Assembly (NCBI GenBank): GCA_000585055.1
Contig: JEMX01000097.1
Coordinates: 1 to 64,000 of the forward strand
From: Candidatus Accumulibacter appositus
GTDB taxonomy: Bacteria > Pseudomonadota > Gammaproteobacteria > Burkholderiales > Rhodocyclaceae
DNA: 64,000 nucleotides
Direction of reading: 5' to 3'
The notes under the pieces were generated by a model. The model was given only the letters and a program-made list of their open reading frames with translations, did no database searches and was not told the DNA's origin. Within the stretch, counting starts at the first letter, position 1, and each line of letters starts with the position of its first letter. The position numbers and the translations under genes are program-made. Of this stretch, positions 1-64,000 are shown in pieces.

Positions 1-704
1 AGCATGTGGCTGCGCACGAAGTCGGTCAGGTTGCCGACCGATTTCATCGATACCGTCTGATGAAAGAGGTCCAGCGCCTGCTCGTTGTCGATGCCGAAGC
101 GGCGCCGGAACCAGGCGCCGTAGGGTGGAAAGCTGTCGAAGACTTCGGCAGCCGGCCGCCGCAGCCGCTTCCTCAGCGCGGCGATGTCCGAGCCGAAGTG
201 GGCGAAATCGCCGGTTATCGACAAGTCGCGTTCGGCGGCGACGAAGAAGCGTGCCGGCTGCCCCTGCGCGTCCTTGATCCAGAACACCTGCGCCAGCGTC
301 ACCGTCTGGTCGTAGCCGGCGTTGTGAAAGACGCCGAGGATCACCGAGTAGTTGTTGTGGTCGCGCAATGCCACCGGCCGCGCCGTACCGCTGACTTCGT
401 TGCGCTCGGACTTGTAGTGCCCGAGCACGTAGGAGCGCAGGGTCCGCTCGCGGCTGTCGGCACCGGCAGCCTTGTTGTAGGCGATGCGCTGTGCCGGCAC
501 CAGCAAGGTGGTCACCGCATCGACCAGCGTCGACTTGCCCGAACCGATGTCGCCGGTGAGCAGCGAGTTCTGCCCGCCCGGATTGAGCGTCCACACGCGC
601 CCGTCGAAAGTGCCCCAGTTGAAAACTTCCAGGCGCTGCAGGCGAAAACCGGAAAGCGTGTCGTCGGCGACGAAATCGAGCCCGAGGCTCTGCGGATCAT
701 TCAT
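1..704 (-). CDS. jetC: JetC: SMC/MukB-like ATPase of a Wadjet system (partial)
   Basis: This is the N-terminal 234 codons of an SMC-like ATPase; the gene leaves the window at base 1, so no stop is visible. I read the frame from the reverse complement. The ATG at 704-702 overlaps the jetB stop by 8 bases (ATGAATGA), a translational-coupling arrangement. The protein opens with an RLQRLEVFNWGTFDG-type segment (about residues 21-35), typical of MukB/JetC heads, and has a Walker A motif GDIGSGKST at residues 51-59. In Wadjet, JetC is the ATP-driven loop-extruding subunit that works with JetA (kleisin) and JetB (KITE) and recruits the JetD nuclease to cut closed circular plasmids. JetD would be expected just beyond the left edge. 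The family call is secure from Walker A plus the two neighbours. Confidence 0.9.
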   Translation of the reverse strand, partial: MNDPQSLGLDFVADDTLSGFRLQRLEVFNWGTFDGRVWTLNPGGQNSLLTGDIGSGKSTLVDAVTTLLVPAQRIAYNKAAGADSRERTLRSYVLGHYKSERNEVSGTARPVALRDHNNYSVILGVFHNAGYDQTVTLAQVFWIKDAQGQPARFFVAAERDLSITGDFAHFGSDIAALRKRLRRPAAEVFDSFPPYGAWFRRRFGIDNEQALDLFHQTVSMKSVGNLTDFVRSHM

Positions 705-1563
705 CGGAGGCGGCCTTGCTCTTTGTACTCTTCGTGCTCTTCGGACTCTGCGTGCCCGTTCCCGCTTCGCCACTCTCCCCCGCCAACAGCGAGCGGTAGG
801 CGGCCAGGCGCTGATCGAATTCGGCCAGCCACTGCGCATCGACGAAGGACTTGAGGATTCGCCGCACCTCGAAAGTCGCCGTCTGGCCGCTTTGCACTTT
901 CAGGCGACGCACGAAGCCGAGATCGACGACCTTGCCGAGATAGAAATCGATCTGGTCGATCAGCCGCGCTTCGTTACTGCCTTCGTGCAGGAAGACGCGC
1001 AGCAGCTCGACGACTTCGTCGCGCGAGAGAACCAGGCGCGTATCGCCGCCACCGGCGTCGAACTCGGCCAGCTTCTTGCGCAGCAGCGCCAGCAGCAGGC
1101 TGACCGGAAACGACAGCGGGCGCCGCGGGACCAGCCGCGGCAACCGCGCCGCGTCGCCCTCCTCTGCTGCAGCCTCCGGCCGCGAGCGCAGAAAGGCATA
1201 GCCCTCGGCCTCGTCGAGCACCAGTTCAAGGTCGAGTACCGCGACGTAGTCGCGCACCCGTGCCTGCAGGCTGAGCAACGCATTCCACTGCGCCGGCCCC
1301 GCCTCCTGGTAGAGCACGCCCTTGAGCAGCGGGATGACCAGCGCCGAAAGGTCGGGGCTCTCGGGGGTGGACGTCGCGGCAGCCGAGCTGTCAAGGTCGA
1401 GCGGTGCTTCCTGGTTTTTGTTTGCTGCCACTATCCCCACCCCACGAACTTCACTGGCGGCGGCCGTGCCGCAGCTGTTTCTCGTTGATTTCTTGATCGA
1501 CTCGGGTCGCGACGCCGTTGCTGGCGAGTTCCAGGCACGCCGCCCGATCCGCCAAGGCAGCAT
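697..1563 (-). CDS. jetB: JetB: DUF4194 KITE-like subunit of Wadjet
   Basis: DUF4194-type protein, the small winged-helix (KITE) subunit of the Wadjet condensin, bridging the JetC ATPase and the JetA kleisin. The recognisable domain starts near residue 70 (LSALVIPLLKGVLY) and runs to about residue 265 (FVDAQWLAEF). The first 43 or so residues look non-coding in composition, so the true start may be a GTG at 1440 or 1431. A 1431 start is preceded by a GGGG stretch; either would leave a gap of about 150 bp after the antitoxin gene. The C-terminus is a short low-complexity KSTKSTKSK tail encoded by 9-bp near-repeats. The stop overlaps the jetC start. In canonical Wadjet loci jetB follows jetA directly; here a SIR2 gene and a toxin-antitoxin pair separate them. 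Confidence 0.85.
   Translation of the reverse strand: MLPWRIGRRAWNSPATASRPESIKKSTRNSCGTAAASEVRGVGIVAANKNQEAPLDLDSSAAATSTPESPDLSALVIPLLKGVLYQEAGPAQWNALLSLQARVRDYVAVLDLELVLDEAEGYAFLRSRPEAAAEEGDAARLPRLVPRRPLSFPVSLLLALLRKKLAEFDAGGGDTRLVLSRDEVVELLRVFLHEGSNEARLIDQIDFYLGKVVDLGFVRRLKVQSGQTATFEVRRILKSFVDAQWLAEFDQRLAAYRSLLAGESGEAGTGTQSPKSTKSTKSKAASDE
715..750. repeat. 9-bp near-tandem repeats in the jetB tail
   Basis: Three degenerate copies of a 9-bp unit ending in CTCTTC or CTCTGC encode the KST-KST-KSK tail of JetB. The period is a multiple of three, so copy-number change would lengthen or shorten the tail without a frameshift. Confidence 0.5.
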
Positions 1564-1587
1564 CGTCTACATAAGCAAGGGCTTGCG

Positions 1588-1788
1588 CTACTTGACTGCC
1601 TCGATGATCTCGATCTCGTGCTTCAGCAACTCATTGACCAGATCGGACAAATCAACCCCTTTGGCTTCGGCCTTGGCGGCGAGATAGCACTCCACCTGCT
1701 TATCGAGGTAAACCGGCAAGCGGAAGGCCGCATCCGGCGCGTAGAACTTGCCGCGTTCGCCCTTGCTGAAATCGTAGTGATCTTTCAT
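1588..1788 (-). CDS. BrnA/CopG-like antitoxin
   Basis: Small protein of 66 residues from the ATG at 1788. It begins MKDHYDFSKGERGKFY and continues with a FRLPVYLD beta-strand and a DLSDLVNELLKHEIE helix, the layout of ribbon-helix-helix antitoxins found next to BrnT toxins. The antitoxin would bind and neutralise the upstream toxin and repress the pair. I prefer ATG 1788 over the GTG at 1809 because GAGGG lies at a normal distance before it. It sits 23 bp after the toxin stop and 24 bp or more upstream of jetB. It is in the same orientation as the Wadjet genes, so it is probably transcribed with them as well as from any promoter of its own. Confidence 0.75.
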   Translation of the reverse strand: MKDHYDFSKGERGKFYAPDAAFRLPVYLDKQVECYLAAKAEAKGVDLSDLVNELLKHEIEIIEAVK

Positions 1789-1811
1789 CAGGCCACCCTC
1801 ACTGTGCACCG

Positions 1812-2120
1812 CTAGCGCGGCATATTCTCGTAATCGCGGAGCTCGTCTCTATCCGCCCTCCGCGCCGAAATGATCCGCAGCTTCATCACCGCTGGCGCGA
1901 TCCATTGCGAACTGTGAACCACTACCAGCGTCTGGCCATTCGCTGCACGACCGACTGTCACCCAACGGTCCTCGTGCGTGCTGTGCCCATGATCGAAGAT
2001 GGTCAGCGCCAGCGGATCTCGGAACACCGAACTAGCCAGCCGAAACGACACCCCATGTTTGACGAGATTCGTGCGTGCCTTGTTCGTGTTCCAATCGAAA
2101 TCGTAGAGCGTAGCCGACAT
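1812..2120 (-). CDS. brnT: BrnT family ribonuclease toxin
   Basis: 102-residue protein with the BrnT pattern: FDWNTNKARTNLVKHGVSF at residues 8-26, VFRDPLA near residue 32, a DHGHSTHEDRWVTVG segment, and a C-terminal RIISARRADRDELRDYE. BrnT toxins are RelE-fold ribonucleases that inhibit translation. The downstream ribbon-helix-helix gene is the matching antitoxin. In classical brnTA operons the toxin comes first, as here. The pair lies between the SIR2 gene (160-bp gap) and jetB, inside an otherwise continuous Wadjet operon, and may be a stabilising module or an inserted addiction element. Confidence 0.85.
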   Translation of the reverse strand: MSATLYDFDWNTNKARTNLVKHGVSFRLASSVFRDPLALTIFDHGHSTHEDRWVTVGRAANGQTLVVVHSSQWIAPAVMKLRIISARRADRDELRDYENMPR

Positions 2121-2280
2121 GCTTCAGTTTCCTGGCAACAGGTCCATCTTCGTTTTCCGCGGTACGCCTGCCGCTCCCAATTATTCCGCGCCACTCACGA
2201 CGAGGCCCGCCGCCAAGCTGAGGATACCACGGGTCATACCGACCACCCCGCTGCGACCCGGCAGGGAGAAACGCACTCAC

Positions 2281-5200
2281 CTACCCAAGCCCAAGTCTCG
2301 CAACCAGCTCGCGAATTTTGTGCTCCAAGTCGGGCGGGAGGCCCGCCTGCAGGAGCCTTTCCGCAATTTCATGCCCCCGGGTCCAGACGGAATGGGGCGT
2401 TTGAGCGCAGCCTAGGTAGATCAGCAAGCGTGCCACTGCCGCTGGATGCCGAGCAGGCAATTTTCCCTCCGTGAGATCGCGGACCACCGAGCAGTGCTGC
2501 AGTAGCGGTGGCATGTCCACAGCAAGCCCAACGGCCTCCTCGAACACCGCCGGCAACTGCGGCAGCCACTCCAGCATTCGGGCGACCTCCCCTTGCTTCA
2601 GCATCGTCGGAACGAAATTCAAGCGATTTTTCCAATACCGCTTAAGCCAGCGTTGCCATAGTTCTTGCTGCTGGCTTTCGTTCATTTGGCGCAGTTGCCC
2701 TCCCACTCCAGACGCAAAGAGGAGGCCAACCTCAGCGCCTCCTTGCCTGAGAAGGCAGGCAACCCACTCCTTGACCGGAACTGGCGCGGCGGAAACGAGG
2801 ATTGCTACGAAATACTCGACAAATCGTTCACGTAGCGGCGCCAAGTCGCTATTGATACGCCCGACGGCCCCGAGAAGGGCTTTATCCATCGATATAGCGA
2901 GAACGGGATCAGGCCAGCACGAGGCCAGAAAACCGTCCCAAACAGCCTGAAGCTCTCTTCGATCGGCGGCGTCAAAACACGGCAACATGCGCTCCCGTGT
3001 CCATTCCTCATCGGCATCCATCAGCAACGCGACGCGGCTCGCAAGAACAGCGCGACCGAGGCGTCCTGGAAGCGTCTGATCGTCGACTATGGCCGACAGG
3101 GCACGGCGATAGTCTTCATTCAGGGTGGCAGGCATAACCTCGTGATGTTGCCGCCAAATCCGGAGACTACCCACCAAGAATTCAACCAGAACGCCCTCCG
3201 CGCGTTGTTGCGCCAACTGGAGGTAGCCTGCTGCATCCGTGTCTAGTTGCTCGTCGCGGTCAAGGTGTCGCCAAAGAGCCGTCGCCACCTCGTTAGCCTG
3301 CGAGAGAAAGTGCGAGGCATAAGGCTTGCCTTCATTGATGACCAGCAGGTAAATCACATCGGCCACCACCCGCAAGTGTTCCCGATACAGTTCTGTCCTG
3401 GCGAGCAAGACCGAGAGCTTCCGAAATTCGTCCTCGTCGAGATTTCTTTCCCGCCATCCGCGCCCCAGCGCTACCCATAGATCAGTCGCCCATTCGCCAG
3501 CGCCTGCCATCGCCTTAGCCAGATCAACGCTCCAGCCGAAATCGGTTTTCGCCGCGTCACCTACGGCGCGACCCAGACCGAAGCGGTCCGGGCCAAGGGA
3601 GCGTGTGCCCTCAACCTCCAGCAGTTGGGGAAGCCAGTCGGCTGCCGGCCTAGACAACAATTCGTCCGCCTGCCATGAACTACGCCATCCGGCGACGACC
3701 GATCCGATTCTGTACCACCAGCCAGTGCTCTCGTTCCGTGTCATCCCCGGGTATCGGGCGCGTAGATGGTCGAGCTCTTTGCTTGCCAAAGCACATGTGC
3801 CGTCGGCGGATTGCAGGGCATCGAGCCAATCGAACCGCTCGTCGACGCTAATCTGATCCTCGCGTGGCTCTCCCACGTCCGGCGATCGACACGCCAGCAC
3901 AGCAGCAATCAGCTCCGCTCGTTTCGCCTTGCTGCTCGCTGGATAAATCGAACGTACCGTGCTGAGGGTTTCGGGGCACTCCGCCGCTTCACGTAGTTGT
4001 ACGTGCGCCAGCAGCCAGTCCAACTTCTGGTCGGCCGCCAGATCGGCGCGCGCGGCGAGCGTGAAAATGGACAGGCGGCGAAGCAGCGGTGCTTCCGACC
4101 TGGCCAACTGATCGCACCACCCGGCAGCGACGACCGGCCGGTTACTTGCCAGCCAGTGCAGGCAACCGCGCGCGGCATTGACCAGGACGTGAAATACCCC
4201 GGATGAACTGCCATCGTGCTCAATTGCCTCGGTGTCGGGTGGAGGGAGGTCCATCAAGTCCAGCGCGCACTCCGGCGGAATCTGAAGGCGCCGCACGGCA
4301 TGGTATTCCTCCAGCCGAGCGATGACCTGCCTGAGAAGCGGTTCAGCGACCAGCGCCAGTTTTGGTTGAAGTCCTCTGTCCCAAAGCTCGCTGACCCAAA
4401 AGCCTTCATCGTGCCACTCGTTATCCATTTGCAGATGGCTTTTCGCCATGTGATCAAAGACCCGCAAGAGATCTTCGAGCGCATCGTCCCGAATACAACG
4501 ATCACCGAGGGCCATCAACACGTCCCCGTTGGGCTTCGCGGAAGACGTGGTCAGCAGCACCGAAATCCAGCGTGACCACGCTCGAGGTGGCATCGACGCC
4601 CCCTCGGCGCGAACAAACCCGAACCCCAATTCCATCCAGAAGTCCGGATGCACTCGCGACTTATGTGCCGAAATCAACGCCAGGACCTGATCCGGAAAGC
4701 GCGCCGCGAAATACCTTCCTAGCCAACGCGCCAGGCAGTGGTCCCGCTCGCTCAACCGGCCGCCTTCCACAAACAGACCGTCCAGATGGCCACGCCGGTC
4801 GAGCCAGCTCAGCCAATCTGGCAAACGAGCAGCAGCAGCAAAGAACCGCGTCGTCGACACATCCTTCAGTGCGTACTCGATGATCGCCACGGCATCGCCA
4901 ATTTCAGGCGGTGGTTTCGTGGCAATCGCAGAAACGTCGTGCTGCCAATCGAAAATGCTCCGTCTGACCCAGTCGGACAGGCAGGCCACCCCCTCGTAAA
5001 GCGCTGAGTGATCGCGACTGCTCGGCTGCTCGTAAACGACCGGCTCGATTCCGAGAATTGACCAGCGCTGAAGATCGTCGTCGGCTCCGACCAGGGCAAA
5101 CCGCTGTTTGGCGTGGCCCGCCGGAAGCGCTCGCGCCAAGTAGCTGACGATGAGGTCGTTGTGGCTGTAGCCGACAAAGAAGACCGTGAAATGGCGAAAG

Positions 5201-5757
5201 AGGTCAACGAGAAAACGCCTGGCCCAACCCTCGACCAGATACGCCCGGCCGAAGTCCGCATCAGTCAATACCATCTCGTCAGGGTGCGTAAGATCGCCAT
5301 GAACGTGCACAATGCCGCTAAAGCTTCGACCCAAAGGCAGCGCAGGGGCGCGGAAGCACTCGGGCACGGCACCACCATAGACATCGGGCGCCGCGTGTTC
5401 AAACAGTGGATCATAGTTGGTCGTCACAATCCGAACTTGTTCAGCAGAAGAGAACAACCGCAAGAGATCCCGATGAAGCGTGGTCGGCGCCGCCGTACCG
5501 TCGCCGTGCAGCAAGTCGCGAGCAATCGAATGAACCTTCGGCCCGCTATCTTGAAGCCTCCCAAGAAAACTGTCTTCCCGCTCGCTGTCCGACCGGACTT
5601 CACCGGTACCGTCCGCAATCAGCTCCGCCAGCCGCGCGAAGTCCGGAAGATTGGCGGGAGCCCCCCTCGACACACCTGCACCGGCGAAAACCACTAACCG
5701 GTTGTCGCGCAAGGCGGTCAGGAGGGGTTCAGGAAAGTCGCACTGCCCAATCTTCAC
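2281..5757 (-). CDS. SIR2-domain protein with long C-terminal helical region
   Basis: 1158-residue protein. The N-terminal third of about 300 residues is a SIR2-like NAD-binding domain: GAGVS at 26-30, TTNYD at 112-116 (predicted catalytic N114), HVHGD at 151-155 (predicted catalytic H153) and VGYSHND at 195-201. In known defence proteins such domains hydrolyse NAD+ to abort infection. The remaining 850 or so residues carry no motif I recognise beyond repeated alpha-helical W/L-rich segments, similar to the DUF4020-type regions that often follow SIR2 domains; I would treat this as a sensor or oligomerisation region. The start is GTG at 5757 with GGGAG upstream, only 21 bp after the jetA stop, so it is co-transcribed with jetA. 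By eye its codon use is less GC-rich than jetA, suggesting separate acquisition. No signal peptide or transmembrane segment is evident. Confidence 0.85.
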   Translation of the reverse strand: MKIGQCDFPEPLLTALRDNRLVVFAGAGVSRGAPANLPDFARLAELIADGTGEVRSDSEREDSFLGRLQDSGPKVHSIARDLLHGDGTAAPTTLHRDLLRLFSSAEQVRIVTTNYDPLFEHAAPDVYGGAVPECFRAPALPLGRSFSGIVHVHGDLTHPDEMVLTDADFGRAYLVEGWARRFLVDLFRHFTVFFVGYSHNDLIVSYLARALPAGHAKQRFALVGADDDLQRWSILGIEPVVYEQPSSRDHSALYEGVACLSDWVRRSIFDWQHDVSAIATKPPPEIGDAVAIIEYALKDVSTTRFFAAAARLPDWLSWLDRRGHLDGLFVEGGRLSERDHCLARWLGRYFAARFPDQVLALISAHKSRVHPDFWMELGFGFVRAEGASMPPRAWSRWISVLLTTSSAKPNGDVLMALGDRCIRDDALEDLLRVFDHMAKSHLQMDNEWHDEGFWVSELWDRGLQPKLALVAEPLLRQVIARLEEYHAVRRLQIPPECALDLMDLPPPDTEAIEHDGSSSGVFHVLVNAARGCLHWLASNRPVVAAGWCDQLARSEAPLLRRLSIFTLAARADLAADQKLDWLLAHVQLREAAECPETLSTVRSIYPASSKAKRAELIAAVLACRSPDVGEPREDQISVDERFDWLDALQSADGTCALASKELDHLRARYPGMTRNESTGWWYRIGSVVAGWRSSWQADELLSRPAADWLPQLLEVEGTRSLGPDRFGLGRAVGDAAKTDFGWSVDLAKAMAGAGEWATDLWVALGRGWRERNLDEDEFRKLSVLLARTELYREHLRVVADVIYLLVINEGKPYASHFLSQANEVATALWRHLDRDEQLDTDAAGYLQLAQQRAEGVLVEFLVGSLRIWRQHHEVMPATLNEDYRRALSAIVDDQTLPGRLGRAVLASRVALLMDADEEWTRERMLPCFDAADRRELQAVWDGFLASCWPDPVLAISMDKALLGAVGRINSDLAPLRERFVEYFVAILVSAAPVPVKEWVACLLRQGGAEVGLLFASGVGGQLRQMNESQQQELWQRWLKRYWKNRLNFVPTMLKQGEVARMLEWLPQLPAVFEEAVGLAVDMPPLLQHCSVVRDLTEGKLPARHPAAVARLLIYLGCAQTPHSVWTRGHEIAERLLQAGLPPDLEHKIRELVARLGLG

Positions 5758-5778
5758 TGCAGCATCTCCCGGTAACCC

Positions 5779-7239
5779 TTACCCACTGACAAAGATCACC
5801 CGCGACAGCCGCGCCTGCTTGGTGTACTCCTTGCCGTCCGCCCCGGCGCCGCGCCAGGCGATCGACTCGCTGACGTCTTCGTCGATCACCGTCTTGAAGC
5901 TGTCGCCGGCGAGCTGCAGGTAAGCGACCAGCTCGGCGAGGCCGTGTTCGAGGGGGCGCGTTTCGCAGAGTTCGCGCAGGGTGACCTGCGTACGCTCCTG
6001 CAAGGCCTGGCGGATGTGCCGGGCGAGCTGCGCGCGGTCGACGACCACTTGCGAGAACAGCACCGCGGCATCGACGTCTTCGTCGCCGGCCTCGATGGCC
6101 AGATCGGCGATCGACGGCTTGATCGGTGGCGTGTATAGGGGCCGCTCCATGGGCAGTTCGATGGCCGCGGCGGTGTCGGCGATGCTCATCACCGCGTTGC
6201 CCAGCGGCGGCGTCTCGCGGACGGCCAGGGCCTTGGCTTCGATGCCATGCAGGATGTCCATGATGCGGCGGTTTTCCAGCCAGGCCTGGTCGTCGAGGAA
6301 GCGACGCAACTGCTGCGAGAGCTGGGCGACCGTGCGCTGCGTGTGCTCACCGGCTTCGAGCCAGTCGTAGTGCACGCGGCGGGTGCGCGCCTCGGGCCGC
6401 AGTTCGGCGACAGCCGGCAGGGTCAGCACGCGTTCGAGCAGCGCGGAAAGTTCCTCCTGGCGGCTGCTCGACATCAGGAAGTCCCAGAAAGCGCGGAAGC
6501 TGCGGCCCTGGTCGGAGTCGGAAATGGCGTCGCGCTCGCCCATGATTTCCTCGAGCAAGGCGCCTTTGGCGCCTTCCCAGAGCGCGATGCGCTCGCGCAC
6601 GCGGCGGTCGAGACCGCGAAAATTGTGCTCGACTTCGCGAAAGTCGGTGAGCAGCTCGCGGGCCATGGCGACGAACTGCTGGAAGCGGTCGCGCAGGGCG
6701 CTGTCGTCGAGCATCGGCATGTCACCCGAGAGCACGCGCGCGATCTCGGCGTCGATGTCGTCGCGGCGGCGCTGCAACTCGGCGATGCGCGTCTGCGGGT
6801 CGGTCTCGCTGCCTTCGCTCATCTGCTTGAGCAGCTCGAAGAGGGTCAGCAGGCGCGACTCGGTGCCGACGAAGCTGCGCGCGGCGAGCGTGTCGAGCCA
6901 GGCGATGGCCTTCTCGGTGGCCGGCGTGAGGTCGAAATGCGGCTCGTCCGAGCCCTGCGCGTAAAACTTGCGCAGCCAGCCCTTGTCGTTGGCCGCCCAG
7001 TCGTTGAGGTAATCGAGCGCCGCTTTCGGGAACAGCTCGGCGCCGAAGCGGTCGCGTAGCGCAAACAGCTCGTCTTCCAGCGCTTCGGCCAGATCGGCCT
7101 GGGCCATCACCCGCACGTTCGGCGCAATGAACACGCGCTGCAGGAAGCTCGCCACCAGCGCAGCGTGATCCGAACGCAGCAGCCGCCAGGCCGGATGATT
7201 CTGGCGCAGCAGGTCGAGGGTGGCGTAGTCGAGGTTCAT
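5779..7239 (-). CDS. jetA: JetA: DUF3375 kleisin-like subunit of Wadjet
   Basis: DUF3375 protein of 486 residues, the kleisin-like subunit of the Wadjet (JetABCD) plasmid-restriction complex. The start is ATG 7239 (MNLDYATLDLLRQNHPAW), which matches the usual N-terminus of the family; an upstream in-frame codon at 7311 adds a non-conserved 24-residue leader. Typical features are the HPAWRLLRSDHAALVASFL segment at residues 11-31, the central coiled-coil-like region rich in ELQRRRDDIDAEI, and EVEHNFRGLDRRVRE. It is the first gene of the operon and is followed after 21 bp by the SIR2 gene rather than by jetB. Confidence 0.9.
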   Translation of the reverse strand: MNLDYATLDLLRQNHPAWRLLRSDHAALVASFLQRVFIAPNVRVMAQADLAEALEDELFALRDRFGAELFPKAALDYLNDWAANDKGWLRKFYAQGSDEPHFDLTPATEKAIAWLDTLAARSFVGTESRLLTLFELLKQMSEGSETDPQTRIAELQRRRDDIDAEIARVLSGDMPMLDDSALRDRFQQFVAMARELLTDFREVEHNFRGLDRRVRERIALWEGAKGALLEEIMGERDAISDSDQGRSFRAFWDFLMSSSRQEELSALLERVLTLPAVAELRPEARTRRVHYDWLEAGEHTQRTVAQLSQQLRRFLDDQAWLENRRIMDILHGIEAKALAVRETPPLGNAVMSIADTAAAIELPMERPLYTPPIKPSIADLAIEAGDEDVDAAVLFSQVVVDRAQLARHIRQALQERTQVTLRELCETRPLEHGLAELVAYLQLAGDSFKTVIDEDVSESIAWRGAGADGKEYTKQARLSRVIFVSG

Positions 7240-7384
7240 CTCGTCGGGTGGGTCATCGGCAAATGCGGAAGGGGCATTGTCCGCAGGTCGGTGACACACG
7301 GCAAGCGCCATACGAGGAAGGCGCTCGCCAGGCGGTGGTGATCACGGTCTGTCCAGACGCGGCGGCGAGCGGGCAAGAGCGCGT

Positions 7385-7402
7385 GATTTATCGGAGTAAA
7401 TC
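7385..7402. promoter_or_regulatory. Inverted repeat between jetA and the channel gene
   Basis: GATTTA-N6-TAAATC sits in the 292-bp divergent intergenic region between jetA and the sodium channel gene. It could be an operator for either gene. I did not find a convincing pair of -35/-10 boxes around it. Confidence 0.3.
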
Positions 7403-7531
7403 AACCTTGAGACGGTCAAATTGCACGCTTGAGAGAGGGGAAGCAGGTCGAGCCGAGCGGCGATTCGCGGCCGTGACCATCGTCGACATTTCTCCTCCCT
7501 GGCACTGGTAGAATGCGCCGCTCCAACACCC

Positions 7532-8344
7532 ATGACACCCTCCCAGCACATGCACAAGCTCCAGTCAATCATCGAGTCCAGCCGCTTCCAGAACTTCATC
7601 ATCACGGTGATCGTGATCAACGCGATCGCCATCGGTCTCGAGACTTCGCGTGGGGCCATGGAGGCGATCGGCGGCCTGCTGCTCTTTCTCGACCAAGCTG
7701 CGCTGGCGATCTTCGTCGCCGAGATCCTCGCCAAGCTGCTGGTCTATCGCCTGCGCTTCTTCCGCGAGGGCTGGAACGTCTTCGACTTCCTGATTGTCGG
7801 CGTCACGCTGGCGCCGGTCGGCGAAGGTGCTTCGGTGCTGCGCGCCCTGCGCATCCTGCGCGCCTTGCGCCTGGTGTCGGTGGTGCCGTCGATGCGCAAG
7901 GTGGTCAACGCCCTGCTCAAGGCCATTCCGGGAATGATGTCGGTATTGGCGCTGCTGCTGCTGGTCTTCTACGTGGCGGCCGTAATGAGCACCAAACTGT
8001 TCGGCGGCGCCTTCCCGGAGTGGTTCGGCAGCGTCGGCGCGTCCTTCTACACCCTGTTCCAGGTGATGACCCTGGAGTCATGGTCGATGGGTATCGTGCG
8101 ACCGGTGATGGAGGTCTATCCGCAGGCCTGGTTGTTCTTCATCGTTTTCATTCTGCTCACCACTTTCGCCGTGCTCAACCTGTTCATCGCCATTGTCGTC
8201 GATGCGATGAGCGTCAGCGGACATGCCGAGCAGGTAGAGACCCGCGAACTGGTGGACAACGAGCACCGCGAGGTGATTACCGAGATCCGCCGCCTGAACG
8301 ACGAAATGGCCGCGCTGCGGCGCGCGCTGGAACGGCGCGACTAG
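7532..8344 (+). CDS. NaChBac-type voltage-gated sodium channel
   Basis: 270-residue inner-membrane protein with one six-helix ion-transport repeat, so it would act as a homotetramer. S1 begins near residue 20. The S4 voltage sensor is RALRILRALR at 104-113, with arginines at 104, 107, 110 and 113 at exact three-residue spacing. The pore contains TLESW at 180-184, the selectivity filter sequence of bacterial Nav channels such as NaChBac (TLESW). S6 is followed by a charged coiled-coil-like tail (EVITEIRRLNDEMAALRRA), also typical. Start choice is weak; ATG at 7550 is the alternative. It converges with blc, the two stop codons sharing a CTAG. Its role here is unknown; related channels affect motility and pH/Na+ homeostasis. 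Confidence 0.88.
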   Translation: MTPSQHMHKLQSIIESSRFQNFIITVIVINAIAIGLETSRGAMEAIGGLLLFLDQAALAIFVAEILAKLLVYRLRFFREGWNVFDFLIVGVTLAPVGEGASVLRALRILRALRLVSVVPSMRKVVNALLKAIPGMMSVLALLLLVFYVAAVMSTKLFGGAFPEWFGSVGASFYTLFQVMTLESWSMGIVRPVMEVYPQAWLFFIVFILLTTFAVLNLFIAIVVDAMSVSGHAEQVETRELVDNEHREVITEIRRLNDEMAALRRALERRD

Positions 8345-8907
8345 CCGTCCTGGCGCGTCTGCTCGACCCAGATCAACTGCTCGACCTCGAGCCCCAGCGC
8401 CCTCGCCTGGCTGAGCAGACGATCACGAAGCTCCGCCGGGATTTGCTTGTCTCGGGCCAGAATCCAGAGGTAGTCACGATTCGGCCCGACGACCATCGCC
8501 CAGCGATAGTTCTGCTGGTCCAGGGCGACGACATGGTAGCCACCGTAGAAGGGCCCGAAAAACGACACCTTGAGCGAGGCACGATTCGCATCGCCGGTGA
8601 ACAAGGCTCGCCCGACTGCCTGCCGCCAGTCCTTGCGTTCGCCATCGTAGCCGCGGTTGATCACTTCGACACTGCCATCCGGCTGCGCGCGATAGGTGGC
8701 GCTGACATCACTCAGCCCACGTTCGAAGGAGTGGTCCAGTCGCGCCAGCTCGTACCATTTCCCTTCGTAGCGCGTCAGATCGAAGGGCGTCACTGGAGTC
8801 ATGCCGGCGGGTGGTGCCGTTGAACAGGCAGCCAGTCCAAACAGGAAAAGCAGCAGCAGACCTGCCCAGCCATGGCGAGCACCGGCTGGAAGCGCTAAGT
8901 GGCGCAT
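8341..8907 (-). CDS. blc: Outer-membrane lipoprotein lipocalin Blc
   Basis: 188-residue bacterial lipocalin. The signal peptide ends in a lipobox LAAC (C28), so it is lipidated and probably outer-membrane anchored. The lipocalin signature is clear: FDLTRYEGKWYELARLDHSFE just after the lipobox, then VINRGYD, FGPFYGGYHV and a C-terminal YLWILARDKQIP. Blc binds lysophospholipids and fatty acids and is linked to envelope stress and membrane repair. It is monocistronic, with 200 bp upstream before the divergent CIA30 gene. Confidence 0.92.
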   Translation of the reverse strand: MRHLALPAGARHGWAGLLLLFLFGLAACSTAPPAGMTPVTPFDLTRYEGKWYELARLDHSFERGLSDVSATYRAQPDGSVEVINRGYDGERKDWRQAVGRALFTGDANRASLKVSFFGPFYGGYHVVALDQQNYRWAMVVGPNRDYLWILARDKQIPAELRDRLLSQARALGLEVEQLIWVEQTRQDG

Positions 8908-8972
8908 CTCTAGAACCTCACTTTGAAAGCATTGTTGTCCTGGACATTATTACACACAAAGTGGCAGAGCTG

Positions 8973-8984
8973 GCCTATATAGGC
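8973..8984. promoter_or_regulatory. Palindrome GCCTATATAGGC upstream of blc/CIA30
   Basis: A perfect 12-bp palindrome in the intergenic region between divergent blc and the CIA30 gene, followed at once by another AGGC-containing half-like element. Nearby CACTTTG (8919-8925) and CAAAGTG (8957-8963) form a second inverted repeat closer to blc. Candidate operator region; no regulator can be assigned. Confidence 0.35.
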
Positions 8985-9107
8985 TAGCATAGGCGTGAAT
9001 ACAAAATCTATGTCCTAGGCACAACGAGCGTCCCGTCAATCCAGTGGCTCCCCAGAGGAACTCCGCTGAAGCCGTCCGTCCGCCTTCAAGAACATTCACG
9101 AGCATCC

Positions 9108-9626
9108 ATGAACACTTCTGTTGCACGCTTCGATACACCTGACTCGGTCGCCGACTGGTATGCCATCGACGACGCGGTCATGGGTGGCGTTTCCGCCAGC
9201 CAGATGACCTATGACGCGGACGGCCATGCCGTCTTTTCCGGAGCGGTTTCGCTCGCCAACAACGGCGGTTTTGCCTCAGTCCGATCACCCGTCACCACCC
9301 CGGTCGGCGATGGCGCCTCGGCCTACCTGCTGAGCGTTCGCGGCGACGGCAAGCGCTACAAGTTCAGTGTTCGAACGGGCCCCGACTTTGACGGTGTCGC
9401 CTACCAGGCCGGATTTCAACCACCCTCCGGCGAGTGGACCCTCGTTCGCCTGGCCTTGGCCGATTTCGTGCCGACCTGGCGCGGACGAGTCCTTGCAAAT
9501 GCGCCAACGCTGCTACCATCGCGCATACAGCAGCTCGGCCTCCTGATTGCCGATCGACAGGCGGGCACTTTCCGTCTGGAAATACGCACCATCGAGTCCA
9601 CCGAGGCCAACGCCTTGGCCACCTGA
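9108..9626 (+). CDS. CIA30 family (NDUFAF1-like) protein
   Basis: 172-residue protein of the complex I intermediate-associated protein 30 family. Diagnostic segments are the N-terminal WYAIDDAVMGGVSAS, FSGAVSLANNGGFASVRS near residue 45, RGDGKRYKFSVRT near 78 and YQAGFQPPSGEW near 102, followed by a FVPTWRGR motif. The eukaryotic homologue helps assemble respiratory complex I; the bacterial role is unproven and no nuo genes are nearby. No signal peptide, so probably cytoplasmic. Followed after 35 bp by an outer-membrane protein gene that may share its transcript. Confidence 0.88.
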   Translation: MNTSVARFDTPDSVADWYAIDDAVMGGVSASQMTYDADGHAVFSGAVSLANNGGFASVRSPVTTPVGDGASAYLLSVRGDGKRYKFSVRTGPDFDGVAYQAGFQPPSGEWTLVRLALADFVPTWRGRVLANAPTLLPSRIQQLGLLIADRQAGTFRLEIRTIESTEANALAT

Positions 9627-9661
9627 TTGCCGCTACCCCTTCCATCATCGGAGTTACCAAA

Positions 9662-10591
9662 ATGCTTTCCCGACCCAGCACCCCAGTCGTCGGCCTGGCC
9701 GCACCCATGCTATTGATCGCAGCTGCCTTCCTTGCCACCCCGGTTTTCGCCAAGGGCCTGCAGCCTGGCGAGGTGACGACTTCGGGATCGATCACCGGGA
9801 TCAATCAGTTCGACACCGACCTCGATCACAGTGGCAGTTTTCACTGGGCCGGCGTGCAGATCGGCGGCAACGTCACGCGTCAGTTCACACCGCAGGTCGC
9901 TGCCGGCTTCAGCCTGCGCTACGACTACCAGGACTGGAACTGGGATAAGCCAGCGGCCTTCGGCGGCCAGGCGCCGTGGTCGCGACTGAACGCGCCGCTG
10001 GTCGGCCTGAACCTCTCCTACGCCATTGCACCCGACTGGCGGCTGGGCTTCAGCCCGAGCGTCGAATGGAGCGGCGAATCCGGCGCCAAAGCCAGCGACT
10101 CGCTGAACTATGGCGCGCTGCTGACCGCCACCCGGACTTTTTCTCCGGATCTCGTGCTCGGCTTCGGCCTGGGCGTTTTTCGCCAGATCGACGAAAACAA
10201 GGTTTTCCCCTTCGTGCTCGTCAACTGGAAGATCAGCGACCGCCTGCGGCTGGGCAACCCGCTACAGGCCGGACCCGCGGGCGGCGCAGGACTGGAACTG
10301 GCCTACGCGCTTTCCGAGCGCTGGGAAGTCGCCGGCGGCGGCTCCTACCGCTCGTATCGCTTCCGTCTGAAGGACGACGGCCCGGTGCCCGACGGCATTG
10401 GCGAAAACCGCTTCATTCCGCTCTTCGCGCGGCTCTCGTACAGCTTCGACAAAGCGACCCGCGCCGACTTCTATGCTGCGGGCTTCGTCAACGGCAAGCT
10501 GACGGTCAGCAACTCCGGCGGCCACGAGGTCTACAAGGACGAGTACGACAGCGCACCGGCGATCGGACTCACCGTCTCCCACCGCTTCTGA
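9662..10591 (+). CDS. Outer-membrane beta-barrel protein, function unknown
   Basis: 309 residues from ATG 9662, which has GGAG about 8 bp upstream. The N-terminus is a classical signal peptide (LLIAAAFLATPVFA, cleavage near residue 30). The body alternates hydrophobic and polar residues in short amphipathic strands (LNLSYAIAPDWRLGF, FPFVLVNWKISDRLRLG, FARLSYSFDKATRADFYA) and ends VSHRF, the C-terminal phenylalanine that directs porins to the Bam machinery. No substrate can be assigned. An in-frame ORF extends upstream to 9434 but only across the CIA30 gene, so I reject that extension. Confidence 0.8.
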   Translation: MLSRPSTPVVGLAAPMLLIAAAFLATPVFAKGLQPGEVTTSGSITGINQFDTDLDHSGSFHWAGVQIGGNVTRQFTPQVAAGFSLRYDYQDWNWDKPAAFGGQAPWSRLNAPLVGLNLSYAIAPDWRLGFSPSVEWSGESGAKASDSLNYGALLTATRTFSPDLVLGFGLGVFRQIDENKVFPFVLVNWKISDRLRLGNPLQAGPAGGAGLELAYALSERWEVAGGGSYRSYRFRLKDDGPVPDGIGENRFIPLFARLSYSFDKATRADFYAAGFVNGKLTVSNSGGHEVYKDEYDSAPAIGLTVSHRF

Positions 10592-10668
10592 GCTTTCGGC
10601 AAGCGGCACAGCAGGCACACTCGGCGGAGCGCGCTGACCGCCGGCAGCCTGCAGCAGCGCTTGCGCAC

Positions 10669-10684
10669 AGTCCACATGTGGACT
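10669..10684. promoter_or_regulatory. Perfect 16-bp palindrome before the RES/Xre operon
   Basis: AGTCCACATGTGGACT is fully symmetrical and ends 34 bp before the antitoxin start. Autorepression by the antitoxin-toxin complex is normal for Xre/RES modules, so this is the best operator candidate. Confidence 0.6.
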
Positions 10685-10718
10685 AACATTCCCATGAACT
10701 CTTCATTTGGAGACTGCC

Positions 10719-11132
10719 ATGGGCAACGCCGCGCGCGTCCTGTCACCCGCCAACCCGGAAACCAGGGAAATGTCCACGGCTGGCTTGCGGGCTTTTTTCA
10801 ACATCGCCCGCGACTGGCAGCTGGACGTCGACCAGCAATTGGTGCTGCTCGGTGCCCCGGGCCGCTCGACCTTCTTCAAGTGGAAATCGGCGCCGGCCGA
10901 AGCGCGCCTGGGCAAGGATACGCTGGAGCGGCTTTCCTACCTGCTCGGCATCTACAAGGCGCTGCAGATTCTGCTCCCCGAGCCGTCGGCAGCCGACGCC
11001 TGGGTGCGCAAGCCGAATCAGGCGCCACTGTTCGGCGGCCGCAGCGCGCTCGAACGGATGCTCGGCGGCAACGTCGGCGACCTCTTCGCGGTGCGCCAAT
11101 ATCTCGACGCCATGCGCGGGACCTGGGCTTGA
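10719..11132 (+). CDS. Xre/MbcA/ParS-type antitoxin of a RES module
   Basis: 137-residue protein of the Xre-MbcA-ParS antitoxin family. The N-terminal half carries a helix-turn-helix-like region (LRAFFNIARDWQLDVDQQLVLLG...STFFKWK). The C-terminal half holds the toxin-binding domain (LLGIYKALQILLP, WVRKPNQAPLFGGRSALERML), the pattern of antitoxins paired with RES toxins. ATG 10719 is preferred over the in-frame TTG at 10707 because TTGGAGA then serves as its ribosome-binding site. The stop overlaps the toxin start (TTGA), so the two are translationally coupled. Confidence 0.88.
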   Translation: MGNAARVLSPANPETREMSTAGLRAFFNIARDWQLDVDQQLVLLGAPGRSTFFKWKSAPAEARLGKDTLERLSYLLGIYKALQILLPEPSAADAWVRKPNQAPLFGGRSALERMLGGNVGDLFAVRQYLDAMRGTWA

Positions 11133-11818
11133 CCGGGTCTGCCCAGGCGAGCGTTCGCCTGCACTGGAACCCCGCGTACAGGGTGATTTCGACGCGCTAT
11201 CCGGCGGTCAGCGTGTTCGACCGGGTCGCCTCGGCCGACGACTTCGACGCGCTCTACGCACTCGAAGCATTGACCAATGACCGTGTGCGTGACGAACTTG
11301 GCCAGATCGAGTTGGTGCCGCGGACGGAGCGGCGCTTCGGTCCGGGCAGCGGCCCGATCATGGCCGCTTTCACGCACCCGAATCCGCTCGGCAGCCGCTT
11401 CAGCGACGGCAGCTATGGCGTCTTCTACTGCGCTCGCGATGTTGAAACAGCGATCGCAGAAACTGTCCATCACTCGGCGCGCTTCCTGGCAGCGACCAGC
11501 GAGCCGGCGATGAAGCTGCAGATGCGTCTGTACACGGTCAAGGCGGCCGGCCAGGTGATCGACCTGCGCAAGCCGGGCATCGACGCGGCGGCCATATTCG
11601 ACCGCAGTGACTACGGCCATTCGCAGGCGCTCGCCCGGCGTCTGCGCAGCGTCGGCGCGACCGGCGCAGTCTATCCCTCAGTGCGGCGAGCGAAAGGACA
11701 GTGCCTGGCCGCATTCACGCCGCAACTGCTGCACAACTGCGCACACGCCGCCTATCTGCAGTATTCCTGGAACGGCCACGAAATCGACGCCGTCTTCGAG
11801 TTTTCGCGACGCGCCTGA
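11129..11818 (+). CDS. RES-domain NAD+-degrading toxin
   Basis: 229-residue RES-domain protein starting at TTG 11129, which overlaps the antitoxin stop by four bases. Domain landmarks are AYRVIS (R18), the core GSRFSDGSYGVFY at residues 88-100, and an acidic TAIAET helix (E106, E111), matching the Arg/Tyr/Glu active-site layout of the family. RES toxins such as MbcT and the Pseudomonas and Photorhabdus RES proteins degrade NAD+, causing stasis or death. The in-frame ORF extends upstream to 10661 but that part only shadows the antitoxin. With the SIR2 gene, this gives two putative NAD+-depleting effectors within 10 kb. Confidence 0.87.
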   Translation: MTGSAQASVRLHWNPAYRVISTRYPAVSVFDRVASADDFDALYALEALTNDRVRDELGQIELVPRTERRFGPGSGPIMAAFTHPNPLGSRFSDGSYGVFYCARDVETAIAETVHHSARFLAATSEPAMKLQMRLYTVKAAGQVIDLRKPGIDAAAIFDRSDYGHSQALARRLRSVGATGAVYPSVRRAKGQCLAAFTPQLLHNCAHAAYLQYSWNGHEIDAVFEFSRRA

Positions 11819-11920
11819 GCGGCAGCGGACTATTCCAATAGGTGGAAACGCCAATCGCCGCCGTGTGAAGCGACGGCCGGCAGAGCCCAGCCAATCCGAA
11901 CAAAACAGGCCTGCACTCGA

Positions 11921-13330
11921 TTATTTTTCTAGCTTGTCGGCTTTGCCTGACTCCTGATTCCAGGCGACAAACTCCAATGGCCGGAGCCGGAAGCGGATGG
12001 CATTGCCTTCGTGCAGATTTTTGAATTCTTCGGCAAGCAGGGCGACGAACTTCGCACGATCCCCCTCGGCGACAGTGGCTGGAATGACAGCGCGCATGGC
12101 CGCCGTGCTGGCGGCCCTGCCTCCACGCACTATCGATCGCACCGCTTCGGTCAGCTCTGCCCGGTAACGCAGACGAAAGAGGTCCGGCGGGATCAATTGT
12201 TGCCTTACCGCCACATACTGCTGACAGGAACGCTCGTAGGCCCAGACGAAAACATCGCGCAGCAATTCGATCCGCGCCAGTTCATAGACGCCGATCATGG
12301 CATCAATGTAGGCCTGCTCGGGCACGTCGATGAACGACAGCGGGCAGAGGTTGCAGCGGATCAGCGGGATATTTGCCGCGAGGCGTGAAACGCGCTTGTT
12401 TACGTCCTCGAAGGCCTGCAAATAGGGGAGATGAGCCATCAGAAAAAACGCCTGCTCGAACGGATCGCGAATTTCCCCCGCCATGTCGAGGACGATGCCG
12501 AGCAACGCGTCCAGGCGTTGCGGCAGGGCGATGGGCAGATAGACGCTGCCACTGATTTCCACGGCCCGCTTACGCACCCGGCCGCCGGCCTGTGGATCCC
12601 GCAACAGGCCATCGGAAAGCAAGGCATGCAGGGCGAGAATGGTCTCGGTGTTCACGCCGACACCATCCACCTCGCGCACCAGGTATTCGATGGCGGCCTT
12701 GTGGTTGAGGATCATCTGGGTTTCCAGCCCATCCTTGCCTTCGGCCGCCAGGCCGTATTCGATCAGGCGCTCGGTATCGAGCCTGGTGTAGGTATTACCC
12801 TCCAGCCGCGACGAGGCCCACGAGAGGTCGATCAGCAGCCGATTCATGATGTCGCGGGCAAAGGTGCCCGCGGCGGACTGCTCGGCCGGCGATCGCCCCA
12901 GCGAATGCAGTTGAGCACGCAGGGCCGCGGGCAGGTAGAAGGTTTCGTTGGGGCGATAGGCTTCGAGAAACCGGATGTCGTAACTCACCGGCCGGCGTTG
13001 ATGCAGCGGCTGCCGTACATACGCCTTGATGTCTTCGCCTTCGGGAGACAGCGGGACATAGATTTCGCCGCTGGCCTGACCAGGAATTAGCGCGGGTACG
13101 ATGTCCCCCTCGCCTGCCACCGGCGCCAGCCGGTATTTCAGTGCCCTGCCTTCGCCAGCGGTGACAATACGCGCCAGCGCTGCCAGTGAGGCAAGCCGGC
13201 GCTGGAGTGTGCGGCGGGAAATCTCATTGCCCACGGAGCGCAACAAGGCTTCCAGACCGATGCCGTCCGGGTGACGCGCGATCAGTTCGGCGATTTCATT
13301 CAGCTCCCCTGGGGAAACGATTTTGGGCAT
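11921..13330 (-). CDS. Fic family protein with winged-helix N-terminus
   Basis: 469 residues. An N-terminal helix-turn-helix (ELIARHPDGIGLEALL...SRRTLQRRL, residues 15-46) precedes a Fic domain with an inhibitory helix motif SSRLEGN at 173-179. The core motif reads QAFEDVNKRVSR (305-316) where active AMP transferases have HPFxDGNGRxxR, so the catalytic histidine position is glutamine. The surrounding NIPLIRCNLCPLSF and VPEQAYIDAMIGVYEL match a subgroup of large bacterial Fic proteins in which, as I recall, this substitution is common. It may therefore not AMPylate, or may use another chemistry. The upstream region contains repeated GCGCCATAT half-sites suited to autoregulation by the N-terminal domain. 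Confidence 0.85.
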   Translation of the reverse strand: MPKIVSPGELNEIAELIARHPDGIGLEALLRSVGNEISRRTLQRRLASLAALARIVTAGEGRALKYRLAPVAGEGDIVPALIPGQASGEIYVPLSPEGEDIKAYVRQPLHQRRPVSYDIRFLEAYRPNETFYLPAALRAQLHSLGRSPAEQSAAGTFARDIMNRLLIDLSWASSRLEGNTYTRLDTERLIEYGLAAEGKDGLETQMILNHKAAIEYLVREVDGVGVNTETILALHALLSDGLLRDPQAGGRVRKRAVEISGSVYLPIALPQRLDALLGIVLDMAGEIRDPFEQAFFLMAHLPYLQAFEDVNKRVSRLAANIPLIRCNLCPLSFIDVPEQAYIDAMIGVYELARIELLRDVFVWAYERSCQQYVAVRQQLIPPDLFRLRYRAELTEAVRSIVRGGRAASTAAMRAVIPATVAEGDRAKFVALLAEEFKNLHEGNAIRFRLRPLEFVAWNQESGKADKLEK

Positions 13331-13367
13331 GGGATCTGCGCGGCGTTATGGCATGAAAGCGAATATA

Positions 13368-13409
13368 GCGCCATATTATATGGCGCGCACTGTCTTTTGC
13401 GCGCCATAT
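13368..13409. promoter_or_regulatory. Palindromic operator and extra half-site upstream of fic
   Basis: GCGCCATATTATATGGCGC (13368-13386) is a perfect 19-bp odd palindrome of two GCGCCATAT arms. A third identical arm lies at 13401-13409. It lies 38-79 bp before the fic start. The likely binder is the helix-turn-helix N-terminus of the Fic protein itself; that is inference. Confidence 0.6.
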
Positions 13410-13465
13410 TGACGTCCTCAAAATGGGCATCTGCCAAAGCGCTTGTCGCCACTCGTCAAGGAAAA

Positions 13466-13553
13466 GCGTGCCGCTCGGTGAGAGTTGCCGCACGCCAGGG
13501 CGGGGTGAGAGTTGCCGCACGCCAGGGCGGAAATCTCTCGCCGAGCGGCACGC
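13466..13553. repeat. Inverted repeat enclosing a 27-bp tandem duplication
   Basis: The perfect 13-bp arms GCGTGCCGCTCGG (13466-13478) and CCGAGCGGCACGC (13541-13553) extend inward with few mismatches (GAGAG/CTCTC). Between them a 27-bp-period unit occurs twice, starting at 13478 and 13505. It lies between the nnrU stop and the fic promoter. It could fold as a large stem or be a small mobile or REP-like element. Confidence 0.6.
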
Positions 13554-13601
13554 ACCCCCACCGACGCCCAAACCCCGATGCCGCCCGGGTAGCGCGCGTC
13601 G

Positions 13602-14180
13602 TCAGCCGAACGGCCGCACACCAAACAGCCAACCGTGCGCCCAGAACGCGAACACTGCCCAGGCCACCACCCCCACCGCCACGGTGACGGCAGTGCCAGA
13701 CCGGGTGCCGGCCGGATAAACGGTGCCGGCGGCACGGTCGCGCTGCCTTGACGAGCGGAAATCAAGCACCGACCAGAGCAACAAGCTGCCGAACAGGACC
13801 AGGTCGGCCAGGGTGTGGTTGGCCAGCAGGTGCGCCAGCGCCCAGACTTTCACGGCCAGCACCATCGGATGGTGCACACGCGCCTTGATGCCGTTCCGCG
13901 GCACGTAGGCGGCGGCCAGCAGAATGAAGGACGCCAGCATCAGGAGCGCCGCGAAGTGGCGCATCCCGATCATCGGCGTCCACAGCAGCACGGGATCGAG
14001 GCGCGCCTGGCCATAGCCCCAGACCAAGAGGCCGAAGCCGAGCAAAGAGAGCAGCGAGTAGCCGCCCTTCCAGGCGTTCGCGCCGATGCGCGCACGCACC
14101 CCGCTGCGCCAGTCGTCGGCGAAGATGCGCACCGAATGCACGCCGAGGAAAATCACGAGGCCGAGAATTAGAGTAGTCAT
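13602..14180 (-). CDS. NnrU family membrane protein
   Basis: 192-residue integral membrane protein of the NnrU family, with about five to six hydrophobic helices. The start is ATG 14180 (MTTLILGLVIFLGVHSVRI), the conserved N-terminus; an in-frame extension to 14267 is not conserved. Landmarks are LGVHSVRIF, WKGGYSLLSLLGF, RHFAALLMLASFIL and HHPMVLAVKVWALAHLLAN. NnrU was named for genes near nitric oxide/nitrite reductase loci but its biochemical role is unclear. It follows hupV by 185 bp and may lie at the end of the hydrogenase transcript. Confidence 0.88.
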   Translation of the reverse strand: MTTLILGLVIFLGVHSVRIFADDWRSGVRARIGANAWKGGYSLLSLLGFGLLVWGYGQARLDPVLLWTPMIGMRHFAALLMLASFILLAAAYVPRNGIKARVHHPMVLAVKVWALAHLLANHTLADLVLFGSLLLWSVLDFRSSRQRDRAAGTVYPAGTRSGTAVTVAVGVVAWAVFAFWAHGWLFGVRPFG

Positions 14181-14365
14181 GGTATGAGAGAGGAATGGAG
14201 AGGGGGGTGAAGGTGAAACAGGCGCGTGGTCTTCGGTGCAGCAACCACGCCGTAGCGACGCGACCATTGCACGGTATCCGCCAGCAGCTTACACCGAAAG
14301 CCGATCGACTCGCCGACCCGGCCTCCAGCGAAATACGCAAGACATTGCTCATGCGACGCTGTTCA

Positions 14366-15867
14366 TCAATGCACGGTGCACACCATGCACGGATCGAACG
14401 AGCGCACGACGTGCTGCACGGTGAGCGGCACCGTTTCACCCTCACCCACCGGCAGCCCGACCAGCGCCTGTTCGAGCGCCCCGGGAACCCCCCCCGCATC
14501 GCGTGGCGAGAAGTTCCAGGTGGTCGGGGCGATGATCTGGTAGCGGGCGATCTTGCCGCCGTCGATCTGCAGCCAGTGACCGAGGGCGCCTGCAGCCAGT
14601 GACCGAGGGCGCCGCGCGCGGCTTCGACGAGGCCGACGGCGCTGGCCTGATCGGGCAGCTGCCACTGATTGCAGAAAGGCTCGCCGGGTGTCAGCGCACG
14701 GACCCAGTTTTCCATCGCCGGGACGACCAGGGCAATTTCGAATAGCCGGGCGACAACGCGTGCCAGGACGCTGCCACCATTCGCCGCGACCAGCGCGCGC
14801 AGCAGTGGCTGGCCGTTGACCATCTGCCGGGCCAGCGCGCCGGTCTCGGCGACAGCTGCGTCGTAACGCGGCGCCTTGCACCAGGTATAGGCGTCCGGCT
14901 GCTCGGCAAACTCGGCGATGAGTGGGCGTGTCTCGCCATGCCGCGGGTGCAGCGGCTGCTCACCGAACAGCCAGGCGTGGGCGACGTCTTCGCTGATCAG
15001 TGTGTCGTCGAAAGCCTGGGCGCCGCCGTGCCAGACGCCGCGGGCAAAGAGATGCGGGCCATCGCCGCCGGCCGAGCCGGGCTGGTCTTGCTGAACGTAG
15101 GCGCCGTAGCTGAGGAAAATGTCGCTGCCGCGTCCCATGCGCTCCAGGCCGAGGTCGGCGGCGATTTCCAGGAAGCGCGGGAAGTCGCCTGTCCTGCCCT
15201 GCGCCCAGGCGGCGAGCTGCTCGGCGCTGCCTAGGGCGATGACGTTTTCGAGCGTGTCGCCGAAGACGCTACTGCTCAGAAAGGCGCGAAACTCGCGCAG
15301 CACGGTCAGCAGGCGGACTTTTTCGGTGGCGGTGATGGCGCGCGTCGTGCCACCGGGTTGCAGGGCCAGGCTGTGCGGCCACTTGCCGGCCAGGTAGCCC
15401 ATCAGGCGCAGCCAGTCGGCGCGGGCCGGCAGCACCTCGCGCAGGGCTTCGCCGACGTCGGCCTTGAAGCGTCTTTCGGCCTGCGCGTGCCAGGGGCGAG
15501 TGCGATAGGCGGCGCGCGCGAAGTCGGGCATGAAGAACAGGTAGAAGTGGGTCAGGTGGTCGGCCAGGTTTTCGCAGGCCAGAATCAGCTGGCTTGCCAG
15601 ACGGCCGTTGATCGGCATTTGCAGGCCGGTCGCGTCGGCCAGTGCGGCAGCGGCGGCAGCCGACTGCGACACCGAGCAGATGCCGCAGATGCGCGGCACG
15701 ATGACCAAAGCGTCGAGCGGATGCTTGGCAATCAGAATCTGCTCGAAGCCGCGGTAAAGCGACGAGCAGACCTGCGCCGAGGCGACGCGGCCATCGGCGA
15801 TATCGAGGCTCACTTCGAGGTCGCCTTCGACGCGATTGAAGGGACCGATCGTCAGGCGACGGCTCAC
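14366..15867 (-). pseudogene. hupV: Frameshifted regulatory [NiFe]-hydrogenase large subunit (HupV/HoxC)
   Basis: The start is GTG 15867, overlapping the hupU stop (GTGA). The first part is a normal H2-sensing large subunit: NRVEGDLEV near residue 11 and RICGICSVSQS, giving C61/C64, the variant typical of regulatory hydrogenases (HupV/HoxC). After GALGHWLQ the frame breaks because a 23-bp segment is exactly duplicated (14568-14590 and 14591-14613). With one copy removed, the frame continues IDGGKIARYQIIAPTTWNF to a terminal DPCMVCTVH and stop at 14366, giving a natural 492 residues. As written, translation leaves the frame and loses the second pair of nickel-binding cysteines. As in other sensor hydrogenases there is no cleaved C-terminal extension. 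The cause may be real mutation, reversible slippage or an assembly error. Confidence 0.85.
14568..14613. repeat. Exact 23-bp tandem duplication inside hupV
   Basis: Two identical 23-bp copies abut at 14590/14591. 23 is not a multiple of three, so the duplication shifts the frame; deleting either copy restores the large-subunit frame precisely. Confidence 0.95.
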
Positions 15868-16862
15868 TTCGGGGCGCCTTTCCTGGTTCCCGGCAGGATC
15901 AGCGGGTGATCGGAGCGCGAGTTCTCGCGCACCCGCCGGGGCGTCGCCGACTTGGACAAGGCGGCGAGAGCGACGAACCAGGCCTTGGGCATGTCGATCG
16001 GCAAACCCATCGGGATGCCGGCGACCTTGGGGGTTTCCATGAACGGATGGCCGGGTTCCTCGAAACCGGGTTCGGTACAGGAGATGCAGGCAAAGCCGCC
16101 GCGCACGCAGGAGCCGACGCCGTTCCATGGCCGCAGGTTGCAGTCGGCATTGGCCTGGGTGCCTTTGCAGCCCATGTTCTCCATCAGGCAGCCGAGATCG
16201 GAGAGTTTCTCGGCGCTGGCCTTGAATTCGTAATACTCGTTGCGCGGGCAACCGTGGTGCACCAGTTGCTCGGTGTAAGAACGCGGCCGCTGCCAGGCGT
16301 CGAGCTCGCTCTCGGAGAAGGCGCCGAGCGCCAGCGCCAGCAGGCTGTCGACCACCCAGCCGGGATGCACCGGACAGCCGGCGACATTGATCACCGGCAG
16401 GCCGGCTGCGGCACGAAAATCCGGGCCGAGCAGGCCGCCTGCCTGGTCGCCGTCGAACTGCAGACCGCAGGCGTCGGTGAGGTTTTCGCCGGAGGAGATG
16501 ATGCCGCCAAAAGCGGTACAGCTGCCGATGGCGATGACGTGCTGGGCGCGCGCCGCCAGTTCGCGCACCCAGTCGATCACCGGCCGGCCGCTACCGGAGA
16601 GCAGCTGAAAGCGGCCACTGCCCTTGGGCCCGCGCAGCAGCGCGCCTTCGACGCAGAGGATGTCGAAAGGCAGCTCGCCGTTGGCAGCCGCCTGCAGCAG
16701 AGCGAGGGCCTCGTCGCCGCTGGCTTCCGACAGACCGGGGTGGAGCAGGAGTTCCAGGCCGGCATCGGCGAACTGCGCCAGCACGCCGGCGCGGTTCTCG
16801 GCACCGAGCAGCGACTGCGTGCAGCCGCCGCAACCCGCGGCCTGCAGCCAGAGCACTTTCAT
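15864..16862 (-). CDS. hupU: Regulatory [NiFe]-hydrogenase small subunit HupU/HoxB
   Basis: 332 residues with ATG at 16862 overlapping the hoxA stop (ATGA). The N-terminus [14 protein letters not shown] has no Tat signal, so it is cytoplasmic, as expected for an H2-sensing enzyme. It holds the iron-sulfur ligands: C11/C14, GSCTAFGG, AGCPVHPGW, and the C-terminal HHGCPRNEYYEFK...GCLMENMGCKG, NADCNLRPWNGVGSCV and CISCTEPGF cluster motifs. In HoxBC/HupUV systems this subunit passes the H2 signal to a histidine kinase (HoxJ/HupT). That kinase gene is not in the window. The partner large-subunit gene immediately downstream is frameshifted. Confidence 0.9.
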   Translation of the reverse strand: MKVLWLQAAGCGGCTQSLLGAENRAGVLAQFADAGLELLLHPGLSEASGDEALALLQAAANGELPFDILCVEGALLRGPKGSGRFQLLSGSGRPVIDWVRELAARAQHVIAIGSCTAFGGIISSGENLTDACGLQFDGDQAGGLLGPDFRAAAGLPVINVAGCPVHPGWVVDSLLALALGAFSESELDAWQRPRSYTEQLVHHGCPRNEYYEFKASAEKLSDLGCLMENMGCKGTQANADCNLRPWNGVGSCVRGGFACISCTEPGFEEPGHPFMETPKVAGIPMGLPIDMPKAWFVALAALSKSATPRRVRENSRSDHPLILPGTRKGAPK

Positions 16863-18319
16863 CCGCGTTCCAGTCCGTAGCGCAGCAGTTTGTGGCGCAG
16901 TCCGACGCGCGACAGACCGAGCTCGCTGGCGGCGCGCGACTTGTTCCAGCGATGACGGATCAGCGTCTCCTTGAGCACCCGCGCTTCGAGCGCTTCGAGA
17001 CGTTCCTTGAGGCCGCCATCGACGGCCATCTGATCGAGCAGATCGTCTTCCTGCTGGTCGAAGGCCGGCGTGCGCAGGATGCGTGGCGCCAGCAGCTCGG
17101 CGCCGAGGCGCGGTGATTCGCAGAGCGCCAGCATGCGCAGGATTTCGTTCTGCAGCTCGCGCACGTTGCCCGGCCAGGGGTAGGCGGCGAGGCAGGCGAG
17201 CGTTTCGGTGGTGAAACCGTCCACCGTCTTGCCGAGCATTTTCTGGCTGGCATCGAGCAGACGGCCGGCGAGCAGCGGGATGTCCATCGCCCGTTCGCGC
17301 AGCGCCGGCACGTGCAGCGGCACTGTCGCCAGGCGGTAGTAGAGGTCTTCGCGAAAGCTGCCGGCGCGCACGTCGGCCTCGATGTCGTGATGGGTGGCAG
17401 CGACCACGCGCACATCGACCGAATGCGGGCGGCTGGCGCCCAGGGGCCGAAACTCGCCTTCCTGCAAGACGCGCAGCAGCTTGACCTGGAAGGCCGGGCT
17501 GGTATCGCCGATTTCGTCGAGGAACAGCGTGCCGCCGTCGGCCTGCTGAAAACGGCCGCTGCGATCTTCGTAGGCGCCGGTGAAGGCGCCGCGCTTGTAG
17601 CCGAAGAGCTCGGCTTCGAGCAACTGGTCGGGCAGCGCACCGCAGTTCTCGGTAACAAAAGCCTTGTCGGCACGCCGACTGCAGTAGTGGATGGCGCGGG
17701 CCAGCATTTCCTTGCCGGTCCCCGACTCGCCGCTGATCAGCACCGAGAGATCGAACGGGGCGATTTTCTCGATCAGCGCGCAGACGCCATTGAGCGGGCT
17801 GGCCGGGGTGCGGACCAGCGCTTCGAGGCCGAACTCGCGTTTGATGCGCTCGCTTTTTGCCTCGACTCGGCGCGCCAGCACCGGCTCGGCGGTGCGCAAA
17901 TCGACCGACAGGCGCTGGCTTTGCTGCTGCAGGCGATAGACGTTGGCCGCCGTCTGCAGGGTCAGCAACAGCTGCTCGGGATGCCAGGGCTTCATCAGAT
18001 ACTGGTAGATACCGGCCTCGTTGACCCCGGCGATGATGTCCTCGGCGTCGGTGTAGCCGGAGAGAATGATGCGCAGGGTATCCGGCCACTGGCTGCGCAC
18101 ACCCTTGAGAAATTCGACACCGCTCATTTGCGGCATGCGCTGATCGCAGACGACGATCTGCACCCACTCGCTTTCCATGATCCGCTGCGCCTGCTCGGCG
18201 CTGGATGCGGTGAACACTTCGAAGTCGTCTTCCAGGGTCCGCCGCAAGGCTTCCTGCGAGCGCAACTCGTCATCGACCACCAGCACCGTCGGCAGCTTCG
18301 CCTTCGGGAGGGCAGTCAT
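16859..18319 (-). CDS. hoxA: HoxA/HupR sigma54-type hydrogenase response regulator
   Basis: 486-residue NtrC-family regulator. Receiver domain at residues 10-125 with phospho-acceptor D59 (VVCDQRMP). The AAA+ domain has Walker A GESGTGKE at 197-204 and the sigma54-contacting GAFTGA at 244-249. The C-terminal Fis-type helix-turn-helix ([18 protein letters not shown]) lies in the last 35 residues. ATG 18319 overlaps the hoxX stop (ATGA); the longer reading from 18373 only invades hoxX. HoxA/HupR activates hydrogenase structural genes; in this family the unphosphorylated form is the activator in several species. It sits between hoxX and hupU, as in Ralstonia-like hox clusters. Confidence 0.9.
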
Positions 18320-20091
18320 TGCGGCAGGCTCCAGCCGAGATCGCGATGAATCGCCAGGTGACGCGGCGTCCACGAGGCCGGCGTCTTGTGCACGAAATGG
18401 TAGCGGGCGACGTGATAGCTCGGGTCGAAGCCGTAGAAGTTGCGCTGCAGCTCGGCGAGTTCCGCGGCACGATAGCTGGCCAGCGGTTTGAGCGCCTCGT
18501 CGGCGTGGCGCTGCGCGCCTTTTTCCTGCAGACGCGCGGCAAGATCAGGAGCGGCAGCCAGTTCGGCCGCACGCCGCGCGACGTCGACGCGGAAAGCGTC
18601 CAGATCCCCAGCCAGACAGGCGTCGACAAGACCGGCGGCGAGGCCGACGGCAGGGCTCATCGGCAGACGGTTGCGCATCATCGCCTGCGCGCCTTCGACA
18701 CCGACCCGCGCCGGCAGCAGGTAGGTCCAGTACTCCGAGCCGTAGAGGTTGCCCATGTTGCGATAGTGCGGATTGAGCAGCACCCCGGTACGTGCCCAGA
18801 CCAGGTCGGCGGCGCGCGCCAGGAAGCAGCCGCCGGCGCCACAATTGCCCTGCAGTGCGGCGATAGTCAGCTGCGTCTCGTTGCGGATGATGGCTTCGGC
18901 GAGGTCATCGATGGCGTTGATGTTGGCCCACGACTCGTCGGCCGGCGATTCGGCGGCTTCGATGCTGTGCAGATGGATGCCATTCGACCAGAAGTCACGG
19001 CCGCCCATCAGGACGATGATGCTCACCGGCCGCTGCTGCGCCCACTGCCAGGCGGCCAGCAGGCGCTGGCACTGGCGGGTACTCATGGCGCCATTGTAGA
19101 AGTCGAAATGCAGGAAGCCGACCGACCCGGCCTCTTCGTAGCGAATGTCCTGCCAGGTTCTGCCGACGGCTGCGAAGTACCTTGTTTCCCCGGCCAGCGG
19201 CGCTTCCGGGATGCTCGCCAGTTGTGTGGCAAAGACCTGCGTGGCCGGCAGTTTGAAGGTCCTGACGTTGGCTTCGGACCTGGCGTCGGCTCTTGCCGCG
19301 GCATTCGCCTCCTCCTCGCGGCGCACATGGCCGATCCACAGCGCGCCGTCCACTGTCGCGCGCAGGATCGCCGTTTCGCGCCAGGCGATCACTTCACCGG
19401 GAGCGCCGCCGCGTAGTCTGTCTTCCGGCCAGGCGTCGAACAGCCGACACGGCTCGCCGAACAGGCGATCGGCGACGCCGGGGAAGCCGTCGGCGGCGTT
19501 CAGCCGGGCCAGGATCGTCGCGCTGTCGTCGTGCTGCCAGTCGATGGCGCGATCGCTCTGGCGCAGCAATGGCCGCGCGCAGCCGCGTATGCGGGCACTG
19601 GCGTCGGCGGCATCGACGGGCACGGGCACGAAACTCCCGCTCGCAAAACGCTCGACGGCACGCAGCACGGCGCAGCTCGCGGCCTCGGTCACCTCGTGGC
19701 GGTAGAGGCTGGACTTCCTGGCGACGCGCATCGGGAAGTTTTCGCTGGCCCAGATCGGGCCACCGTCGAGTTCACCGGTCGCCTGCAGGACGGTGACACC
19801 CCACGCCTGCTCGCCTTCCTGGATCGCCCAGTCGAGTGCCGACGGACCGCGATCGCCGACGATTCCTGGATGCACGATCAGGCAGCAGTGCTGCTCCCAG
19901 ATCGACGCCGGGATTGCCCGGCGCAGGTAGGGGGCGACGATCAGCTCGGGCCGAAACAGCGCGACCGCTTCTTCGGCGACCGAATCGGCGATGTCGAATT
20001 CGACCGACAACTGGTGACCACGGGCAGCAAGTTCGCTGTACAAGCGCTGGCTGAGACTGTTGAAGGAATGGCAAAGAAGCAGGATGCGCAT
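18316..20091 (-). CDS. hoxX: HoxX: CO-ligand synthesis protein for [NiFe]-hydrogenase
   Basis: 591 residues in two parts. The N-terminal half is a formyltetrahydrofolate-transferase-like domain (MRILLLCHSFNSLSQRLY, then IVHPGIVGDRGPSALDWAI near residue 92). The C-terminal half is an enoyl-CoA hydratase/isomerase-like domain (VLMGGRDFWSNGIHLHSIE, then LQGNCGAGGCFLARAADLV). HoxX makes the active-site CO ligand from a formyl group under oxic conditions, so its presence suggests a hydrogenase that matures in air. It lies 11 bp downstream of hypE and overlaps hoxA by four bases. Confidence 0.92.
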   Translation of the reverse strand: MRILLLCHSFNSLSQRLYSELAARGHQLSVEFDIADSVAEEAVALFRPELIVAPYLRRAIPASIWEQHCCLIVHPGIVGDRGPSALDWAIQEGEQAWGVTVLQATGELDGGPIWASENFPMRVARKSSLYRHEVTEAASCAVLRAVERFASGSFVPVPVDAADASARIRGCARPLLRQSDRAIDWQHDDSATILARLNAADGFPGVADRLFGEPCRLFDAWPEDRLRGGAPGEVIAWRETAILRATVDGALWIGHVRREEEANAAARADARSEANVRTFKLPATQVFATQLASIPEAPLAGETRYFAAVGRTWQDIRYEEAGSVGFLHFDFYNGAMSTRQCQRLLAAWQWAQQRPVSIIVLMGGRDFWSNGIHLHSIEAAESPADESWANINAIDDLAEAIIRNETQLTIAALQGNCGAGGCFLARAADLVWARTGVLLNPHYRNMGNLYGSEYWTYLLPARVGVEGAQAMMRNRLPMSPAVGLAAGLVDACLAGDLDAFRVDVARRAAELAAAPDLAARLQEKGAQRHADEALKPLASYRAAELAELQRNFYGFDPSYHVARYHFVHKTPASWTPRHLAIHRDLGWSLPQ

Positions 20092-20102
20092 CCTTGCCCC
20101 GC

Positions 20103-21152
20103 TCAGCAGATGCGCGGCAACTGCTCGCCGGTCAGCCAGTCGACGATGCGCCGACCGCCGAAGCCGGTGGTCATCTGCACGAAATGGTGCGCGTCGACAT
20201 GCACGCTGCCGATCAGGGCCGCGCGTTGGCCGAGGGGATGGGCACGCATCGCGGCAAGCAGGGCGTGCGCATCTTCGGGCGCAACGATCGCCAGCAACTT
20301 GCCTTCATTGGCCACATACAGCGGGTCGAGACCGAGAAACTCGCAGGCGGCGGCAACCTCGGCCTGCACCGGCAGCGCACCTTCCTGGAGCATCATGCCA
20401 ACGCCGGATTGACGGGCGATCTCGTTGAGCGTCGTCGCCACGCCGCCGCGGGTCGGGTCGCGCAGCGTACGAATTGCGGCGCCACTGGCGCGCATGGCGG
20501 CGATCAGGCCGTGCAGCGCGGCGGTATCGGAAACAATGGGCGCTGCGAAACCGAGGCCCTCACGCTGCGCCATGATCGCCATGCCATGCTCGCCGATGCT
20601 GCCGGAAACGATGATCTGGTCGCCGGGTCGCGCACGGTCGCCCGAGAAATCCTCGCCGTCGGCAACGACGCCGACGCCGGTGGTGGTGATGTACACGCCA
20701 TCGCCCGCGCCTTTCTGAACGACCTTGGTATCGCCGGTGACCACCGGCACGCCGGCCGCGCGTGCGGCGCACGCCATCGACTCGACGATGCGTGCCAGAT
20801 CGGCGAGCGGCAAGCCCTCTTCGAGGATGAAGCCGGCAGCCAGATAGAGCGGCGTCGCGCCGAGCACGGCAACGTCGTTGATGGTGCCGTTGATCGACAG
20901 GCAACCGATATCGCCACCGGGAAAGAACAGCGGCGAAACGACATGCCCGTCGGTGGATATCACCAGCCGGCCCGGCGGCATGGGCATCACCGCGCCGTCG
21001 TTGCGCTGCCCGAGAAAGTCGTTGCCCAGATATTTCGCAAACAGCTCCTCGATCAGCTGTGCCATGGCCCGGCCGCCGCTGCCATGGGTCATGTCGACGG
21101 CGCCGTGGCGCAGGTCGAGCGGGCGCACATAGCCCTTGCGCACGCCGTTCAT
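20103..21152 (-). CDS. hypE: HypE: hydrogenase cyanide-ligand synthesis
   Basis: 349-residue HypE, the ATP-dependent dehydratase that converts a C-terminal thiocarboxamide to thiocyanate, the CN donor for the active site. The ATP-binding half is seen in MTHGSGGRAMAQLIEELF and LVISTDGHVVSPLFFPGGDIG; the protein ends in the invariant PRIC with the acceptor cysteine last. It overlaps the hypD stop by four bases and works with HypF, HypC and HypD encoded upstream in the same operon. Confidence 0.96.
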   Translation of the reverse strand: MNGVRKGYVRPLDLRHGAVDMTHGSGGRAMAQLIEELFAKYLGNDFLGQRNDGAVMPMPPGRLVISTDGHVVSPLFFPGGDIGCLSINGTINDVAVLGATPLYLAAGFILEEGLPLADLARIVESMACAARAAGVPVVTGDTKVVQKGAGDGVYITTTGVGVVADGEDFSGDRARPGDQIIVSGSIGEHGMAIMAQREGLGFAAPIVSDTAALHGLIAAMRASGAAIRTLRDPTRGGVATTLNEIARQSGVGMMLQEGALPVQAEVAAACEFLGLDPLYVANEGKLLAIVAPEDAHALLAAMRAHPLGQRAALIGSVHVDAHHFVQMTTGFGGRRIVDWLTGEQLPRIC

Positions 21153-22369
21153 GGCGTCACCGCGAGATCAGGCGCTGCGCAAGTAACGCGGCCATCGCTG
21201 GCAGCAACATAGCGGCCAAAGGAATAGTGCGCGGCGCAGGCCCCTTCGGATGACACCATGCACGAGCCGACCGGGTTTTCCGGGGTGCACACGCTACCGA
21301 AGATGCGACAGTCCTGCGGCCGCTTGACGCCGCGCAGAACGGCGCCGCACTCGCACGCCGGATGGTCTGCGACCGCCTGGTAGCCGACGGCGAAGCGGCG
21401 CTCGGCGTCAAAGTCGGCAAACTCCTGGCGAATGCGCAGGGCGCTATAGGGCAGCTCGCCGAGGCCGCGCCAGGCAAAGGAGCGGCGCAGCTCGAAGACT
21501 TCCGAGACCAGCTGCTGCGCCTTGCGGTTGCCGTCGCGGCTGACGGCGCGCGAAAACTCGTTTTCGACCAGCGCCTGGCCGCCATTGACCTGCTTGATCA
21601 ACATCAGGATCGCCTGCATCACGTCGAGCGGCTCGAAGCCGGCGATGACCACCGGCTTGCGGTACTCCTCGGCGAAGAATTCATAGGGACGCGTGCCGAT
21701 GATCGTCGACACGTGCGCCGGCCCGATGAAGCCGTCGAGCGGCAGCGTGCCCCAACGGCGGACTTCCGGTGATTCGAGAATGCTGGCAATCGCCGACGGC
21801 GTCAGCACGTGGCAGCAGAGCACCGAGAAATTGCGCAGGCCGAGCGCCTGCGCCTGCTTGATGAGCAGCGCCGTCGGCGGGGTCGTGGTTTCGAAACCGA
21901 TGGCGAAGAAGACTACCTGCCGCTCGGGATGCTGCTGCGCCAGCGCCAGGGCATCGGCCGGCGAATAGAGCATGCGAATCTCGCCGCCCACAGTCGCGCT
22001 CCCCGCAGCCGCCGCAGCGCGACCTCCCCGGCCCAGCTTCGCATTCGCCTTGATCAGCGACAGACCGTCCGACGCCGGCACGCGCATCGGGTCGCCATAG
22101 CTGCATAGGGTAACGCCGGCATCGACAGCGAGACGAATGGCCATGTCGATGCGCCCGATCGGCAGCACGCAGACCGGACAGCCGGGGCCGTGAATCAGAT
22201 GCACCGAGGGCGGTAGCAGATCGGTGACCCCGTAGCGCGCGATGGCGTGCGTATGCCCGCCGCAGAACTCCATGAACGCGTAGTCGCGATCCGCGCGCAC
22301 CGCCTTCCTGATCGCCGCGGCCAGGCCGCGGGCCAGTTCACCATCCCGGAACTCGTCAATGAACCTCAT
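21149..22369 (-). CDS. hypD: HypD: Fe(CN)2CO assembly scaffold
   Basis: 406-residue iron-sulfur protein on which the Fe(CN)2CO unit is assembled with HypC. The conserved FCGGHTHAIARYG (from about residue 38) and HGPGCPVCVLP (from about residue 65) are present, as is the C-terminal cysteine set (CECGAVLRGVKRPQDC, FGSVCTPENPVGSCMVSSEGAC) that binds the [4Fe-4S] cluster. ATG 22369. Overlaps hypE by four bases. A 102-bp gap with a strong hairpin separates it from hypC. Confidence 0.96.
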   Translation of the reverse strand: MRFIDEFRDGELARGLAAAIRKAVRADRDYAFMEFCGGHTHAIARYGVTDLLPPSVHLIHGPGCPVCVLPIGRIDMAIRLAVDAGVTLCSYGDPMRVPASDGLSLIKANAKLGRGGRAAAAAGSATVGGEIRMLYSPADALALAQQHPERQVVFFAIGFETTTPPTALLIKQAQALGLRNFSVLCCHVLTPSAIASILESPEVRRWGTLPLDGFIGPAHVSTIIGTRPYEFFAEEYRKPVVIAGFEPLDVMQAILMLIKQVNGGQALVENEFSRAVSRDGNRKAQQLVSEVFELRRSFAWRGLGELPYSALRIRQEFADFDAERRFAVGYQAVADHPACECGAVLRGVKRPQDCRIFGSVCTPENPVGSCMVSSEGACAAHYSFGRYVAASDGRVTCAAPDLAVTP

Positions 22370-22466
22370 CGGCCAGCGCTTTTGCTGTCAGGGCGTTCCT
22401 CTTGCGACCACTTCATTGGCAACCCTCTCCTCACTCGCTGCTTCGCCGCCTCAAGCGGCCGTGCCT

Positions 22467-22504
22467 GCGCTTCAGGCGGCGTTTGCTGTCGCCTCCTGAA
22501 GCGC
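22467..22504. promoter_or_regulatory. Intercistronic hairpin at the end of hypC
   Basis: GCGCTTCAGGCGGCG (22467-22481) pairs with CGCCTCCTGAAGCGC (22490-22504) with one mismatch and an 8-base loop. It overlaps the hypC stop and precedes hypD on the minus strand. There is no T-run, so it is more likely an mRNA-stability or partial-attenuation element than a full terminator. Confidence 0.55.
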
Positions 22505-22720
22505 AGCCTCACCCAGCTCGGCAAACAAGGCCAGGGTCTTTTCGGCTTCTTCGGGGTCAAGCCGGGTCAGCGCATAGCCGACATGCACGATGACATAGTC
22601 GCCGACGGCCACATCCTCGACCAGCGCCAGCGAGATTTCCTTGCCCACGCCGGCGACATCGATCAGCGCCTGCTCACCGGCACGCAGCTCGACGATCCGA
22701 CAGGGCAGCGCCAGACACAT
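22472..22720 (-). CDS. hypC: HypC family hydrogenase maturation chaperone
   Basis: 82-residue HypC/HupF-family chaperone beginning MCLALPCRIVEL; the N-terminal Cys2 binds the Fe(CN)2CO cofactor during transfer from HypD to the large subunit. The central VGDYVIVHVGYALTRLD is typical of the fold. It lies 13 bp downstream of hypF. The last dozen codons coincide with a strong hairpin. Confidence 0.94.
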   Translation of the reverse strand: MCLALPCRIVELRAGEQALIDVAGVGKEISLALVEDVAVGDYVIVHVGYALTRLDPEEAEKTLALFAELGEAALQEATANAA

Positions 22721-22733
22721 CGCCGCCGCGCCC

Positions 22734-25037
22734 CTAGCGAGCGACCAGATGCTGCAAGGCGACCCACGCCTGACCGACGCTCAGTCCGCCATCGTTGGGC
22801 GGCAGCTGCCGCGCTTCGACGAGGCGCATTCCCTGGGCACTCAAGCGCGTGCGCAGACCGCTGACCAGCACCTGGTTGAGGAAACAACCACCGCTGCCGA
22901 CCACCGCCTCTTCACCCGGAACCAGCACGCGCAACCAGTCGCCGAGGGCGGCAATCAGCGTCGCGTGAAACAGTGCCGCACCACGCTCGGGGTTCTTCTC
23001 ATCGGCCAGCACGGCCAGCAAGGGCAGCAGATCGAGCCGACCCTGCGAAATCTTCCAGCCCAGATCCAGGGGCAGGACATCGCCGTAGCGCTGTGCCATG
23101 CCCTCGAGCAACATCGCCGCCTGCCCTTCGTAGGCCATCACCGCCTTGATTCCGAGCAGACCGGCGGCGGCGTCGAAGATCCGCCCCATGCTCGACGTCG
23201 GCGGGCAGTTCACATTGCCAGCCAGCATCTGCGCAACGGCCGGTGCCGCTTGCTGCGCCGAAAAACGCTCGGCGATTTCATTGGCCCGGCCAAGCCGATG
23301 CAGCACCGCTGCCGCCATGCGCCAGGGTTCGCTGGCAGCGCGGTCGCCACCGGGAAGCGCCAGTGGCGCCAGGGACCCCAGGCGCTTGAACTGGTCGCCA
23401 TCGATGCGCAATAGTTCGCCGCCCCAGGCGGCCCCGTCGGTGCCGACGCCAACACCGTCCAGCGACAAGGCCAGCGCCTTGCCCTGCATGCCATGTTCGG
23501 CGAGAACGGCAGCGGCATGCGCATGATGATGTTGCACACCGAGCAGCGGCACACGGGACTGCTCGGCGAATGCAGCGGCAAAGCGGGTGGAGTGAAAATC
23601 CGGGTGCAGGTCGTGCGCGACGATCGCCGGTTCGACGCCCAGCAGTTTCACCATCTGCGCGACGTTCTCTTCGAGAAAATCGCAGACGGCGGCGTTGTCG
23701 AGGTCGCCGATATGCTGCGACACGAAAGCCTCGTCGCCGCGCGTGACACAGATAGTGTTCTTGAACCAGCCGCCAACAGCCAGCACCGAAGGACCGGAAA
23801 TCGGCAACTTGATCGCCCGCGGCGTATAGCCGCGCGCGCGCCGGATGAATTGCAGGCCACCGGAGGTAATCCGCGCCACGCTGTCGTCGCAACGGGTGAT
23901 GATCTCGCGGTCATGCATCAGGAAGGCGTCGGCAATACCGTAAAGGCGCAACAGGGCTTCGTTGTTGCCCACCACCAGCGGCTCGCCGCCGGGGTTGGCG
24001 CTGGTCATCACCAAGGCCAGATCCTGTGCCCTTTCCAGCCATCCCATTCCCGGTGGGCGATTCGCCGCTTCGTGAAAGAGCAGGAATTGCAGCGGCGTGT
24101 AGGGCAGCATCACCCCCAGCCAGCTCAGCCCCGGCGCCACCCCGGGCAAAGCGGCATCGGTGTTGCCGCGCTTCTTGATGAGGATCGCGGGACGGGTCGG
24201 CAGGGTCAGCAAGCCCGGCTCGCCGATGCCCATCTGCACGAACTTGGCCGCCGACGCGGCGTTGGCGAGCATGACCACGAAGGGCTTCTCGTCCCGTTGC
24301 TTACGCTCGCGCAGCAGCGCGACGGCGACTGCGTTGCGGGCATCGCAAGCCAGGTGAAAGCCCCCCAGGCCCTTGATGGCGAGAATCTTCCCGGCGCGCA
24401 GCAGGGCCAGCGTCTCGGCGAGCGGGTCGCCAGGCAGTGGCAGCCCGTCGGCATCGACCAGACGCAACTGCGGACCGCACTTCGGACAGCAATTGGCCTC
24501 GGCGTGAAAACGTCGATCCTCGGGCTTGCGGTATTCCTGCTGGCACTTCGGGCACATCACAAAAGGCTTGAGACTGGTACGTACCCGATCGTAGGGCAGG
24601 CCGCGGCTGATGGTGTAGCGCGGCCCGCAATTGGTGCAGTTGGAAAAAGCGTAGCGCCAGCGTCGGTTGCTGGGTTCGAAGGTCTCGGCCAGGCAGTCGC
24701 GGCAGACGGCCGTATCGTGCCCGATCATCGTCCCCGCCCGACCACTGCGGCTGTCGATGATCACGAACTCGCGACCATCGTGTGCTGCCGGCGCAGCAGC
24801 ACGAGACACCACGGAACCTACCCGGGCCAGAGGCGGTGCATCCTGCTCCAGTCGACTGATGAGATTCTCGACCTGCTCGGCCGCACCGCAGACCTCGATC
24901 TCGACGCCGCGCGAGTCGTTCCGAACCCAGCCGCAGAGCCCGAGTTCGCGGGCCAGGCGCCAGACGAAGGGGCGAAAACCGACGCCCTGGACAACGCCGC
25001 TGACGCGGATGTTCTGGCAAATCATGCTCTCGGTCAT
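22734..25037 (-). CDS. hypF: HypF carbamoyltransferase
   Basis: 767 residues, full length. An N-terminal acylphosphatase-like domain (VSGVVQGVGFRPFVWRLA), two zinc-finger units (CRDC...CTNCGPRY and CPKC...CCPKCGP, residues about 108-190), a YrdC-like domain (ILAIKGLGGFHLACDA, TSANPGGEPLV), and a C-terminal Kae1-like domain (AHDLHPDFHSTRFA, LGVQHHHAHAAAVLAE) are all visible. HypF transfers carbamoyl from carbamoyl phosphate to the HypE C-terminal cysteine. It starts one base after the hypB stop. Confidence 0.96.
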   Translation of the reverse strand: MTESMICQNIRVSGVVQGVGFRPFVWRLARELGLCGWVRNDSRGVEIEVCGAAEQVENLISRLEQDAPPLARVGSVVSRAAAPAAHDGREFVIIDSRSGRAGTMIGHDTAVCRDCLAETFEPSNRRWRYAFSNCTNCGPRYTISRGLPYDRVRTSLKPFVMCPKCQQEYRKPEDRRFHAEANCCPKCGPQLRLVDADGLPLPGDPLAETLALLRAGKILAIKGLGGFHLACDARNAVAVALLRERKQRDEKPFVVMLANAASAAKFVQMGIGEPGLLTLPTRPAILIKKRGNTDAALPGVAPGLSWLGVMLPYTPLQFLLFHEAANRPPGMGWLERAQDLALVMTSANPGGEPLVVGNNEALLRLYGIADAFLMHDREIITRCDDSVARITSGGLQFIRRARGYTPRAIKLPISGPSVLAVGGWFKNTICVTRGDEAFVSQHIGDLDNAAVCDFLEENVAQMVKLLGVEPAIVAHDLHPDFHSTRFAAAFAEQSRVPLLGVQHHHAHAAAVLAEHGMQGKALALSLDGVGVGTDGAAWGGELLRIDGDQFKRLGSLAPLALPGGDRAASEPWRMAAAVLHRLGRANEIAERFSAQQAAPAVAQMLAGNVNCPPTSSMGRIFDAAAGLLGIKAVMAYEGQAAMLLEGMAQRYGDVLPLDLGWKISQGRLDLLPLLAVLADEKNPERGAALFHATLIAALGDWLRVLVPGEEAVVGSGGCFLNQVLVSGLRTRLSAQGMRLVEARQLPPNDGGLSVGQAWVALQHLVAR

Positions 25038-25038
25038 G

Positions 25039-26088
25039 TCAGCCTCCCGACACGGCAGAGAGTTGTGCTTCGAGTTCGACGATGCGCCGCTGCAATGCGG
25101 CCACGCTCCCCTTTTTCTTTTCTTGCACCGCCGTGCAGCCAGCGATCAGCCAGGCCAGCCATTCGTCCAAGCCCTCGCCGGTGGTCGCCGAAACCTCGAT
25201 CACCTGCAGCTGCGGATTGATCTGCCTGGCGTAGGCAACGGCTCGGTCGACGCTGAAGGAAACGTAGGGCAGCAGATCGATCTTGTTGAGCAACATCAGC
25301 GAGGCGGCGTCGAACATGCCGGAGTATTTCAGCGGCTTGTCATCTCCCTCGGTCACCGAGAGAATGACCACCTTGTGCGCCTCGCCAAGATCGAAGGCCG
25401 CCGGACAAACGAGGTTGCCGACGTTTTCGATGAGCAGCAGCGAATCGTCGGCCGGTGCCAGCTCGTCGAGCGCGTGGCCAACCATGTGCGCATCCAGATG
25501 ACAACCCTTGCCGGTATTGATCTGTACCGCCGGCGCGCCGCTGGCACGGATCCGCTCGGCGTCGTGGCTGGTCTGCTGGTCGCCCTCGATCACCGCGATC
25601 GGCAGCTGCGAAAGCTTCGCCTGCAGCGCTGCAATGCTGCGGCACAGCAGGCTGGTTTTTCCCGAACCGGGGCTGGAAACCAGATTCAGCGCGAAAATGC
25701 CCTGCTCGTCGAAACGACGCCGGTTCTGTGCCGCGTAGCCGTTGTTCTTGGCCAGGATGTCGCGCTCGATCTGCACCATCCGCGAGGCTGTCGTCGCCTC
25801 CGCGGTGCTCCCTTGCCTGGCTTCGTTGCCGTCCCTGGCTTCGTCGGCGTGGTGGTGGTGGTGTGAATGGTAAGGCAGGTGTGCAGCGCCGCCATGTTCA
25901 TGCGCGGGCTGGCCAGCGTCCGCGGCGACCGCGACATAGCGCATGCGGCGATGAGTCGGGCCACCGCCCCACTCCCTTGCCTGCGGCGGCGCGTGGCCCC
26001 GCGCGACCGGCTGAACGTCTTCCTGCCCGGGCACTGCTCTACCGGCAACGCGAGTCTCCCCGGCACTGCAACCGCAAGTGGTACACAT
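25039..26088 (-). CDS. hypB: HypB: nickel-inserting GTPase
   Basis: 349-residue GTPase that drives nickel insertion into the large subunit with HypA. The N-terminal MCTTCGC is the high-affinity metal site. A histidine-rich stretch (HEH at 63-65, then SHHHHH ending at 80) would store nickel. The G1 motif SSPGSGKTS sits at about 138-146, followed by VIEGDQQTSHDAERI and LLIENVGNLVCPA. It is 21 bp downstream of hypA and adjoins hypF. Confidence 0.95.
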   Translation of the reverse strand: MCTTCGCSAGETRVAGRAVPGQEDVQPVARGHAPPQAREWGGGPTHRRMRYVAVAADAGQPAHEHGGAAHLPYHSHHHHHADEARDGNEARQGSTAEATTASRMVQIERDILAKNNGYAAQNRRRFDEQGIFALNLVSSPGSGKTSLLCRSIAALQAKLSQLPIAVIEGDQQTSHDAERIRASGAPAVQINTGKGCHLDAHMVGHALDELAPADDSLLLIENVGNLVCPAAFDLGEAHKVVILSVTEGDDKPLKYSGMFDAASLMLLNKIDLLPYVSFSVDRAVAYARQINPQLQVIEVSATTGEGLDEWLAWLIAGCTAVQEKKKGSVAALQRRIVELEAQLSAVSGG

Positions 26089-26109
26089 CTGCTGTCTCCT
26101 TCTTCATTA

Positions 26110-26451
26110 TTATTCGACCTCCAGCTCCTTGACCCGCATCTCGGTACCGCCGGTCGCTTGAACCGGATAGCCGCCGCAGGCTGGGCAGGGGTCGTAACGG
26201 GCCGCAAGCGGCACCGTCTGATTGCAATTAAAACATAAACCTTCGCCAGCTATCTCGATCACCTTCAGAAGGGCTCCCTCGGCCAGCGTGCCGCGAATCA
26301 CGGCGTCAAAACAGAAACGCATGGCGTCCGGCTCAACGGCCGCGAGTTCGCCAATTTCAAGGAACACGGTCTTCACGCGCTGGAACTGCTGAGCACACGC
26401 GGCATCCTCGACGATCTGCAGAACGCCCATGGCCAGCGACATCTCATGCAT
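26110..26451 (-). CDS. hypA: HypA: nickel/zinc metallochaperone
   Basis: 113-residue HypA. The N-terminal MHEMSL gives the nickel-binding His2/Glu3 pair, and the zinc site is formed by CFNC and CPACGG near residues 73-93. It delivers nickel with HypB. The start overlaps the hupK stop by 8 bases. Confidence 0.95.
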   Translation of the reverse strand: MHEMSLAMGVLQIVEDAACAQQFQRVKTVFLEIGELAAVEPDAMRFCFDAVIRGTLAEGALLKVIEIAGEGLCFNCNQTVPLAARYDPCPACGGYPVQATGGTEMRVKELEVE

Positions 26452-27457
26452 CCTTTACCGTCACCTCGAAAAGCACGCAGGGATCGAGCGACAAGGCCAA
26501 GCGGCGCCCCGCCAGCAAGGCTTCGGCGCGCGTCGCGGCCGGACGACCGGTCATCTCGCGGACGAACACGCCCTGCGGGTGAAAATTCCATTCCGTCGGG
26601 GCAACGATGGCGTAGCGCGCAACCCGGTCGCCATCGAGCTCGACGCGGTGCAGCAAGGTGCCGCGGGCGGTTTCGACCCGCGCCAGCCCGCAACGTTCAG
26701 CGACCTGCGCCACATCGATCCAGGTCGAGCGCTGCTCGGGCTCGGCCAAAGCCTGCGCCAGCCCGCGCAGATCGACATAACGCGCCTGCAAGCGCGCCTG
26801 CAGCCGCCGTCCGTCGCTGAGCAGTGCCGCCACCTCGGGATCCTCGGCCTGCCGGGCAAGCACTCCGGTTTCGGCCGCCTGGCCGGCGAACGTGGGTTGT
26901 TCGGCAAAAGCGTCGTCGCCAAAGTGCGACTCCCAGTCGGCGGCCGACAGGCGCGGCAGCAAGGCGACCGGCGCGGCGAGCATGCGCTCGTCGAAACGCG
27001 GCGGGCACTGCTCGTCCAGCCAGGCAAGCAAGCAGGCGCCGAAGGCAGCCGCGCCAGATCCATTCCTGCCATCGGCAGCATCGGCAAGGCCCAACAAGCG
27101 CTTGCGCCAGACCAGGAACTCGTTCTGCCGCGCCGGCTCCCCAATCAGCGATGGCCAGTCGAGCAACAGGCGCCACAGATGCTCGCCGATCGCTTCCAGC
27201 GCCACGGCCAGTGTCTGCGCAGGCGTTGCAGCAAGGTCCGCGCGCAGACCGCGCGCGGCCTGCAGGGACAGTTGCGCCGCCGAAGCCTGCGCACAGCGAC
27301 AAAGACTGAACAAGCGGGGAATGAATTCGAGAACGCGCTCAAACGAGAAGCCGCGCAGGGCACGCGCTGTCGTCGCCGGTCGCGTGGAAGCGACTGCCGC
27401 GGCACCAATTTGCCCGCCATTCCACGTCAGTGCCAGCTGCAGAACACCCTGTTCCAC
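26444..27457 (-). CDS. hupK: HupK/HoxV hydrogenase assembly protein
   Basis: 337-residue protein related to the [NiFe]-hydrogenase large subunit but lacking a full metal site: only LCRCAQ remains of the first CxxC motif, and the C-terminus is DPCVLFEVTVKDA instead of DPCxxCxxH. The IVAPTEWNFHPQGVF segment near residue 277 is shared with large subunits. HupK/HoxV is a scaffold for Fe(CN)2CO transfer in organisms that mature hydrogenase in oxygen. Start GTG 27457. It is the first gene of the minus-strand hyp operon, with an FNR-like box 55-68 bp upstream. Confidence 0.85.
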   Translation of the reverse strand: MEQGVLQLALTWNGGQIGAAAVASTRPATTARALRGFSFERVLEFIPRLFSLCRCAQASAAQLSLQAARGLRADLAATPAQTLAVALEAIGEHLWRLLLDWPSLIGEPARQNEFLVWRKRLLGLADAADGRNGSGAAAFGACLLAWLDEQCPPRFDERMLAAPVALLPRLSAADWESHFGDDAFAEQPTFAGQAAETGVLARQAEDPEVAALLSDGRRLQARLQARYVDLRGLAQALAEPEQRSTWIDVAQVAERCGLARVETARGTLLHRVELDGDRVARYAIVAPTEWNFHPQGVFVREMTGRPAATRAEALLAGRRLALSLDPCVLFEVTVKDA

Positions 27458-27511
27458 CGTCGCCCTCCCGGAAAGCCTCGTCCGACAATAACAAAAGCCT
27501 TTGAATCGATT

Positions 27512-27525
27512 TTGATTTCGGTCAA
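27512..27525. promoter_or_regulatory. FNR/ANR-like box shared by hyp and ccm operons
   Basis: TTGATTTCGGTCAA matches the FNR consensus TTGAT-N4-ATCAA at 9 of 10 positions. Toward ccmA, a -10-like CACAAT lies at 27548-27553. Toward hupK, TATTGT lies at 27490-27485 on the minus strand. Both place the box centre about 41.5 bases from the expected start, a class II activator geometry in each direction. Confidence 0.65.
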
Positions 27526-27596
27526 TCCGCCGCTAAACTGCCGCCTTCACAATACGGCCTCGCCGGCCCTCGCCTTTTTCCGGGATTTCCCTCTGC

Positions 27597-28238
27597 ATGC
27601 TTGAAGCTTCGAATCTGGAATGCGTACGCGGTGAGCGCAGCCTCTTCGCCGACGTCAGCTTTCGGCTGGATGGCGGCGAGATGCTCTACCTGCAGGGAAG
27701 AAACGGCTCCGGCAAGACCAGCCTGCTGCGCATGCTCTGTGCTCTGACGCCAGCAGTCAGCGGCGAGATCCGCTGGCGCGGCGCCCCGATCGGCAAGCTC
27801 GGCGAGGAGTTTCGCAGCGAGCTGTGCTACCTCGGCCACCAGAATGCGATCAAGGAAGAACTGACGCCATTCGAGAACCTGCTATCGGCGGCCCGGCTGG
27901 CGCAGGAAGTTCTTGACGAGGAGGCGGCGCTCGAGGCGCTGGCCCTGGTCGGGCTGCGCGGCCGCGAGGATCTGGCCTGCCGCTATCTTTCGCAGGGCCA
28001 GAAGAGGCGTGCTGCGCTGGCCCGCCTGGTCAATGAAAAGCGTGCGCTGTGGGTCCTCGACGAACCCTACGTCGCGCTTGACCCGGCGGCCGTCGAACTG
28101 GTCGCCGGACTGATCGGCGCCCATTTGCAGGCCGGCGGACTGGCCGTGCTGACCACTCACCAGACGGTGACCGTGCCGGCGGGCGCGGTGCGCGAACTCT
28201 GGCTTGGCGATGGCGATGCCACGCGGCGCTCACGGTAG
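27597..28238 (+). CDS. ccmA: CcmA: heme exporter ATPase
   Basis: 213-residue ABC ATPase of the CcmABCD complex that releases heme-loaded CcmE. Walker A is GRNGSGKT at 34-41, the signature is LSQGQKRR near 124 and Walker B is LWVLDEP near 144. First gene of a complete ccmABCDEFGHI operon (System I cytochrome c maturation); ccmB follows after 8 bp. The upstream region contains the FNR-like box shared with the hyp operon. Confidence 0.95.
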   Translation: MLEASNLECVRGERSLFADVSFRLDGGEMLYLQGRNGSGKTSLLRMLCALTPAVSGEIRWRGAPIGKLGEEFRSELCYLGHQNAIKEELTPFENLLSAARLAQEVLDEEAALEALALVGLRGREDLACRYLSQGQKRRAALARLVNEKRALWVLDEPYVALDPAAVELVAGLIGAHLQAGGLAVLTTHQTVTVPAGAVRELWLGDGDATRRSR

Positions 28239-28246
28239 TTAAGGAG

Positions 28247-28915
28247 ATGCTAATATTGCTCCGGGCGGTCATCGGCCGCGACCTGCGCCTGGCCATGCGC
28301 CGGCAGGCCGACATCGTCGCGGCAATGTTCTTTTTCATCATCGTGGTCAGCCTTTTTCCGCTCGGCGTCGGACCCGAACCCGACCAGTTGCGGCGCATGG
28401 CGCCCGGAGTGCTGTGGGTTGCCGCACTACTGGCGACGATGCTGTCGCTGCCGCGGCTGTTTGCCGACGATCACCGCGACGGCACGCTCGAACAACTGGC
28501 GCTGGCACCGCAGCCGCTGGGCTTGATCGTACTCGGCAAGGTGATCGCCCACTGGCTGGTCGCCGGACTGCCACTGGTCATCCTGGCACCGGTGCTCGGC
28601 ATCCAGTTCGACCTGAGCAGGGACGCGCTGGCGGTGCTGACCGTTTCGCTGCTCATCGGCACACCGGCGCTGTCCGGAATCGGCGCCATCGGCGCGGCGC
28701 TGACCTTGGGCGTGCGCGGTGGCGGCGTGCTACTGTCGCTGCTGGTCCTGCCACTGTACATTCCGGTGCTGATCTTCGGTGCCGGCGCGGTCGATGCGAC
28801 AGTCAGCGGGCTCGGACCGCAGGCCCATTTGTCGCTGCTTGGCGCGCTTGCGCTGGGCGGCGTGTTTTTCGCGCCGTGGCCCACTGCCGCGGCTCTCAGA
28901 GTTGCCCTGGAATAA
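28247..28915 (+). CDS. ccmB: CcmB: heme exporter membrane subunit
   Basis: 222-residue integral membrane protein with six predicted helices. Recognisable segments are VIGRDLRLAMRRQADIVAAMFFF at the N-terminus, LLATMLSLPRLFADDHRDGTLEQL near residue 65 and VLPLYIPVLIFGAGAV near 165. It is the permease partner of CcmA. The stop abuts the ccmC start. Confidence 0.95.
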   Translation: MLILLRAVIGRDLRLAMRRQADIVAAMFFFIIVVSLFPLGVGPEPDQLRRMAPGVLWVAALLATMLSLPRLFADDHRDGTLEQLALAPQPLGLIVLGKVIAHWLVAGLPLVILAPVLGIQFDLSRDALAVLTVSLLIGTPALSGIGAIGAALTLGVRGGGVLLSLLVLPLYIPVLIFGAGAVDATVSGLGPQAHLSLLGALALGGVFFAPWPTAAALRVALE

Positions 28916-29665
28916 ATGACTGACAGAGTAATCAACTGGTTCAAGTACGCCAGCCCGCAGACTTTCTACCCGCTTGCCGGCAAGCTGATCCCGTGGTTCT
29001 GGGCGCTCGCGGCGCTGTTCGGCATCGCCGGGCTGGCGATCGGTTTCCTGATCGCGCCAACCGACGCGCAGCAGGGCGAAGGCTATCGCATCATCTTCCT
29101 GCACGTACCCGCGTCGTGGATGTCGATGTTCATCTACCTGGTGATGGCTTTCTGGGCCGGAATCGGGCTGGCGTTCAATATCCGCCTGTCGGGAATGATG
29201 GCCTCGGCGCTGGCGCCGACCGGCGCGCTCTTCGCCTTCCTGTCGCTGTGGACCGGCGCCCTGTGGGGCAAGCCGATGTGGGGCACCTGGTGGGTGTGGG
29301 ACGCGCGCCTGACTTCGGAACTGATCCTGCTTTTCCTGTACATCGGCTTCATCGCCCTGCAGGCGGCGATTGACGACCCACGCCGCGCCGACAAGGCCGG
29401 TGCAATTCTGGCGTTGGTCGGGGTGGTGAATATCCCGATCATCTATTTCTCGGTCAAGTGGTGGAACACCCTGCATCAGGGCGCTTCGGTGAGCCTGACC
29501 AAGGCACCGAGCATGGCCGCCATGATGCTCTGGGGCATGCTGCTCTGCGCGCTGGCCTGCTGGATGTACAGCATCGCCATCGCCCTGATGCGCGTGCGCA
29601 CGATCATGCTCGAACGCGAGCGGCATACCGATTGGGTGCGCGAGCTGCTGGACGAAAAAGGGTAA
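28916..29665 (+). CDS. ccmC: CcmC: heme-binding membrane protein
   Basis: 249-residue six-helix membrane protein with the tryptophan-rich heme-handling motif WGTWWVWDARLTSELIL near residue 122, flanked by conserved periplasmic histidines (LHVPASWMS near 62, WWNTLHQGASV near 181). CcmC loads heme onto CcmE. Translation probably couples to ccmB, with zero spacing. Confidence 0.96.
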   Translation: MTDRVINWFKYASPQTFYPLAGKLIPWFWALAALFGIAGLAIGFLIAPTDAQQGEGYRIIFLHVPASWMSMFIYLVMAFWAGIGLAFNIRLSGMMASALAPTGALFAFLSLWTGALWGKPMWGTWWVWDARLTSELILLFLYIGFIALQAAIDDPRRADKAGAILALVGVVNIPIIYFSVKWWNTLHQGASVSLTKAPSMAAMMLWGMLLCALACWMYSIAIALMRVRTIMLERERHTDWVRELLDEKG

Positions 29666-29669
29666 GAAC

Positions 29670-29909
29670 ATGCACTGGAACAGTTTTGGCGAATTTCTGG
29701 CGATGGGTAGCCACGGCCTCTACGTCTGGGGCTCGGTGGTGGTGATGGCGGTGCTGATGCTTGCGGAACCGATGCTGCTGGTACACGGTCGCAAGACACT
29801 GGTCGCGCGCCTCAAACGCCAACTTCGCGCCGAGCAGCAAGAGGCCGGGGCGAATCGCTCGCCAAGCCACCACAGCCACAACGCGCCTCGCAACACCCCA
29901 CAGGAGTAA
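29670..29909 (+). CDS. ccmD: CcmD: small heme exporter subunit
   Basis: 79-residue protein with one N-terminal membrane helix (MGSHGLYVWGSVVVMAVLMLAE) and a basic cytoplasmic tail, the usual CcmD layout, though the tail is slightly long. It stabilises the CcmABC-CcmE complex. Lies 4 bp after ccmC. Confidence 0.88.
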   Translation: MHWNSFGEFLAMGSHGLYVWGSVVVMAVLMLAEPMLLVHGRKTLVARLKRQLRAEQQEAGANRSPSHHSHNAPRNTPQE

Positions 29910-29912
29910 AGC

Positions 29913-30392
29913 TTGAAACCTCGTCACAAGCGAATTGCCTTGATCGTCGGCGGCCTGGCCATTCTCGGTATTGCCGCCATGCTGGTACTCAATGCCTTCC
30001 AGAGCAATCTGGTGTTTTTCTTCTCGCCGACCCAGGTCGCCGCCGGTGAAGCGCCGACCGGCAAGAGCTTCCGTATCGGCGGCATGGTCAAGGAAGGCTC
30101 GCTGGAGCGTCAGCCTGATGGCGTCACCCTGCGTTTCGTGGTCACCGACACGGACAAGGAAATGACGGTTGCCTATCAGGGAATCCTCCCCGATCTTTTC
30201 CGCGAAGGCAAAGGCGTCGTCGCGCAGGGCAAGCTTGGCGACGGTGGTCTGTTCACCGCCTCGGAGGTGCTCGCCAAGCATGACGAGAACTACATGCCGC
30301 CGGAAGCGGCGAAGGCAGTCGGCGACGCACACGAACGGGCAGCAGCCAACAAGGCGGCAGCAGAGGCCGCCAGCCAGACCATCAAGCAATAG
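29913..30392 (+). CDS. ccmE: CcmE: periplasmic heme chaperone
   Basis: 159 residues with a TTG start at 29913 and a CAGGAG ribosome-binding site. An N-terminal membrane anchor (residues 8-28) precedes the beta-barrel. The covalent heme-binding His123 and Tyr127 lie in [12 protein letters not shown]. The C-terminal tail is alanine-rich. It carries heme from CcmABCD to CcmF. Confidence 0.95.
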
Positions 30393-30434
30393 TGCGCACC
30401 TTCGGAACACACGGAACCTTCGGACAATAGGCTC

Positions 30435-32438
30435 ATGATCCCTGAACTCGGCAACTTCGCACTGATCCTCGCGCTCTGTGTCGCCCTGGCGCAAGGCACG
30501 CTACCGCTGATCGGCGCCCACACCGGCCGACAGCAATGGATTGCCCTGGCGCGGCCGGCGGCCGTCGCGCAGGCACTGCTGCTGGCGCTTGCCTTCGGCT
30601 GTCTGACCACGGCCTTCGTGCAGAACGACTTTTCGGTGCTCTACGTGGCCCAGCACTCGAACACCCTGCTGCCCATCCAGTACCGCGTCGCCGCGGTCTG
30701 GGGCGGACACGAAGGTTCGCTGCTGCTGTGGGTGATGATGCTGGTGCTGTGGGCACTGGCCGTCGCCATCCGCTCGCAGCAACTTCCCGAGCACATGGTG
30801 GCGCGCGTTCTCGGCGTTCTCGGCCTGGTGACCGCCGGCTTCCTGCTCTTCATCCTGCTCACCTCGAACCCCTTCGAGCGCCTGCTGCCAGGCGCCGAAG
30901 AAGGGCGCGACCTGAATCCGCTATTGCAGGACCCGGGCCTGATCATTCATCCACCGATGCTGTACATGGGCTACGTCGGTTTCTCCGTGGCTTTCGCCTT
31001 CGCCATCGCCGCCCTGCTTTCCGGCCAGCTCGACGCCGCCTGGGCACGCTGGTCACGGCCGTGGACCACCGCAGCGTGGATTTTCCTGACCCTGGGCATT
31101 GCCCTCGGCTCATGGTGGGCTTACTACGAACTCGGCTGGGGCGGCTGGTGGTTCTGGGATCCGGTCGAGAACGCCTCGTTCATGCCCTGGCTGGTCGGTA
31201 CGGCGCTCCTGCACTCGCTGGCAGTGACCGAAAAACGCGGCAGCTTCAAGAACTGGACGGTACTGCTGGCGATCTCGGCATTTTCACTGTCGCTGCTCGG
31301 CACCTTTCTGGTCCGCTCCGGCGTCCTGACCTCGGTACATGCCTTCGCCACCGACCCCGGCCGCGGGGTCTTCATTCTCGCTTTCCTGGTGGTGGTCATC
31401 GGCGGCTCGCTGGCCCTGTTCGCCTGGCGGGCGCCAAAGGTCGGTCTCGGCGGCCGTTTCGGTCTGCTCTCGCGGGAATCGCTGCTGCTCACCAACAATG
31501 TGCTGCTGGTCGTGGCCTGCGCTTCGGTGCTGCTCGGTACGCTCTATCCGCTGCTCATCGATGCGCTCGGCGCCGGCAAGCTGTCGGTCGGCCCCCCCTA
31601 CTTCGACGCCGTCTTCGTGCCACTGATGCTGCCGGCGGCATTCCTGATGGGCGTCGCGCCGTTTGCGCGCTGGAAGCACGCCAGCGCCGGCGAGCTCGCG
31701 CGCACCCTGCGCTGGGCTTTTCTGGCCGCCGGGCTGGTCGGTATCGCGGCACCTTTCCTGCACGGCGAGTGGAAGCCGCTGGTCGCGCTGAGCCTCCTGC
31801 TGGCCTGCTGGATCGTTTTCAGCTCCCTGCTGAGCATCGTCGAACGTGTCCAGTCGACCCGCGCCGGGCAGTCCTTCCTGAGCACGGCAAGCCGGCAACC
31901 ACGCAGTTTCTTCGGCATGCATCTGGCACACATCGGGATCGCGGTCTTCATCGTCGGCGTGACCATGGTCAGCGCCTATGAGGAAGAGAAGGACGTCAAG
32001 ATGGAACTCGGCGATAGCGTAAGCGTCGGTGGTTACAGCTTCGTGTTCAACGGTGTGCACGAGAAGCAGGGACCGAACTATCGGGCCCTGGTCGGCAACA
32101 TCGATCTGCGCCAGGACGAGCGGGTGATTCGCAAGATCTTCCCGGAGAAACGCTTCTATGTCGCCTCATCGATGCCGATGACCGAAGCGGCAATCGATAG
32201 CGGCTTCCTGCGCGACGTCTACGTCTCGCTTGGCGAACCGATCGACAAGGCCAGACCCGAAGCGGCGTGGGCCGTGCGCGTCTACTACAAGCCTTTCGTC
32301 GACTGGATCTGGGGCGGCTGCGTGCTGATGGCCCTGGGTGGGCTATTGGCGATGAGCGACCGCCGTTATCGGATCAAGGCCCGTGCCGCGGCCCCCAGCT
32401 CGGCGACGGTCGCCACGACGCTCGCGCAAACCACCTGA
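30435..32438 (+). CDS. ccmF: CcmF: cytochrome c heme lyase
   Basis: 667-residue multi-helix membrane protein. The WWD heme motif is GGWWFWDPVENASFMPW (from about residue 236). Other conserved parts are YRVAAVWGGHEGSLLLW near residue 77 and NPLLQDPGLIIHPPMLYMGY near 156. With CcmH/I it attaches heme from CcmE to apocytochromes. Follows ccmE after 42 bp. Confidence 0.96.
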   Translation: MIPELGNFALILALCVALAQGTLPLIGAHTGRQQWIALARPAAVAQALLLALAFGCLTTAFVQNDFSVLYVAQHSNTLLPIQYRVAAVWGGHEGSLLLWVMMLVLWALAVAIRSQQLPEHMVARVLGVLGLVTAGFLLFILLTSNPFERLLPGAEEGRDLNPLLQDPGLIIHPPMLYMGYVGFSVAFAFAIAALLSGQLDAAWARWSRPWTTAAWIFLTLGIALGSWWAYYELGWGGWWFWDPVENASFMPWLVGTALLHSLAVTEKRGSFKNWTVLLAISAFSLSLLGTFLVRSGVLTSVHAFATDPGRGVFILAFLVVVIGGSLALFAWRAPKVGLGGRFGLLSRESLLLTNNVLLVVACASVLLGTLYPLLIDALGAGKLSVGPPYFDAVFVPLMLPAAFLMGVAPFARWKHASAGELARTLRWAFLAAGLVGIAAPFLHGEWKPLVALSLLLACWIVFSSLLSIVERVQSTRAGQSFLSTASRQPRSFFGMHLAHIGIAVFIVGVTMVSAYEEEKDVKMELGDSVSVGGYSFVFNGVHEKQGPNYRALVGNIDLRQDERVIRKIFPEKRFYVASSMPMTEAAIDSGFLRDVYVSLGEPIDKARPEAAWAVRVYYKPFVDWIWGGCVLMALGGLLAMSDRRYRIKARAAAPSSATVATTLAQTT

Positions 32439-32447
32439 GGACACGCC

Positions 32448-33032
32448 ATGAACCGGTTTCTCTGGCCGCTGATCGGCTTCGTCGTTCTCGTCGTCCTGCT
32501 CGGCGTCGGCTTGACCCTCAACCCTCGCGACGTGCCTTCGCCGCTGGTCGGCAAGCCGGCACCCGCCTTCTCGCTGCCGCGCCTGCACGCGCCGGAAGAA
32601 CAGTTCTCGCCCCAGGACATGCTTGGCAAGGTCTGGCTGCTGAACGTCTGGGCTTCGTGGTGCGTCTCGTGCCGACAGGAACATCCACTGCTGGTCGAAC
32701 TGGCGAAGCGGCACAGCGCACCCCTGGTCGGATTGAACTACAAGGAAGTCCGCGGCGACGGCGCGATCGACATGGACAAAGTGCCCGCCGACAAGGAAGA
32801 AGGCATGGCCATCGAGCGCGCCGGCGCCTGGCTCCGCCAACACGGCGACCCCTACACGCTCTCGGCGCTGGATATCGACGGCCGCGTCGGCATCGACTAC
32901 GGCGTCTATGGTGTGCCCGAAACCTACGTCATCGACAAGACGGGAATCATCCGCCTGAAACACACCGGGCCGATCACTCCCGACGCCCTGTCGAACTCGA
33001 TTCTGCCGCTGATCGCGGAGCTCTCGAAATGA
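32448..33032 (+). CDS. ccmG: CcmG/DsbE thiol:disulfide interchange protein
   Basis: 194-residue membrane-anchored thioredoxin-fold protein. The N-terminal helix at residues 5-23 serves as anchor; active site WCVSC (C72, C75). GVYGVPETYVIDKTGII is the cis-proline region. It reduces the apocytochrome heme-binding cysteines. Stop overlaps the ccmH start (ATGA). Confidence 0.95.
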   Translation: MNRFLWPLIGFVVLVVLLGVGLTLNPRDVPSPLVGKPAPAFSLPRLHAPEEQFSPQDMLGKVWLLNVWASWCVSCRQEHPLLVELAKRHSAPLVGLNYKEVRGDGAIDMDKVPADKEEGMAIERAGAWLRQHGDPYTLSALDIDGRVGIDYGVYGVPETYVIDKTGIIRLKHTGPITPDALSNSILPLIAELSK

Positions 33033-33514
33033 GACAACTGATGATCGGGCTGCTGCTCGCGCTACTCGGCTGCAGTACGGGCGGCGTATCCGCTGGCGAA
33101 GCGCAGCCGCTCGCCGAGAACCCCGTGACCGAGAAACGCCTGCTCGAAATATCCACGGAGCTGCGTTGCCTGGTCTGTCAGAACGAATCGCTGGCCGGGT
33201 CACACGCCGAACTGGCCAACGACCTGCGCCGCGAAATCCGCACGCTGATCAATGACGGCAAGACAGACGACGAAATCATGGACTTCATGGTCAGCCGTTA
33301 TGGCGATTTCGTCCGCTACCGGCCGCCCTTGAAGGGAACGACGCTCTTGCTGTGGTTTGGCCCGGGTGTGCTCTTCGTTGTTGGCCTCGCCGGACTGCTG
33401 CGTTACCTGCGCCGCCGTGACCGCACCATCACCGACTCGCCGCTGAGTGCCGAAGAACACCGCCGGGCCGAGGCGCTGCTGCACGACAACGACTCCCGTC
33501 AAGGACGTTCATGA
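33029..33514 (+). CDS. ccmH: CcmH: apocytochrome thiol reductase subunit
   Basis: 161 residues from ATG 33029, overlapping ccmG by four bases. Signal peptide, then the LRCLVCQNESLAGS motif with redox-active C47/C50, DLRREIRTLINDGKTDDEI, and a C-terminal membrane helix (LLLWFGPGVLFVVGLAGLL). A longer in-frame ORF reaching 32267 only crosses ccmF/ccmG and is not real. The stop overlaps ccmI by four bases. Confidence 0.95.
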   Translation: MRQLMIGLLLALLGCSTGGVSAGEAQPLAENPVTEKRLLEISTELRCLVCQNESLAGSHAELANDLRREIRTLINDGKTDDEIMDFMVSRYGDFVRYRPPLKGTTLLLWFGPGVLFVVGLAGLLRYLRRRDRTITDSPLSAEEHRRAEALLHDNDSRQGRS

Positions 33515-34725
33515 CCAGCTTCATACTCTTCGCGGCACTGCTTGTCATCGCCGTTGTCGCCCTTCTGTTGCCACCCTTGCTGCGTGCGCCGAGGCCCTCC
33601 GGAGGGGCTGACCAGCGCGAAGCCAACCTGGCCATTTTTCGCGATCAGCTCGCGGAAATCGAGCGTGAGCGCGACAATGGATCACTGGCCGAAGCCGACT
33701 TCGAGCAGGCAAACAACGAGTTGCAGCGCCGTCTACTCGAGGAAGTTCAGCCAGACGCGAGAGCGCAGCACGAAACCCGCCCTGGCCGCAAGACGGCCCT
33801 GGCCCTGCTCCTCGTCCTGCCGCTGGCCGCGGCGGGCGGCTACGCGCTACTGGGCAACCAGGCCGCCCTCGACCCACTGCAGCGACAAGCGCGGATCACG
33901 CCCCAGCAGATCGAGGGCATGGTCAACGGGCTGGTCGAGAAGCTCAAGGAGAACCCCGACGACAGCAAGGGCTGGCTGATGCTCGCACGATCCTACAAGG
34001 TTCTGGAACGTTTTCCGGAGGCAGCCGAGGCCTATGGCCGGGCCGGCGCGCTGGTCGACGAGGATCCGGAACTGCTCGCCGATTATGCCGAGGTCCTCAG
34101 CCGCAGCCAGGGGGGCAAGCTGCAGGGAAAACCGACCGAACTGGTCGAACGTGCGCTGAAGATCGACCCCAACGCACCGCAGGCCTTGCTGCTGGCAGGC
34201 GCAGCAGCCAGCGACCGACAGCAGTTCGCCCTTGCCGCCGACTACTGGGCACGCTTGTTGCCGCAATTCGAGCCTGGATCGGACGAGGCCAAGGCACTCG
34301 CTGCAGCTGTCGAACGGGCGCGCGAAATCGCCGCGCAGCCTGCGTCAGGCAAACCGGCCGACCAGGCCACCAATGCCAGCGACGGGGTAGTCAGCGGCGA
34401 AGTGACGCTGAGCGGCGAGGTCGCCGGCCAGGCCAGACCGGACGACGTGCTGTTCGTTTTTGCGCGCGCCGAAGAGGGGCCGCGCATGCCGCTCGCCGCA
34501 ACGCGCGCACGGGTTGGTGACCTGCCGCTGCGCTTCCGCTTCGACGACTCGATGGCCCTCGCCGGCGGCAAGAAACTCTCGGATTTCGAGACCGTCAGCA
34601 TCGAAGCGCGTGTCGCCAAGGCCGGCAAGGCGCAGAGTTCGAGCGGTGACCTGTTTGGCACGCTCAGCGGCGTCAAACCCGGCAGCCAGGGACTCCGCCT
34701 GCTGATCGACCAGGTGCAACCCTAA
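33511..34725 (+). CDS. ccmI: CcmI/CycH: cytochrome c maturation TPR protein
   Basis: 404 residues: two membrane segments (N-terminal, and about residues 91-106), a TPR domain (KGWLMLARSYKVLERFPEAAEAYGRA near 150-175; PNAPQALLLAGAAASDRQ near 215), and a C-terminal beta-rich domain (GEVTLSGEVAGQARPDDVLFVFARA). CcmI binds apocytochrome C-termini and presents them to CcmF/H. Last gene of the ccm operon; a GC-rich hairpin follows 24 bp later. Confidence 0.93.
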   Translation: MTSFILFAALLVIAVVALLLPPLLRAPRPSGGADQREANLAIFRDQLAEIERERDNGSLAEADFEQANNELQRRLLEEVQPDARAQHETRPGRKTALALLLVLPLAAAGGYALLGNQAALDPLQRQARITPQQIEGMVNGLVEKLKENPDDSKGWLMLARSYKVLERFPEAAEAYGRAGALVDEDPELLADYAEVLSRSQGGKLQGKPTELVERALKIDPNAPQALLLAGAAASDRQQFALAADYWARLLPQFEPGSDEAKALAAAVERAREIAAQPASGKPADQATNASDGVVSGEVTLSGEVAGQARPDDVLFVFARAEEGPRMPLAATRARVGDLPLRFRFDDSMALAGGKKLSDFETVSIEARVAKAGKAQSSSGDLFGTLSGVKPGSQGLRLLIDQVQP

Positions 34726-34749
34726 GCCTAGCAGCCGTCGCCACAGACC

Positions 34750-34767
34750 CCACCGGCCCGCCGGTGG
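34750..34767. terminator. GC-rich hairpin after ccmI
   Basis: CCACCGG-CCCG-CCGGTGG, a 7-bp perfect stem 25 bp past the ccmI stop. Only a short T-containing stretch follows, so termination may be partial. Confidence 0.5.
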
Positions 34768-34784
34768 AGCGATTTCCCGGTTTG

Positions 34785-34827
34785 TTAACCTAGATCAAAC
34801 CGTCTGCGCGCCGTCCTCCGCTAGACT
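34785..34827 (+). promoter_or_regulatory. FNR-like promoter for the tetraheme cytochrome gene
   Basis: TTAACCTAGATCAA (34785-34798) keeps a perfect ATCAA half and a weaker left half of the FNR/ANR/DNR box. A -10-like TAGACT lies at 34822-34827, which puts the box centre about 42 bases upstream of the expected start, as for a class II FNR promoter. Confidence 0.55.
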
Positions 34828-34890
34828 CTCGGCAGCCTTGGCGCTGGCCAGAAGGCGTTTCGCAGATAAGTCTAAGGGGAGGGAAGTATC

Positions 34891-35496
34891 GTGTCAGATA
34901 ACCGCTCAGGATTCTGGGCAACACTCAAACGTCCAAGCATCAAGTACTCACTACTGACGCTGCTATCGGTCGGCTTCGCCTCGGGCGTGTTCTTCTGGGG
35001 TGGTTTCAACACCGCCATGGAAGCGACCAACACCCTCGAGTTCTGCATCGGCTGTCACGAGATGAAGGACAACGTCTACCAGGAATATAAGAAGACCATT
35101 CACTACAGCAACCGTACCGGCGTGCGCGCTTATTGCTCGGATTGCCACGTTCCCAAGGACTGGACGCACAAGATGATCCGCAAGATCCAGGCCAGCCGCG
35201 AACTCTATGGTAAGGTCATGGGAACGATCGATACGCCCGAGAAATTCGAAGCCAAGCGTCTCCAACTGGCAACCAGCGAGTGGGCACGCATGAAAGCCAG
35301 CGACTCACGCGAGTGCCGAAACTGCCATTCCTTCTCGGCAATGGACATCGAAAAGCAGAAGTCACGCGCCTCCAAGATGCATAAGATCGGTGTGGAAGAC
35401 AAACAGACGTGCATCGATTGCCACAAGGGCATCGCCCACAGCAAGCCGAAGAACATGCCGGAAGACGAAGAAGACGACGAAGACGCCACCTTCTAG
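34891..35496 (+). CDS. NapC/NirT-type membrane tetraheme cytochrome c
   Basis: 201 residues, GTG start at 34891 after a strong AGGGGAGGG ribosome-binding site. One N-terminal membrane anchor (about residues 19-36) and four CxxCH heme sites: C52 (CIGCH), C82 (CSDCH), C142 (CRNCH) and C174 (CIDCH). Proteins of this family pass electrons from the quinol pool to periplasmic reductases. No nap, nir or nrf reductase is adjacent, so its partner is probably the next cytochrome or a protein encoded elsewhere. The C-terminal tail is very acidic (EDEEDDEDATF). It sits just downstream of the ccm operon that would mature it. Confidence 0.92.
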   Translation: MSDNRSGFWATLKRPSIKYSLLTLLSVGFASGVFFWGGFNTAMEATNTLEFCIGCHEMKDNVYQEYKKTIHYSNRTGVRAYCSDCHVPKDWTHKMIRKIQASRELYGKVMGTIDTPEKFEAKRLQLATSEWARMKASDSRECRNCHSFSAMDIEKQKSRASKMHKIGVEDKQTCIDCHKGIAHSKPKNMPEDEEDDEDATF

Positions 35497-35537
35497 TCGC
35501 AGCGAGCACAGCCAGCGAAAGCTGACCTCATCTGCGA

Positions 35538-35570
35538 GCAAGGCAGGCAGGAATCATCTGCCTGCCTTGC
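35538..35570. promoter_or_regulatory. Intercistronic hairpin between the two cytochrome genes
   Basis: GCAAGGCAGGCAG (35538-35550) and CTGCCTGCCTTGC (35558-35570) form a perfect 13-bp stem with a 7-base loop. An outer CTGC/GCAG pair extends it past a 2-base bulge. No T-run follows, so it probably tunes mRNA stability or relative expression of the two cytochromes. Confidence 0.65.
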
Positions 35571-35607
35571 GCAGTGATAACCGTATCAATCCTGAATGGA
35601 GTGTGAA

Positions 35608-36447
35608 ATGAAAAAAACGACCGTTTCCCTGGCCCTGTTCGGTGCCTTACTGGCCTTCGGTTCGCAGCTGGCACAGGCTGCAGCCCCTGACTGGAGCAAG
35701 GTTCCCAAACGCACCGTTCAGGTTTTCCACGCCGGCGTAACGCCGGTCGAGTGGGTAATGAAGAAGTCGGAGCACAGTGGTCGTACCGGCGTCAACAAAG
35801 GCGAAAGCTGTGTCGGTTGCCATGAAGAAAAGGGTAACCTCAACTTCGACATGAAGCGTCTGGCGAGCAAGGAACTCGAACCAAAGGGTGCACCGAAAAC
35901 GATGAGCTTCCCGGTCACCATCCAGTCGGCGTATGACAAGGAAAATGCCTATGTTCGTTTGACCTTCAAGGCACCGGCCGGCGCTTTCGACCCCGTTGAC
36001 AAGGAAAATGAAGTCAAAGTGGCAATGATGTTCGCCAATGCCGACGTTCCCAAGGGCGATCAAGTGGGCTGCTGGGCGACCTGCCATGGCGACGCACGGA
36101 CCATGCCGGGCGCTGACGACAAGAAGACCAAGTACACCAAGAGCGGCGCCTACGAGTTGATGCAGTGGAAGAGCGCCGCGGGCGCCAAAGCCGTCGACGG
36201 CTCGGTGACCGATAAGCGCAACATGGAAGGCGGTACCGCCAACGTGCAGGTTGAAGGCGGCAAGTCCGGCGACACCTACACGGTGACTTTCACCCGCAAG
36301 CTGTCGGGTGCGCTGGCCGAAGGCAAGGCCGTCCCGTTCGGCGTCGCCGTCCATGCCGACCATGCCACCGGTCGTTTCCATCATGTGTCGATGGGTTACA
36401 CCATGGGCTTCGGTGTCGATGCCGACGTGAAGTCCGCCAAACAGTAA
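35608..36447 (+). CDS. Ethylbenzene dehydrogenase gamma-like periplasmic cytochrome c
   Basis: 279 residues from ATG 35608 (GGAG at 35598). Signal peptide ending AQAAA near residue 26. One standard heme site CVGCH (C68-H72) and a second site CWATCH (C155-H160) with three rather than two residues between the cysteines. The second half resembles the EB_dh/DMSO-reductase gamma heme domain (FGVAVHADHATGRFHHVSMGY near the end). It is probably the soluble electron partner of the preceding NapC-like cytochrome. No molybdenum enzyme is next to it. A clear intrinsic terminator follows. Confidence 0.82.
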   Translation: MKKTTVSLALFGALLAFGSQLAQAAAPDWSKVPKRTVQVFHAGVTPVEWVMKKSEHSGRTGVNKGESCVGCHEEKGNLNFDMKRLASKELEPKGAPKTMSFPVTIQSAYDKENAYVRLTFKAPAGAFDPVDKENEVKVAMMFANADVPKGDQVGCWATCHGDARTMPGADDKKTKYTKSGAYELMQWKSAAGAKAVDGSVTDKRNMEGGTANVQVEGGKSGDTYTVTFTRKLSGALAEGKAVPFGVAVHADHATGRFHHVSMGYTMGFGVDADVKSAKQ

Positions 36448-36467
36448 GCGATCCACAGCGCGTACGT

Positions 36468-36496
36468 AAAGCAGGGCTACCGCCCTGCTTTTTTTT
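36468..36496 (+). terminator. Rho-independent terminator after the cytochrome pair
   Basis: Stem AGCAGGGC (36470-36477), loop TACC, stem GCCCTGCT (36482-36489), then an eight-base T run. Textbook intrinsic terminator 20 bp after the stop. Confidence 0.92.
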
Positions 36497-36561
36497 CGTC
36501 GCGCCGTTCTTTGCGGCGCAGCTGTTCGGCTGCGCGGCGCCCTTACCGGCCGCGCGGTCGA

Positions 36562-37989
36562 TCAGAGGAGTTGGTTCACCAGGTGATCGGTACGCGTGCG
36601 CGCCAGGCGCTTGAGCAGGCGCTGGACCGGCGCCGGGTAGCTATCGACAGCGTCAAGCGTGCGGTGGTGATCGAGCCGCTGCGCGTGCGCCAGGATGCGC
36701 TCGAGCTCGGCTTCGTGCTGCGCGCGCAGGTAGTGCTGCGGGTCGTGGATCAGCAGCCCGTTCTCAAGATCGAGACGCCAAGCCCGAGGGTTGATGTTGC
36801 TGCCGGTGAGCAGCGCGTAATCGTCGTCGACCAGCAGACCCTTCAGGTGAAAGCTGTTCTTCTCGTGCCGCCAGAGGTAAAGGTCGAGAATGCCCTCGTC
36901 GACGGCCTTCTGGTGCGTCTTGCAGAAGCGACGCAGATTGGCCTCGTAAAGGTAGGGCAGCGCACCAATCGTCGTGAACGGCAGGTCCGTGGGAATGTAG
37001 TAGTCGTTGGCAGTCTTGTCGCCGACGATGATGCTCACCTGGCAGCGCTGCCGAATCTTCTCGTCGATCGCCCGCCGTACCGGGCGCGGCAGGTTGAAAT
37101 AGGGTGTAAAGATGACCAGGCGTCGCTCGGCGCGCTCGATCAGCTGTAGCACCACTGCATTGAGCGGGTTGGCGCGCCCCAGGCCAAGCAGCGGCGTAAC
37201 GCCGACCTGTCCCGCGCCGATCGGCGCCGAAGCAGCGGCAGAGGCGGCGGTGATGACATAGTTGCTTTCGGCAAGCGTTCGCCGCAAATTGGCAATCGCA
37301 CGGCGCAACGACGAGGTCTTTGGTCTGGACGCGGTATCAAGCGCGCACACGGCTGGGTGCGGCTGCAGCACCTCCATCAGCAGTCCGGCAAGACTGTCGG
37401 CGACTTGGCGGCTGGCGATCAGATGATAGCGATCCAGCCGATAACGCTGGTGCCAATACAGGTAGATATCGTTGATGCTCCCACCGCTGTAAAGAACCTC
37501 GTCGTCAATGACGAACCCCTTCAGGTGCATCACCCCCATCAACTCGCGCTTTTGCACCGCTACGCCATAGATCGGCACGCCCGGGCCGAGACGGCCCGCC
37601 ATTTCCGTGTACAGAGCGGCGTTGCCGGCGCTGCGTGCCTTGCCGATCAGACCCCGTTGGGCGCGGTGCCAATCGACGAAGACGGCGATCTGCAGCGCCG
37701 GCCGTGCCAGCTTGGCCGCATACAGGGCCTCAAGCACTTCCCGGCCCGCGTCATCATCCTGGAGATAGAGCGTGCTGATCAGAATTCGCCCGCGGGCCGC
37801 GGCGATCAGAGCCAGTAGCCTCTCGCGGAACTCTTCCGGGCCAGACAAAGTCACGATGCACTCCGTCGGCACGGGGATGCACGGCAAAGTGTCGAGCGCG
37901 CCTTCAGGCCTGTCCCGACGGCCGCGCAGACGTTGCAGTGCCGCGAGGAATACGGCGGTCCGGGAACGATATTCGAGAATTTTTTTCAC
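36562..37989 (-). CDS. pssA: Phosphatidylserine synthase PssA (phospholipase D superfamily)
   Basis: 475 residues. Two HKD motifs: HLKGFVIDD at 155-163 (H155, K157, D162) and HLKGLLVDDDYALLTGSNIN at 381-400 (H381, K383, D388). The SGGSIND and NPRAWRLDLENGL flanks match the type I enzyme of gamma/betaproteobacteria, which condenses CDP-diacylglycerol with serine at the membrane surface. Length fits E. coli PssA (about 450) with a short N-terminal extension. Monocistronic, convergent with the cytochrome pair. Confidence 0.92.
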   Translation of the reverse strand: MKKILEYRSRTAVFLAALQRLRGRRDRPEGALDTLPCIPVPTECIVTLSGPEEFRERLLALIAAARGRILISTLYLQDDDAGREVLEALYAAKLARPALQIAVFVDWHRAQRGLIGKARSAGNAALYTEMAGRLGPGVPIYGVAVQKRELMGVMHLKGFVIDDEVLYSGGSINDIYLYWHQRYRLDRYHLIASRQVADSLAGLLMEVLQPHPAVCALDTASRPKTSSLRRAIANLRRTLAESNYVITAASAAASAPIGAGQVGVTPLLGLGRANPLNAVVLQLIERAERRLVIFTPYFNLPRPVRRAIDEKIRQRCQVSIIVGDKTANDYYIPTDLPFTTIGALPYLYEANLRRFCKTHQKAVDEGILDLYLWRHEKNSFHLKGLLVDDDYALLTGSNINPRAWRLDLENGLLIHDPQHYLRAQHEAELERILAHAQRLDHHRTLDAVDSYPAPVQRLLKRLARTRTDHLVNQLL

Positions 37990-38315
37990 CGCCGGCGATT
38001 ATACGCGCAGGCCAGGCAGTAGCGCTTGCCCTGCCACGCGCCATGCGCGGCGCTCCTGATTGGGCTTTTAACGGTCATCACAGGGCGAGATACCCCGGAT
38101 CATGAAAGTCATGACCGTTCCCCCGTCTTTCCCGGCCTTTCGCACGCCAGGGGAGAAAGGAGATGCGTGAGTCGCGTAGGCGACTTTCACATTAGCGCGG
38201 AGCGGACTCGCAAGTTTCTCTTTCTGCGGCCGTCAGGCCGTCAACGTCGAACAGGGATCGCCACTGTCCTGCGCCATGCAGTACCAGGCGCTCGCCGAAC
38301 AACGGAGAAAACAGT
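37990..38315. other. Intergenic region, mostly a dispersed repeat
   Basis: No gene is seen. It holds the pssA promoter region, a dispersed repeat (38101-38194) and the leader of a truncated HDOD gene, whose GGAG ribosome-binding site is intact near 38306. Confidence 0.6.
38101..38194 (+). repeat. Dispersed repeat, copy 1
   Basis: Begins CATGAAAGTCATGACC and ends in GTGAGTCGCGTAGGCGACTT then TCACATTA. The inner GTCGC-GTAG-GCGAC forms a hairpin. The same layout occurs in the opposite orientation at 52354-52449; ends are well conserved and the middle (CCCC/GGGGAGAA-rich) is more variable. Confidence 0.75.
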
Positions 38316-38467
38316 ATGCCGAGCGCAGTCGACATCGTCGCGCAAACCGATCGCCTGCCATCGTTGCCGGCGGCCTATCTGGAAGTGAAGCGGGTAATCG
38401 ACGACACCAACGGCTCGATCCGCCAATTGGCTGCCGCGATGAGCAGTGATGCGGCGATGGCGCGCTG
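38316..38467 (+). pseudogene. Truncated HDOD-domain signalling gene
   Basis: The first 50 or so codons encode IVAQTDRLPSLPAAYLEVKR followed by VIDDTNGSIRQLAAAMSSDAAMAR, the N-terminal helix set of HDOD domains. Homology stops there; the ORF runs into unrelated sequence (stop at 38561) that overlaps the convergent DUF5668-like gene. The start codon and ribosome-binding site look intact, so the gene lost its 3' part by deletion. Confidence 0.65.
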
Positions 38468-38487
38468 CGCTGAGGAAGGCCCGTTGC

Positions 38488-38685
38488 TTAGCGCTCTTCC
38501 GGCCTCTTCCGAGGCGGCTGCTCGGTTCCCGGCGCCAAAAACATGCCAATGCCCAGGATGATCAGCAGTAAAGGCCACCAGGTACGCAGCAATTGCCCCA
38601 GATCGACATCAAACAGGCCCAGGTTGCTGGCCAGAGCCAATACACCGATCACGATCAGCGCGATGGCGCCAACATTCCCTCTCAT
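38488..38685 (-). CDS. Small LiaI/DUF5668-like membrane protein
   Basis: 65 residues from ATG 38685, which has a GGAGGAAG ribosome-binding site; an in-frame start at 38730 is less likely. Two hydrophobic segments (AIALIVIGVLALASNLGLF and TWWPLLLIILGIGMFL) match the LiaI-LiaF-like/DUF5668 repeat, then a basic tail. Role unknown; related domains occur in envelope-stress proteins. Confidence 0.72.
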   Translation of the reverse strand: MRGNVGAIALIVIGVLALASNLGLFDVDLGQLLRTWWPLLLIILGIGMFLAPGTEQPPRKRPEER

Positions 38686-38755
38686 CTTCCTTCCTCCCAA
38701 GTGCCCCCGGCCAATGCTGCCCGACCGCATTGCGGCCCGATTCCCGGAAGCACTG

Positions 38756-38782
38756 CACTCTCCGCACTCTCTGCACTCTCCG
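38756..38782. repeat. Three 9-bp tandem copies (CACTCTCYG)
   Basis: CACTCTCCG, CACTCTCTG and CACTCTCCG follow each other directly in the gap between the small membrane protein gene and the prpD stop. Non-coding simple repeat. Confidence 0.8.
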
Positions 38783-38796
38783 CCGCGGCGATAGGC

Positions 38797-40239
38797 TTAC
38801 GGCACATAGCGATCGAGGTAATCGTTCACCGCCAGTGTCCCCAGTCCGCGTACGTCGAGCGACGACTCGAGGATGACAGCCTGCTGCTCGGGAGTGAATC
38901 GGCGGGCCAGATGCTTCCTGAACTTCTCGAGCAGCACCGGGATACCCTCCGCACGCCGACGACGGTGACCCAGCGGGTATTCGCAGACCAGTTCGTCTGT
39001 CTGGCTGCCGTCGGCGAAAAAGACCTGTAGCGCGTTGGCGATCGACCGCTTCTCGGGATTCAGGTAGTCGGCCGAGAAGCGCTGGTCTTCGACGACCTCG
39101 ATCTTGGCGCGCAAGGCATCGATGCGCGGGTCCGCTGCGGCTTCGTCCTCGTAGGCGTCAGCACTGAGTTCGCCGTTGATCAGGGCGTAAGCGACCATGT
39201 ACTGCAGGCAATGATCGCGATCCGCGGGATTATGCAGCGGCCCTTTCTTGTCGATGATGCGCAGCGCCGATTCGTGGGTACGAATGACAAGCTTGTCGAT
39301 TCCTGCGAGTGCTTCCAGCACCTGCGGATGCAGCTCGACCGCACATTCAACCGCCGTCTGGGCATGGAACTCGGCGGGATAACTGATCTTGAAGAGCACG
39401 TTTTCGATCACGTAGCTGCCGTACGGGCGAGAAACTCGCAAGGCTTGCCCCTTGAACAGCGCCGCCTGGAAACCCCAAGTCCTGGCCGTCAGCGCACTCG
39501 GATAGCCCATTTCGCCCTTGAGCGAAAACAAGGCCAGCATCACCCCGCGCGCAGTCGCATCGCCAGCGGCCCAGGACTTGCGCGAACCGGTGTTCGGTGC
39601 ATGCCGATAGGTACGCAGCGGATGGCCATCGACGAAAGCCTGTGAGACGGCGTTGATGATCTGTGATCGTCCGCCTCCCAACAGCCAGGTGCACACAGCG
39701 GCGGTAGCCACCTTGACCAGCAGCACGTGATCCAGGCCGACGCGATTGAAGCTGTTCTCCAGCGCCAGCACACCCTGAATCTCGTAGGCCTTGATCATCG
39801 CTTCGAGAACCTGGCGCATCGGCAACGGTGCCTGACCGCTGGCGAGACGGGTTCGCGACAACCAATCTGCGGTGGCCAGGATGCCGCCGAGGTTATCCGA
39901 TGGATGCCCCCACTCGGCCGCCAGCCAGGTGTCGTTGAAATCCAGCCAGCGGATCAGGGTGCCGATATTGAACGCCGCCTGGATCGGGTCCAGCTGAAAC
40001 GCTGTTCCGGGAACGCGTGCGCCATGCGGTACGACGGTACCCGGAACGACCGGCCCGAGCAGCTTGGTGCAGGCCGGGTAGGCAAGCGCCTCTAGGCCGC
40101 AGCCGAGGGCATCGATCAGGCAGTAACGTGCGGTATTGAAGGCGCCGCTGGAGTCGATCTTGTAGTCCAGAACGTAGTTCGCGATATCGACCAGCAACTG
40201 ATCGGGATCGGGGCGGGACTCGGGAATTCGTGATGACAT
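38797..40239 (-). CDS. prpD: 2-methylcitrate dehydratase PrpD
   Basis: 480-residue MmgE/PrpD-family enzyme that dehydrates 2-methylcitrate to 2-methyl-cis-aconitate in propionate breakdown. Landmarks are [21 protein letters not shown] near residue 43, [20 protein letters not shown] near 96 and [19 protein letters not shown] near 217. It lies 100 bp downstream of prpC in the same orientation, so the two are probably one operon. prpB and a PrpR-type regulator are not in view. Confidence 0.93.
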
Positions 40240-40339
40240 CTTGCTTCTCCTGCGGCTGCTACCGGGCCGCCCGGGTTCGCCAAAGACCGACTTGCGGTCC
40301 GCTTGCCGCCAGCTGACTGCCTCGCGAGGGCGCGTAATT

Positions 40340-41512
40340 CTAGCTGCGTTCGCCCAGGGAGACGAATTCCTGCACCTCGGGACCGACGTAGTTGGCCGAC
40401 GGACGAATCAGCTTGCCGTCTATGCGCTGCTCGATGATGTGTGCTGCCCAGCCGCTGCTCCGCGCGATCACGAACAGCGGCGTGAACATCGGCGTCGGGA
40501 CCGCCAGCATGTGGTAGACCACCCCCGAGAACCAATCGACATTGGGGAACATGCGCTTCTGCTCCCACATCACCCGCTCGATACGACTGGCGATGTCGAA
40601 CAGTGCCTGATTGTCGCCATCACTGCACAGCTGCTGCGCGACGGCACGGATCACCTTGTGGCGTGGATCAGCAATGGTGTACAGGGGGTGACCGAAGCCG
40701 ATGATGATTTCCCGCTTGGCCAGGCGGCTGCAAATGTCGCTTTCGGCCTGCTGCGGATCGTGATAGCGGCTCTGAATCTCGAACGCGGCTTCGTTGGCGC
40801 CGCCATGTCGGGGGCCGCTGAGCGCCCCGATGGCACCGCTGACCGCCGCGTAAAGGTCGGCGCCGGTCCCGGCGATGGTCCTCGCAGTGAAGGTCGAAGC
40901 GTTGAACTCGTGCTCGGCGTAGAGTACCAGCGACTTGTCGAGGCTGCTGGCGTGCAGCGCCGAGGGCGCCTTGCCGCAGAGCAGGTGCAGAAAGTGTGCC
41001 GCGATCGAGGCGTCGTCGGTCTCGGTTTCGATGCGTCGGCCATTATGCGACCAGTGATACCAGTAAAGCAGCATCGACCCGAAGCTGGCAATCAGACGCT
41101 CGGCGATCTCGCGCGCACCGCCGGGATTGTGATCCTGCGCCTCGGGCAGAATGGTGCCCAGCGCCGAGCAGCCGCTGCGCAGCACGTCGGTCGGGTGCGC
41201 CGACGCGGGCAGGTTTTCCAGGACCGGCCGCAGCCGCACCGGCAAGCCGCGCAGGGTCTTCAGCTTCTTGCGGTACTGGTTGAGCTGGTTCAGACTCGGC
41301 AAGCGCCCATAGAGGAGCAGATAGGCCACTTCCTCGAACGTGGCGTGCTCGGCCAGGGCGATGACGTCATAGCCGCGGTAGTGAAGATCGTTACCGTTGC
41401 GGCCGACCGAACAGATCGCCGTATTGCCGGCCACCACACCGGACAGCGCGACCGACTTCTTGCCTTTGGGCACTGCGCTCGCGGGCACTTCGTTCTTCAG
41501 CACCTCGTTCAT
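40340..41512 (-). CDS. prpC: 2-methylcitrate synthase PrpC
   Basis: 390 residues from ATG 41512 (GGAGG at a better distance than for the ATG at 41515). Citrate synthase fold with [24 protein letters not shown] near residue 46, [13 protein letters not shown] around 230 and [15 protein letters not shown] around 264 carrying the active-site histidines. The short leader and length are typical of the propionyl-CoA-using PrpC rather than GltA. First gene of the prpCD pair. Confidence 0.92.
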
Positions 41513-41649
41513 CATCCCCTCCCCTGGCCAGCCAGCCGGCACGTTGCGGACGAGTATTCCCGAGCTTGGCCCTCGCGGTCAACAGCGGCTGCGCGCTTTC
41601 AGCCGTCGTCTGTCGGTGGCAGGCATGCGCTCGCCCACGCTGCGATAAG

Positions 41650-42189
41650 TCAGTCCCCGGAGTAGTCCGACTCCTGGCCTCCGGCAAGGCTGGCATCGGC
41701 AGCACTGTCCGAGCGCAGTCCTTCTGCGGCGGGCAGGCGTGCCGGCGGCAGAAAGGCCAGGGTGCAGGCACTTTCATGCCCGATCAAGGGTTTCGGCAGC
41801 GGCACGATTTCCACATCGGTGACCCCGACTTCGATCATTCCCAGGCGTTCGGCCGCCGCCCGCGAGAGGTCGATGACCCGGCTGCGATGGCCCATGCGAT
41901 CGTTGATCCGGACCACCACGCAGTAGGCGGAAAAAGGGCGGCGGACGGCAACCACCGTTCCCAGTGGGAAGCGATTGCTCGCCGCCGAAAGCTTGCTGTG
42001 ATGAAAGGTTTTGCCCGAGGCAGTTCTGCGGCCGGTAAATCGTTTGCCGTAGAAACTCGCCCGACCGGAAAGAATTGACGGCATTTCCGGCCACTCGCCG
42101 GCCCGCTTGAGAAGCGTCGCGGATTCGCCGAGCGCCGGTCCAGAAACCGCGGACAGGGCCAGGGCGAGCAGCGCCAACAGCCGCTTCAC
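41650..42189 (-). CDS. RlpA-like DPBB protein (short form)
   Basis: 179 residues from a GTG at 42189 giving a clean signal peptide (KRLLALLALALSAVSGPALG); the longer in-frame ORF from 42282 has no conserved leader. A double-psi beta-barrel follows: ASFYGKRFTGRRTASGKTF, HHSKLSAASNRFPLGTVVAV, RINDRMGHRSRVIDLSRAAA. No SPOR domain and no lipobox cysteine at the cleavage site, unlike the second RlpA in this window. Probably a periplasmic peptidoglycan-acting protein related to the septal lytic transglycosylase RlpA. Confidence 0.82.
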   Translation of the reverse strand: MKRLLALLALALSAVSGPALGESATLLKRAGEWPEMPSILSGRASFYGKRFTGRRTASGKTFHHSKLSAASNRFPLGTVVAVRRPFSAYCVVVRINDRMGHRSRVIDLSRAAAERLGMIEVGVTDVEIVPLPKPLIGHESACTLAFLPPARLPAAEGLRSDSAADASLAGGQESDYSGD

Positions 42190-42512
42190 CGAACGCAGGC
42201 CCAGGCCAGCGCCAGCCCGGCAAGCTGTCGCATGGGCAGCAGCGCTGGTCGCCGGGCCGCGATCACCGCCACCGCCTGCCATTCAGCTGCCAAGGGCAAG
42301 GACCGCTAAAGCCAGCCCACAGCTCGGCAAAGCGCTTACAATTCCAGTTTTTTGTGCACAATGGCGCATGCAAGGTCCCCCCGCGGTGGCATCCGGTCAC
42401 CAGTAATGGCGCAAGCTGCTAAGAATAGCCTGCTCACTGGCGCCCGCACAAGCCACACAGCGATCTCCCCTGCCCCCTGCCGGGCACCGGCATTGCCCTG
42501 AAGGCGGTCGAA
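42190..42512. other. Divergent intergenic region
   Basis: 323 bp between divergent rlpA-like and the DedA-like gene. I see an AT-richer stretch (CTTACAATTCCAG...TGCACAATGG, about 42335-42365) that could hold a promoter toward the DedA-like gene, and no gene. Confidence 0.4.
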
Positions 42513-43031
42513 ATGAGAACTCACCTGCTTCCCGACTGGTTACGCGCGCTGCTGATGCGCAGCGTCGGCTATCGCCACTATTCGCTGGTCGTTGCAGTCA
42601 TCGCCTTCGTGACCACCATCACCTTCAGCTTTCCTTTCATCGCCGTACTGATCCCCGCCGTGCTGCTGGCGCCGCGGCGCTGGCGCACGCTCGGCCTGCT
42701 CTGCGGCCTGGCCAGCGGCTGCGGGGCGGCCGTGTTGGTCGAAATTTTCCAGTACCTGGGTTGGGAGTTCATCGCCGCCCGCTACCCTGAACTGGTGAGC
42801 ATGGAAGTCTGGCAGCAGGCCAGCGAATGGCTGCAAAGCTGGGGCCTGCTGGCCGTCCTTCTTATCGCCGGCTCGCCGATGCCACAGACCCCGGCCCTGC
42901 TGTTCTGCGCTCTGGCCGACGTCTCGTCGCTGGGGATTCTGGCGGCGGTGGCTATCGGCAAGACGGCCAAGTACCTGTTCATGGGCTGGGCCACCGCCCA
43001 CTACCCCTCGCGCTTCATTCGCTACAACTGA
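42513..43031 (+). CDS. DedA/VTT-like membrane protein
   Basis: 172-residue membrane protein with four or five hydrophobic segments. The LLIAGSPMPQTPALLFCALADVSS...AVAIGKTAKYLFMGW stretch (about residues 115-160) resembles the VTT/YqaA group of DedA-like proteins, involved in lipid scrambling or small-molecule transport. Function unassigned. It stands alone, convergent with lipA. Confidence 0.7.
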   Translation: MRTHLLPDWLRALLMRSVGYRHYSLVVAVIAFVTTITFSFPFIAVLIPAVLLAPRRWRTLGLLCGLASGCGAAVLVEIFQYLGWEFIAARYPELVSMEVWQQASEWLQSWGLLAVLLIAGSPMPQTPALLFCALADVSSLGILAAVAIGKTAKYLFMGWATAHYPSRFIRYN

Positions 43032-43082
43032 CTACCGCCGGTGCGGCCGGCTCGCAATGAACGAAGCGCCAGGCGCCCGCGT

Positions 43083-44084
43083 TCAGGCGACGCCAGCGCT
43101 TTCTGCCTGCACGTCCGCCCAGTAGCTCGAACGCACCATCGGCCCGCAGGCGGCGCCGGTAAAGCCCATCGCCAGTGCCTGCTGCTCGTACATTTTGAAG
43201 GTCTCCGGATGGACGTAGCGAGCAACCGGCAGGTGGTGGCTCGACGGCGCCAGATACTGACCAATGGTAAGCATTTCGACATCGTTGGCACGCAGGTCGC
43301 GCAGCACCTCGATGATCTCTTCGTCGGTCTCGCCGAGGCCGACCATCAATCCCGATTTGGTCGGAATCTGCGGGTAGCGCGCCTTGAAGCCCTTCATGAA
43401 AGCCAGCGAATGCGCGTAGTCGGCGCCCGGACGCGCCTGCCGGTAGAGCCTCGGCACGGTCTCCATGTTGTGATTGAGGACGTCGGGCAAGGACCTGCCG
43501 AGCACCTCCAGAGCGATCTCCATGCGCCCGCGAAAGTCCGGGACCAGGGTTTCGATGGTCGTCGTCGGCGAGCTGCGACGCACGGCGCTGATGACATCGA
43601 CGAAATGCTGCGCGCCGCCGTCGCGCAGGTCGTCGCGATCAACGCTGGTGATCACCACGTAGCGCAGCTGCAGGCTGGCAACGCTGTCCGCCAGATGCGC
43701 AGGCTCGTCGATATCCGGCGGTAGCGGTTTGCCATGGCCGACGTCGCAAAACGGACAGCGCCGCGTACAGACGTCACCAAGAATCATGAAGGTCGCCGTG
43801 CCGCGACCGAAGCATTCGCCGATGTTCGGGCAAGCGGCCTCTTCGCACACGGTGTGCAGTTTCTGCTCGCGCAGCATTTTTTTGATTTCGCCAAAGCGCC
43901 CCGTGGCGTTGCCGGCCTTGACGCGAATCCAGTCCGGCTTGCGCTGCGGGGCCTGCGGGATGATCTTGATTGGAATGCGCGCCGTCTTCAGCTCGCCCCG
44001 CTCCTTGACACCGGCGACGCGGGCGGCCGGCCTGCCGACGCTGCTCGCCTGCTCCCGTTCCTGATCCTGATCCTGATTGCTCAT
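43083..44084 (-). CDS. lipA: Lipoyl synthase LipA
   Basis: 333-residue radical-SAM enzyme inserting sulfur into octanoyl chains to make lipoate. Both cluster motifs are present: [12 protein letters not shown] for the auxiliary [4Fe-4S] and [15 protein letters not shown] for the SAM cluster. The C-terminal serine ligand region ([12 protein letters not shown]) is intact. It follows lipB after 2 bp. Confidence 0.97.
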
Positions 44085-44086
44085 CG

Positions 44087-44812
44087 TTACCTGCGCTCCA
44101 GTTGTACTGCCAGATGGTCAGCCAAGACCGTCGCCGCTTGCGACGGGGTCAGCGAAATGCCGAGGTCCCGCGTCTGGGTGACCGCCAGACCGGGGTAGCC
44201 GCAAGGATTGATTGCCGCAAAGGGCGACAGATCCATGTCCACGTTCAAGCTGACGCCGTGATAGCTATGGCCCCTGCGCACGCGCAAACCGAGCGCAGCC
44301 ACTTTGGCCGCAGCCACATAGACCCCCGGCGCACCCGCATGCCTTTCCGCCAGCACGCCGTGCGCAGCAAGGAGGTCGATCACCGCCTGCTCGATGGCGC
44401 TGACCAGCTGGCGAACTTTCAGCTGGCGCCGGCCGAGGTCGAGCAGGGCGTAGATGACCACCTGACCAGGTCCGTGATAGGTGATCTGGCCACCGCGATC
44501 GCTGTTCACCAGAGGGATGCCGAGATCGGTCAGCAAGTGCTCGGCTCTGCCCGCCTGACCGAGAGTGAAGACCGGCGGGTGCTCGCAACACCAAAGTTCG
44601 TCGGCGGTCTGCTCGCTGCGCGCGGCTGTAAAGTCGATCATCGCCTGCCAGGTCTGCAGGTACTCGACACGACCGAGATTGCGGACCAACAAGCCGGCCT
44701 TCGCCATTCGGCCCGGCAGGGCATCAGCCTCGCCGCCAACACACTCATCCATCGCGACCGCATCCAAGGCAACGACTGAACGCGACGCGAGGCGCCGCTT
44801 TTCGTCGCTCAT
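44087..44812 (-). CDS. lipB: Octanoyltransferase LipB
   Basis: 241 residues. [20 protein letters not shown] near residue 99 and the downstream [20 protein letters not shown] (catalytic lysine in KVAALG), plus [21 protein letters not shown], identify LipB, which moves octanoyl from ACP to lipoyl domains. The N-terminus is longer than usual by roughly 25 residues. Overlaps the ybeD stop (ATGA). Confidence 0.95.
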
Positions 44813-45078
44813 AGGACGATCTTGACTAGCGGGTGACTGCTTAGTTCCCGGTATAGGGTGTCGAGTTGCGCGCGACTGGTGGCCTTGATGGTGCAGGTCA
44901 GACTGACGTACTTGCCGCCACTCGAAGCACGCATGCTCATCGTCGCGCCGTCGAAATCGGGCGCATGCCGCAGCACAACCGCAAGCACCTCCTGTGCCAG
45001 GGCGCTGTCGGCCAGACCCATTATCTTGAGGGGAAAGGCACAGGGAAAGTCGAACAGGCCGTCGCGCTCATCAGCCAT
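44809..45078 (-). CDS. ybeD: DUF493/YbeD family protein
   Basis: 89 residues from ATG 45078 (MADERDGLFDFPCAFPLKIMG), matching the usual YbeD N-terminus; an upstream ATG at 45102 is possible. Small ACT-like fold ending [11 protein letters not shown]. The gene is typically next to lipB. Overlaps dat by 8 bases and lipB by 4. Confidence 0.9.
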   Translation of the reverse strand: MADERDGLFDFPCAFPLKIMGLADSALAQEVLAVVLRHAPDFDGATMSMRASSGGKYVSLTCTIKATSRAQLDTLYRELSSHPLVKIVL

Positions 45079-45946
45079 CGCCGCGACCACCGCCTTCACC
45101 ATCGCGCGCGACCCGCTGACGGTAGGCGCTGTACCAGGCCTGCATCCTGCGTACGGCCGGGCCGGGCTTGCCGCTGCCGACTGGCTGGCCGTCGAGACGG
45201 GTGATCGGCAGGACTTCGCGTGTCGAGGAGGTCAGCCACAGTTCGTCGGCGACGCGCAACTCGGCCTCGGCAATATCGCGCAGCTGGCATGGCATGGCAT
45301 GCGCTGCGGCCAGTTCGAGAACCAGATCGTAGGTGATTCCCGCCAGCATGCGGTGATCCCGCTGCGGTGCCAGCAGCACATTGTCCTTGACCACGAAAAT
45401 GTTCGACGTTGCCCCCTCGCTGAGCATGCCGTCGCGCAGCAGAATCGTTTCCGCGGCGCCGACGTCGATCGCCTGTTGACGAAGGAGCACGTTGGGAAGC
45501 AGCGAGACGGTTTTCAGGTGGCAGCGCAACCAGCGGTTGTCGACCGCACTGAGTACGGCAATGCCGTCTTCGCGTTGCGCGGTCAAGGACGGCAAGGCGG
45601 TCGAGAAGATGAAGACCGTCGGCGGCAGATCTTTCGGGAAGCTCTGGTCACGCTTGCTGTCGGCGCCACGCGTCACCTGCAGGTACAGCGACTGATCGTC
45701 GAAGTCGCTTTCGCTGATCACCCGTTGCAGGCGTTCGCGCCACTCGCCGGCGCTGTGTGGATTGGCCAGCGCAATGCCGTCGAGCGTGCGCTGCAGGCGC
45801 GTCAGGTGTTCCTCCAGCCGGAACGCACGCCGGTCATAGACCGGGATGACTTCGTAGGCACCGTCGCCAAAGAGGAAGCCGCGATCGAGCGGCGAGATCC
45901 TGGCCTCGGCAAGCGGCAGGAATTGCCCGTTGAGATAGGCCGTCAT
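45071..45946 (-). CDS. dat: Class IV aminotransferase, D-amino-acid type
   Basis: 291-residue PLP enzyme of fold type IV. RGFLFGDGAYEVIPVYDRRAF near residue 22, the catalytic lysine in RCHLKTVSLLPNVLLRQ near 144, ETILLRDGMLSEGATSNIFVV near 168 and TSSTREVLPITRLDG near 238 match D-alanine aminotransferase; a branched-chain or aminodeoxychorismate lyase role is less likely. It lies between dacC and ybeD-lipB-lipA, a common betaproteobacterial order. Confidence 0.9.
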   Translation of the reverse strand: MTAYLNGQFLPLAEARISPLDRGFLFGDGAYEVIPVYDRRAFRLEEHLTRLQRTLDGIALANPHSAGEWRERLQRVISESDFDDQSLYLQVTRGADSKRDQSFPKDLPPTVFIFSTALPSLTAQREDGIAVLSAVDNRWLRCHLKTVSLLPNVLLRQQAIDVGAAETILLRDGMLSEGATSNIFVVKDNVLLAPQRDHRMLAGITYDLVLELAAAHAMPCQLRDIAEAELRVADELWLTSSTREVLPITRLDGQPVGSGKPGPAVRRMQAWYSAYRQRVARDGEGGGRGDG

Positions 45947-45980
45947 CGGCGGTCTTCCGTCGTCACTTCAGGCGCGGCAC

Positions 45981-47114
45981 CTAGTTGAACCACATCCGCA
46001 CGGTGTCTATCACCCGGCCGACGATCCCCGCGACCGGCACTGCTTCAAGCGCGACAACCGGGTAGTCGCCGTAGGGCTTGCCATCGACGCTGACTTTCAG
46101 CGTCGCCAGCGTTTGCCCCACGTTCACCGGTGCCAGCAAGGGCTGTTGGGAAACCAGCTCGGTCTGGATCTTCGGCCCGAAACCCTTGGGCACGACGATC
46201 ACCAGATCGTCGGCAAAACCGATATTGACCGTGGCTTCCTTGCCTTTCCAGACTTTCAGATTGGAAACCGGAGCGTTCTTGGCATACAACTGCACGCCAT
46301 CGTAGAACTGGAAGCCGTAGTTGAGCAGCTTCAGCGACTCCTGGATGCGCACACTCGAAGACGACGCACCGAGGACCACTGACAGCAAGCGGCGCGGACC
46401 GCGTTTCGCCGACGACACCAGACAGTAACCCGCAGCATTGGTGTAACCGGTCTTGAGACCGTCGACCGTCGGATCGATCCACAGCAGGCGGTTGCGATTC
46501 GGCTGCGTGATGTTGTTGTAGGTATATTCCTTCATTGAATAGTACTTGGCGTACTCGTCGGGGAAATCGCGAATCAGTGCGGAGGCCAGAGTTGCCAGGT
46601 CGCGAGCGGTGGTGTAGTGGTCGGGGTCGGGCAAGCCGTTCGAGTTGCGAAACTGAGAGCCCGTCATACCCAGTCGCCGCGCCTCGCGATTCATCATCTG
46701 TGCGAAGTTTTCTTCGTCGCCGGCAATGGCTTCGGACAAGGCGACACAGGCGTCATTTCCCGACTGAACGATCATACCCTTGAGCAAATCGTCGACTTTG
46801 ACCTCGGTCCCCACCTGGATAAACATCCTGGAACCGCCGGTCTTCCATGCCTTGCGCGAAATCAGCACTTCCTGGTCGAGCTTGAGGGTTCCCTGCTTGA
46901 GTGCCGAGAAAGCCAGGTAAGCCGTCATCAGTTTGGTCAGCGACGCCGGTTCGAGGCGCTCGTCTGGCGCCTGGGCGGCAAGCTCCTGGCCCGAAGTCAT
47001 CTCGACCAGCAGCCATGACTTGGCGGCCAGTGCCGGCGGCGTCGGTAGCTGTTGGGCAAACGCGAGGATGGGGAGACAAAGCACAACGAAAAGCAGAGAG
47101 CGTAGCTTGAGCAT
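45981..47114 (-). CDS. dacC: D-alanyl-D-alanine carboxypeptidase (PBP5/6 type)
   Basis: 377 residues from ATG 47114; GTG 47126 is the alternative start. Signal peptide ends near AFAQ. Active-site triad: SLTK at 58-61, SGN at 118-120 and KTG at 221-223. A C-terminal PBP5-type beta domain and amphipathic membrane anchor (VGRVIDTVRMWF) follow. It trims pentapeptides in the periplasm. Confidence 0.95.
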   Translation of the reverse strand: MLKLRSLLFVVLCLPILAFAQQLPTPPALAAKSWLLVEMTSGQELAAQAPDERLEPASLTKLMTAYLAFSALKQGTLKLDQEVLISRKAWKTGGSRMFIQVGTEVKVDDLLKGMIVQSGNDACVALSEAIAGDEENFAQMMNREARRLGMTGSQFRNSNGLPDPDHYTTARDLATLASALIRDFPDEYAKYYSMKEYTYNNITQPNRNRLLWIDPTVDGLKTGYTNAAGYCLVSSAKRGPRRLLSVVLGASSSSVRIQESLKLLNYGFQFYDGVQLYAKNAPVSNLKVWKGKEATVNIGFADDLVIVVPKGFGPKIQTELVSQQPLLAPVNVGQTLATLKVSVDGKPYGDYPVVALEAVPVAGIVGRVIDTVRMWFN

Positions 47115-47313
47115 GGCAGGGTTCACGGCAAAAAAAGAAACGGATTATAGCAAGCCCTCCGCCGCCGGCCTGTAGCCATTTTGTGACCAGGGCACAGCCT
47201 TGAATCCCGTCTTTCGTGATTTAACGCACACGCGCGCGCCCTTCCCGACAAGTACGATGAGGGCTGTTTTTTTGGCACCCCTGCCCACTCGAAAGTGGCC
47301 TTCCCTGGACCCC

Positions 47314-48240
47314 ATGTTGCCACCGTTCCGACCTCTCTCAAGCGCTCTCGACCTGCAAGGCGCTTTTGCGCAACTGTCAAGACGCAGTTTCTCCAGCGAC
47401 AGCCTGGACGACTGCTTGCGACAACTCACGGCCGCGACGGGGCGTATGCTCGACGTCGAGCGCGTCAGTCTGTGGGGGCTTACCGCCCAGCGACAAAGTC
47501 TGGAGTGCATTGATCTCTACGAGCTTTCCCGCAACCGCCATAGCGTCGGGGGAACGCTGCAGGCCGCTCGCTACCCCGAGTACTTCCAGGCGCTGAACCG
47601 GGGCGAGCCGATCGTTGCCGACGACGCCATGAAGCATCCCAGCACGCAGGCGTTCACAGAGGATTACCTGCTGATGAACGGGATCAGCGCGCTGATCAAT
47701 TCGCCAGTTCACGTCAACGGAGAACTGCAGGGCGTCCTGTGCATCGAGCGCGTCGGACCCCACTCGGCATGGACTTCGCTGCAGCGCCTGTTGGCGCACG
47801 CGGTGGCCAACCTGGTCAGTCTGGCGCTGGTACAGCACCAGGTACTGCAGATTGAGGAGGATCTGCGCGATGCGAACAGCCTGCGGCTGGCGCTGTTTGC
47901 CGGGGCGCGCGACGCGATTCTGATTTCGGACGCCAGAACCGGGCATATTCTCGACGCCAACCCGCAGGCCGAGAAGCTGTTCGGACGCCAGTTGCAGCAG
48001 CTGCTAGGTCTGCTGCAGAGCGAGCTACATTCTGCAGGCGACGGTCTGGACCTGCGCCAACTGCTCACGCTGGGCCATACCAATGACGCCGAAGCGGTGC
48101 GCAGCACGGTGGTCAACGGTGATGGCCACATCGTGCCGGTTGAAATCACCGGCCACGAAGTCGAACTCGAAAAAGGTCGCAGGATCGTGCACGGCGTTTT
48201 CCGTCCCCTGGCGGTGCTAAAAGAGCCGGGCGAAAGCTGA
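47314..48240 (+). CDS. GAF-PAS sensory protein without output domain
   Basis: About 308 residues. A GAF domain (LQGAFAQLSRRSF... to about residue 165, with the ALINSPVHVNGELQGVLCIE core) is followed by a PAS domain (FAGARDAILISDARTGHILDANPQAEKLFGR). There is no kinase, GGDEF or other output domain before the stop, so it may be a stand-alone sensor or act with a partner. The start is uncertain: the ORF is open from 47200 with further candidates, and no strong ribosome-binding site decides. Divergent from dacC, convergent with rlpA. Confidence 0.75.
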   Translation: MLPPFRPLSSALDLQGAFAQLSRRSFSSDSLDDCLRQLTAATGRMLDVERVSLWGLTAQRQSLECIDLYELSRNRHSVGGTLQAARYPEYFQALNRGEPIVADDAMKHPSTQAFTEDYLLMNGISALINSPVHVNGELQGVLCIERVGPHSAWTSLQRLLAHAVANLVSLALVQHQVLQIEEDLRDANSLRLALFAGARDAILISDARTGHILDANPQAEKLFGRQLQQLLGLLQSELHSAGDGLDLRQLLTLGHTNDAEAVRSTVVNGDGHIVPVEITGHEVELEKGRRIVHGVFRPLAVLKEPGES

Positions 48241-49341
48241 TCAGCGGGTGATGAAAGTCGGCTTGTAGCCCAGCGCCAGGCGAATCCGCTCGGCGACTCT
48301 TTCGGCGTCGACGCGGCTTCGATAGGGCCCCATGTGCACGCGGTGCATGCCCCCGCCGGCGTTGATCTCGATGCCCTCGTTGAGCCAATCCAACTCGCGC
48401 AGCAAATGCACGCGCAGGCTCTCGGCGTTTTCAGCGCTAGCGAATGCACCCAGCTGCAGGAAAACGCCAGGCAGTGCCGCAGGCGTGGCCGGCAGCGGCG
48501 CGGCAGGGGATGAAACCAGCGCCGGTCGCTCGGCTCGAAGTACTGGCTCCGGTTCCGGCGGCGGCGGCGGCGATTCCACGGCGACGGCCTCGAAACCCAT
48601 GTTGGCCGCCAGCAGTTCAATCTCGTCGCGTTCGCCGGAGGGCGGCAGCACTTGTCGCGGACGCGGTACCGGTGTCGGCGCCGGCATAAGCTGCGCATAG
48701 GTCATGGTCGTCGCGCCATCCGGCACGATCGAATCGACCTGCACCAGAGTGCTGCCGTCATCCACATAACCCAGGCGGTAAGCGGCGGCATACGAGAGGT
48801 CGATGACTCGGTCGGCATGGAAGGGGCCACGATCAATGACCCGCACGACCACCGACTTGCCGTTGCTGACATTGGTCACCCGGACGTACGAGGGGATGGC
48901 CAGGGTCGGATGCGCAGCGGTCATCGCGAACATGTCGTAGCGTTCGCCGATCGACGTCTTCTGGCCATGAAACTTCTTGCCGTACCAACTGGCGATGCCA
49001 CGTTCTTGATGCGCTGAGAGGCTGGTTTTCGGCTGGTAGGCCTTACCGAGGACGACGTATGGCCGGTTGGCAAAGCGATGCAGCGGCTCGAGCATGGGTT
49101 GTGCGTCCGGGATATCGTCCAGGTTATCGGGAATTTCGTCGCCCGGACCATCGTCCTTGTAGTAGCCGCCGCCCCGCTTCTGCACCACCGGCTTGCGGCC
49201 CGTCTTGCTGCGCTCGGCAGTGGCATCGGATGAACGCGACGGCGAACCGCCACAGCCGGTGAGCAGTGCCGGCAGGGCCAACAGCACGAGCACTATGCAG
49301 CCGGCCCGCGCAGTCAAGAAGCCGCTCTTTCCTCGCTTCAT
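48241..49341 (-). CDS. rlpA: RlpA septal lytic transglycosylase lipoprotein with SPOR domain
   Basis: 366 residues from ATG 49341, overlapping the rodA stop by four bases. Lipobox LLTGC (C30). DPBB domain at about 113-205 (GIASWYGKKFHGQKTSIGERY, HPTLAIPSYVRVTNVSNGKS, RGPFHADRVIDLSYAAA). Proline-rich linker, then a C-terminal SPOR domain at about 290-366 (VFLQLGAFASAENAESLRVHL). It cleaves denuded glycan at the septum. Last gene of the mre-mrd-rlpA cluster; the in-frame reading to 50271 is only a shadow of rodA. Confidence 0.95.
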   Translation of the reverse strand: MKRGKSGFLTARAGCIVLVLLALPALLTGCGGSPSRSSDATAERSKTGRKPVVQKRGGGYYKDDGPGDEIPDNLDDIPDAQPMLEPLHRFANRPYVVLGKAYQPKTSLSAHQERGIASWYGKKFHGQKTSIGERYDMFAMTAAHPTLAIPSYVRVTNVSNGKSVVVRVIDRGPFHADRVIDLSYAAAYRLGYVDDGSTLVQVDSIVPDGATTMTYAQLMPAPTPVPRPRQVLPPSGERDEIELLAANMGFEAVAVESPPPPPEPEPVLRAERPALVSSPAAPLPATPAALPGVFLQLGAFASAENAESLRVHLLRELDWLNEGIEINAGGGMHRVHMGPYRSRVDAERVAERIRLALGYKPTFITR

Positions 49342-50441
49342 GTCCTGACCAGCATTCTGTGCGTGTTGATGCTCATCAGCATACCAATACCGACCGACAG
49401 CGTCACCAGTGCGGTGCCTCCGTAACTCATGAACGGTAGCGGCACACCGACCACCGGCAAGATGCCGCTGACCATGCCCATATTCACGAAGACATAGGTG
49501 AAGAAGCTGAGAGTCACGGAGCCGGCCAGTACCCGCCCGAAAAGCGTCGATGCGTTGCCGGCAATGATCAGCCCGCGACCAATCAGCAGCAGGTAGAGCA
49601 GCAGCAGGATGCCATTGCCGAGCAAGCCTCGCTCCTCGGCAAAAACGGCCAGAATGAAATCCGTGTGACGCTCGGGAATGAACTCCAGGTGGGTCTGCGT
49701 ACCGGCCAGCCAACCCTTGCCATAATTGCCACCCGAGCCAATGGCGATGGTGGACTGGATGATGTGATAGCCGGACCCGAGCGGATCGGTCGTCGGGTCG
49801 AGCAAGGTCAGAATGCGTTTTCGCTGGTAATCGTGCAGCATGGTCCAGGCAAAAGGCGCAGCAGCCCCGGCGACCGCCAACAGGCCGCCGATCACCCGCC
49901 AGGACAGACCGGCGAAGAAGATCACGTAAAAGCCGGCAGCGCCGACGAGAATCGCCGTCCCCAAGTCCGGTTGCTTGGCAATCAGTGCGAAGGGCACCAG
50001 CAGAAGCAGGCTGGCGACGACATAATGGCGGAACTTGAGCAGCGCTTCGTGCTTGTGGAAATACCATGCCAGCATCAGCGGCACGGCAATCTTCAGCAGC
50101 TCCGAAGGCTGGATACGGGTAAAGCCGAGCGACAACCAGCGCCGAGCACCATTGACCTTGATCCCGAAGAAGAACACCAGGATCAGAAGAAGCACGCCAA
50201 CGAGGTACAGCGGCACACCGAAGCGCATCAGCTTCTGTGGTGGCAGCTGCGCCACTGCCCACATCGCACACAGCCCAATAGCCATGTTCACCATCTGCGG
50301 CACGAGATGACTGTTGGCGTCATAGGTCGCGCTGTAGACGGTGGGCAGCCCGGCCGCCATCAGCATCAGGGTAATCAGCAGCAGTGGCGTGTCGAGGTGC
50401 GCAACCAGGCCACGCCAAGCACGCGCCAGGAACTCCTGCAT
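49338..50441 (-). CDS. rodA: RodA peptidoglycan glycosyltransferase
   Basis: 367-residue SEDS-family polymerase of the elongasome. Ten membrane helices; KVNGARRWLSLGFTRIQPSELLKIA near residue 93 and FIPERHTDFILAVFAEERGLLGN near 250 are SEDS signatures. It lies 3 bp downstream of mrdA, its PBP2 partner. Confidence 0.96.
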   Translation of the reverse strand: MQEFLARAWRGLVAHLDTPLLLITLMLMAAGLPTVYSATYDANSHLVPQMVNMAIGLCAMWAVAQLPPQKLMRFGVPLYLVGVLLLILVFFFGIKVNGARRWLSLGFTRIQPSELLKIAVPLMLAWYFHKHEALLKFRHYVVASLLLLVPFALIAKQPDLGTAILVGAAGFYVIFFAGLSWRVIGGLLAVAGAAAPFAWTMLHDYQRKRILTLLDPTTDPLGSGYHIIQSTIAIGSGGNYGKGWLAGTQTHLEFIPERHTDFILAVFAEERGLLGNGILLLLYLLLIGRGLIIAGNASTLFGRVLAGSVTLSFFTYVFVNMGMVSGILPVVGVPLPFMSYGGTALVTLSVGIGMLMSINTHRMLVRT

Positions 50442-50444
50442 CAG

Positions 50445-52340
50445 CTAGTCCTCCTTGACATCGTCTTCCTCCGCCGCACCCTTGGGGAGCTTGCCCAGCA
50501 GATAGTAATCGATCACCATGCGCGCGATCGGCGCCGCCGACTGGGCACCGAAGCCGCCATTTTCGACGATCACGGCCAGGGCGATCTGCGGCTCCTCGGC
50601 GGGTGCAAAGGCGATGAACAGAGCGTGGTCACGCAGCTCCTTCTTCACCGACGACTCCTTGTAGGTACTGCCTTTCAGACTGAAGACCTGGGCCGTACCG
50701 GTCTTTCCTCCCGAGGTGTAACCAGCGCCAGCGAAGGCGCGGGCACCGGTCCCCTGGGTGTTGACGCCAATCATCGCGTTCTTGATCGTCTCGACATGCT
50801 GCGGCTTCCACGGCAGGCGGCGCAGCGGCTCCGGCTCGATCATCGTCTTTTCGCCGCTGCGGCTGTCGGTGAGGTACTTGACGAGATGTGGACGGAACAT
50901 GACGCCCTTGTTGGCAACCGTCGCTGTCGCTTGCGCCAGCTGAATCGGCGTATAGGAATTGTATCCCTGGCCGATGCCGATCGAGACTGTCTCGCCGGCA
51001 TACCATTTCTGCTGTTCCGGTCGCCGAAAGCGGCGCTTCTTCCACTCCGGTGACGGCAGTACGCCTTCCGATTCGCCGTCGAGGTCCACGCCGGTGCGCT
51101 GGCCGAAGCCGAGCTGGCCCATGAAGCGGGCAATGGCGTCGATCCCCATATCAGTCGCCAGCTGATAGTAGTAGGTATCGCAGGACTGAACGATCGACTT
51201 GTACATGTCCACCGTGCCGTGTCCACCGACCTTGTCGTCCCGGAAATGGTGGCCGCCGAAGTTGAAATATCCGGGATCCGAAATGCTCTGTCCCGCCGTA
51301 CGCCTTCCCGTTTCGAGTGCCGCCAGGGCCATGAACGGCTTGTACGTCGAACCCGGTGGATAGGTGCCGTTCAGGGCACGGTTGAGCATCGGCCTGTCGC
51401 GCGATTTGTTGAGCACATCCCAGTCCTCGGTACGGATACCGTCGATGAACAGATTCGGGTCGAAAGTGGGACTGGAGACCAGTGCCAGAATGCCGCCAGT
51501 CGACGGCTCGATGGCGACCAGTGCGCCGCGGCGGTCGCCAAACGCTTTTTCGGCGACCTCCTGCAATTTGACGTCCAGCGTCAGAGTCAGGTGGCTGCCC
51601 TGTACCGGCGGCGTACGCGACAGGCTGCGAATGGCTCTGCCGCCGGCGTCGATTTCGACCTGCTCGTAGCCGGTCTCGCCGTGCAAGGCGAACTCGTAGT
51701 GCTGTTCGAGGCCGGTCTTGCCAATATGGTCGGTACCCTTGTAGTTCGCCGTCTGCTCACGCTCGGCGATCTTCTCGAGATCGCGCTTGTTGATGCGATT
51801 GATGTAGCCGATGGCGTGCGAGGCGACCGACCCCAGGGGATACTGACGAAACAGACGCGCCTTGACTTCGACACCGGGAAAGAGATAGCGGTTGGCGGCG
51901 AAGCGGGCGACTTCCTCCTCGCTCAGACGCGTACGAATGGGCAGGCTTTCGAAGCTCCGGCCCTCCTCCAGCAGCTTGCGAAAACGCCGCTTATCCTTGG
52001 ACTCGATGTCGATCAGCTTGCTCAGGCCATCGATCGTTGCCTCCAGATTCTCGACGTTCGACGGCGTGATTTCCAGCGTGAAAGCCGAGTAATTGCGCGC
52101 CAGGATGATGCCCGCGCGATCGACGATAACCCCCCGGTTGGGGACGATCGGCACCACCGAAATGCGGTTGTCCTCGGCGCGCGTGCTGTAGTAATCGTGC
52201 TGCACCACCTGCAGATAGTAAAAGCGGGCGCCCAGCAGAGATAACGCCGCCAACACCGCGAACGCCGCCAGCACGACCCGAAAATGAAAGCGGGAAAGCT
52301 CTCGATCCGAGGCATGCAGCGACGACTGACGAGCGAGCAC
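50445..52340 (-). CDS. mrdA: Penicillin-binding protein 2 (MrdA)
   Basis: 631-residue class B PBP. Membrane anchor at about residues 20-42, pedestal domain, then a transpeptidase domain with STYK at 331-334, SCD at 386-388 and KTG at 546-548. It crosslinks lateral-wall peptidoglycan with RodA. Upstream of it, 163 bp that include a dispersed repeat separate it from mreD. Confidence 0.96.
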   Translation of the reverse strand: MLARQSSLHASDRELSRFHFRVVLAAFAVLAALSLLGARFYYLQVVQHDYYSTRAEDNRISVVPIVPNRGVIVDRAGIILARNYSAFTLEITPSNVENLEATIDGLSKLIDIESKDKRRFRKLLEEGRSFESLPIRTRLSEEEVARFAANRYLFPGVEVKARLFRQYPLGSVASHAIGYINRINKRDLEKIAEREQTANYKGTDHIGKTGLEQHYEFALHGETGYEQVEIDAGGRAIRSLSRTPPVQGSHLTLTLDVKLQEVAEKAFGDRRGALVAIEPSTGGILALVSSPTFDPNLFIDGIRTEDWDVLNKSRDRPMLNRALNGTYPPGSTYKPFMALAALETGRRTAGQSISDPGYFNFGGHHFRDDKVGGHGTVDMYKSIVQSCDTYYYQLATDMGIDAIARFMGQLGFGQRTGVDLDGESEGVLPSPEWKKRRFRRPEQQKWYAGETVSIGIGQGYNSYTPIQLAQATATVANKGVMFRPHLVKYLTDSRSGEKTMIEPEPLRRLPWKPQHVETIKNAMIGVNTQGTGARAFAGAGYTSGGKTGTAQVFSLKGSTYKESSVKKELRDHALFIAFAPAEEPQIALAVIVENGGFGAQSAAPIARMVIDYYLLGKLPKGAAEEDDVKED

Positions 52341-52353
52341 GGCAGACCCTCCT

Positions 52354-52449
52354 TAATGTGAAAGTCGCGCAGGCGACTCACGAAACTCCCTTCTCCCCTC
52401 TGCGGGAGAAGGGCCGGGGGAAGAGGGGGCGGTCATGACTTTCATGACT
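52354..52449 (-). repeat. Dispersed repeat, copy 2
   Basis: Reverse-oriented relative of 38101-38194: reading the minus strand it begins near CATGAAAGTCATGACC and ends TGAGTCGCCTGCGCGACTTT, TCACATTA. Lies between mrdA and mreD and occupies most of their gap. Confidence 0.75.
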
Positions 52450-52503
52450 TGGGGTGTCTCCAGGTTTCATGAGCGTTAGCGACCCGGAAGCGGCCGCAGC
52501 CCT

Positions 52504-53025
52504 TCACAGCGGTCGATTGTCATCGCGGTCAACCGGCTGATGCTGTGGTAGCAGCAGGATCAGCGTCAGCAGCGGCCACAGAAAAGTCGCCAGAAAAGGT
52601 CCGAGAAAGTACGCCATCCCGGGCAGGTCGGCACCGACCATCGCCCAAACCACGAATTGCACCAACTGTACCAGCAGGAGCAGCGGAAAGACCTGCAGCG
52701 CCTGCTGCCCGAGCGGAAACCACAGGATGCGTCTCGACAGCGCCGAGCCACCGTAGGCGGCCAGAACATAGGCCAGGGCATGCTGTCCCAGCAAGCTGGC
52801 GTCGGCAACGTCCATAGCCAAGCCCAGCAGAAAGGCCAGCCCCATGCCGACCAGGCGTGGCTCGCGAACGCTCCAGAACACGATCACCAGAGCCAGCCAA
52901 TCCGGCACTCCAGGCCAGACCGACGTTGGCAGAAAGTTGAGCAGTAGCGCCAGCGCCAGACTGAAGCCAATGAACCACGGGCGGACAGGCAGCAGAATAC
53001 GTGACGAGGAGTAGCTGGTCTGCAT
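52504..53025 (-). CDS. mreD: Rod-shape protein MreD
   Basis: 173-residue membrane protein with five or six helices; begins with PVRPWFIGFSLALALLLNFLP and carries FLLGLAMDVADASLLGQHALAYVLAAY near residue 65, the MreD signature. Links MreC to the PBP2-RodA pair encoded next. Five bases after mreC. Confidence 0.93.
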   Translation of the reverse strand: MQTSYSSSRILLPVRPWFIGFSLALALLLNFLPTSVWPGVPDWLALVIVFWSVREPRLVGMGLAFLLGLAMDVADASLLGQHALAYVLAAYGGSALSRRILWFPLGQQALQVFPLLLLVQLVQFVVWAMVGADLPGMAYFLGPFLATFLWPLLTLILLLPQHQPVDRDDNRPL

Positions 53026-53030
53026 CGCGT

Positions 53031-53966
53031 TCAGTCCTTCTTCGGGCGCTTCTTTTTCGCCCGCGAACTCTTCGGCGAGGCTCTAGGATCCTTAGCGGCA
53101 ACTTCGTCGGCCAGTTCTGCCGGCAAAACCACCGGCCGGCGCGGATCGAGCACCATCACTTCACTGAAATGCTCGACCCCGGCCACTGGCGTGCAACGAA
53201 TCTGGGCGAAGGTGTAGGTGGTATCACTTTCGATATGTGCCACCCTGGCGACCGGGAAACCCGGCGGAAAGATGCCATCCAGCCCCGAAGTCACCAGCAG
53301 GTCGCCGCTCTGGATATCGGCATTGAGCGGCACGAAACGCAGTTCGAGCTCGCCGTTGCCGAGCCCGAAAACGACCGAGCGCATGCCGGTGCGCACCACC
53401 TGCACCGGCACCGCCTGCTCCTTGTCGGTAAGCAAGGTGACCTCAGCGAGAAAAGGGAACACCCGCGTCACCTGGCCAACAATGCCAAGGTCGTCAATGA
53501 CCGGCTGCCCGGCAATCACCCTGTCCTGCTGGCCCTTATCGACAATCACCCGGCGCGCGTAGGGATCGCGTGCCGAATAGAGGATCTGCGCGACCTGGCC
53601 GCTGACCTGCTCCCGTTCCTTGACCCCGAGCAGTTTTCGCAAGCGCTCGTTCTCGGCCTCGACGTGCTGGCTGCGCTGCAGCGTCGCAGCGGACTCCAGG
53701 CGACTGCGCTGCAACAGAGCGCTCTCCTCCTGCAAGCGAGCAGCACTGGCGAAATAGCTGCCCGCATTGTTCAGCAACTGCGCCGGCAGGTGCGCCAGAT
53801 CCTGCACCGGGTGAGTGAACATCGATAGTCCCTGGCGAAGGACCTCGAGTGTCTGCAAGCGCGCGTCGACAATCAGCAGGGCCACCGACAGCGCAACGTA
53901 GAACGAGAGCAGCGCGAGCGGGGCCGGCCCGCGCTTGAAAAAAGGCGGCGGCTGTTGGTCCATCAA
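53031..53966 (-). CDS. mreC: Rod-shape protein MreC
   Basis: 311 residues: one N-terminal membrane helix (LALLSFYVALSVALLIVD), a coiled coil (residues about 68-110), and two beta barrels (RDPYARRVIVDKGQQDRVIAG, LLVTSGLDGIFPPGFPVARV). The basic tail (KSSRAKKKRPKK) is unusual but minor. It activates PBP2-RodA. Confidence 0.94.
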   Translation of the reverse strand: MMDQQPPPFFKRGPAPLALLSFYVALSVALLIVDARLQTLEVLRQGLSMFTHPVQDLAHLPAQLLNNAGSYFASAARLQEESALLQRSRLESAATLQRSQHVEAENERLRKLLGVKEREQVSGQVAQILYSARDPYARRVIVDKGQQDRVIAGQPVIDDLGIVGQVTRVFPFLAEVTLLTDKEQAVPVQVVRTGMRSVVFGLGNGELELRFVPLNADIQSGDLLVTSGLDGIFPPGFPVARVAHIESDTTYTFAQIRCTPVAGVEHFSEVMVLDPRRPVVLPAELADEVAAKDPRASPKSSRAKKKRPKKD

Positions 53967-54011
53967 TCGATCATAGCGGCAGGCAAGCGACGGCGCTCAG
54001 GCCGCGGCACC

Positions 54012-55156
<1,145 letters not shown>

Positions 55157-55449
55157 ATGTCGCTCACCCTAGAACAGGTCCACCGCGTTGCCCACCTTGC
55201 CCGCATTGAAATCAGTGACGGTGAGGCGCAAAACACCCTCGGCCAGCTCAACGAGATTTTTTCCCTGATCGAAGAGATGCAAGCGGTCGACACGCGAGGC
55301 GTCGAGCCGATGGCGCACGCCCAGGATGTCGCGCAGCGACTGCGCGCCGACCGCGTCACCGAGTCCGGGCAACGCGATCAACGCGCCGCCTTCCAGGAGA
55401 TCGCACCGGAAACCGAGGCCGGTCTGTACCTGGTGCCGAAAGTCATCGA

Positions 55450-55453
<4 letters not shown>
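55157..55453 (+). CDS. gatC: Asp/Glu-tRNA amidotransferase subunit GatC
   Basis: 98-residue Gat[21 protein letters not shown] at the start, then [20 protein letters not shown] and the terminal [10 protein letters not shown]. It stabilises GatA-GatB, which convert misacylated Glu-tRNA(Gln) or Asp-tRNA(Asn). Overlaps gatA by four bases. Confidence 0.96.
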
Positions 55454-56919
<1,466 letters not shown>

Positions 56920-57018
56920 TGCGCGCGTGAGTGGCTGTGCGCAGTCGACGCCAGCTCTCCCCTTTCGCCTGTCGGCCGCCGGCCACAGGCGTCGTCTTTG
57001 AAGAGTGAGTAAGCAGTG

Positions 57019-58473
57019 ATGAAAGCATGGGAAGTGGTCATCGGCATCGAGACGCACGCGCAGTTATCGACAACAGCGAAGATCTTCTCGGGCAGCTCGA
57101 CAGCCTTTGGCGCCGAGCCCAACCTCCAGGCCAATGCCGTCGACATCGCCTTGCCGGGCGTCCTGCCGGTACTCAACAAAGGCGCCGTCGAATGCGCGAT
57201 CCGCTTCGGCCTAGCGGTCGGCGCAGAGATCGCGCCGCGATCGGTTTTCGCGCGCAAGAACTACTTCTATCCGGACCTTCCCAAGGGTTACCAGATCAGT
57301 CAGTATGAACTGCCGGTGGTCATTGGCGGCCAGCTGACGATTGCGCTGGGAGAGGACGAGCGCGTGGTGAACCTCACCCGTGCCCACCTCGAGGAAGACG
57401 CCGGCAAATCTCTGCATGAATGCCCGGGAGCCAACTTCCACGGCCGCACGGGGATTGATCTTAACCGTGCCGGGACGCCGCTGCTGGAGATCGTCACCGA
57501 GCCCGACATGCGATCGTCGGCCGAAGCCGTCGCCTATGCCCGCGCACTGCATGCGCTGGTGCGCTGGATCGGTATCTGCGACGGCAACATGCAGGAGGGC
57601 TCGTTCCGCTGCGACGCCAATGTTTCCGTTCGCCCGGTTGGCCAGGCCGAATTCGGTACCCGGCGCGAAATCAAGAACCTGAACTCCTTCCGCTTCATGC
57701 AGCAGGCGATCGACTACGAAGTACAATGGCAGATCGCGACCCTCGAAGACGGTGGCAGGATCGAACAGGCAACGGTTCTCTTCGATCCGCAAAGCGGCGA
57801 AACACGCGCCATGCGCTCCAAGGAAGACGCCCACGATTACCGCTACTTCCCGGACCCCGATCTGCTGCCGCTAGTCATCGATCGCCAATGGATCGACGAG
57901 ATCGCTCGGCAACTGCCAGAACTGCCGGCTGCGCGACGCGACCGCCTGACCACCGAGTACGGACTCTCAGCCTATGACGCCAAGCTCCTGACCACCTCGC
58001 TCGAACTGGCCACCTACTACGAAACAGCCGTCGCCGCGGCCGGTGCTTCCGGCGCCAAGCCTTGCGCAAACTGGGTGATGGTCGACCTGACCGCTCGTCT
58101 GAACAAGGAAGAACTGGACATCAGCCAGTCGCCGGTATCGCCCGAGCAACTCGGGGGCATGGTCGCGCGCATCGTCGACGGCACCATCTCGACGAATATT
58201 GCCCGCAAGGTGTTCGACGCGCTATGCAACGGTGAAGGCAGTTCCGCCGACCAGATCATCGCCAGCCAGGGTCTGCAGCAGATCACCGACAGCGGCGCGC
58301 TGGAAACGCTGATTGACGAACTGCTAGCGGCCAATGCAACCATGGTTGCCGAATTCAGGGCCGGCAAGGAAAAAGCCTTCAACGCACTGGTCGGCCAGGC
58401 GATGAAGGCCACGCGCGGCAAGGCCAACCCACAACAGGTCAACGCGCTGCTACGCAGGAAGCTCGGCGAGTAA
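57019..58473 (+). CDS. gatB: Aspartyl/glutamyl-tRNA amidotransferase subunit GatB
   Basis: 484 residues from ATG 57019; GTG 57016 adds one residue. [39 protein letters not shown] and [13 protein letters not shown]-like [20 protein letters not shown] (near residue 151) identify GatB; a C-terminal YqeY-like tail ([32 protein letters not shown]) binds tRNA. Ends the gatCAB operon. Confidence 0.97.
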
Positions 58474-58557
58474 CCCTGCAAGCCTTGAGTAGGCGCCGCA
58501 GGGCCGCAAACGGGCGCCAGCGCGGCGCGTGTGTGGTCAGGCCGTGGCGGACGACCC

Positions 58558-59187
58558 TCAGGGCCGTTCGGCGGCGCGCTTGAGAATATCGCGAAAACGA
58601 CGCAAGTCCTCGTCGTACTTGAGGCCGACGGCTTGCTGATCCTTGCGCTTGGAGTCGATCACCGACTCCTGTGCCCGGATCTCGTAATCCGCGTCGCGCA
58701 AGCCCTTGGCGACTTCGGCCGGCAGACGCCGATTCCTGTAGAACTCGGCCTCGTTCTCGAACTTCTTGCGACGTTTGCGTATCTCGGCGATCCGCTCTTC
58801 AGCCGCCTTAATGGTCATGTCGAGGTCACCCAGTGCCCGACTACGCATCACTTCGATATCTTTCTCGCTGCCGTAGGTATTGAGCAGTGCCTGATCCCTG
58901 CGTCTCTGCTCATTCTCGATGCGCTCCCGCTCCGCCCGCCGTCGAGCTTCGGCCTCTTTCGCAGCGCGCTCCTCGGCGGTCAGCGGCGCCTCGACGACTC
59001 TCGAGGTCCTGCCCGATTGGCCAAGCTCGCGATAGGCGCGCCCATAGCAGGCCGACGGCAGAATGTCACCGCAAACCTGCTTGCCCGACTCGTCGTCGCA
59101 ACAGAAAATCCGCGCAGCCGCGAAACTCGAAGCACTTCCCGCCAGCACCAGTGCGATCAGCAGGCCAACGCTAACTGCTGCGCGCAA
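58558..59187 (-). CDS. DUF4124-like secreted protein with coiled coil
   Basis: 209 residues from a TTG at 59187, which has CAGGAG about 7 bases upstream and gives a clean signal peptide ([22 protein letters not shown]). The longer ATG reading from 59250 lies deep inside pyrE and lacks conservation. After the signal comes a DUF4124-like cysteine segment ([22 protein letters not shown]), then a long charged coiled coil (about residues 75-205). Role unknown; periplasmic. It overlaps the pyrE stop by 17 bases. Confidence 0.75.
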
Positions 59188-59818
59188 CGCCGTACTCCTG
59201 CCGATAGCGTGCGACCGCCGTCTCATGCTGTGCGAAATCCGGACGCTCATGAAGGAAGGCCAGCAAGTCGTCCAGACTGGCCACGGCGATCACCGGGATA
59301 GCGTAATCCCGCTGGACTTCCTGCACCGCCGACAAGCTGCCACGGCCACGCTCCATGCGATCAAGGGCGATCACCACTCCGCAGGGCGTAGCCCCCGCCG
59401 CACGGATCAGCTCGACCGATTCGCGGACCGAGGTACCGGCAGAAATGACATCGTCGATGATCAGTACTTGCCCTGCCAACGGCGCACCGACGATGCTGCC
59501 CCCTTCGCCGTGATCCTTGGCTTCCTTGCGATTGAACGAAAAAGGCAGGTTGCGGCCGGCGCGCGCGAGGGCGACGGCAATCACCGCCACCAAAGGAATG
59601 CCTTTGTAGGCCGGGCCAAACAAACCATCGCAACGGATACCACTGACGCCGATCGCCGTAGCGTAGAATTCGGCCAGCCGGCCGAGCGCCGCGCCGTCGT
59701 TGAACAGACCGGCGTTGAAGAAGTACGGAGAAAGCCGCCCGGCCTTGGTCTTGAACTCACCAAAGCGCAGCACGTCTTTTCCGACCGCAAAGTCAATGAA
59801 GTCCTGACGAAAGTCCAT
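59171..59818 (-). CDS. pyrE: Orotate phosphoribosyltransferase PyrE
   Basis: 215 residues. [21 protein letters not shown] near residue 18, [12 protein letters not shown] near 66 and the PRPP motif [19 protein letters not shown] near 117. Makes OMP from orotate in pyrimidine synthesis. Divergent from xth, 44 bp apart. Confidence 0.97.
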
Positions 59819-59862
59819 ACAGCCTTTTCTACGAAACAGGGCCGTTCCCGGCCCGGTGCCCT

Positions 59863-60660
59863 ATGTTACGCATCATTACCCTGAATCTCAACGGCATTCG
59901 CTCGGCCTGGCGCAAGGGACTACTTCCCTGGGCCGCGGCGCAGAACGCCGACATCATTTGCCTGCAGGAACTGAAGGCCCAGCACCTAGACCTCAGCAAG
60001 GAAATGCTGGCCCCTAATGATTTCCATGCCTACTACCGCTGCGCCGACAAGAAGGGCTACAGCGGCGTCGGGCTGTGGTGCCGGAAAAAGCCCATAGGAG
60101 TCAGCGATGTTCTGGGCAGCGCCGAGTTCGACGACGAGGGACGTTATCTGCGCGCCGATTTCGATGGGCTGTCAGTGGTCTCCCTGTATCAGCCCTCGGG
60201 ATCCAGCTCCGCGTCACGGCAGGAAGCGAAATACCGCTTCATGGACCTCATCTACCCGCACCTGCACGAACTCGCGTCGAGTGGACGCGAGATCGTCGTT
60301 TGCGCTGACTGGAACATCGCCCATCAGGAAATCGACCTCAAGAACTGGCGCAGCAACCGCAAGAACTCGGGGTTTCTGCCCGAAGAACGCGCCTGGGTCA
60401 GTCGATTGCTGGACGATGGCGGCTGGCGCGACGTCTACCGGCAATTGCACCCGAGCATTGGCGAAGAAGGCTACACTTGGTGGTCAAACCGTGGCCAGGC
60501 CTGGGCAAACAATGTCGGTTGGCGACTCGACTACCAGCTCGCCACCGCCGCCATCGCGGCAACGGCGAGAAGCGCGGCCGTCTATAAAGAGCAGCGCTTC
60601 AGCGATCACGCACCGCTGACCATCGATTACGATTTCGACCTCGACCGGCCGGGCGCCTGA
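59863..60660 (+). CDS. xth: Exodeoxyribonuclease III / AP endonuclease
   Basis: 265-residue EEP-family nuclease: MLRIITLNLNGIRSAWRKG, DIICLQELKAQ (catalytic Glu), VVCADWNIAHQEIDLKN, and the C-terminal RLDYQLAT plus FSDHAPLTIDYDF with the catalytic His. Repairs abasic DNA. Confidence 0.96.
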   Translation: MLRIITLNLNGIRSAWRKGLLPWAAAQNADIICLQELKAQHLDLSKEMLAPNDFHAYYRCADKKGYSGVGLWCRKKPIGVSDVLGSAEFDDEGRYLRADFDGLSVVSLYQPSGSSSASRQEAKYRFMDLIYPHLHELASSGREIVVCADWNIAHQEIDLKNWRSNRKNSGFLPEERAWVSRLLDDGGWRDVYRQLHPSIGEEGYTWWSNRGQAWANNVGWRLDYQLATAAIAATARSAAVYKEQRFSDHAPLTIDYDFDLDRPGA

Positions 60661-60887
60661 CGAGTTCTGCGGCGGTCATGCCCTGACCTCGCGCTGCAGA
60701 ACAAAGGCTTGCTGCTTGGCGAGCGCGCATTGATCTCGGGCGCCTAATTCTATAACCTGAAGCACCCATACGCGATCGTGGAGATTGCCCGGAACCCTCT
60801 TCGGCCTGTCCTGTCCCGCCTTTCCTTCTACTGCCCGCCGCTGAACCCTTCCCTTTTTCGCCATCACTTTTTACTGCGAGGTCCACC

Positions 60888-61211
60888 ATGCCCGACGTCA
60901 CCAGCGAACTTTCCACCGCCAGCAAACAAAAGCTAGTCTCCGACATGAAAGTCGTTGTTTCTGACGCGGAAGAGCTTCTTCGTGCCACTGCCGGCGTCGC
61001 GGGCGACAAGGTGGGCGAGTTGCGCGAGCGCATTGGCGAGAGGCTGCGCGACGCCAAGCTGCGTCTGGCCGATGCTGAAGTGGCGCTGGTCGATAAAACC
61101 AAGGCTGCGGCACGCGCCACCGACGACTTCGTCCATGAGAACCCGTGGCGTGCCGTCGGCGTCGCGGCCGTCGTCGGCCTGCTGCTCGGCGCACTCATCA
61201 GCCGCCGCTAG
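60888..61211 (+). CDS. YqjD/ElaB-like DUF883 ribosome-associated membrane protein
   Basis: 107 residues: a helical N-terminus with SDMKVVVSDAEELLRATAG and GDKVGELRERIGERLRDAK, then a C-terminal membrane helix ENPWRAVGVAAVVGLLLGALISRR, the DUF883 (ElaB/YqjD) hallmark. Such proteins tether ribosomes to the membrane in stationary phase. First of three small genes resembling yqjD-yqjE-yqjK. The 227 bp upstream, after xth, contain no gene. Confidence 0.9.
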   Translation: MPDVTSELSTASKQKLVSDMKVVVSDAEELLRATAGVAGDKVGELRERIGERLRDAKLRLADAEVALVDKTKAAARATDDFVHENPWRAVGVAAVVGLLLGALISRR

Positions 61212-61226
61212 GCATTGCCCCGCGCC

Positions 61227-61643
61227 ATGAGCGACACCACCGGCGGCGTGAAGGGTGGCGGGGGCCTGTTCGCCGGCACCCGCAACGGTGCGATTGCACT
61301 GCTCGGCACCGGGCGGACGCGTCTTGAACTTCTGGGCAATGAACTCAAGGAGGAAAAGCTGCGCGCCGTCCGGCTACTGCTCTGGTCGCAGATGCTGGCT
61401 TTTTGCGTCGCCCTGGGCACGATCCTGTTGGTCGGTTTGCTAGTTGTCGTATTCTGGGAGCAGCGAGTCGTCCTCCTGGCCACCACCGGGGTGCTGTTCA
61501 TTGCCTGCGGCGGTCTTGCCTACATCGCACTGCAACGGAGCATGCGCCGACCGGACCATCTTTTCGCAGCCAGCCTGGCGCAGCTCGAAGAGGATCTGCG
61601 CCAACTGAAACAAGCAGCCGGCGATGAATCAAGAGCTGATTGA
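61227..61643 (+). CDS. YqjE/phage-holin-like membrane protein
   Basis: 138 residues from ATG 61227 (in-frame TTG at 61215 less likely). TRLELLGNELKEEKLRAVRLLLWSQ precedes two membrane helices (MLAFCVALGTILLVGLLVVVF and LLATTGVLFIACGGLAYIAL). Matches the YqjE/holin-III group next to yqjD-like genes. Overlaps the next gene by 20 bases. Confidence 0.87.
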   Translation: MSDTTGGVKGGGGLFAGTRNGAIALLGTGRTRLELLGNELKEEKLRAVRLLLWSQMLAFCVALGTILLVGLLVVVFWEQRVVLLATTGVLFIACGGLAYIALQRSMRRPDHLFAASLAQLEEDLRQLKQAAGDESRAD

Positions 61644-61953
61644 CCTTGCCGTCGAGCGCGGCCGACTTATCGAACGGATCAGCAACCAGCGTCAACTGCT
61701 GGCCCGGGACCTGCAACCCCTTGGCGGCGCTCTGCAAACGGCCGATCGCGCCATGGCGACCGTGCGCACCAGTACCGCCTACGTCAAGCAACACCCGGAA
61801 ATCATCGCCGTTGGCGTCGCCGTGCTGATCGTCATCAAGCCCGGCCGCGTCTGGCGCTGGAGCAAACGTGGCTACTTCGCCTGGCGCAGCTTGAACATGC
61901 TGCGCAGACAGCTAACCGATCTCGGCGTGCTCGCGCCTCGCCAGCGACCCTAG
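61624..61953 (+). CDS. YqjK-like protein
   Basis: 109 residues. ERGRLIERISNQRQLLARDLQPL followed by a hydrophobic stretch (IIAVGVAVLIVIKPGRVWRW) and a basic tail resembles YqjK. Third gene of the trio; role unknown. Confidence 0.75.
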   Translation: MNQELIDLAVERGRLIERISNQRQLLARDLQPLGGALQTADRAMATVRTSTAYVKQHPEIIAVGVAVLIVIKPGRVWRWSKRGYFAWRSLNMLRRQLTDLGVLAPRQRP

Positions 61954-62004
61954 CCCTAGCCAGCAGCGGGGCGGCGACAGCTGCCCTGCCCGCCCCACAC
62001 CAGC

Positions 62005-62736
62005 TCACTGCCAGACACCGAGCTCCAGCAACTGCTTGCTGGCGACCTCGGCCCAGCCGCGGTTGGCCGCCGGACTCGCCGGACTCGGATGCAGCACGCG
62101 TCCTATCCCGACGCCCGTCCCGGCCAGGGCTGCGCTCGCCCGCGCCTCGGCGAAAGCTCCCACGCCGATCACCCATTCCGGCCGCAAGGCGGCGACCAAG
62201 GCCTGCAGGTGGCTATCGCAGACCGACCGCAAGGCCGCCGCCTCGTCTGCGGGCAGCTTGTCCGGGGTGAGATTGCGGCCACGCTCAAAGAAGGCCAGCG
62301 GGCAATAGTTGGCGACGAAGTGTTCGGCGAAGAAGCTCTCGGCGCTACCAAAACGGTCGCGGAACAGTCCCCACAGGCGCCGCCCGCTGACCTCGGAACG
62401 GGTGCAGGCAAAGCCTTCGATCGGCCGCCAGGGATTCTCCAGCGCCGGTGGCTGCACTTCGGCGACGATCCCGAGCCAGTCGCGCACCGCCGCGATCTCG
62501 CCGAACGGCACGCCACACTGCACCATCCCGAACGGGCCGGGATTCATGCCCAGAAACACCACCCGCCGAGGACCGGCCGCATAGCGACGCAGGTACATCT
62601 CGTGCGCCGCCCAGGCGTAAGTCAGCGGATCATAGGTATGGCTGACTGGCGGCGCGAAGCGCAACGCGGCCAGGCTCGCCGACAACTGCCGGGCGGCAGC
62701 AATCAGCCTCTCGGTGACGCCGTCGTCTCGTTCCAC
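62005..62736 (-). CDS. SMUG1-like uracil-DNA glycosylase family protein
   Basis: 243 residues from a GTG at 62736 with GAAGG upstream; the ORF is open to 63162 but that part shadows the permease gene. RVVFLGMNPGPFGMVQCGVPFGE near residue 60 is the SMUG1-type active-site loop, followed by NYCPLAFFERGRNLTPDKLP and a C-terminal VLHPSPASPAANRGW. Excises uracil and oxidised pyrimidines. Overlaps the permease gene by 34 bases. Confidence 0.88.
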   Translation of the reverse strand: MERDDGVTERLIAAARQLSASLAALRFAPPVSHTYDPLTYAWAAHEMYLRRYAAGPRRVVFLGMNPGPFGMVQCGVPFGEIAAVRDWLGIVAEVQPPALENPWRPIEGFACTRSEVSGRRLWGLFRDRFGSAESFFAEHFVANYCPLAFFERGRNLTPDKLPADEAAALRSVCDSHLQALVAALRPEWVIGVGAFAEARASAALAGTGVGIGRVLHPSPASPAANRGWAEVASKQLLELGVWQ

Positions 62737-63965
62737 GGGGCAACCTTCAACAACAGCAGCATGCCGGGAAGCGCCAACCCGAAGCACAGAAAAAAGAAAC
62801 CGACCCAGCCCAGCGACTCGACCAGCGCACCCGCGGTGGCGTTGATGAAAGTCCGAGGAACGGCCGCCAGGCTGGTAAACAAGGCGAACTGGGTGGCCGT
62901 AAACGCCGGGTTGGTGGCGCGCGCGATGAAAGCCGTGAATGCCGCAGTGCCCAGACCGACGCCCAGATACTCGGCAGCAATGACGCTCGCCAGCGCCAGC
63001 CGATCGATGCCATCGATGTTTGTCTGCACGCCGCGCCAGGCCAACCAGGCGAAACCTAGAATCGTCGCCATCTGCACCACGCCGAACAGCCACAGCGCGC
63101 GGTTGATGCCCAGGCGGACCATCCACAGACCGCCGAGCAGACCGCCGAATACCGCCGGCCACAAACCGGCGTGTTTGGCGATCACACCTATGTCGGTCAT
63201 GCTGTAGCCGAGATCGAGGTAGAACGGCGTAGACAGGCTGGTGGCCAGCGAATCACCAAGTTTGTAGAGGAAGATGAAGCCGAGGACCAGCATCGCCCCC
63301 TGCCAACCCTTGCGGCCAATGAACTCGTGAAAGGGTTCGACAACCGCTGCGCGCAGGGTCTTCGGTGCCGCTACCGCGAGCGGTTCGTCGACCAGCAGCA
63401 CCATCACCATCCCGGGCACCATGAAGGCGGCGGTAATCCAGAACACCTGCGCCCAGGGAATCAGGTCGGCGAGAATCAGCGACAGCGATCCTGGCACCAG
63501 TCCGGCGATCCGGTAAGCGTTGACATGTACGGCATTGCCAAGCCCGAGCTCGTTGTCGCGGAGAATTTCGCGGCGGAAGGCATCCAGGGCGACATCCTGC
63601 GTCGCCGAAAGAAAAGCCAGGGCCACCGACAGCCAGATCACCGGTGTCAGATCGGTCGACGGCGAGAACCCGCCGAGCAGGCCAATCGACAACAGCAGAC
63701 CGATCTGCGAGAGCAGCATCCAGCCACGCCGGCGACCAAGTGGCAGGCGATAGCGATCGAGCAGCGGCGCCCAGAGGAACTTCCAGGTGTAGGGAAACTG
63801 GATCAGCGCGAAGAAACCGATGACCTTGAGATCGACCCCGTCGCTGCGCAGCCAGGCCGGTAGCAGGTTCAGCAAGAGGTAAAGCGGCAGGCCTGAGCTG
63901 AAACCGGTGAACACACAGATCATCATCCGCCGCGTAAGCAGCAGGCGCAGCCACTCAGGCGTCAA
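62703..63965 (-). CDS. ampG: AmpG-like muropeptide permease (MFS)
   Basis: 420 residues from a TTG at 63965; the first ATG (63926) would cut into the first helix. Twelve predicted helices. MMICVFTGFSSGLPLYLLLNLLPAWL, then FLWAPLLDRYRLPLGRRRGWML and ALAFLSATQDVALDAFRREIL match AmpG, which imports anhydro-muropeptides for wall recycling. Start codon is the weakest point. 35 bp upstream to the window edge hold nothing recognisable. Confidence 0.88.
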   Translation of the reverse strand: MTPEWLRLLLTRRMMICVFTGFSSGLPLYLLLNLLPAWLRSDGVDLKVIGFFALIQFPYTWKFLWAPLLDRYRLPLGRRRGWMLLSQIGLLLSIGLLGGFSPSTDLTPVIWLSVALAFLSATQDVALDAFRREILRDNELGLGNAVHVNAYRIAGLVPGSLSLILADLIPWAQVFWITAAFMVPGMVMVLLVDEPLAVAAPKTLRAAVVEPFHEFIGRKGWQGAMLVLGFIFLYKLGDSLATSLSTPFYLDLGYSMTDIGVIAKHAGLWPAVFGGLLGGLWMVRLGINRALWLFGVVQMATILGFAWLAWRGVQTNIDGIDRLALASVIAAEYLGVGLGTAAFTAFIARATNPAFTATQFALFTSLAAVPRTFINATAGALVESLGWVGFFFLCFGLALPGMLLLLKVAPWNETTASPRG

Positions 63966-64000
63966 GATTTGCGTCCGAGCCGATAGAAAGCCAAACTGCC

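Follow-up and report, generated by a model that had tools for sequence, protein, structure and literature searches.

Gene content and order of the jet locus

The DNA analysed here (the window) is a 64-kb stretch at the start of a 97.8-kb contig, in a 218-contig genome assembly of the wastewater bacterium Candidatus Accumulibacter appositus (genome G000). On its minus strand, jetA is followed by a SIR2 gene, brnT, a putative antitoxin gene, jetB and the start of jetC. Wadjet (JetABCD) is a defence system in which small circular DNA is found by loop extrusion and then cut, and it is presented as a self-contained system of four genes. jetA (5779..7239, ATG at 7239) encodes a DUF3375 protein of 486 aa, the kleisin-like subunit of type I Wadjet (Pfam PF11855, E = 1.4e-158; PADLOC JetA1, 1.1e-227). 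jetB (697..1431, start at about GTG 1431) encodes a DUF4194/MksE-like protein of about 244 aa (PF13835, 7.2e-44; JetB1, 8.6e-93). DUF3375 in JetA and DUF4194 in JetB are features of a type I system. jetC (1..704, ATG at 704) encodes an SMC-like ATPase (AAA_29, 2.1e-25; PADLOC JetC1, 3.4e-130) that is broken off after 234 aa by the contig edge at the window start. JetD was not found in the source assembly (0/1 genome), where jetC is cut. A complete locus, jetA-SIR2-BrnT-antitoxin-jetB-jetC-jetD, is present in Ca. Accumulibacter regalis (genome G001, locus L104), in which jetC is 1145 aa as called with P-loop and Walker B matches and jetD is 401 aa (JetD_C, 1e-56).

The jetA stop and the jetB start lie about 4.35 kb apart. 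A spacer of only 21 bp (5758..5778), with a GGGAG-like putative ribosome-binding site seen by eye, precedes the SIR2-DUF4020 effector gene (2281..5757, GTG start), whose product of 1158 aa matches PF13289 (SIR2_2, 1.1e-18) and PF13212 (DUF4020, 4e-8). This spacer is the same in sequence in G000 and G001 and is also 21 bp long in a third genome, G022. The 160-bp gap that follows (2121..2280) contains a shared TGGTATCCT-like motif, which by eye could serve brnT as the -10 element of its own promoter; a consensus scan gave no sigma-70 promoter. brnT (1812..2120) encodes a BrnT-family ribonuclease toxin of 102 aa (PF04365, 4.7e-23). The next open reading frame (1588..1809), of 73 aa or of 66 aa from an internal ATG at 1788, is a putative antitoxin gene by its position 3' of brnT and its conservation. 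It is kept in G001 and G022 and shortened in G014, and family searches with Pfam, PADLOC and NCBIfam gave no match, BrnA included. jetB and jetC overlap by 8 bp. The co-oriented gene order and the tight junctions at jetA/SIR2 and jetB/jetC, both described in the initial annotation, were thus confirmed, the order by family matches and by its repetition in three genomes.

A terminator scan returned 6 sites against a mean of 6.3 in shuffles, which is no excess, and no promoter was found either; these scans weigh neither for nor against a single transcript. Co-transcription of the insert with the jet genes is considered most likely.

The SIR2 protein and its relatives

The SIR2 protein has an N-terminal SIR2 domain of the NADase type. 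Its long C-terminal region is a putative sensor and contains DUF4020 close to the end. Asn114 and His153 are invariant in 46/46 rows of an alignment of the window protein with 45 long homologues. They correspond to the catalytic residues N133 and H171 given for DSR2 (PMC10973363). The initial annotation had proposed an NAD+-depleting effector, and these residues bear it out to the extent that the protein is probably an effector of the NADase type. By sequence comparison with solved structures the C-terminal region gave no match, and profile matches were confined to residues 7-224.

The nearest PADLOC family is Dsr1 (1.5e-49, best stretch residues 6-277). The NCBIfam equivalog for Dsr1 (NF041818) scored 222 bits, with its best stretch at residues 7-300, against a cut-off of 1400 bits, which rules out Dsr1 proper. 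This profile gave 222-287 bits in four members of the SIR2-DUF4020 family versus 1918-1989 bits in three Accumulibacter Dsr1 proteins, from which the family is separated as a distinct clade. DUF4020 was matched in the two family members scanned and was not reported in the two Dsr1 proteins scanned. Homology nevertheless extends beyond the SIR2 domain: residues 471-1153 of a family member from Hoeflea (L123) align to Dsr1 residues 573-1251, and a C-terminal stretch of the Dsr1 of Accumulibacter G012 matches the profile of the SIR2 family. The SIR2-DUF4020 family is a distant sister of Dsr1. In Accumulibacter G004, Dsr1 proper starts 2 bases after hsdS.

Family members are found mostly away from Wadjet. 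Within the sequence stretches examined, jet genes accompany 2/68 homologous loci and are absent from 66/68, so the SIR2 protein needs no linked Wadjet and is ruled out as an obligate Wadjet subunit. Nor was a common small operon partner apparent, as inspection by eye of the ORFs of about 20 loci, many of them apparently spurious, revealed no recurrent family. Two Acidobacteria carry a member between brxC and pglX of a BREX operon (L095 and L116), and in Hoeflea the gene follows a type I methylase gene (L123). At E 1e-5 the SIR2 gene had no match among 50,697 phage records, and a phage origin was rejected. Among 72,556 plasmid records 60 matched, none over more than 80% of the query. For jetA, 10 of the 72,556 plasmid records match.

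Distribution and history of the insert

The order jetA-SIR2-brnT-antitoxin-jetB is common to three Candidatus Accumulibacter species (G000, G001 and G022), with jetC and jetD complete in one of them (G001). Full-length SIR2 family members occur in 3/28 genomes of the genus, each time in the jet junction and nowhere else. The junction was surveyed in those 16 genomes of the genus whose jetA is full-length and near-type. jetA adjoins jetB in six, and G016 has an empty, syntenic site where about 15 bp separate the jetA match from the jetB match and the upstream ion-channel gene is the same. In the other ten the junction is broken or lost, through the SIR2 insert (3), short inserts (2), a contig break (1) or location of jetA and jetB on separate contigs (4, with the G006 case far from contig ends). 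The four cases on separate contigs indicate that the jet genes are not necessarily one operon in this genus. jetD went undetected near jetC in G019, and G021 yielded no more than a piece of it. Outside the genus, jetA and jetB were never more than 1 kb apart in 60 jet loci, and no gap held a member of the SIR2 family; gaps of 0.69-0.91 kb between HMM edges were present in 6/60. The search for jetA-SIR2-jetB proposed in the initial annotation found this order in two further Accumulibacter species and no case outside Candidatus Accumulibacter.

The three Accumulibacter SIR2 proteins form one clade (SH-aLRT 100), and by codon comparison the gene is under purifying selection with intact reading frames (dN/dS 0.29 between G001 and G022). 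For this pair dS is 0.41 in SIR2 and 0.39 in jetA, suggesting that both genes were inherited together. The window allele departs from this pattern. Between G000 and G001, dS is 1.08 in SIR2 versus 0.31 in jetA and 0.04 in BrnT; between G000 and G022 the values are 1.17, 0.28 and 0.49. About half of the C-terminal region of the SIR2 protein differs between G000 and G001, whereas identity is about 94-98% for JetA, JetB and the start of JetC. Together with the identical spacer, the high dS suggests that the SIR2 interior of G000 is a divergent allele, probably swapped in by homologous recombination at a fixed site.

Just before jetB (1436..1488) lies what may be a decayed duplicate of the jetA 3' end, possibly an insertion footprint. 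It is clear in G022 and G014 (0/500 shuffles reached the score in each) and weak in G000 (15/500); in G001 237/500 shuffles reached it. When the three inserts were searched for repeats, the jetA 3' end recurred as a direct repeat (36 nt, 81%) in G022 only. Inverted repeats were absent from the ends of all three inserts and the other repeats were short and internal; a transposon was rejected on the lack of inverted repeats. The initial annotation would have abandoned a functional link if close relatives had an uninterrupted operon and the block had mobile ends and unrelated sites. Relatives with adjacent jetA and jetB do exist (6/16). Mobility was borne out only in part: the ends have no inverted repeats and the genus offers no other site (3/28), but 66/68 family loci lie apart from jet genes.

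A proposed second defence layer within Wadjet

With moderate confidence, we read the locus as a type I Wadjet operon carrying a nested, autonomous Dsr1-like NADase cassette and a BrnT toxin-antitoxin, which would provide a second abortive layer. The SIR2-BrnT-antitoxin cassette would have been inserted at the jetA 3' end. Wadjet would form the first layer by detecting small circular DNA and cutting it, and the SIR2 protein would probably act alone as the second. Its C-terminal region may sense a product of the invader, after which the N-terminal domain may open and deplete NAD+. BrnT and its antitoxin are probably a stabiliser of the insert. The word abortive is not certain for a relative of Dsr1, because cells defended by Dsr1 are reported to survive while the phage is stopped (PMC10952713).

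Alternatively, a Jet subunit might keep the SIR2 protein inactive and free it when an invader inhibits Wadjet, by analogy with PrrC. The initial annotation had suggested such a back-up as a possibility, and the idea of an in-operon back-up effector has indeed been published for BREX (PMC12839542). Nesting of the SIR2 family in three kinds of DNA-targeting operon (Wadjet, BREX and type I restriction-modification), Dsr1 proper close behind hsdS in G004, the precedents of PrrC (PMC2610378) and of the proposed BREX back-up effectors, and retention of SIR2 in the jet operon across the divergence of three species are all consistent with gating. If the SIR2 protein read Jet subunits, however, more constraint would be expected than is seen in a C-terminal region that has changed by about half beside nearly constant Jet proteins, and nearly all family loci have no Wadjet nearby. 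We consider gating unlikely.

Slightly less likely still is that the SIR2-BrnTA block merely sits in an insertion-tolerant junction with no functional tie, in a genus where Wadjet may be decaying. The junction is indeed broken or lost in several ways in 10/16 genomes, jetD is undetected near jetC in G019 and reduced to a piece in G021, a jetA 3' copy lies beside the insert in G022, and 6/60 loci outside the genus have gaps of 0.69-0.91 kb. Yet purifying selection acts on SIR2, whose frames are intact, the jet genes of G001 are intact, and the type of effector suits defence. A misjoin of unrelated contigs in a metagenome-derived genome of 218 contigs can practically be dismissed, since the order and matching junctions recur in three separate assemblies and the site lies within a 97.8-kb contig; a single-assembly artefact or chance gene order is ruled out by the G001 and G022 loci.

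Stacking of a second layer may be a general design of DNA-targeting operons, as suggested by the NADase cassette conserved in Wadjet, by members of its family in BREX and restriction operons and by suicidal effectors of other types at a few other Wadjet junctions. What the putative sensor recognises could be approached through a natural experiment, the divergent SIR2 allele within an operon that is otherwise conserved. As a speculation to which we give a low probability, Wadjet, BREX and type I restriction operons might be platforms for interchangeable suicidal effectors, with the SIR2-DUF4020 plug-in firing once its host system is blocked or overwhelmed, and with recombination inside a conserved operon exchanging the sensor region to follow changing invaders.

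No published description of the jetA-SIR2-jetB arrangement was found in the open-licence papers searched, which is weak evidence of absence. The locus resembles type I Wadjet in the canonical order and families of jetA, jetB and jetC, plus jetD in G001, and differs in the 3.5-kb SIR2 gene and brnT-antitoxin pair that separate jetA from jetB. With Dsr1 and DSR2 the SIR2 protein shares the plan of a large single protein with an N-terminal SIR2 domain, catalytic Asn and His, and a long C-terminal region. In BREX, suicidal HEPN, PIN and Schlafen-type effectors lie inside operons and have been proposed as back-up (PMC12839542); the main text of that paper, whose topic is BREX and not Wadjet, does not mention SIR2, NADase or DUF4020. 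Some other Wadjet operons have HEPN-nucleotidyltransferase, Schlafen-type or Uma2 genes, and effectors of classes similar to those of BREX occupy the Wadjet junctions of L245 and L230, with a weaker case in L194. In Lamassu with a SIR2-type LmuA, too, a defence locus pairs a SIR2 effector with an SMC-like protein (PMC10586767). There the effector belongs to the system itself, whereas Wadjet comes with a nuclease of its own, JetD, and members of the SIR2 family also occur apart from Wadjet; the jet genes are far closer to JetA1, JetB1 and JetC1 than to Lamassu, for which matches are weak (LmuA, 8.7e-4; LmuB, 2.1e-3). The anticodon nuclease PrrC is also a suicidal effector whose gene accompanies those of a DNA-targeting system (PMC2610378, PMC3874168). 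PrrC is a tRNA nuclease that is reported to be silenced by the linked type I restriction enzyme and freed by a phage anti-restriction factor (PMC2610378), whereas control of the SIR2 protein by Wadjet is hypothetical.

Gene order and the jetA–jetB junction in Candidatus Accumulibacter

The window covers the first 64 kb of a 97.8 kb contig in an assembly of 218 contigs. On its minus strand, jetA is followed by the 1158-aa SIR2-DUF4020 gene, BrnT, a putative antitoxin gene (73 aa), jetB and then jetC, of which only the 5′ end is present before the contig stops. This gene order, claimed in the initial annotation, is real and common to three species. The claimed distances, a jetA–SIR2 spacer of 21 bp and a jetB–jetC overlap of 8 bp, are also correct. 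Ribosome-binding-site and TGGTATCCT motifs at the locus were read by eye. The G+C content of the insert (~0.58–0.63) is lower than that of jetA (0.67–0.69). No JetD was found in the window's own assembly (G000), where jetC runs off the contig. In Ca. Accumulibacter regalis (G001) the set is complete, with a jetC that has both ATPase motifs and a JetD of 401 aa. Approximately 3.5 kb upstream of jetA, a typical RES-Xre pair, with an Xre/MbcA/ParS antitoxin gene preceding that of the RES-domain toxin, occupies 10707–11818 (+), and a 469-aa protein with a Fic domain is encoded at 11921–13330 (−).

Matches to jetA and to jetB were each found in 17/28 genomes of the genus, and 16 genomes have full-length jetA of the window type (68–100% identity). 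The SIR2–BrnT–antitoxin block parts jetA from jetB in 3/16, namely G000, G001 and Ca. Accumulibacter meliphilus (G022). The two genes are adjacent in 6/16 (G016, G009, G043, G017, G020 and G005; gap between HMM edges 156–191 bp), and G016 presents an empty site with the same surroundings as the window locus. The same ion-channel gene lies upstream of jetA in G000, G022, G014 and G016; no match to this gene appeared in the G001 stretch. Short inserts were found in 2/16, with a gap of 623 bp and no ORF >81 aa seen in G010, and a gap of 912 bp holding a Uma2 gene in G012. In G014 both contigs stop at the junction, with a cut-short antitoxin beside jetB. Repeated AACGGTCATGAC-type elements occur at this break (end of locus L059, start of L060).

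In the remaining 4/16 (G004, G006, G019 and G021) jetA and jetB are on separate contigs (locus pairs L069/L070 for G019, L067/L068 for G021, and L071/L072 and L064/L065 for the other two), with jetC accompanying jetB. Each gene is ~28–30 kb from the facing contig end in G006. Since these distances are only ~2–4.5 kb in G004, a long insert is conceivable there. In G004 and G006, inspection by eye shows a REP-type transposase-like gene ahead of jetB. After jetC, jetD was not detected in G019 (L070) and is represented only by a C-terminal piece in G021 (L068); Wadjet may be decaying in both. A more distant jet type (JetA 27–28% identity), which G008 carries and G043 has as a second copy, is uninterrupted (185 bp).

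Possible insertion footprint and probable allele exchange

Second copies of the jetA 3′ end were sought before jetB by comparison with 500 shuffles of single bases, with G019 outside the test. In G022 and G014 such a copy stands immediately ahead of jetB (0/500 shuffles each); G021, with its jetA at another place, has one as well (0/500). It is weak in G000, where 15/500 shuffles reach the score, and undetectable in G001, G010, G012, G006 and G004 (178–432/500). When the three SIR2 inserts were searched for repeats independently, the jetA 3′ repeat was recovered in G022 (36 nt, 81%, 4417 bp apart) but in neither G000 nor G001, and none of the three had inverted repeats at its ends. We read the second copy as the footprint of the insertion.

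Substitution rates were estimated by the Nei-Gojobori method in the three genomes. Between G001 and G022, dS is 0.41 for SIR2 and 0.39 for jetA; the similarity of these values argues that the genes were inherited together. For the same pair dN/dS is 0.29 for SIR2 compared with 0.06 for jetA. Between G000 and G001, dS is 0.31 for jetA, 0.04 for BrnT and 1.08 for SIR2, and the jetA–SIR2 spacer is identical; between G000 and G022 the values are 0.28, 0.49 and 1.17, respectively, those near saturation being rough. Along the alignment of the G000 and G001 SIR2 proteins, amino acid identity falls from 92% over the first 50 columns to 67–84% in the next four blocks and 32–72% thereafter. The simplest account is that homologous recombination swapped most of SIR2 in the G000 line for a related allele. 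The three Accumulibacter SIR2 proteins form one clade (SH-aLRT 100, quick tree), therefore the donor was probably a related allele.

The SIR2 family and inserts in other defense operons

Across genomes from 84,980 species, a pattern-based scan yielded 68 confirmed SIR2-family loci from many phyla. The 46 with long matches were taken, all of which except L130 are open reading frames at the matched positions. Residue counts and tree leave out the remaining 22, for the most part shorter or weaker matches. Asn114 and His153 are invariant in 46 rows (the window protein plus 45). By tblastn and profiles, jet genes lie near 2/68 loci, the two from Accumulibacter, a count partly limited by flank as contig edges cut many loci short. 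Of the 28 Accumulibacter genomes, 3 hold the full-length family, every time in the jet junction. BrnT homologues occur in 17/28, and besides the three jet copies all are elsewhere and ≤68% identical.

Dsr1 proper is encoded at other sites in G004, G012 and G014 (1918–1989 bits against a cut-off of 1400). In G004, L080:5296–14594 holds HsdR, HsdM and HsdS in a row, with Dsr1 proper following HsdS at a distance of 2 bases. In the Hoeflea locus L123 the best Dsr1 stretch spans residues 471–1153. Because the similarity thus reaches beyond the SIR2 domain, the family is best called a distant sister of Dsr1. Matches to solved structures, among them ThsA, KomC and DSR2, are confined to the SIR2 domain.

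Around the 43 long loci outside Accumulibacter, 129 neighboring ORFs (120–1300 aa, at most two per side) were scanned as tallies; 20 were scanned singly against PADLOC, 10 of them without a match at the limits used. In L095 (Acidobacteria), BrxC, an AbiLi/PDC-M38-type protein, SIR2 and PglX are encoded in the same direction. In L116 (Acidobacteria), BrxC is followed by a DUF4276 gene, one opposite-strand gene, SIR2 and, after 7 bp, PglX; the two SIR2 proteins form a clade (support 100). In L123 (4099–10561), 87 bp separate a type I methylase gene from the SIR2 gene downstream of it, which is followed by a repeat of the methylase C-terminal part; a GmrSD-type gene comes next. With 81% identity over 187 aa, this repeat is a possible insertion footprint and resembles the jetA 3′ repeat of the Accumulibacter junction. 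Other neighbors of SIR2 are HmaC (L105), a type IIG enzyme (L119), AbiEii (L092), AbiLii (L089) and a PD-Lambda-1 protein (L135). When the 68 loci were searched by tblastn with nine such proteins, BrxC and PglX turned up in L095 and L116 only and a type I methylase in L123 only; L097 gave a weak HsdR fragment. Among the 43 long loci outside Accumulibacter, at least 3 are therefore nested in BREX or type I R-M.

DUF3375 was detected in 42/369 genomes of a class sample (E 0.001) and 38/398 of a phylum sample (E 1e-40). After setting aside the window's own genome, fragments, weak matches, one contig-edge jetA locus and loci already taken, 65 jet loci were fetched (33 class, 32 phylum), none of which holds the SIR2 family. 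Both jetA and jetB are present in 31 and 29 loci, respectively; their gap exceeds 1 kb in 0/60 and 650 bp in 6/60 (L193, L230, L238, L244, L245 and L248). Inserts also occur at jetB–jetC (L194, 2.96 kb) and jetC–jetD (L230, 1.44 kb; L211, 0.94 kb; L210, 0.47 kb). The contents come from few loci, with no comparison set of other operons. L245 holds a HEPN-type/nucleotidyltransferase pair between jetA and jetB, L194 a weaker nucleotidyltransferase match plus Uma2 on the opposite strand between jetB and jetC, and L211 a weak PanE-like match. As jetA of L245 is split by a stop, that operon may be decayed. A ~250-aa protein without assignment lies between jetA and jetB at L230:2354–3100 (no Pfam match) and L244:7999–8754, and at L233:585–1325, where jetB was not found; pieces occur in L238 and L248. 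Between jetC and jetD, L230:7076–8485 encodes a Schlafen-AlbA_2 protein with an ATPase-like part and a winged helix, the same make-up as one class of BREX back-up effectors.

Proposed mechanism and known systems

Extrusion of DNA loops is the proposed role of JetABC, and small circles are cut by JetD (PMC10586767). In DSR2, a C-terminal region that binds a phage protein is described as opening the SIR2 domain, and NAD+ is lost (PMC10973363). Phage blocking by Dsr1 reportedly involves no cell death (PMC10952713). By analogy, the nested SIR2 protein would work along broadly similar lines, on its own, as a second layer, and would be made from the same transcript as the jet genes. The BrnT pair is probably a separate stabilizing module. 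We also considered the idea that the SIR2 protein watches Wadjet itself, for which PrrC (PMC2610378) and proposals for BREX (PMC12839542) offer precedents. Such a Jet-binding sensor is disfavored because the SIR2 C-terminal region has diverged while the Jet proteins are nearly constant. The arrangement, undescribed in the open-licence literature searched, appears new; its parts are of known kinds.
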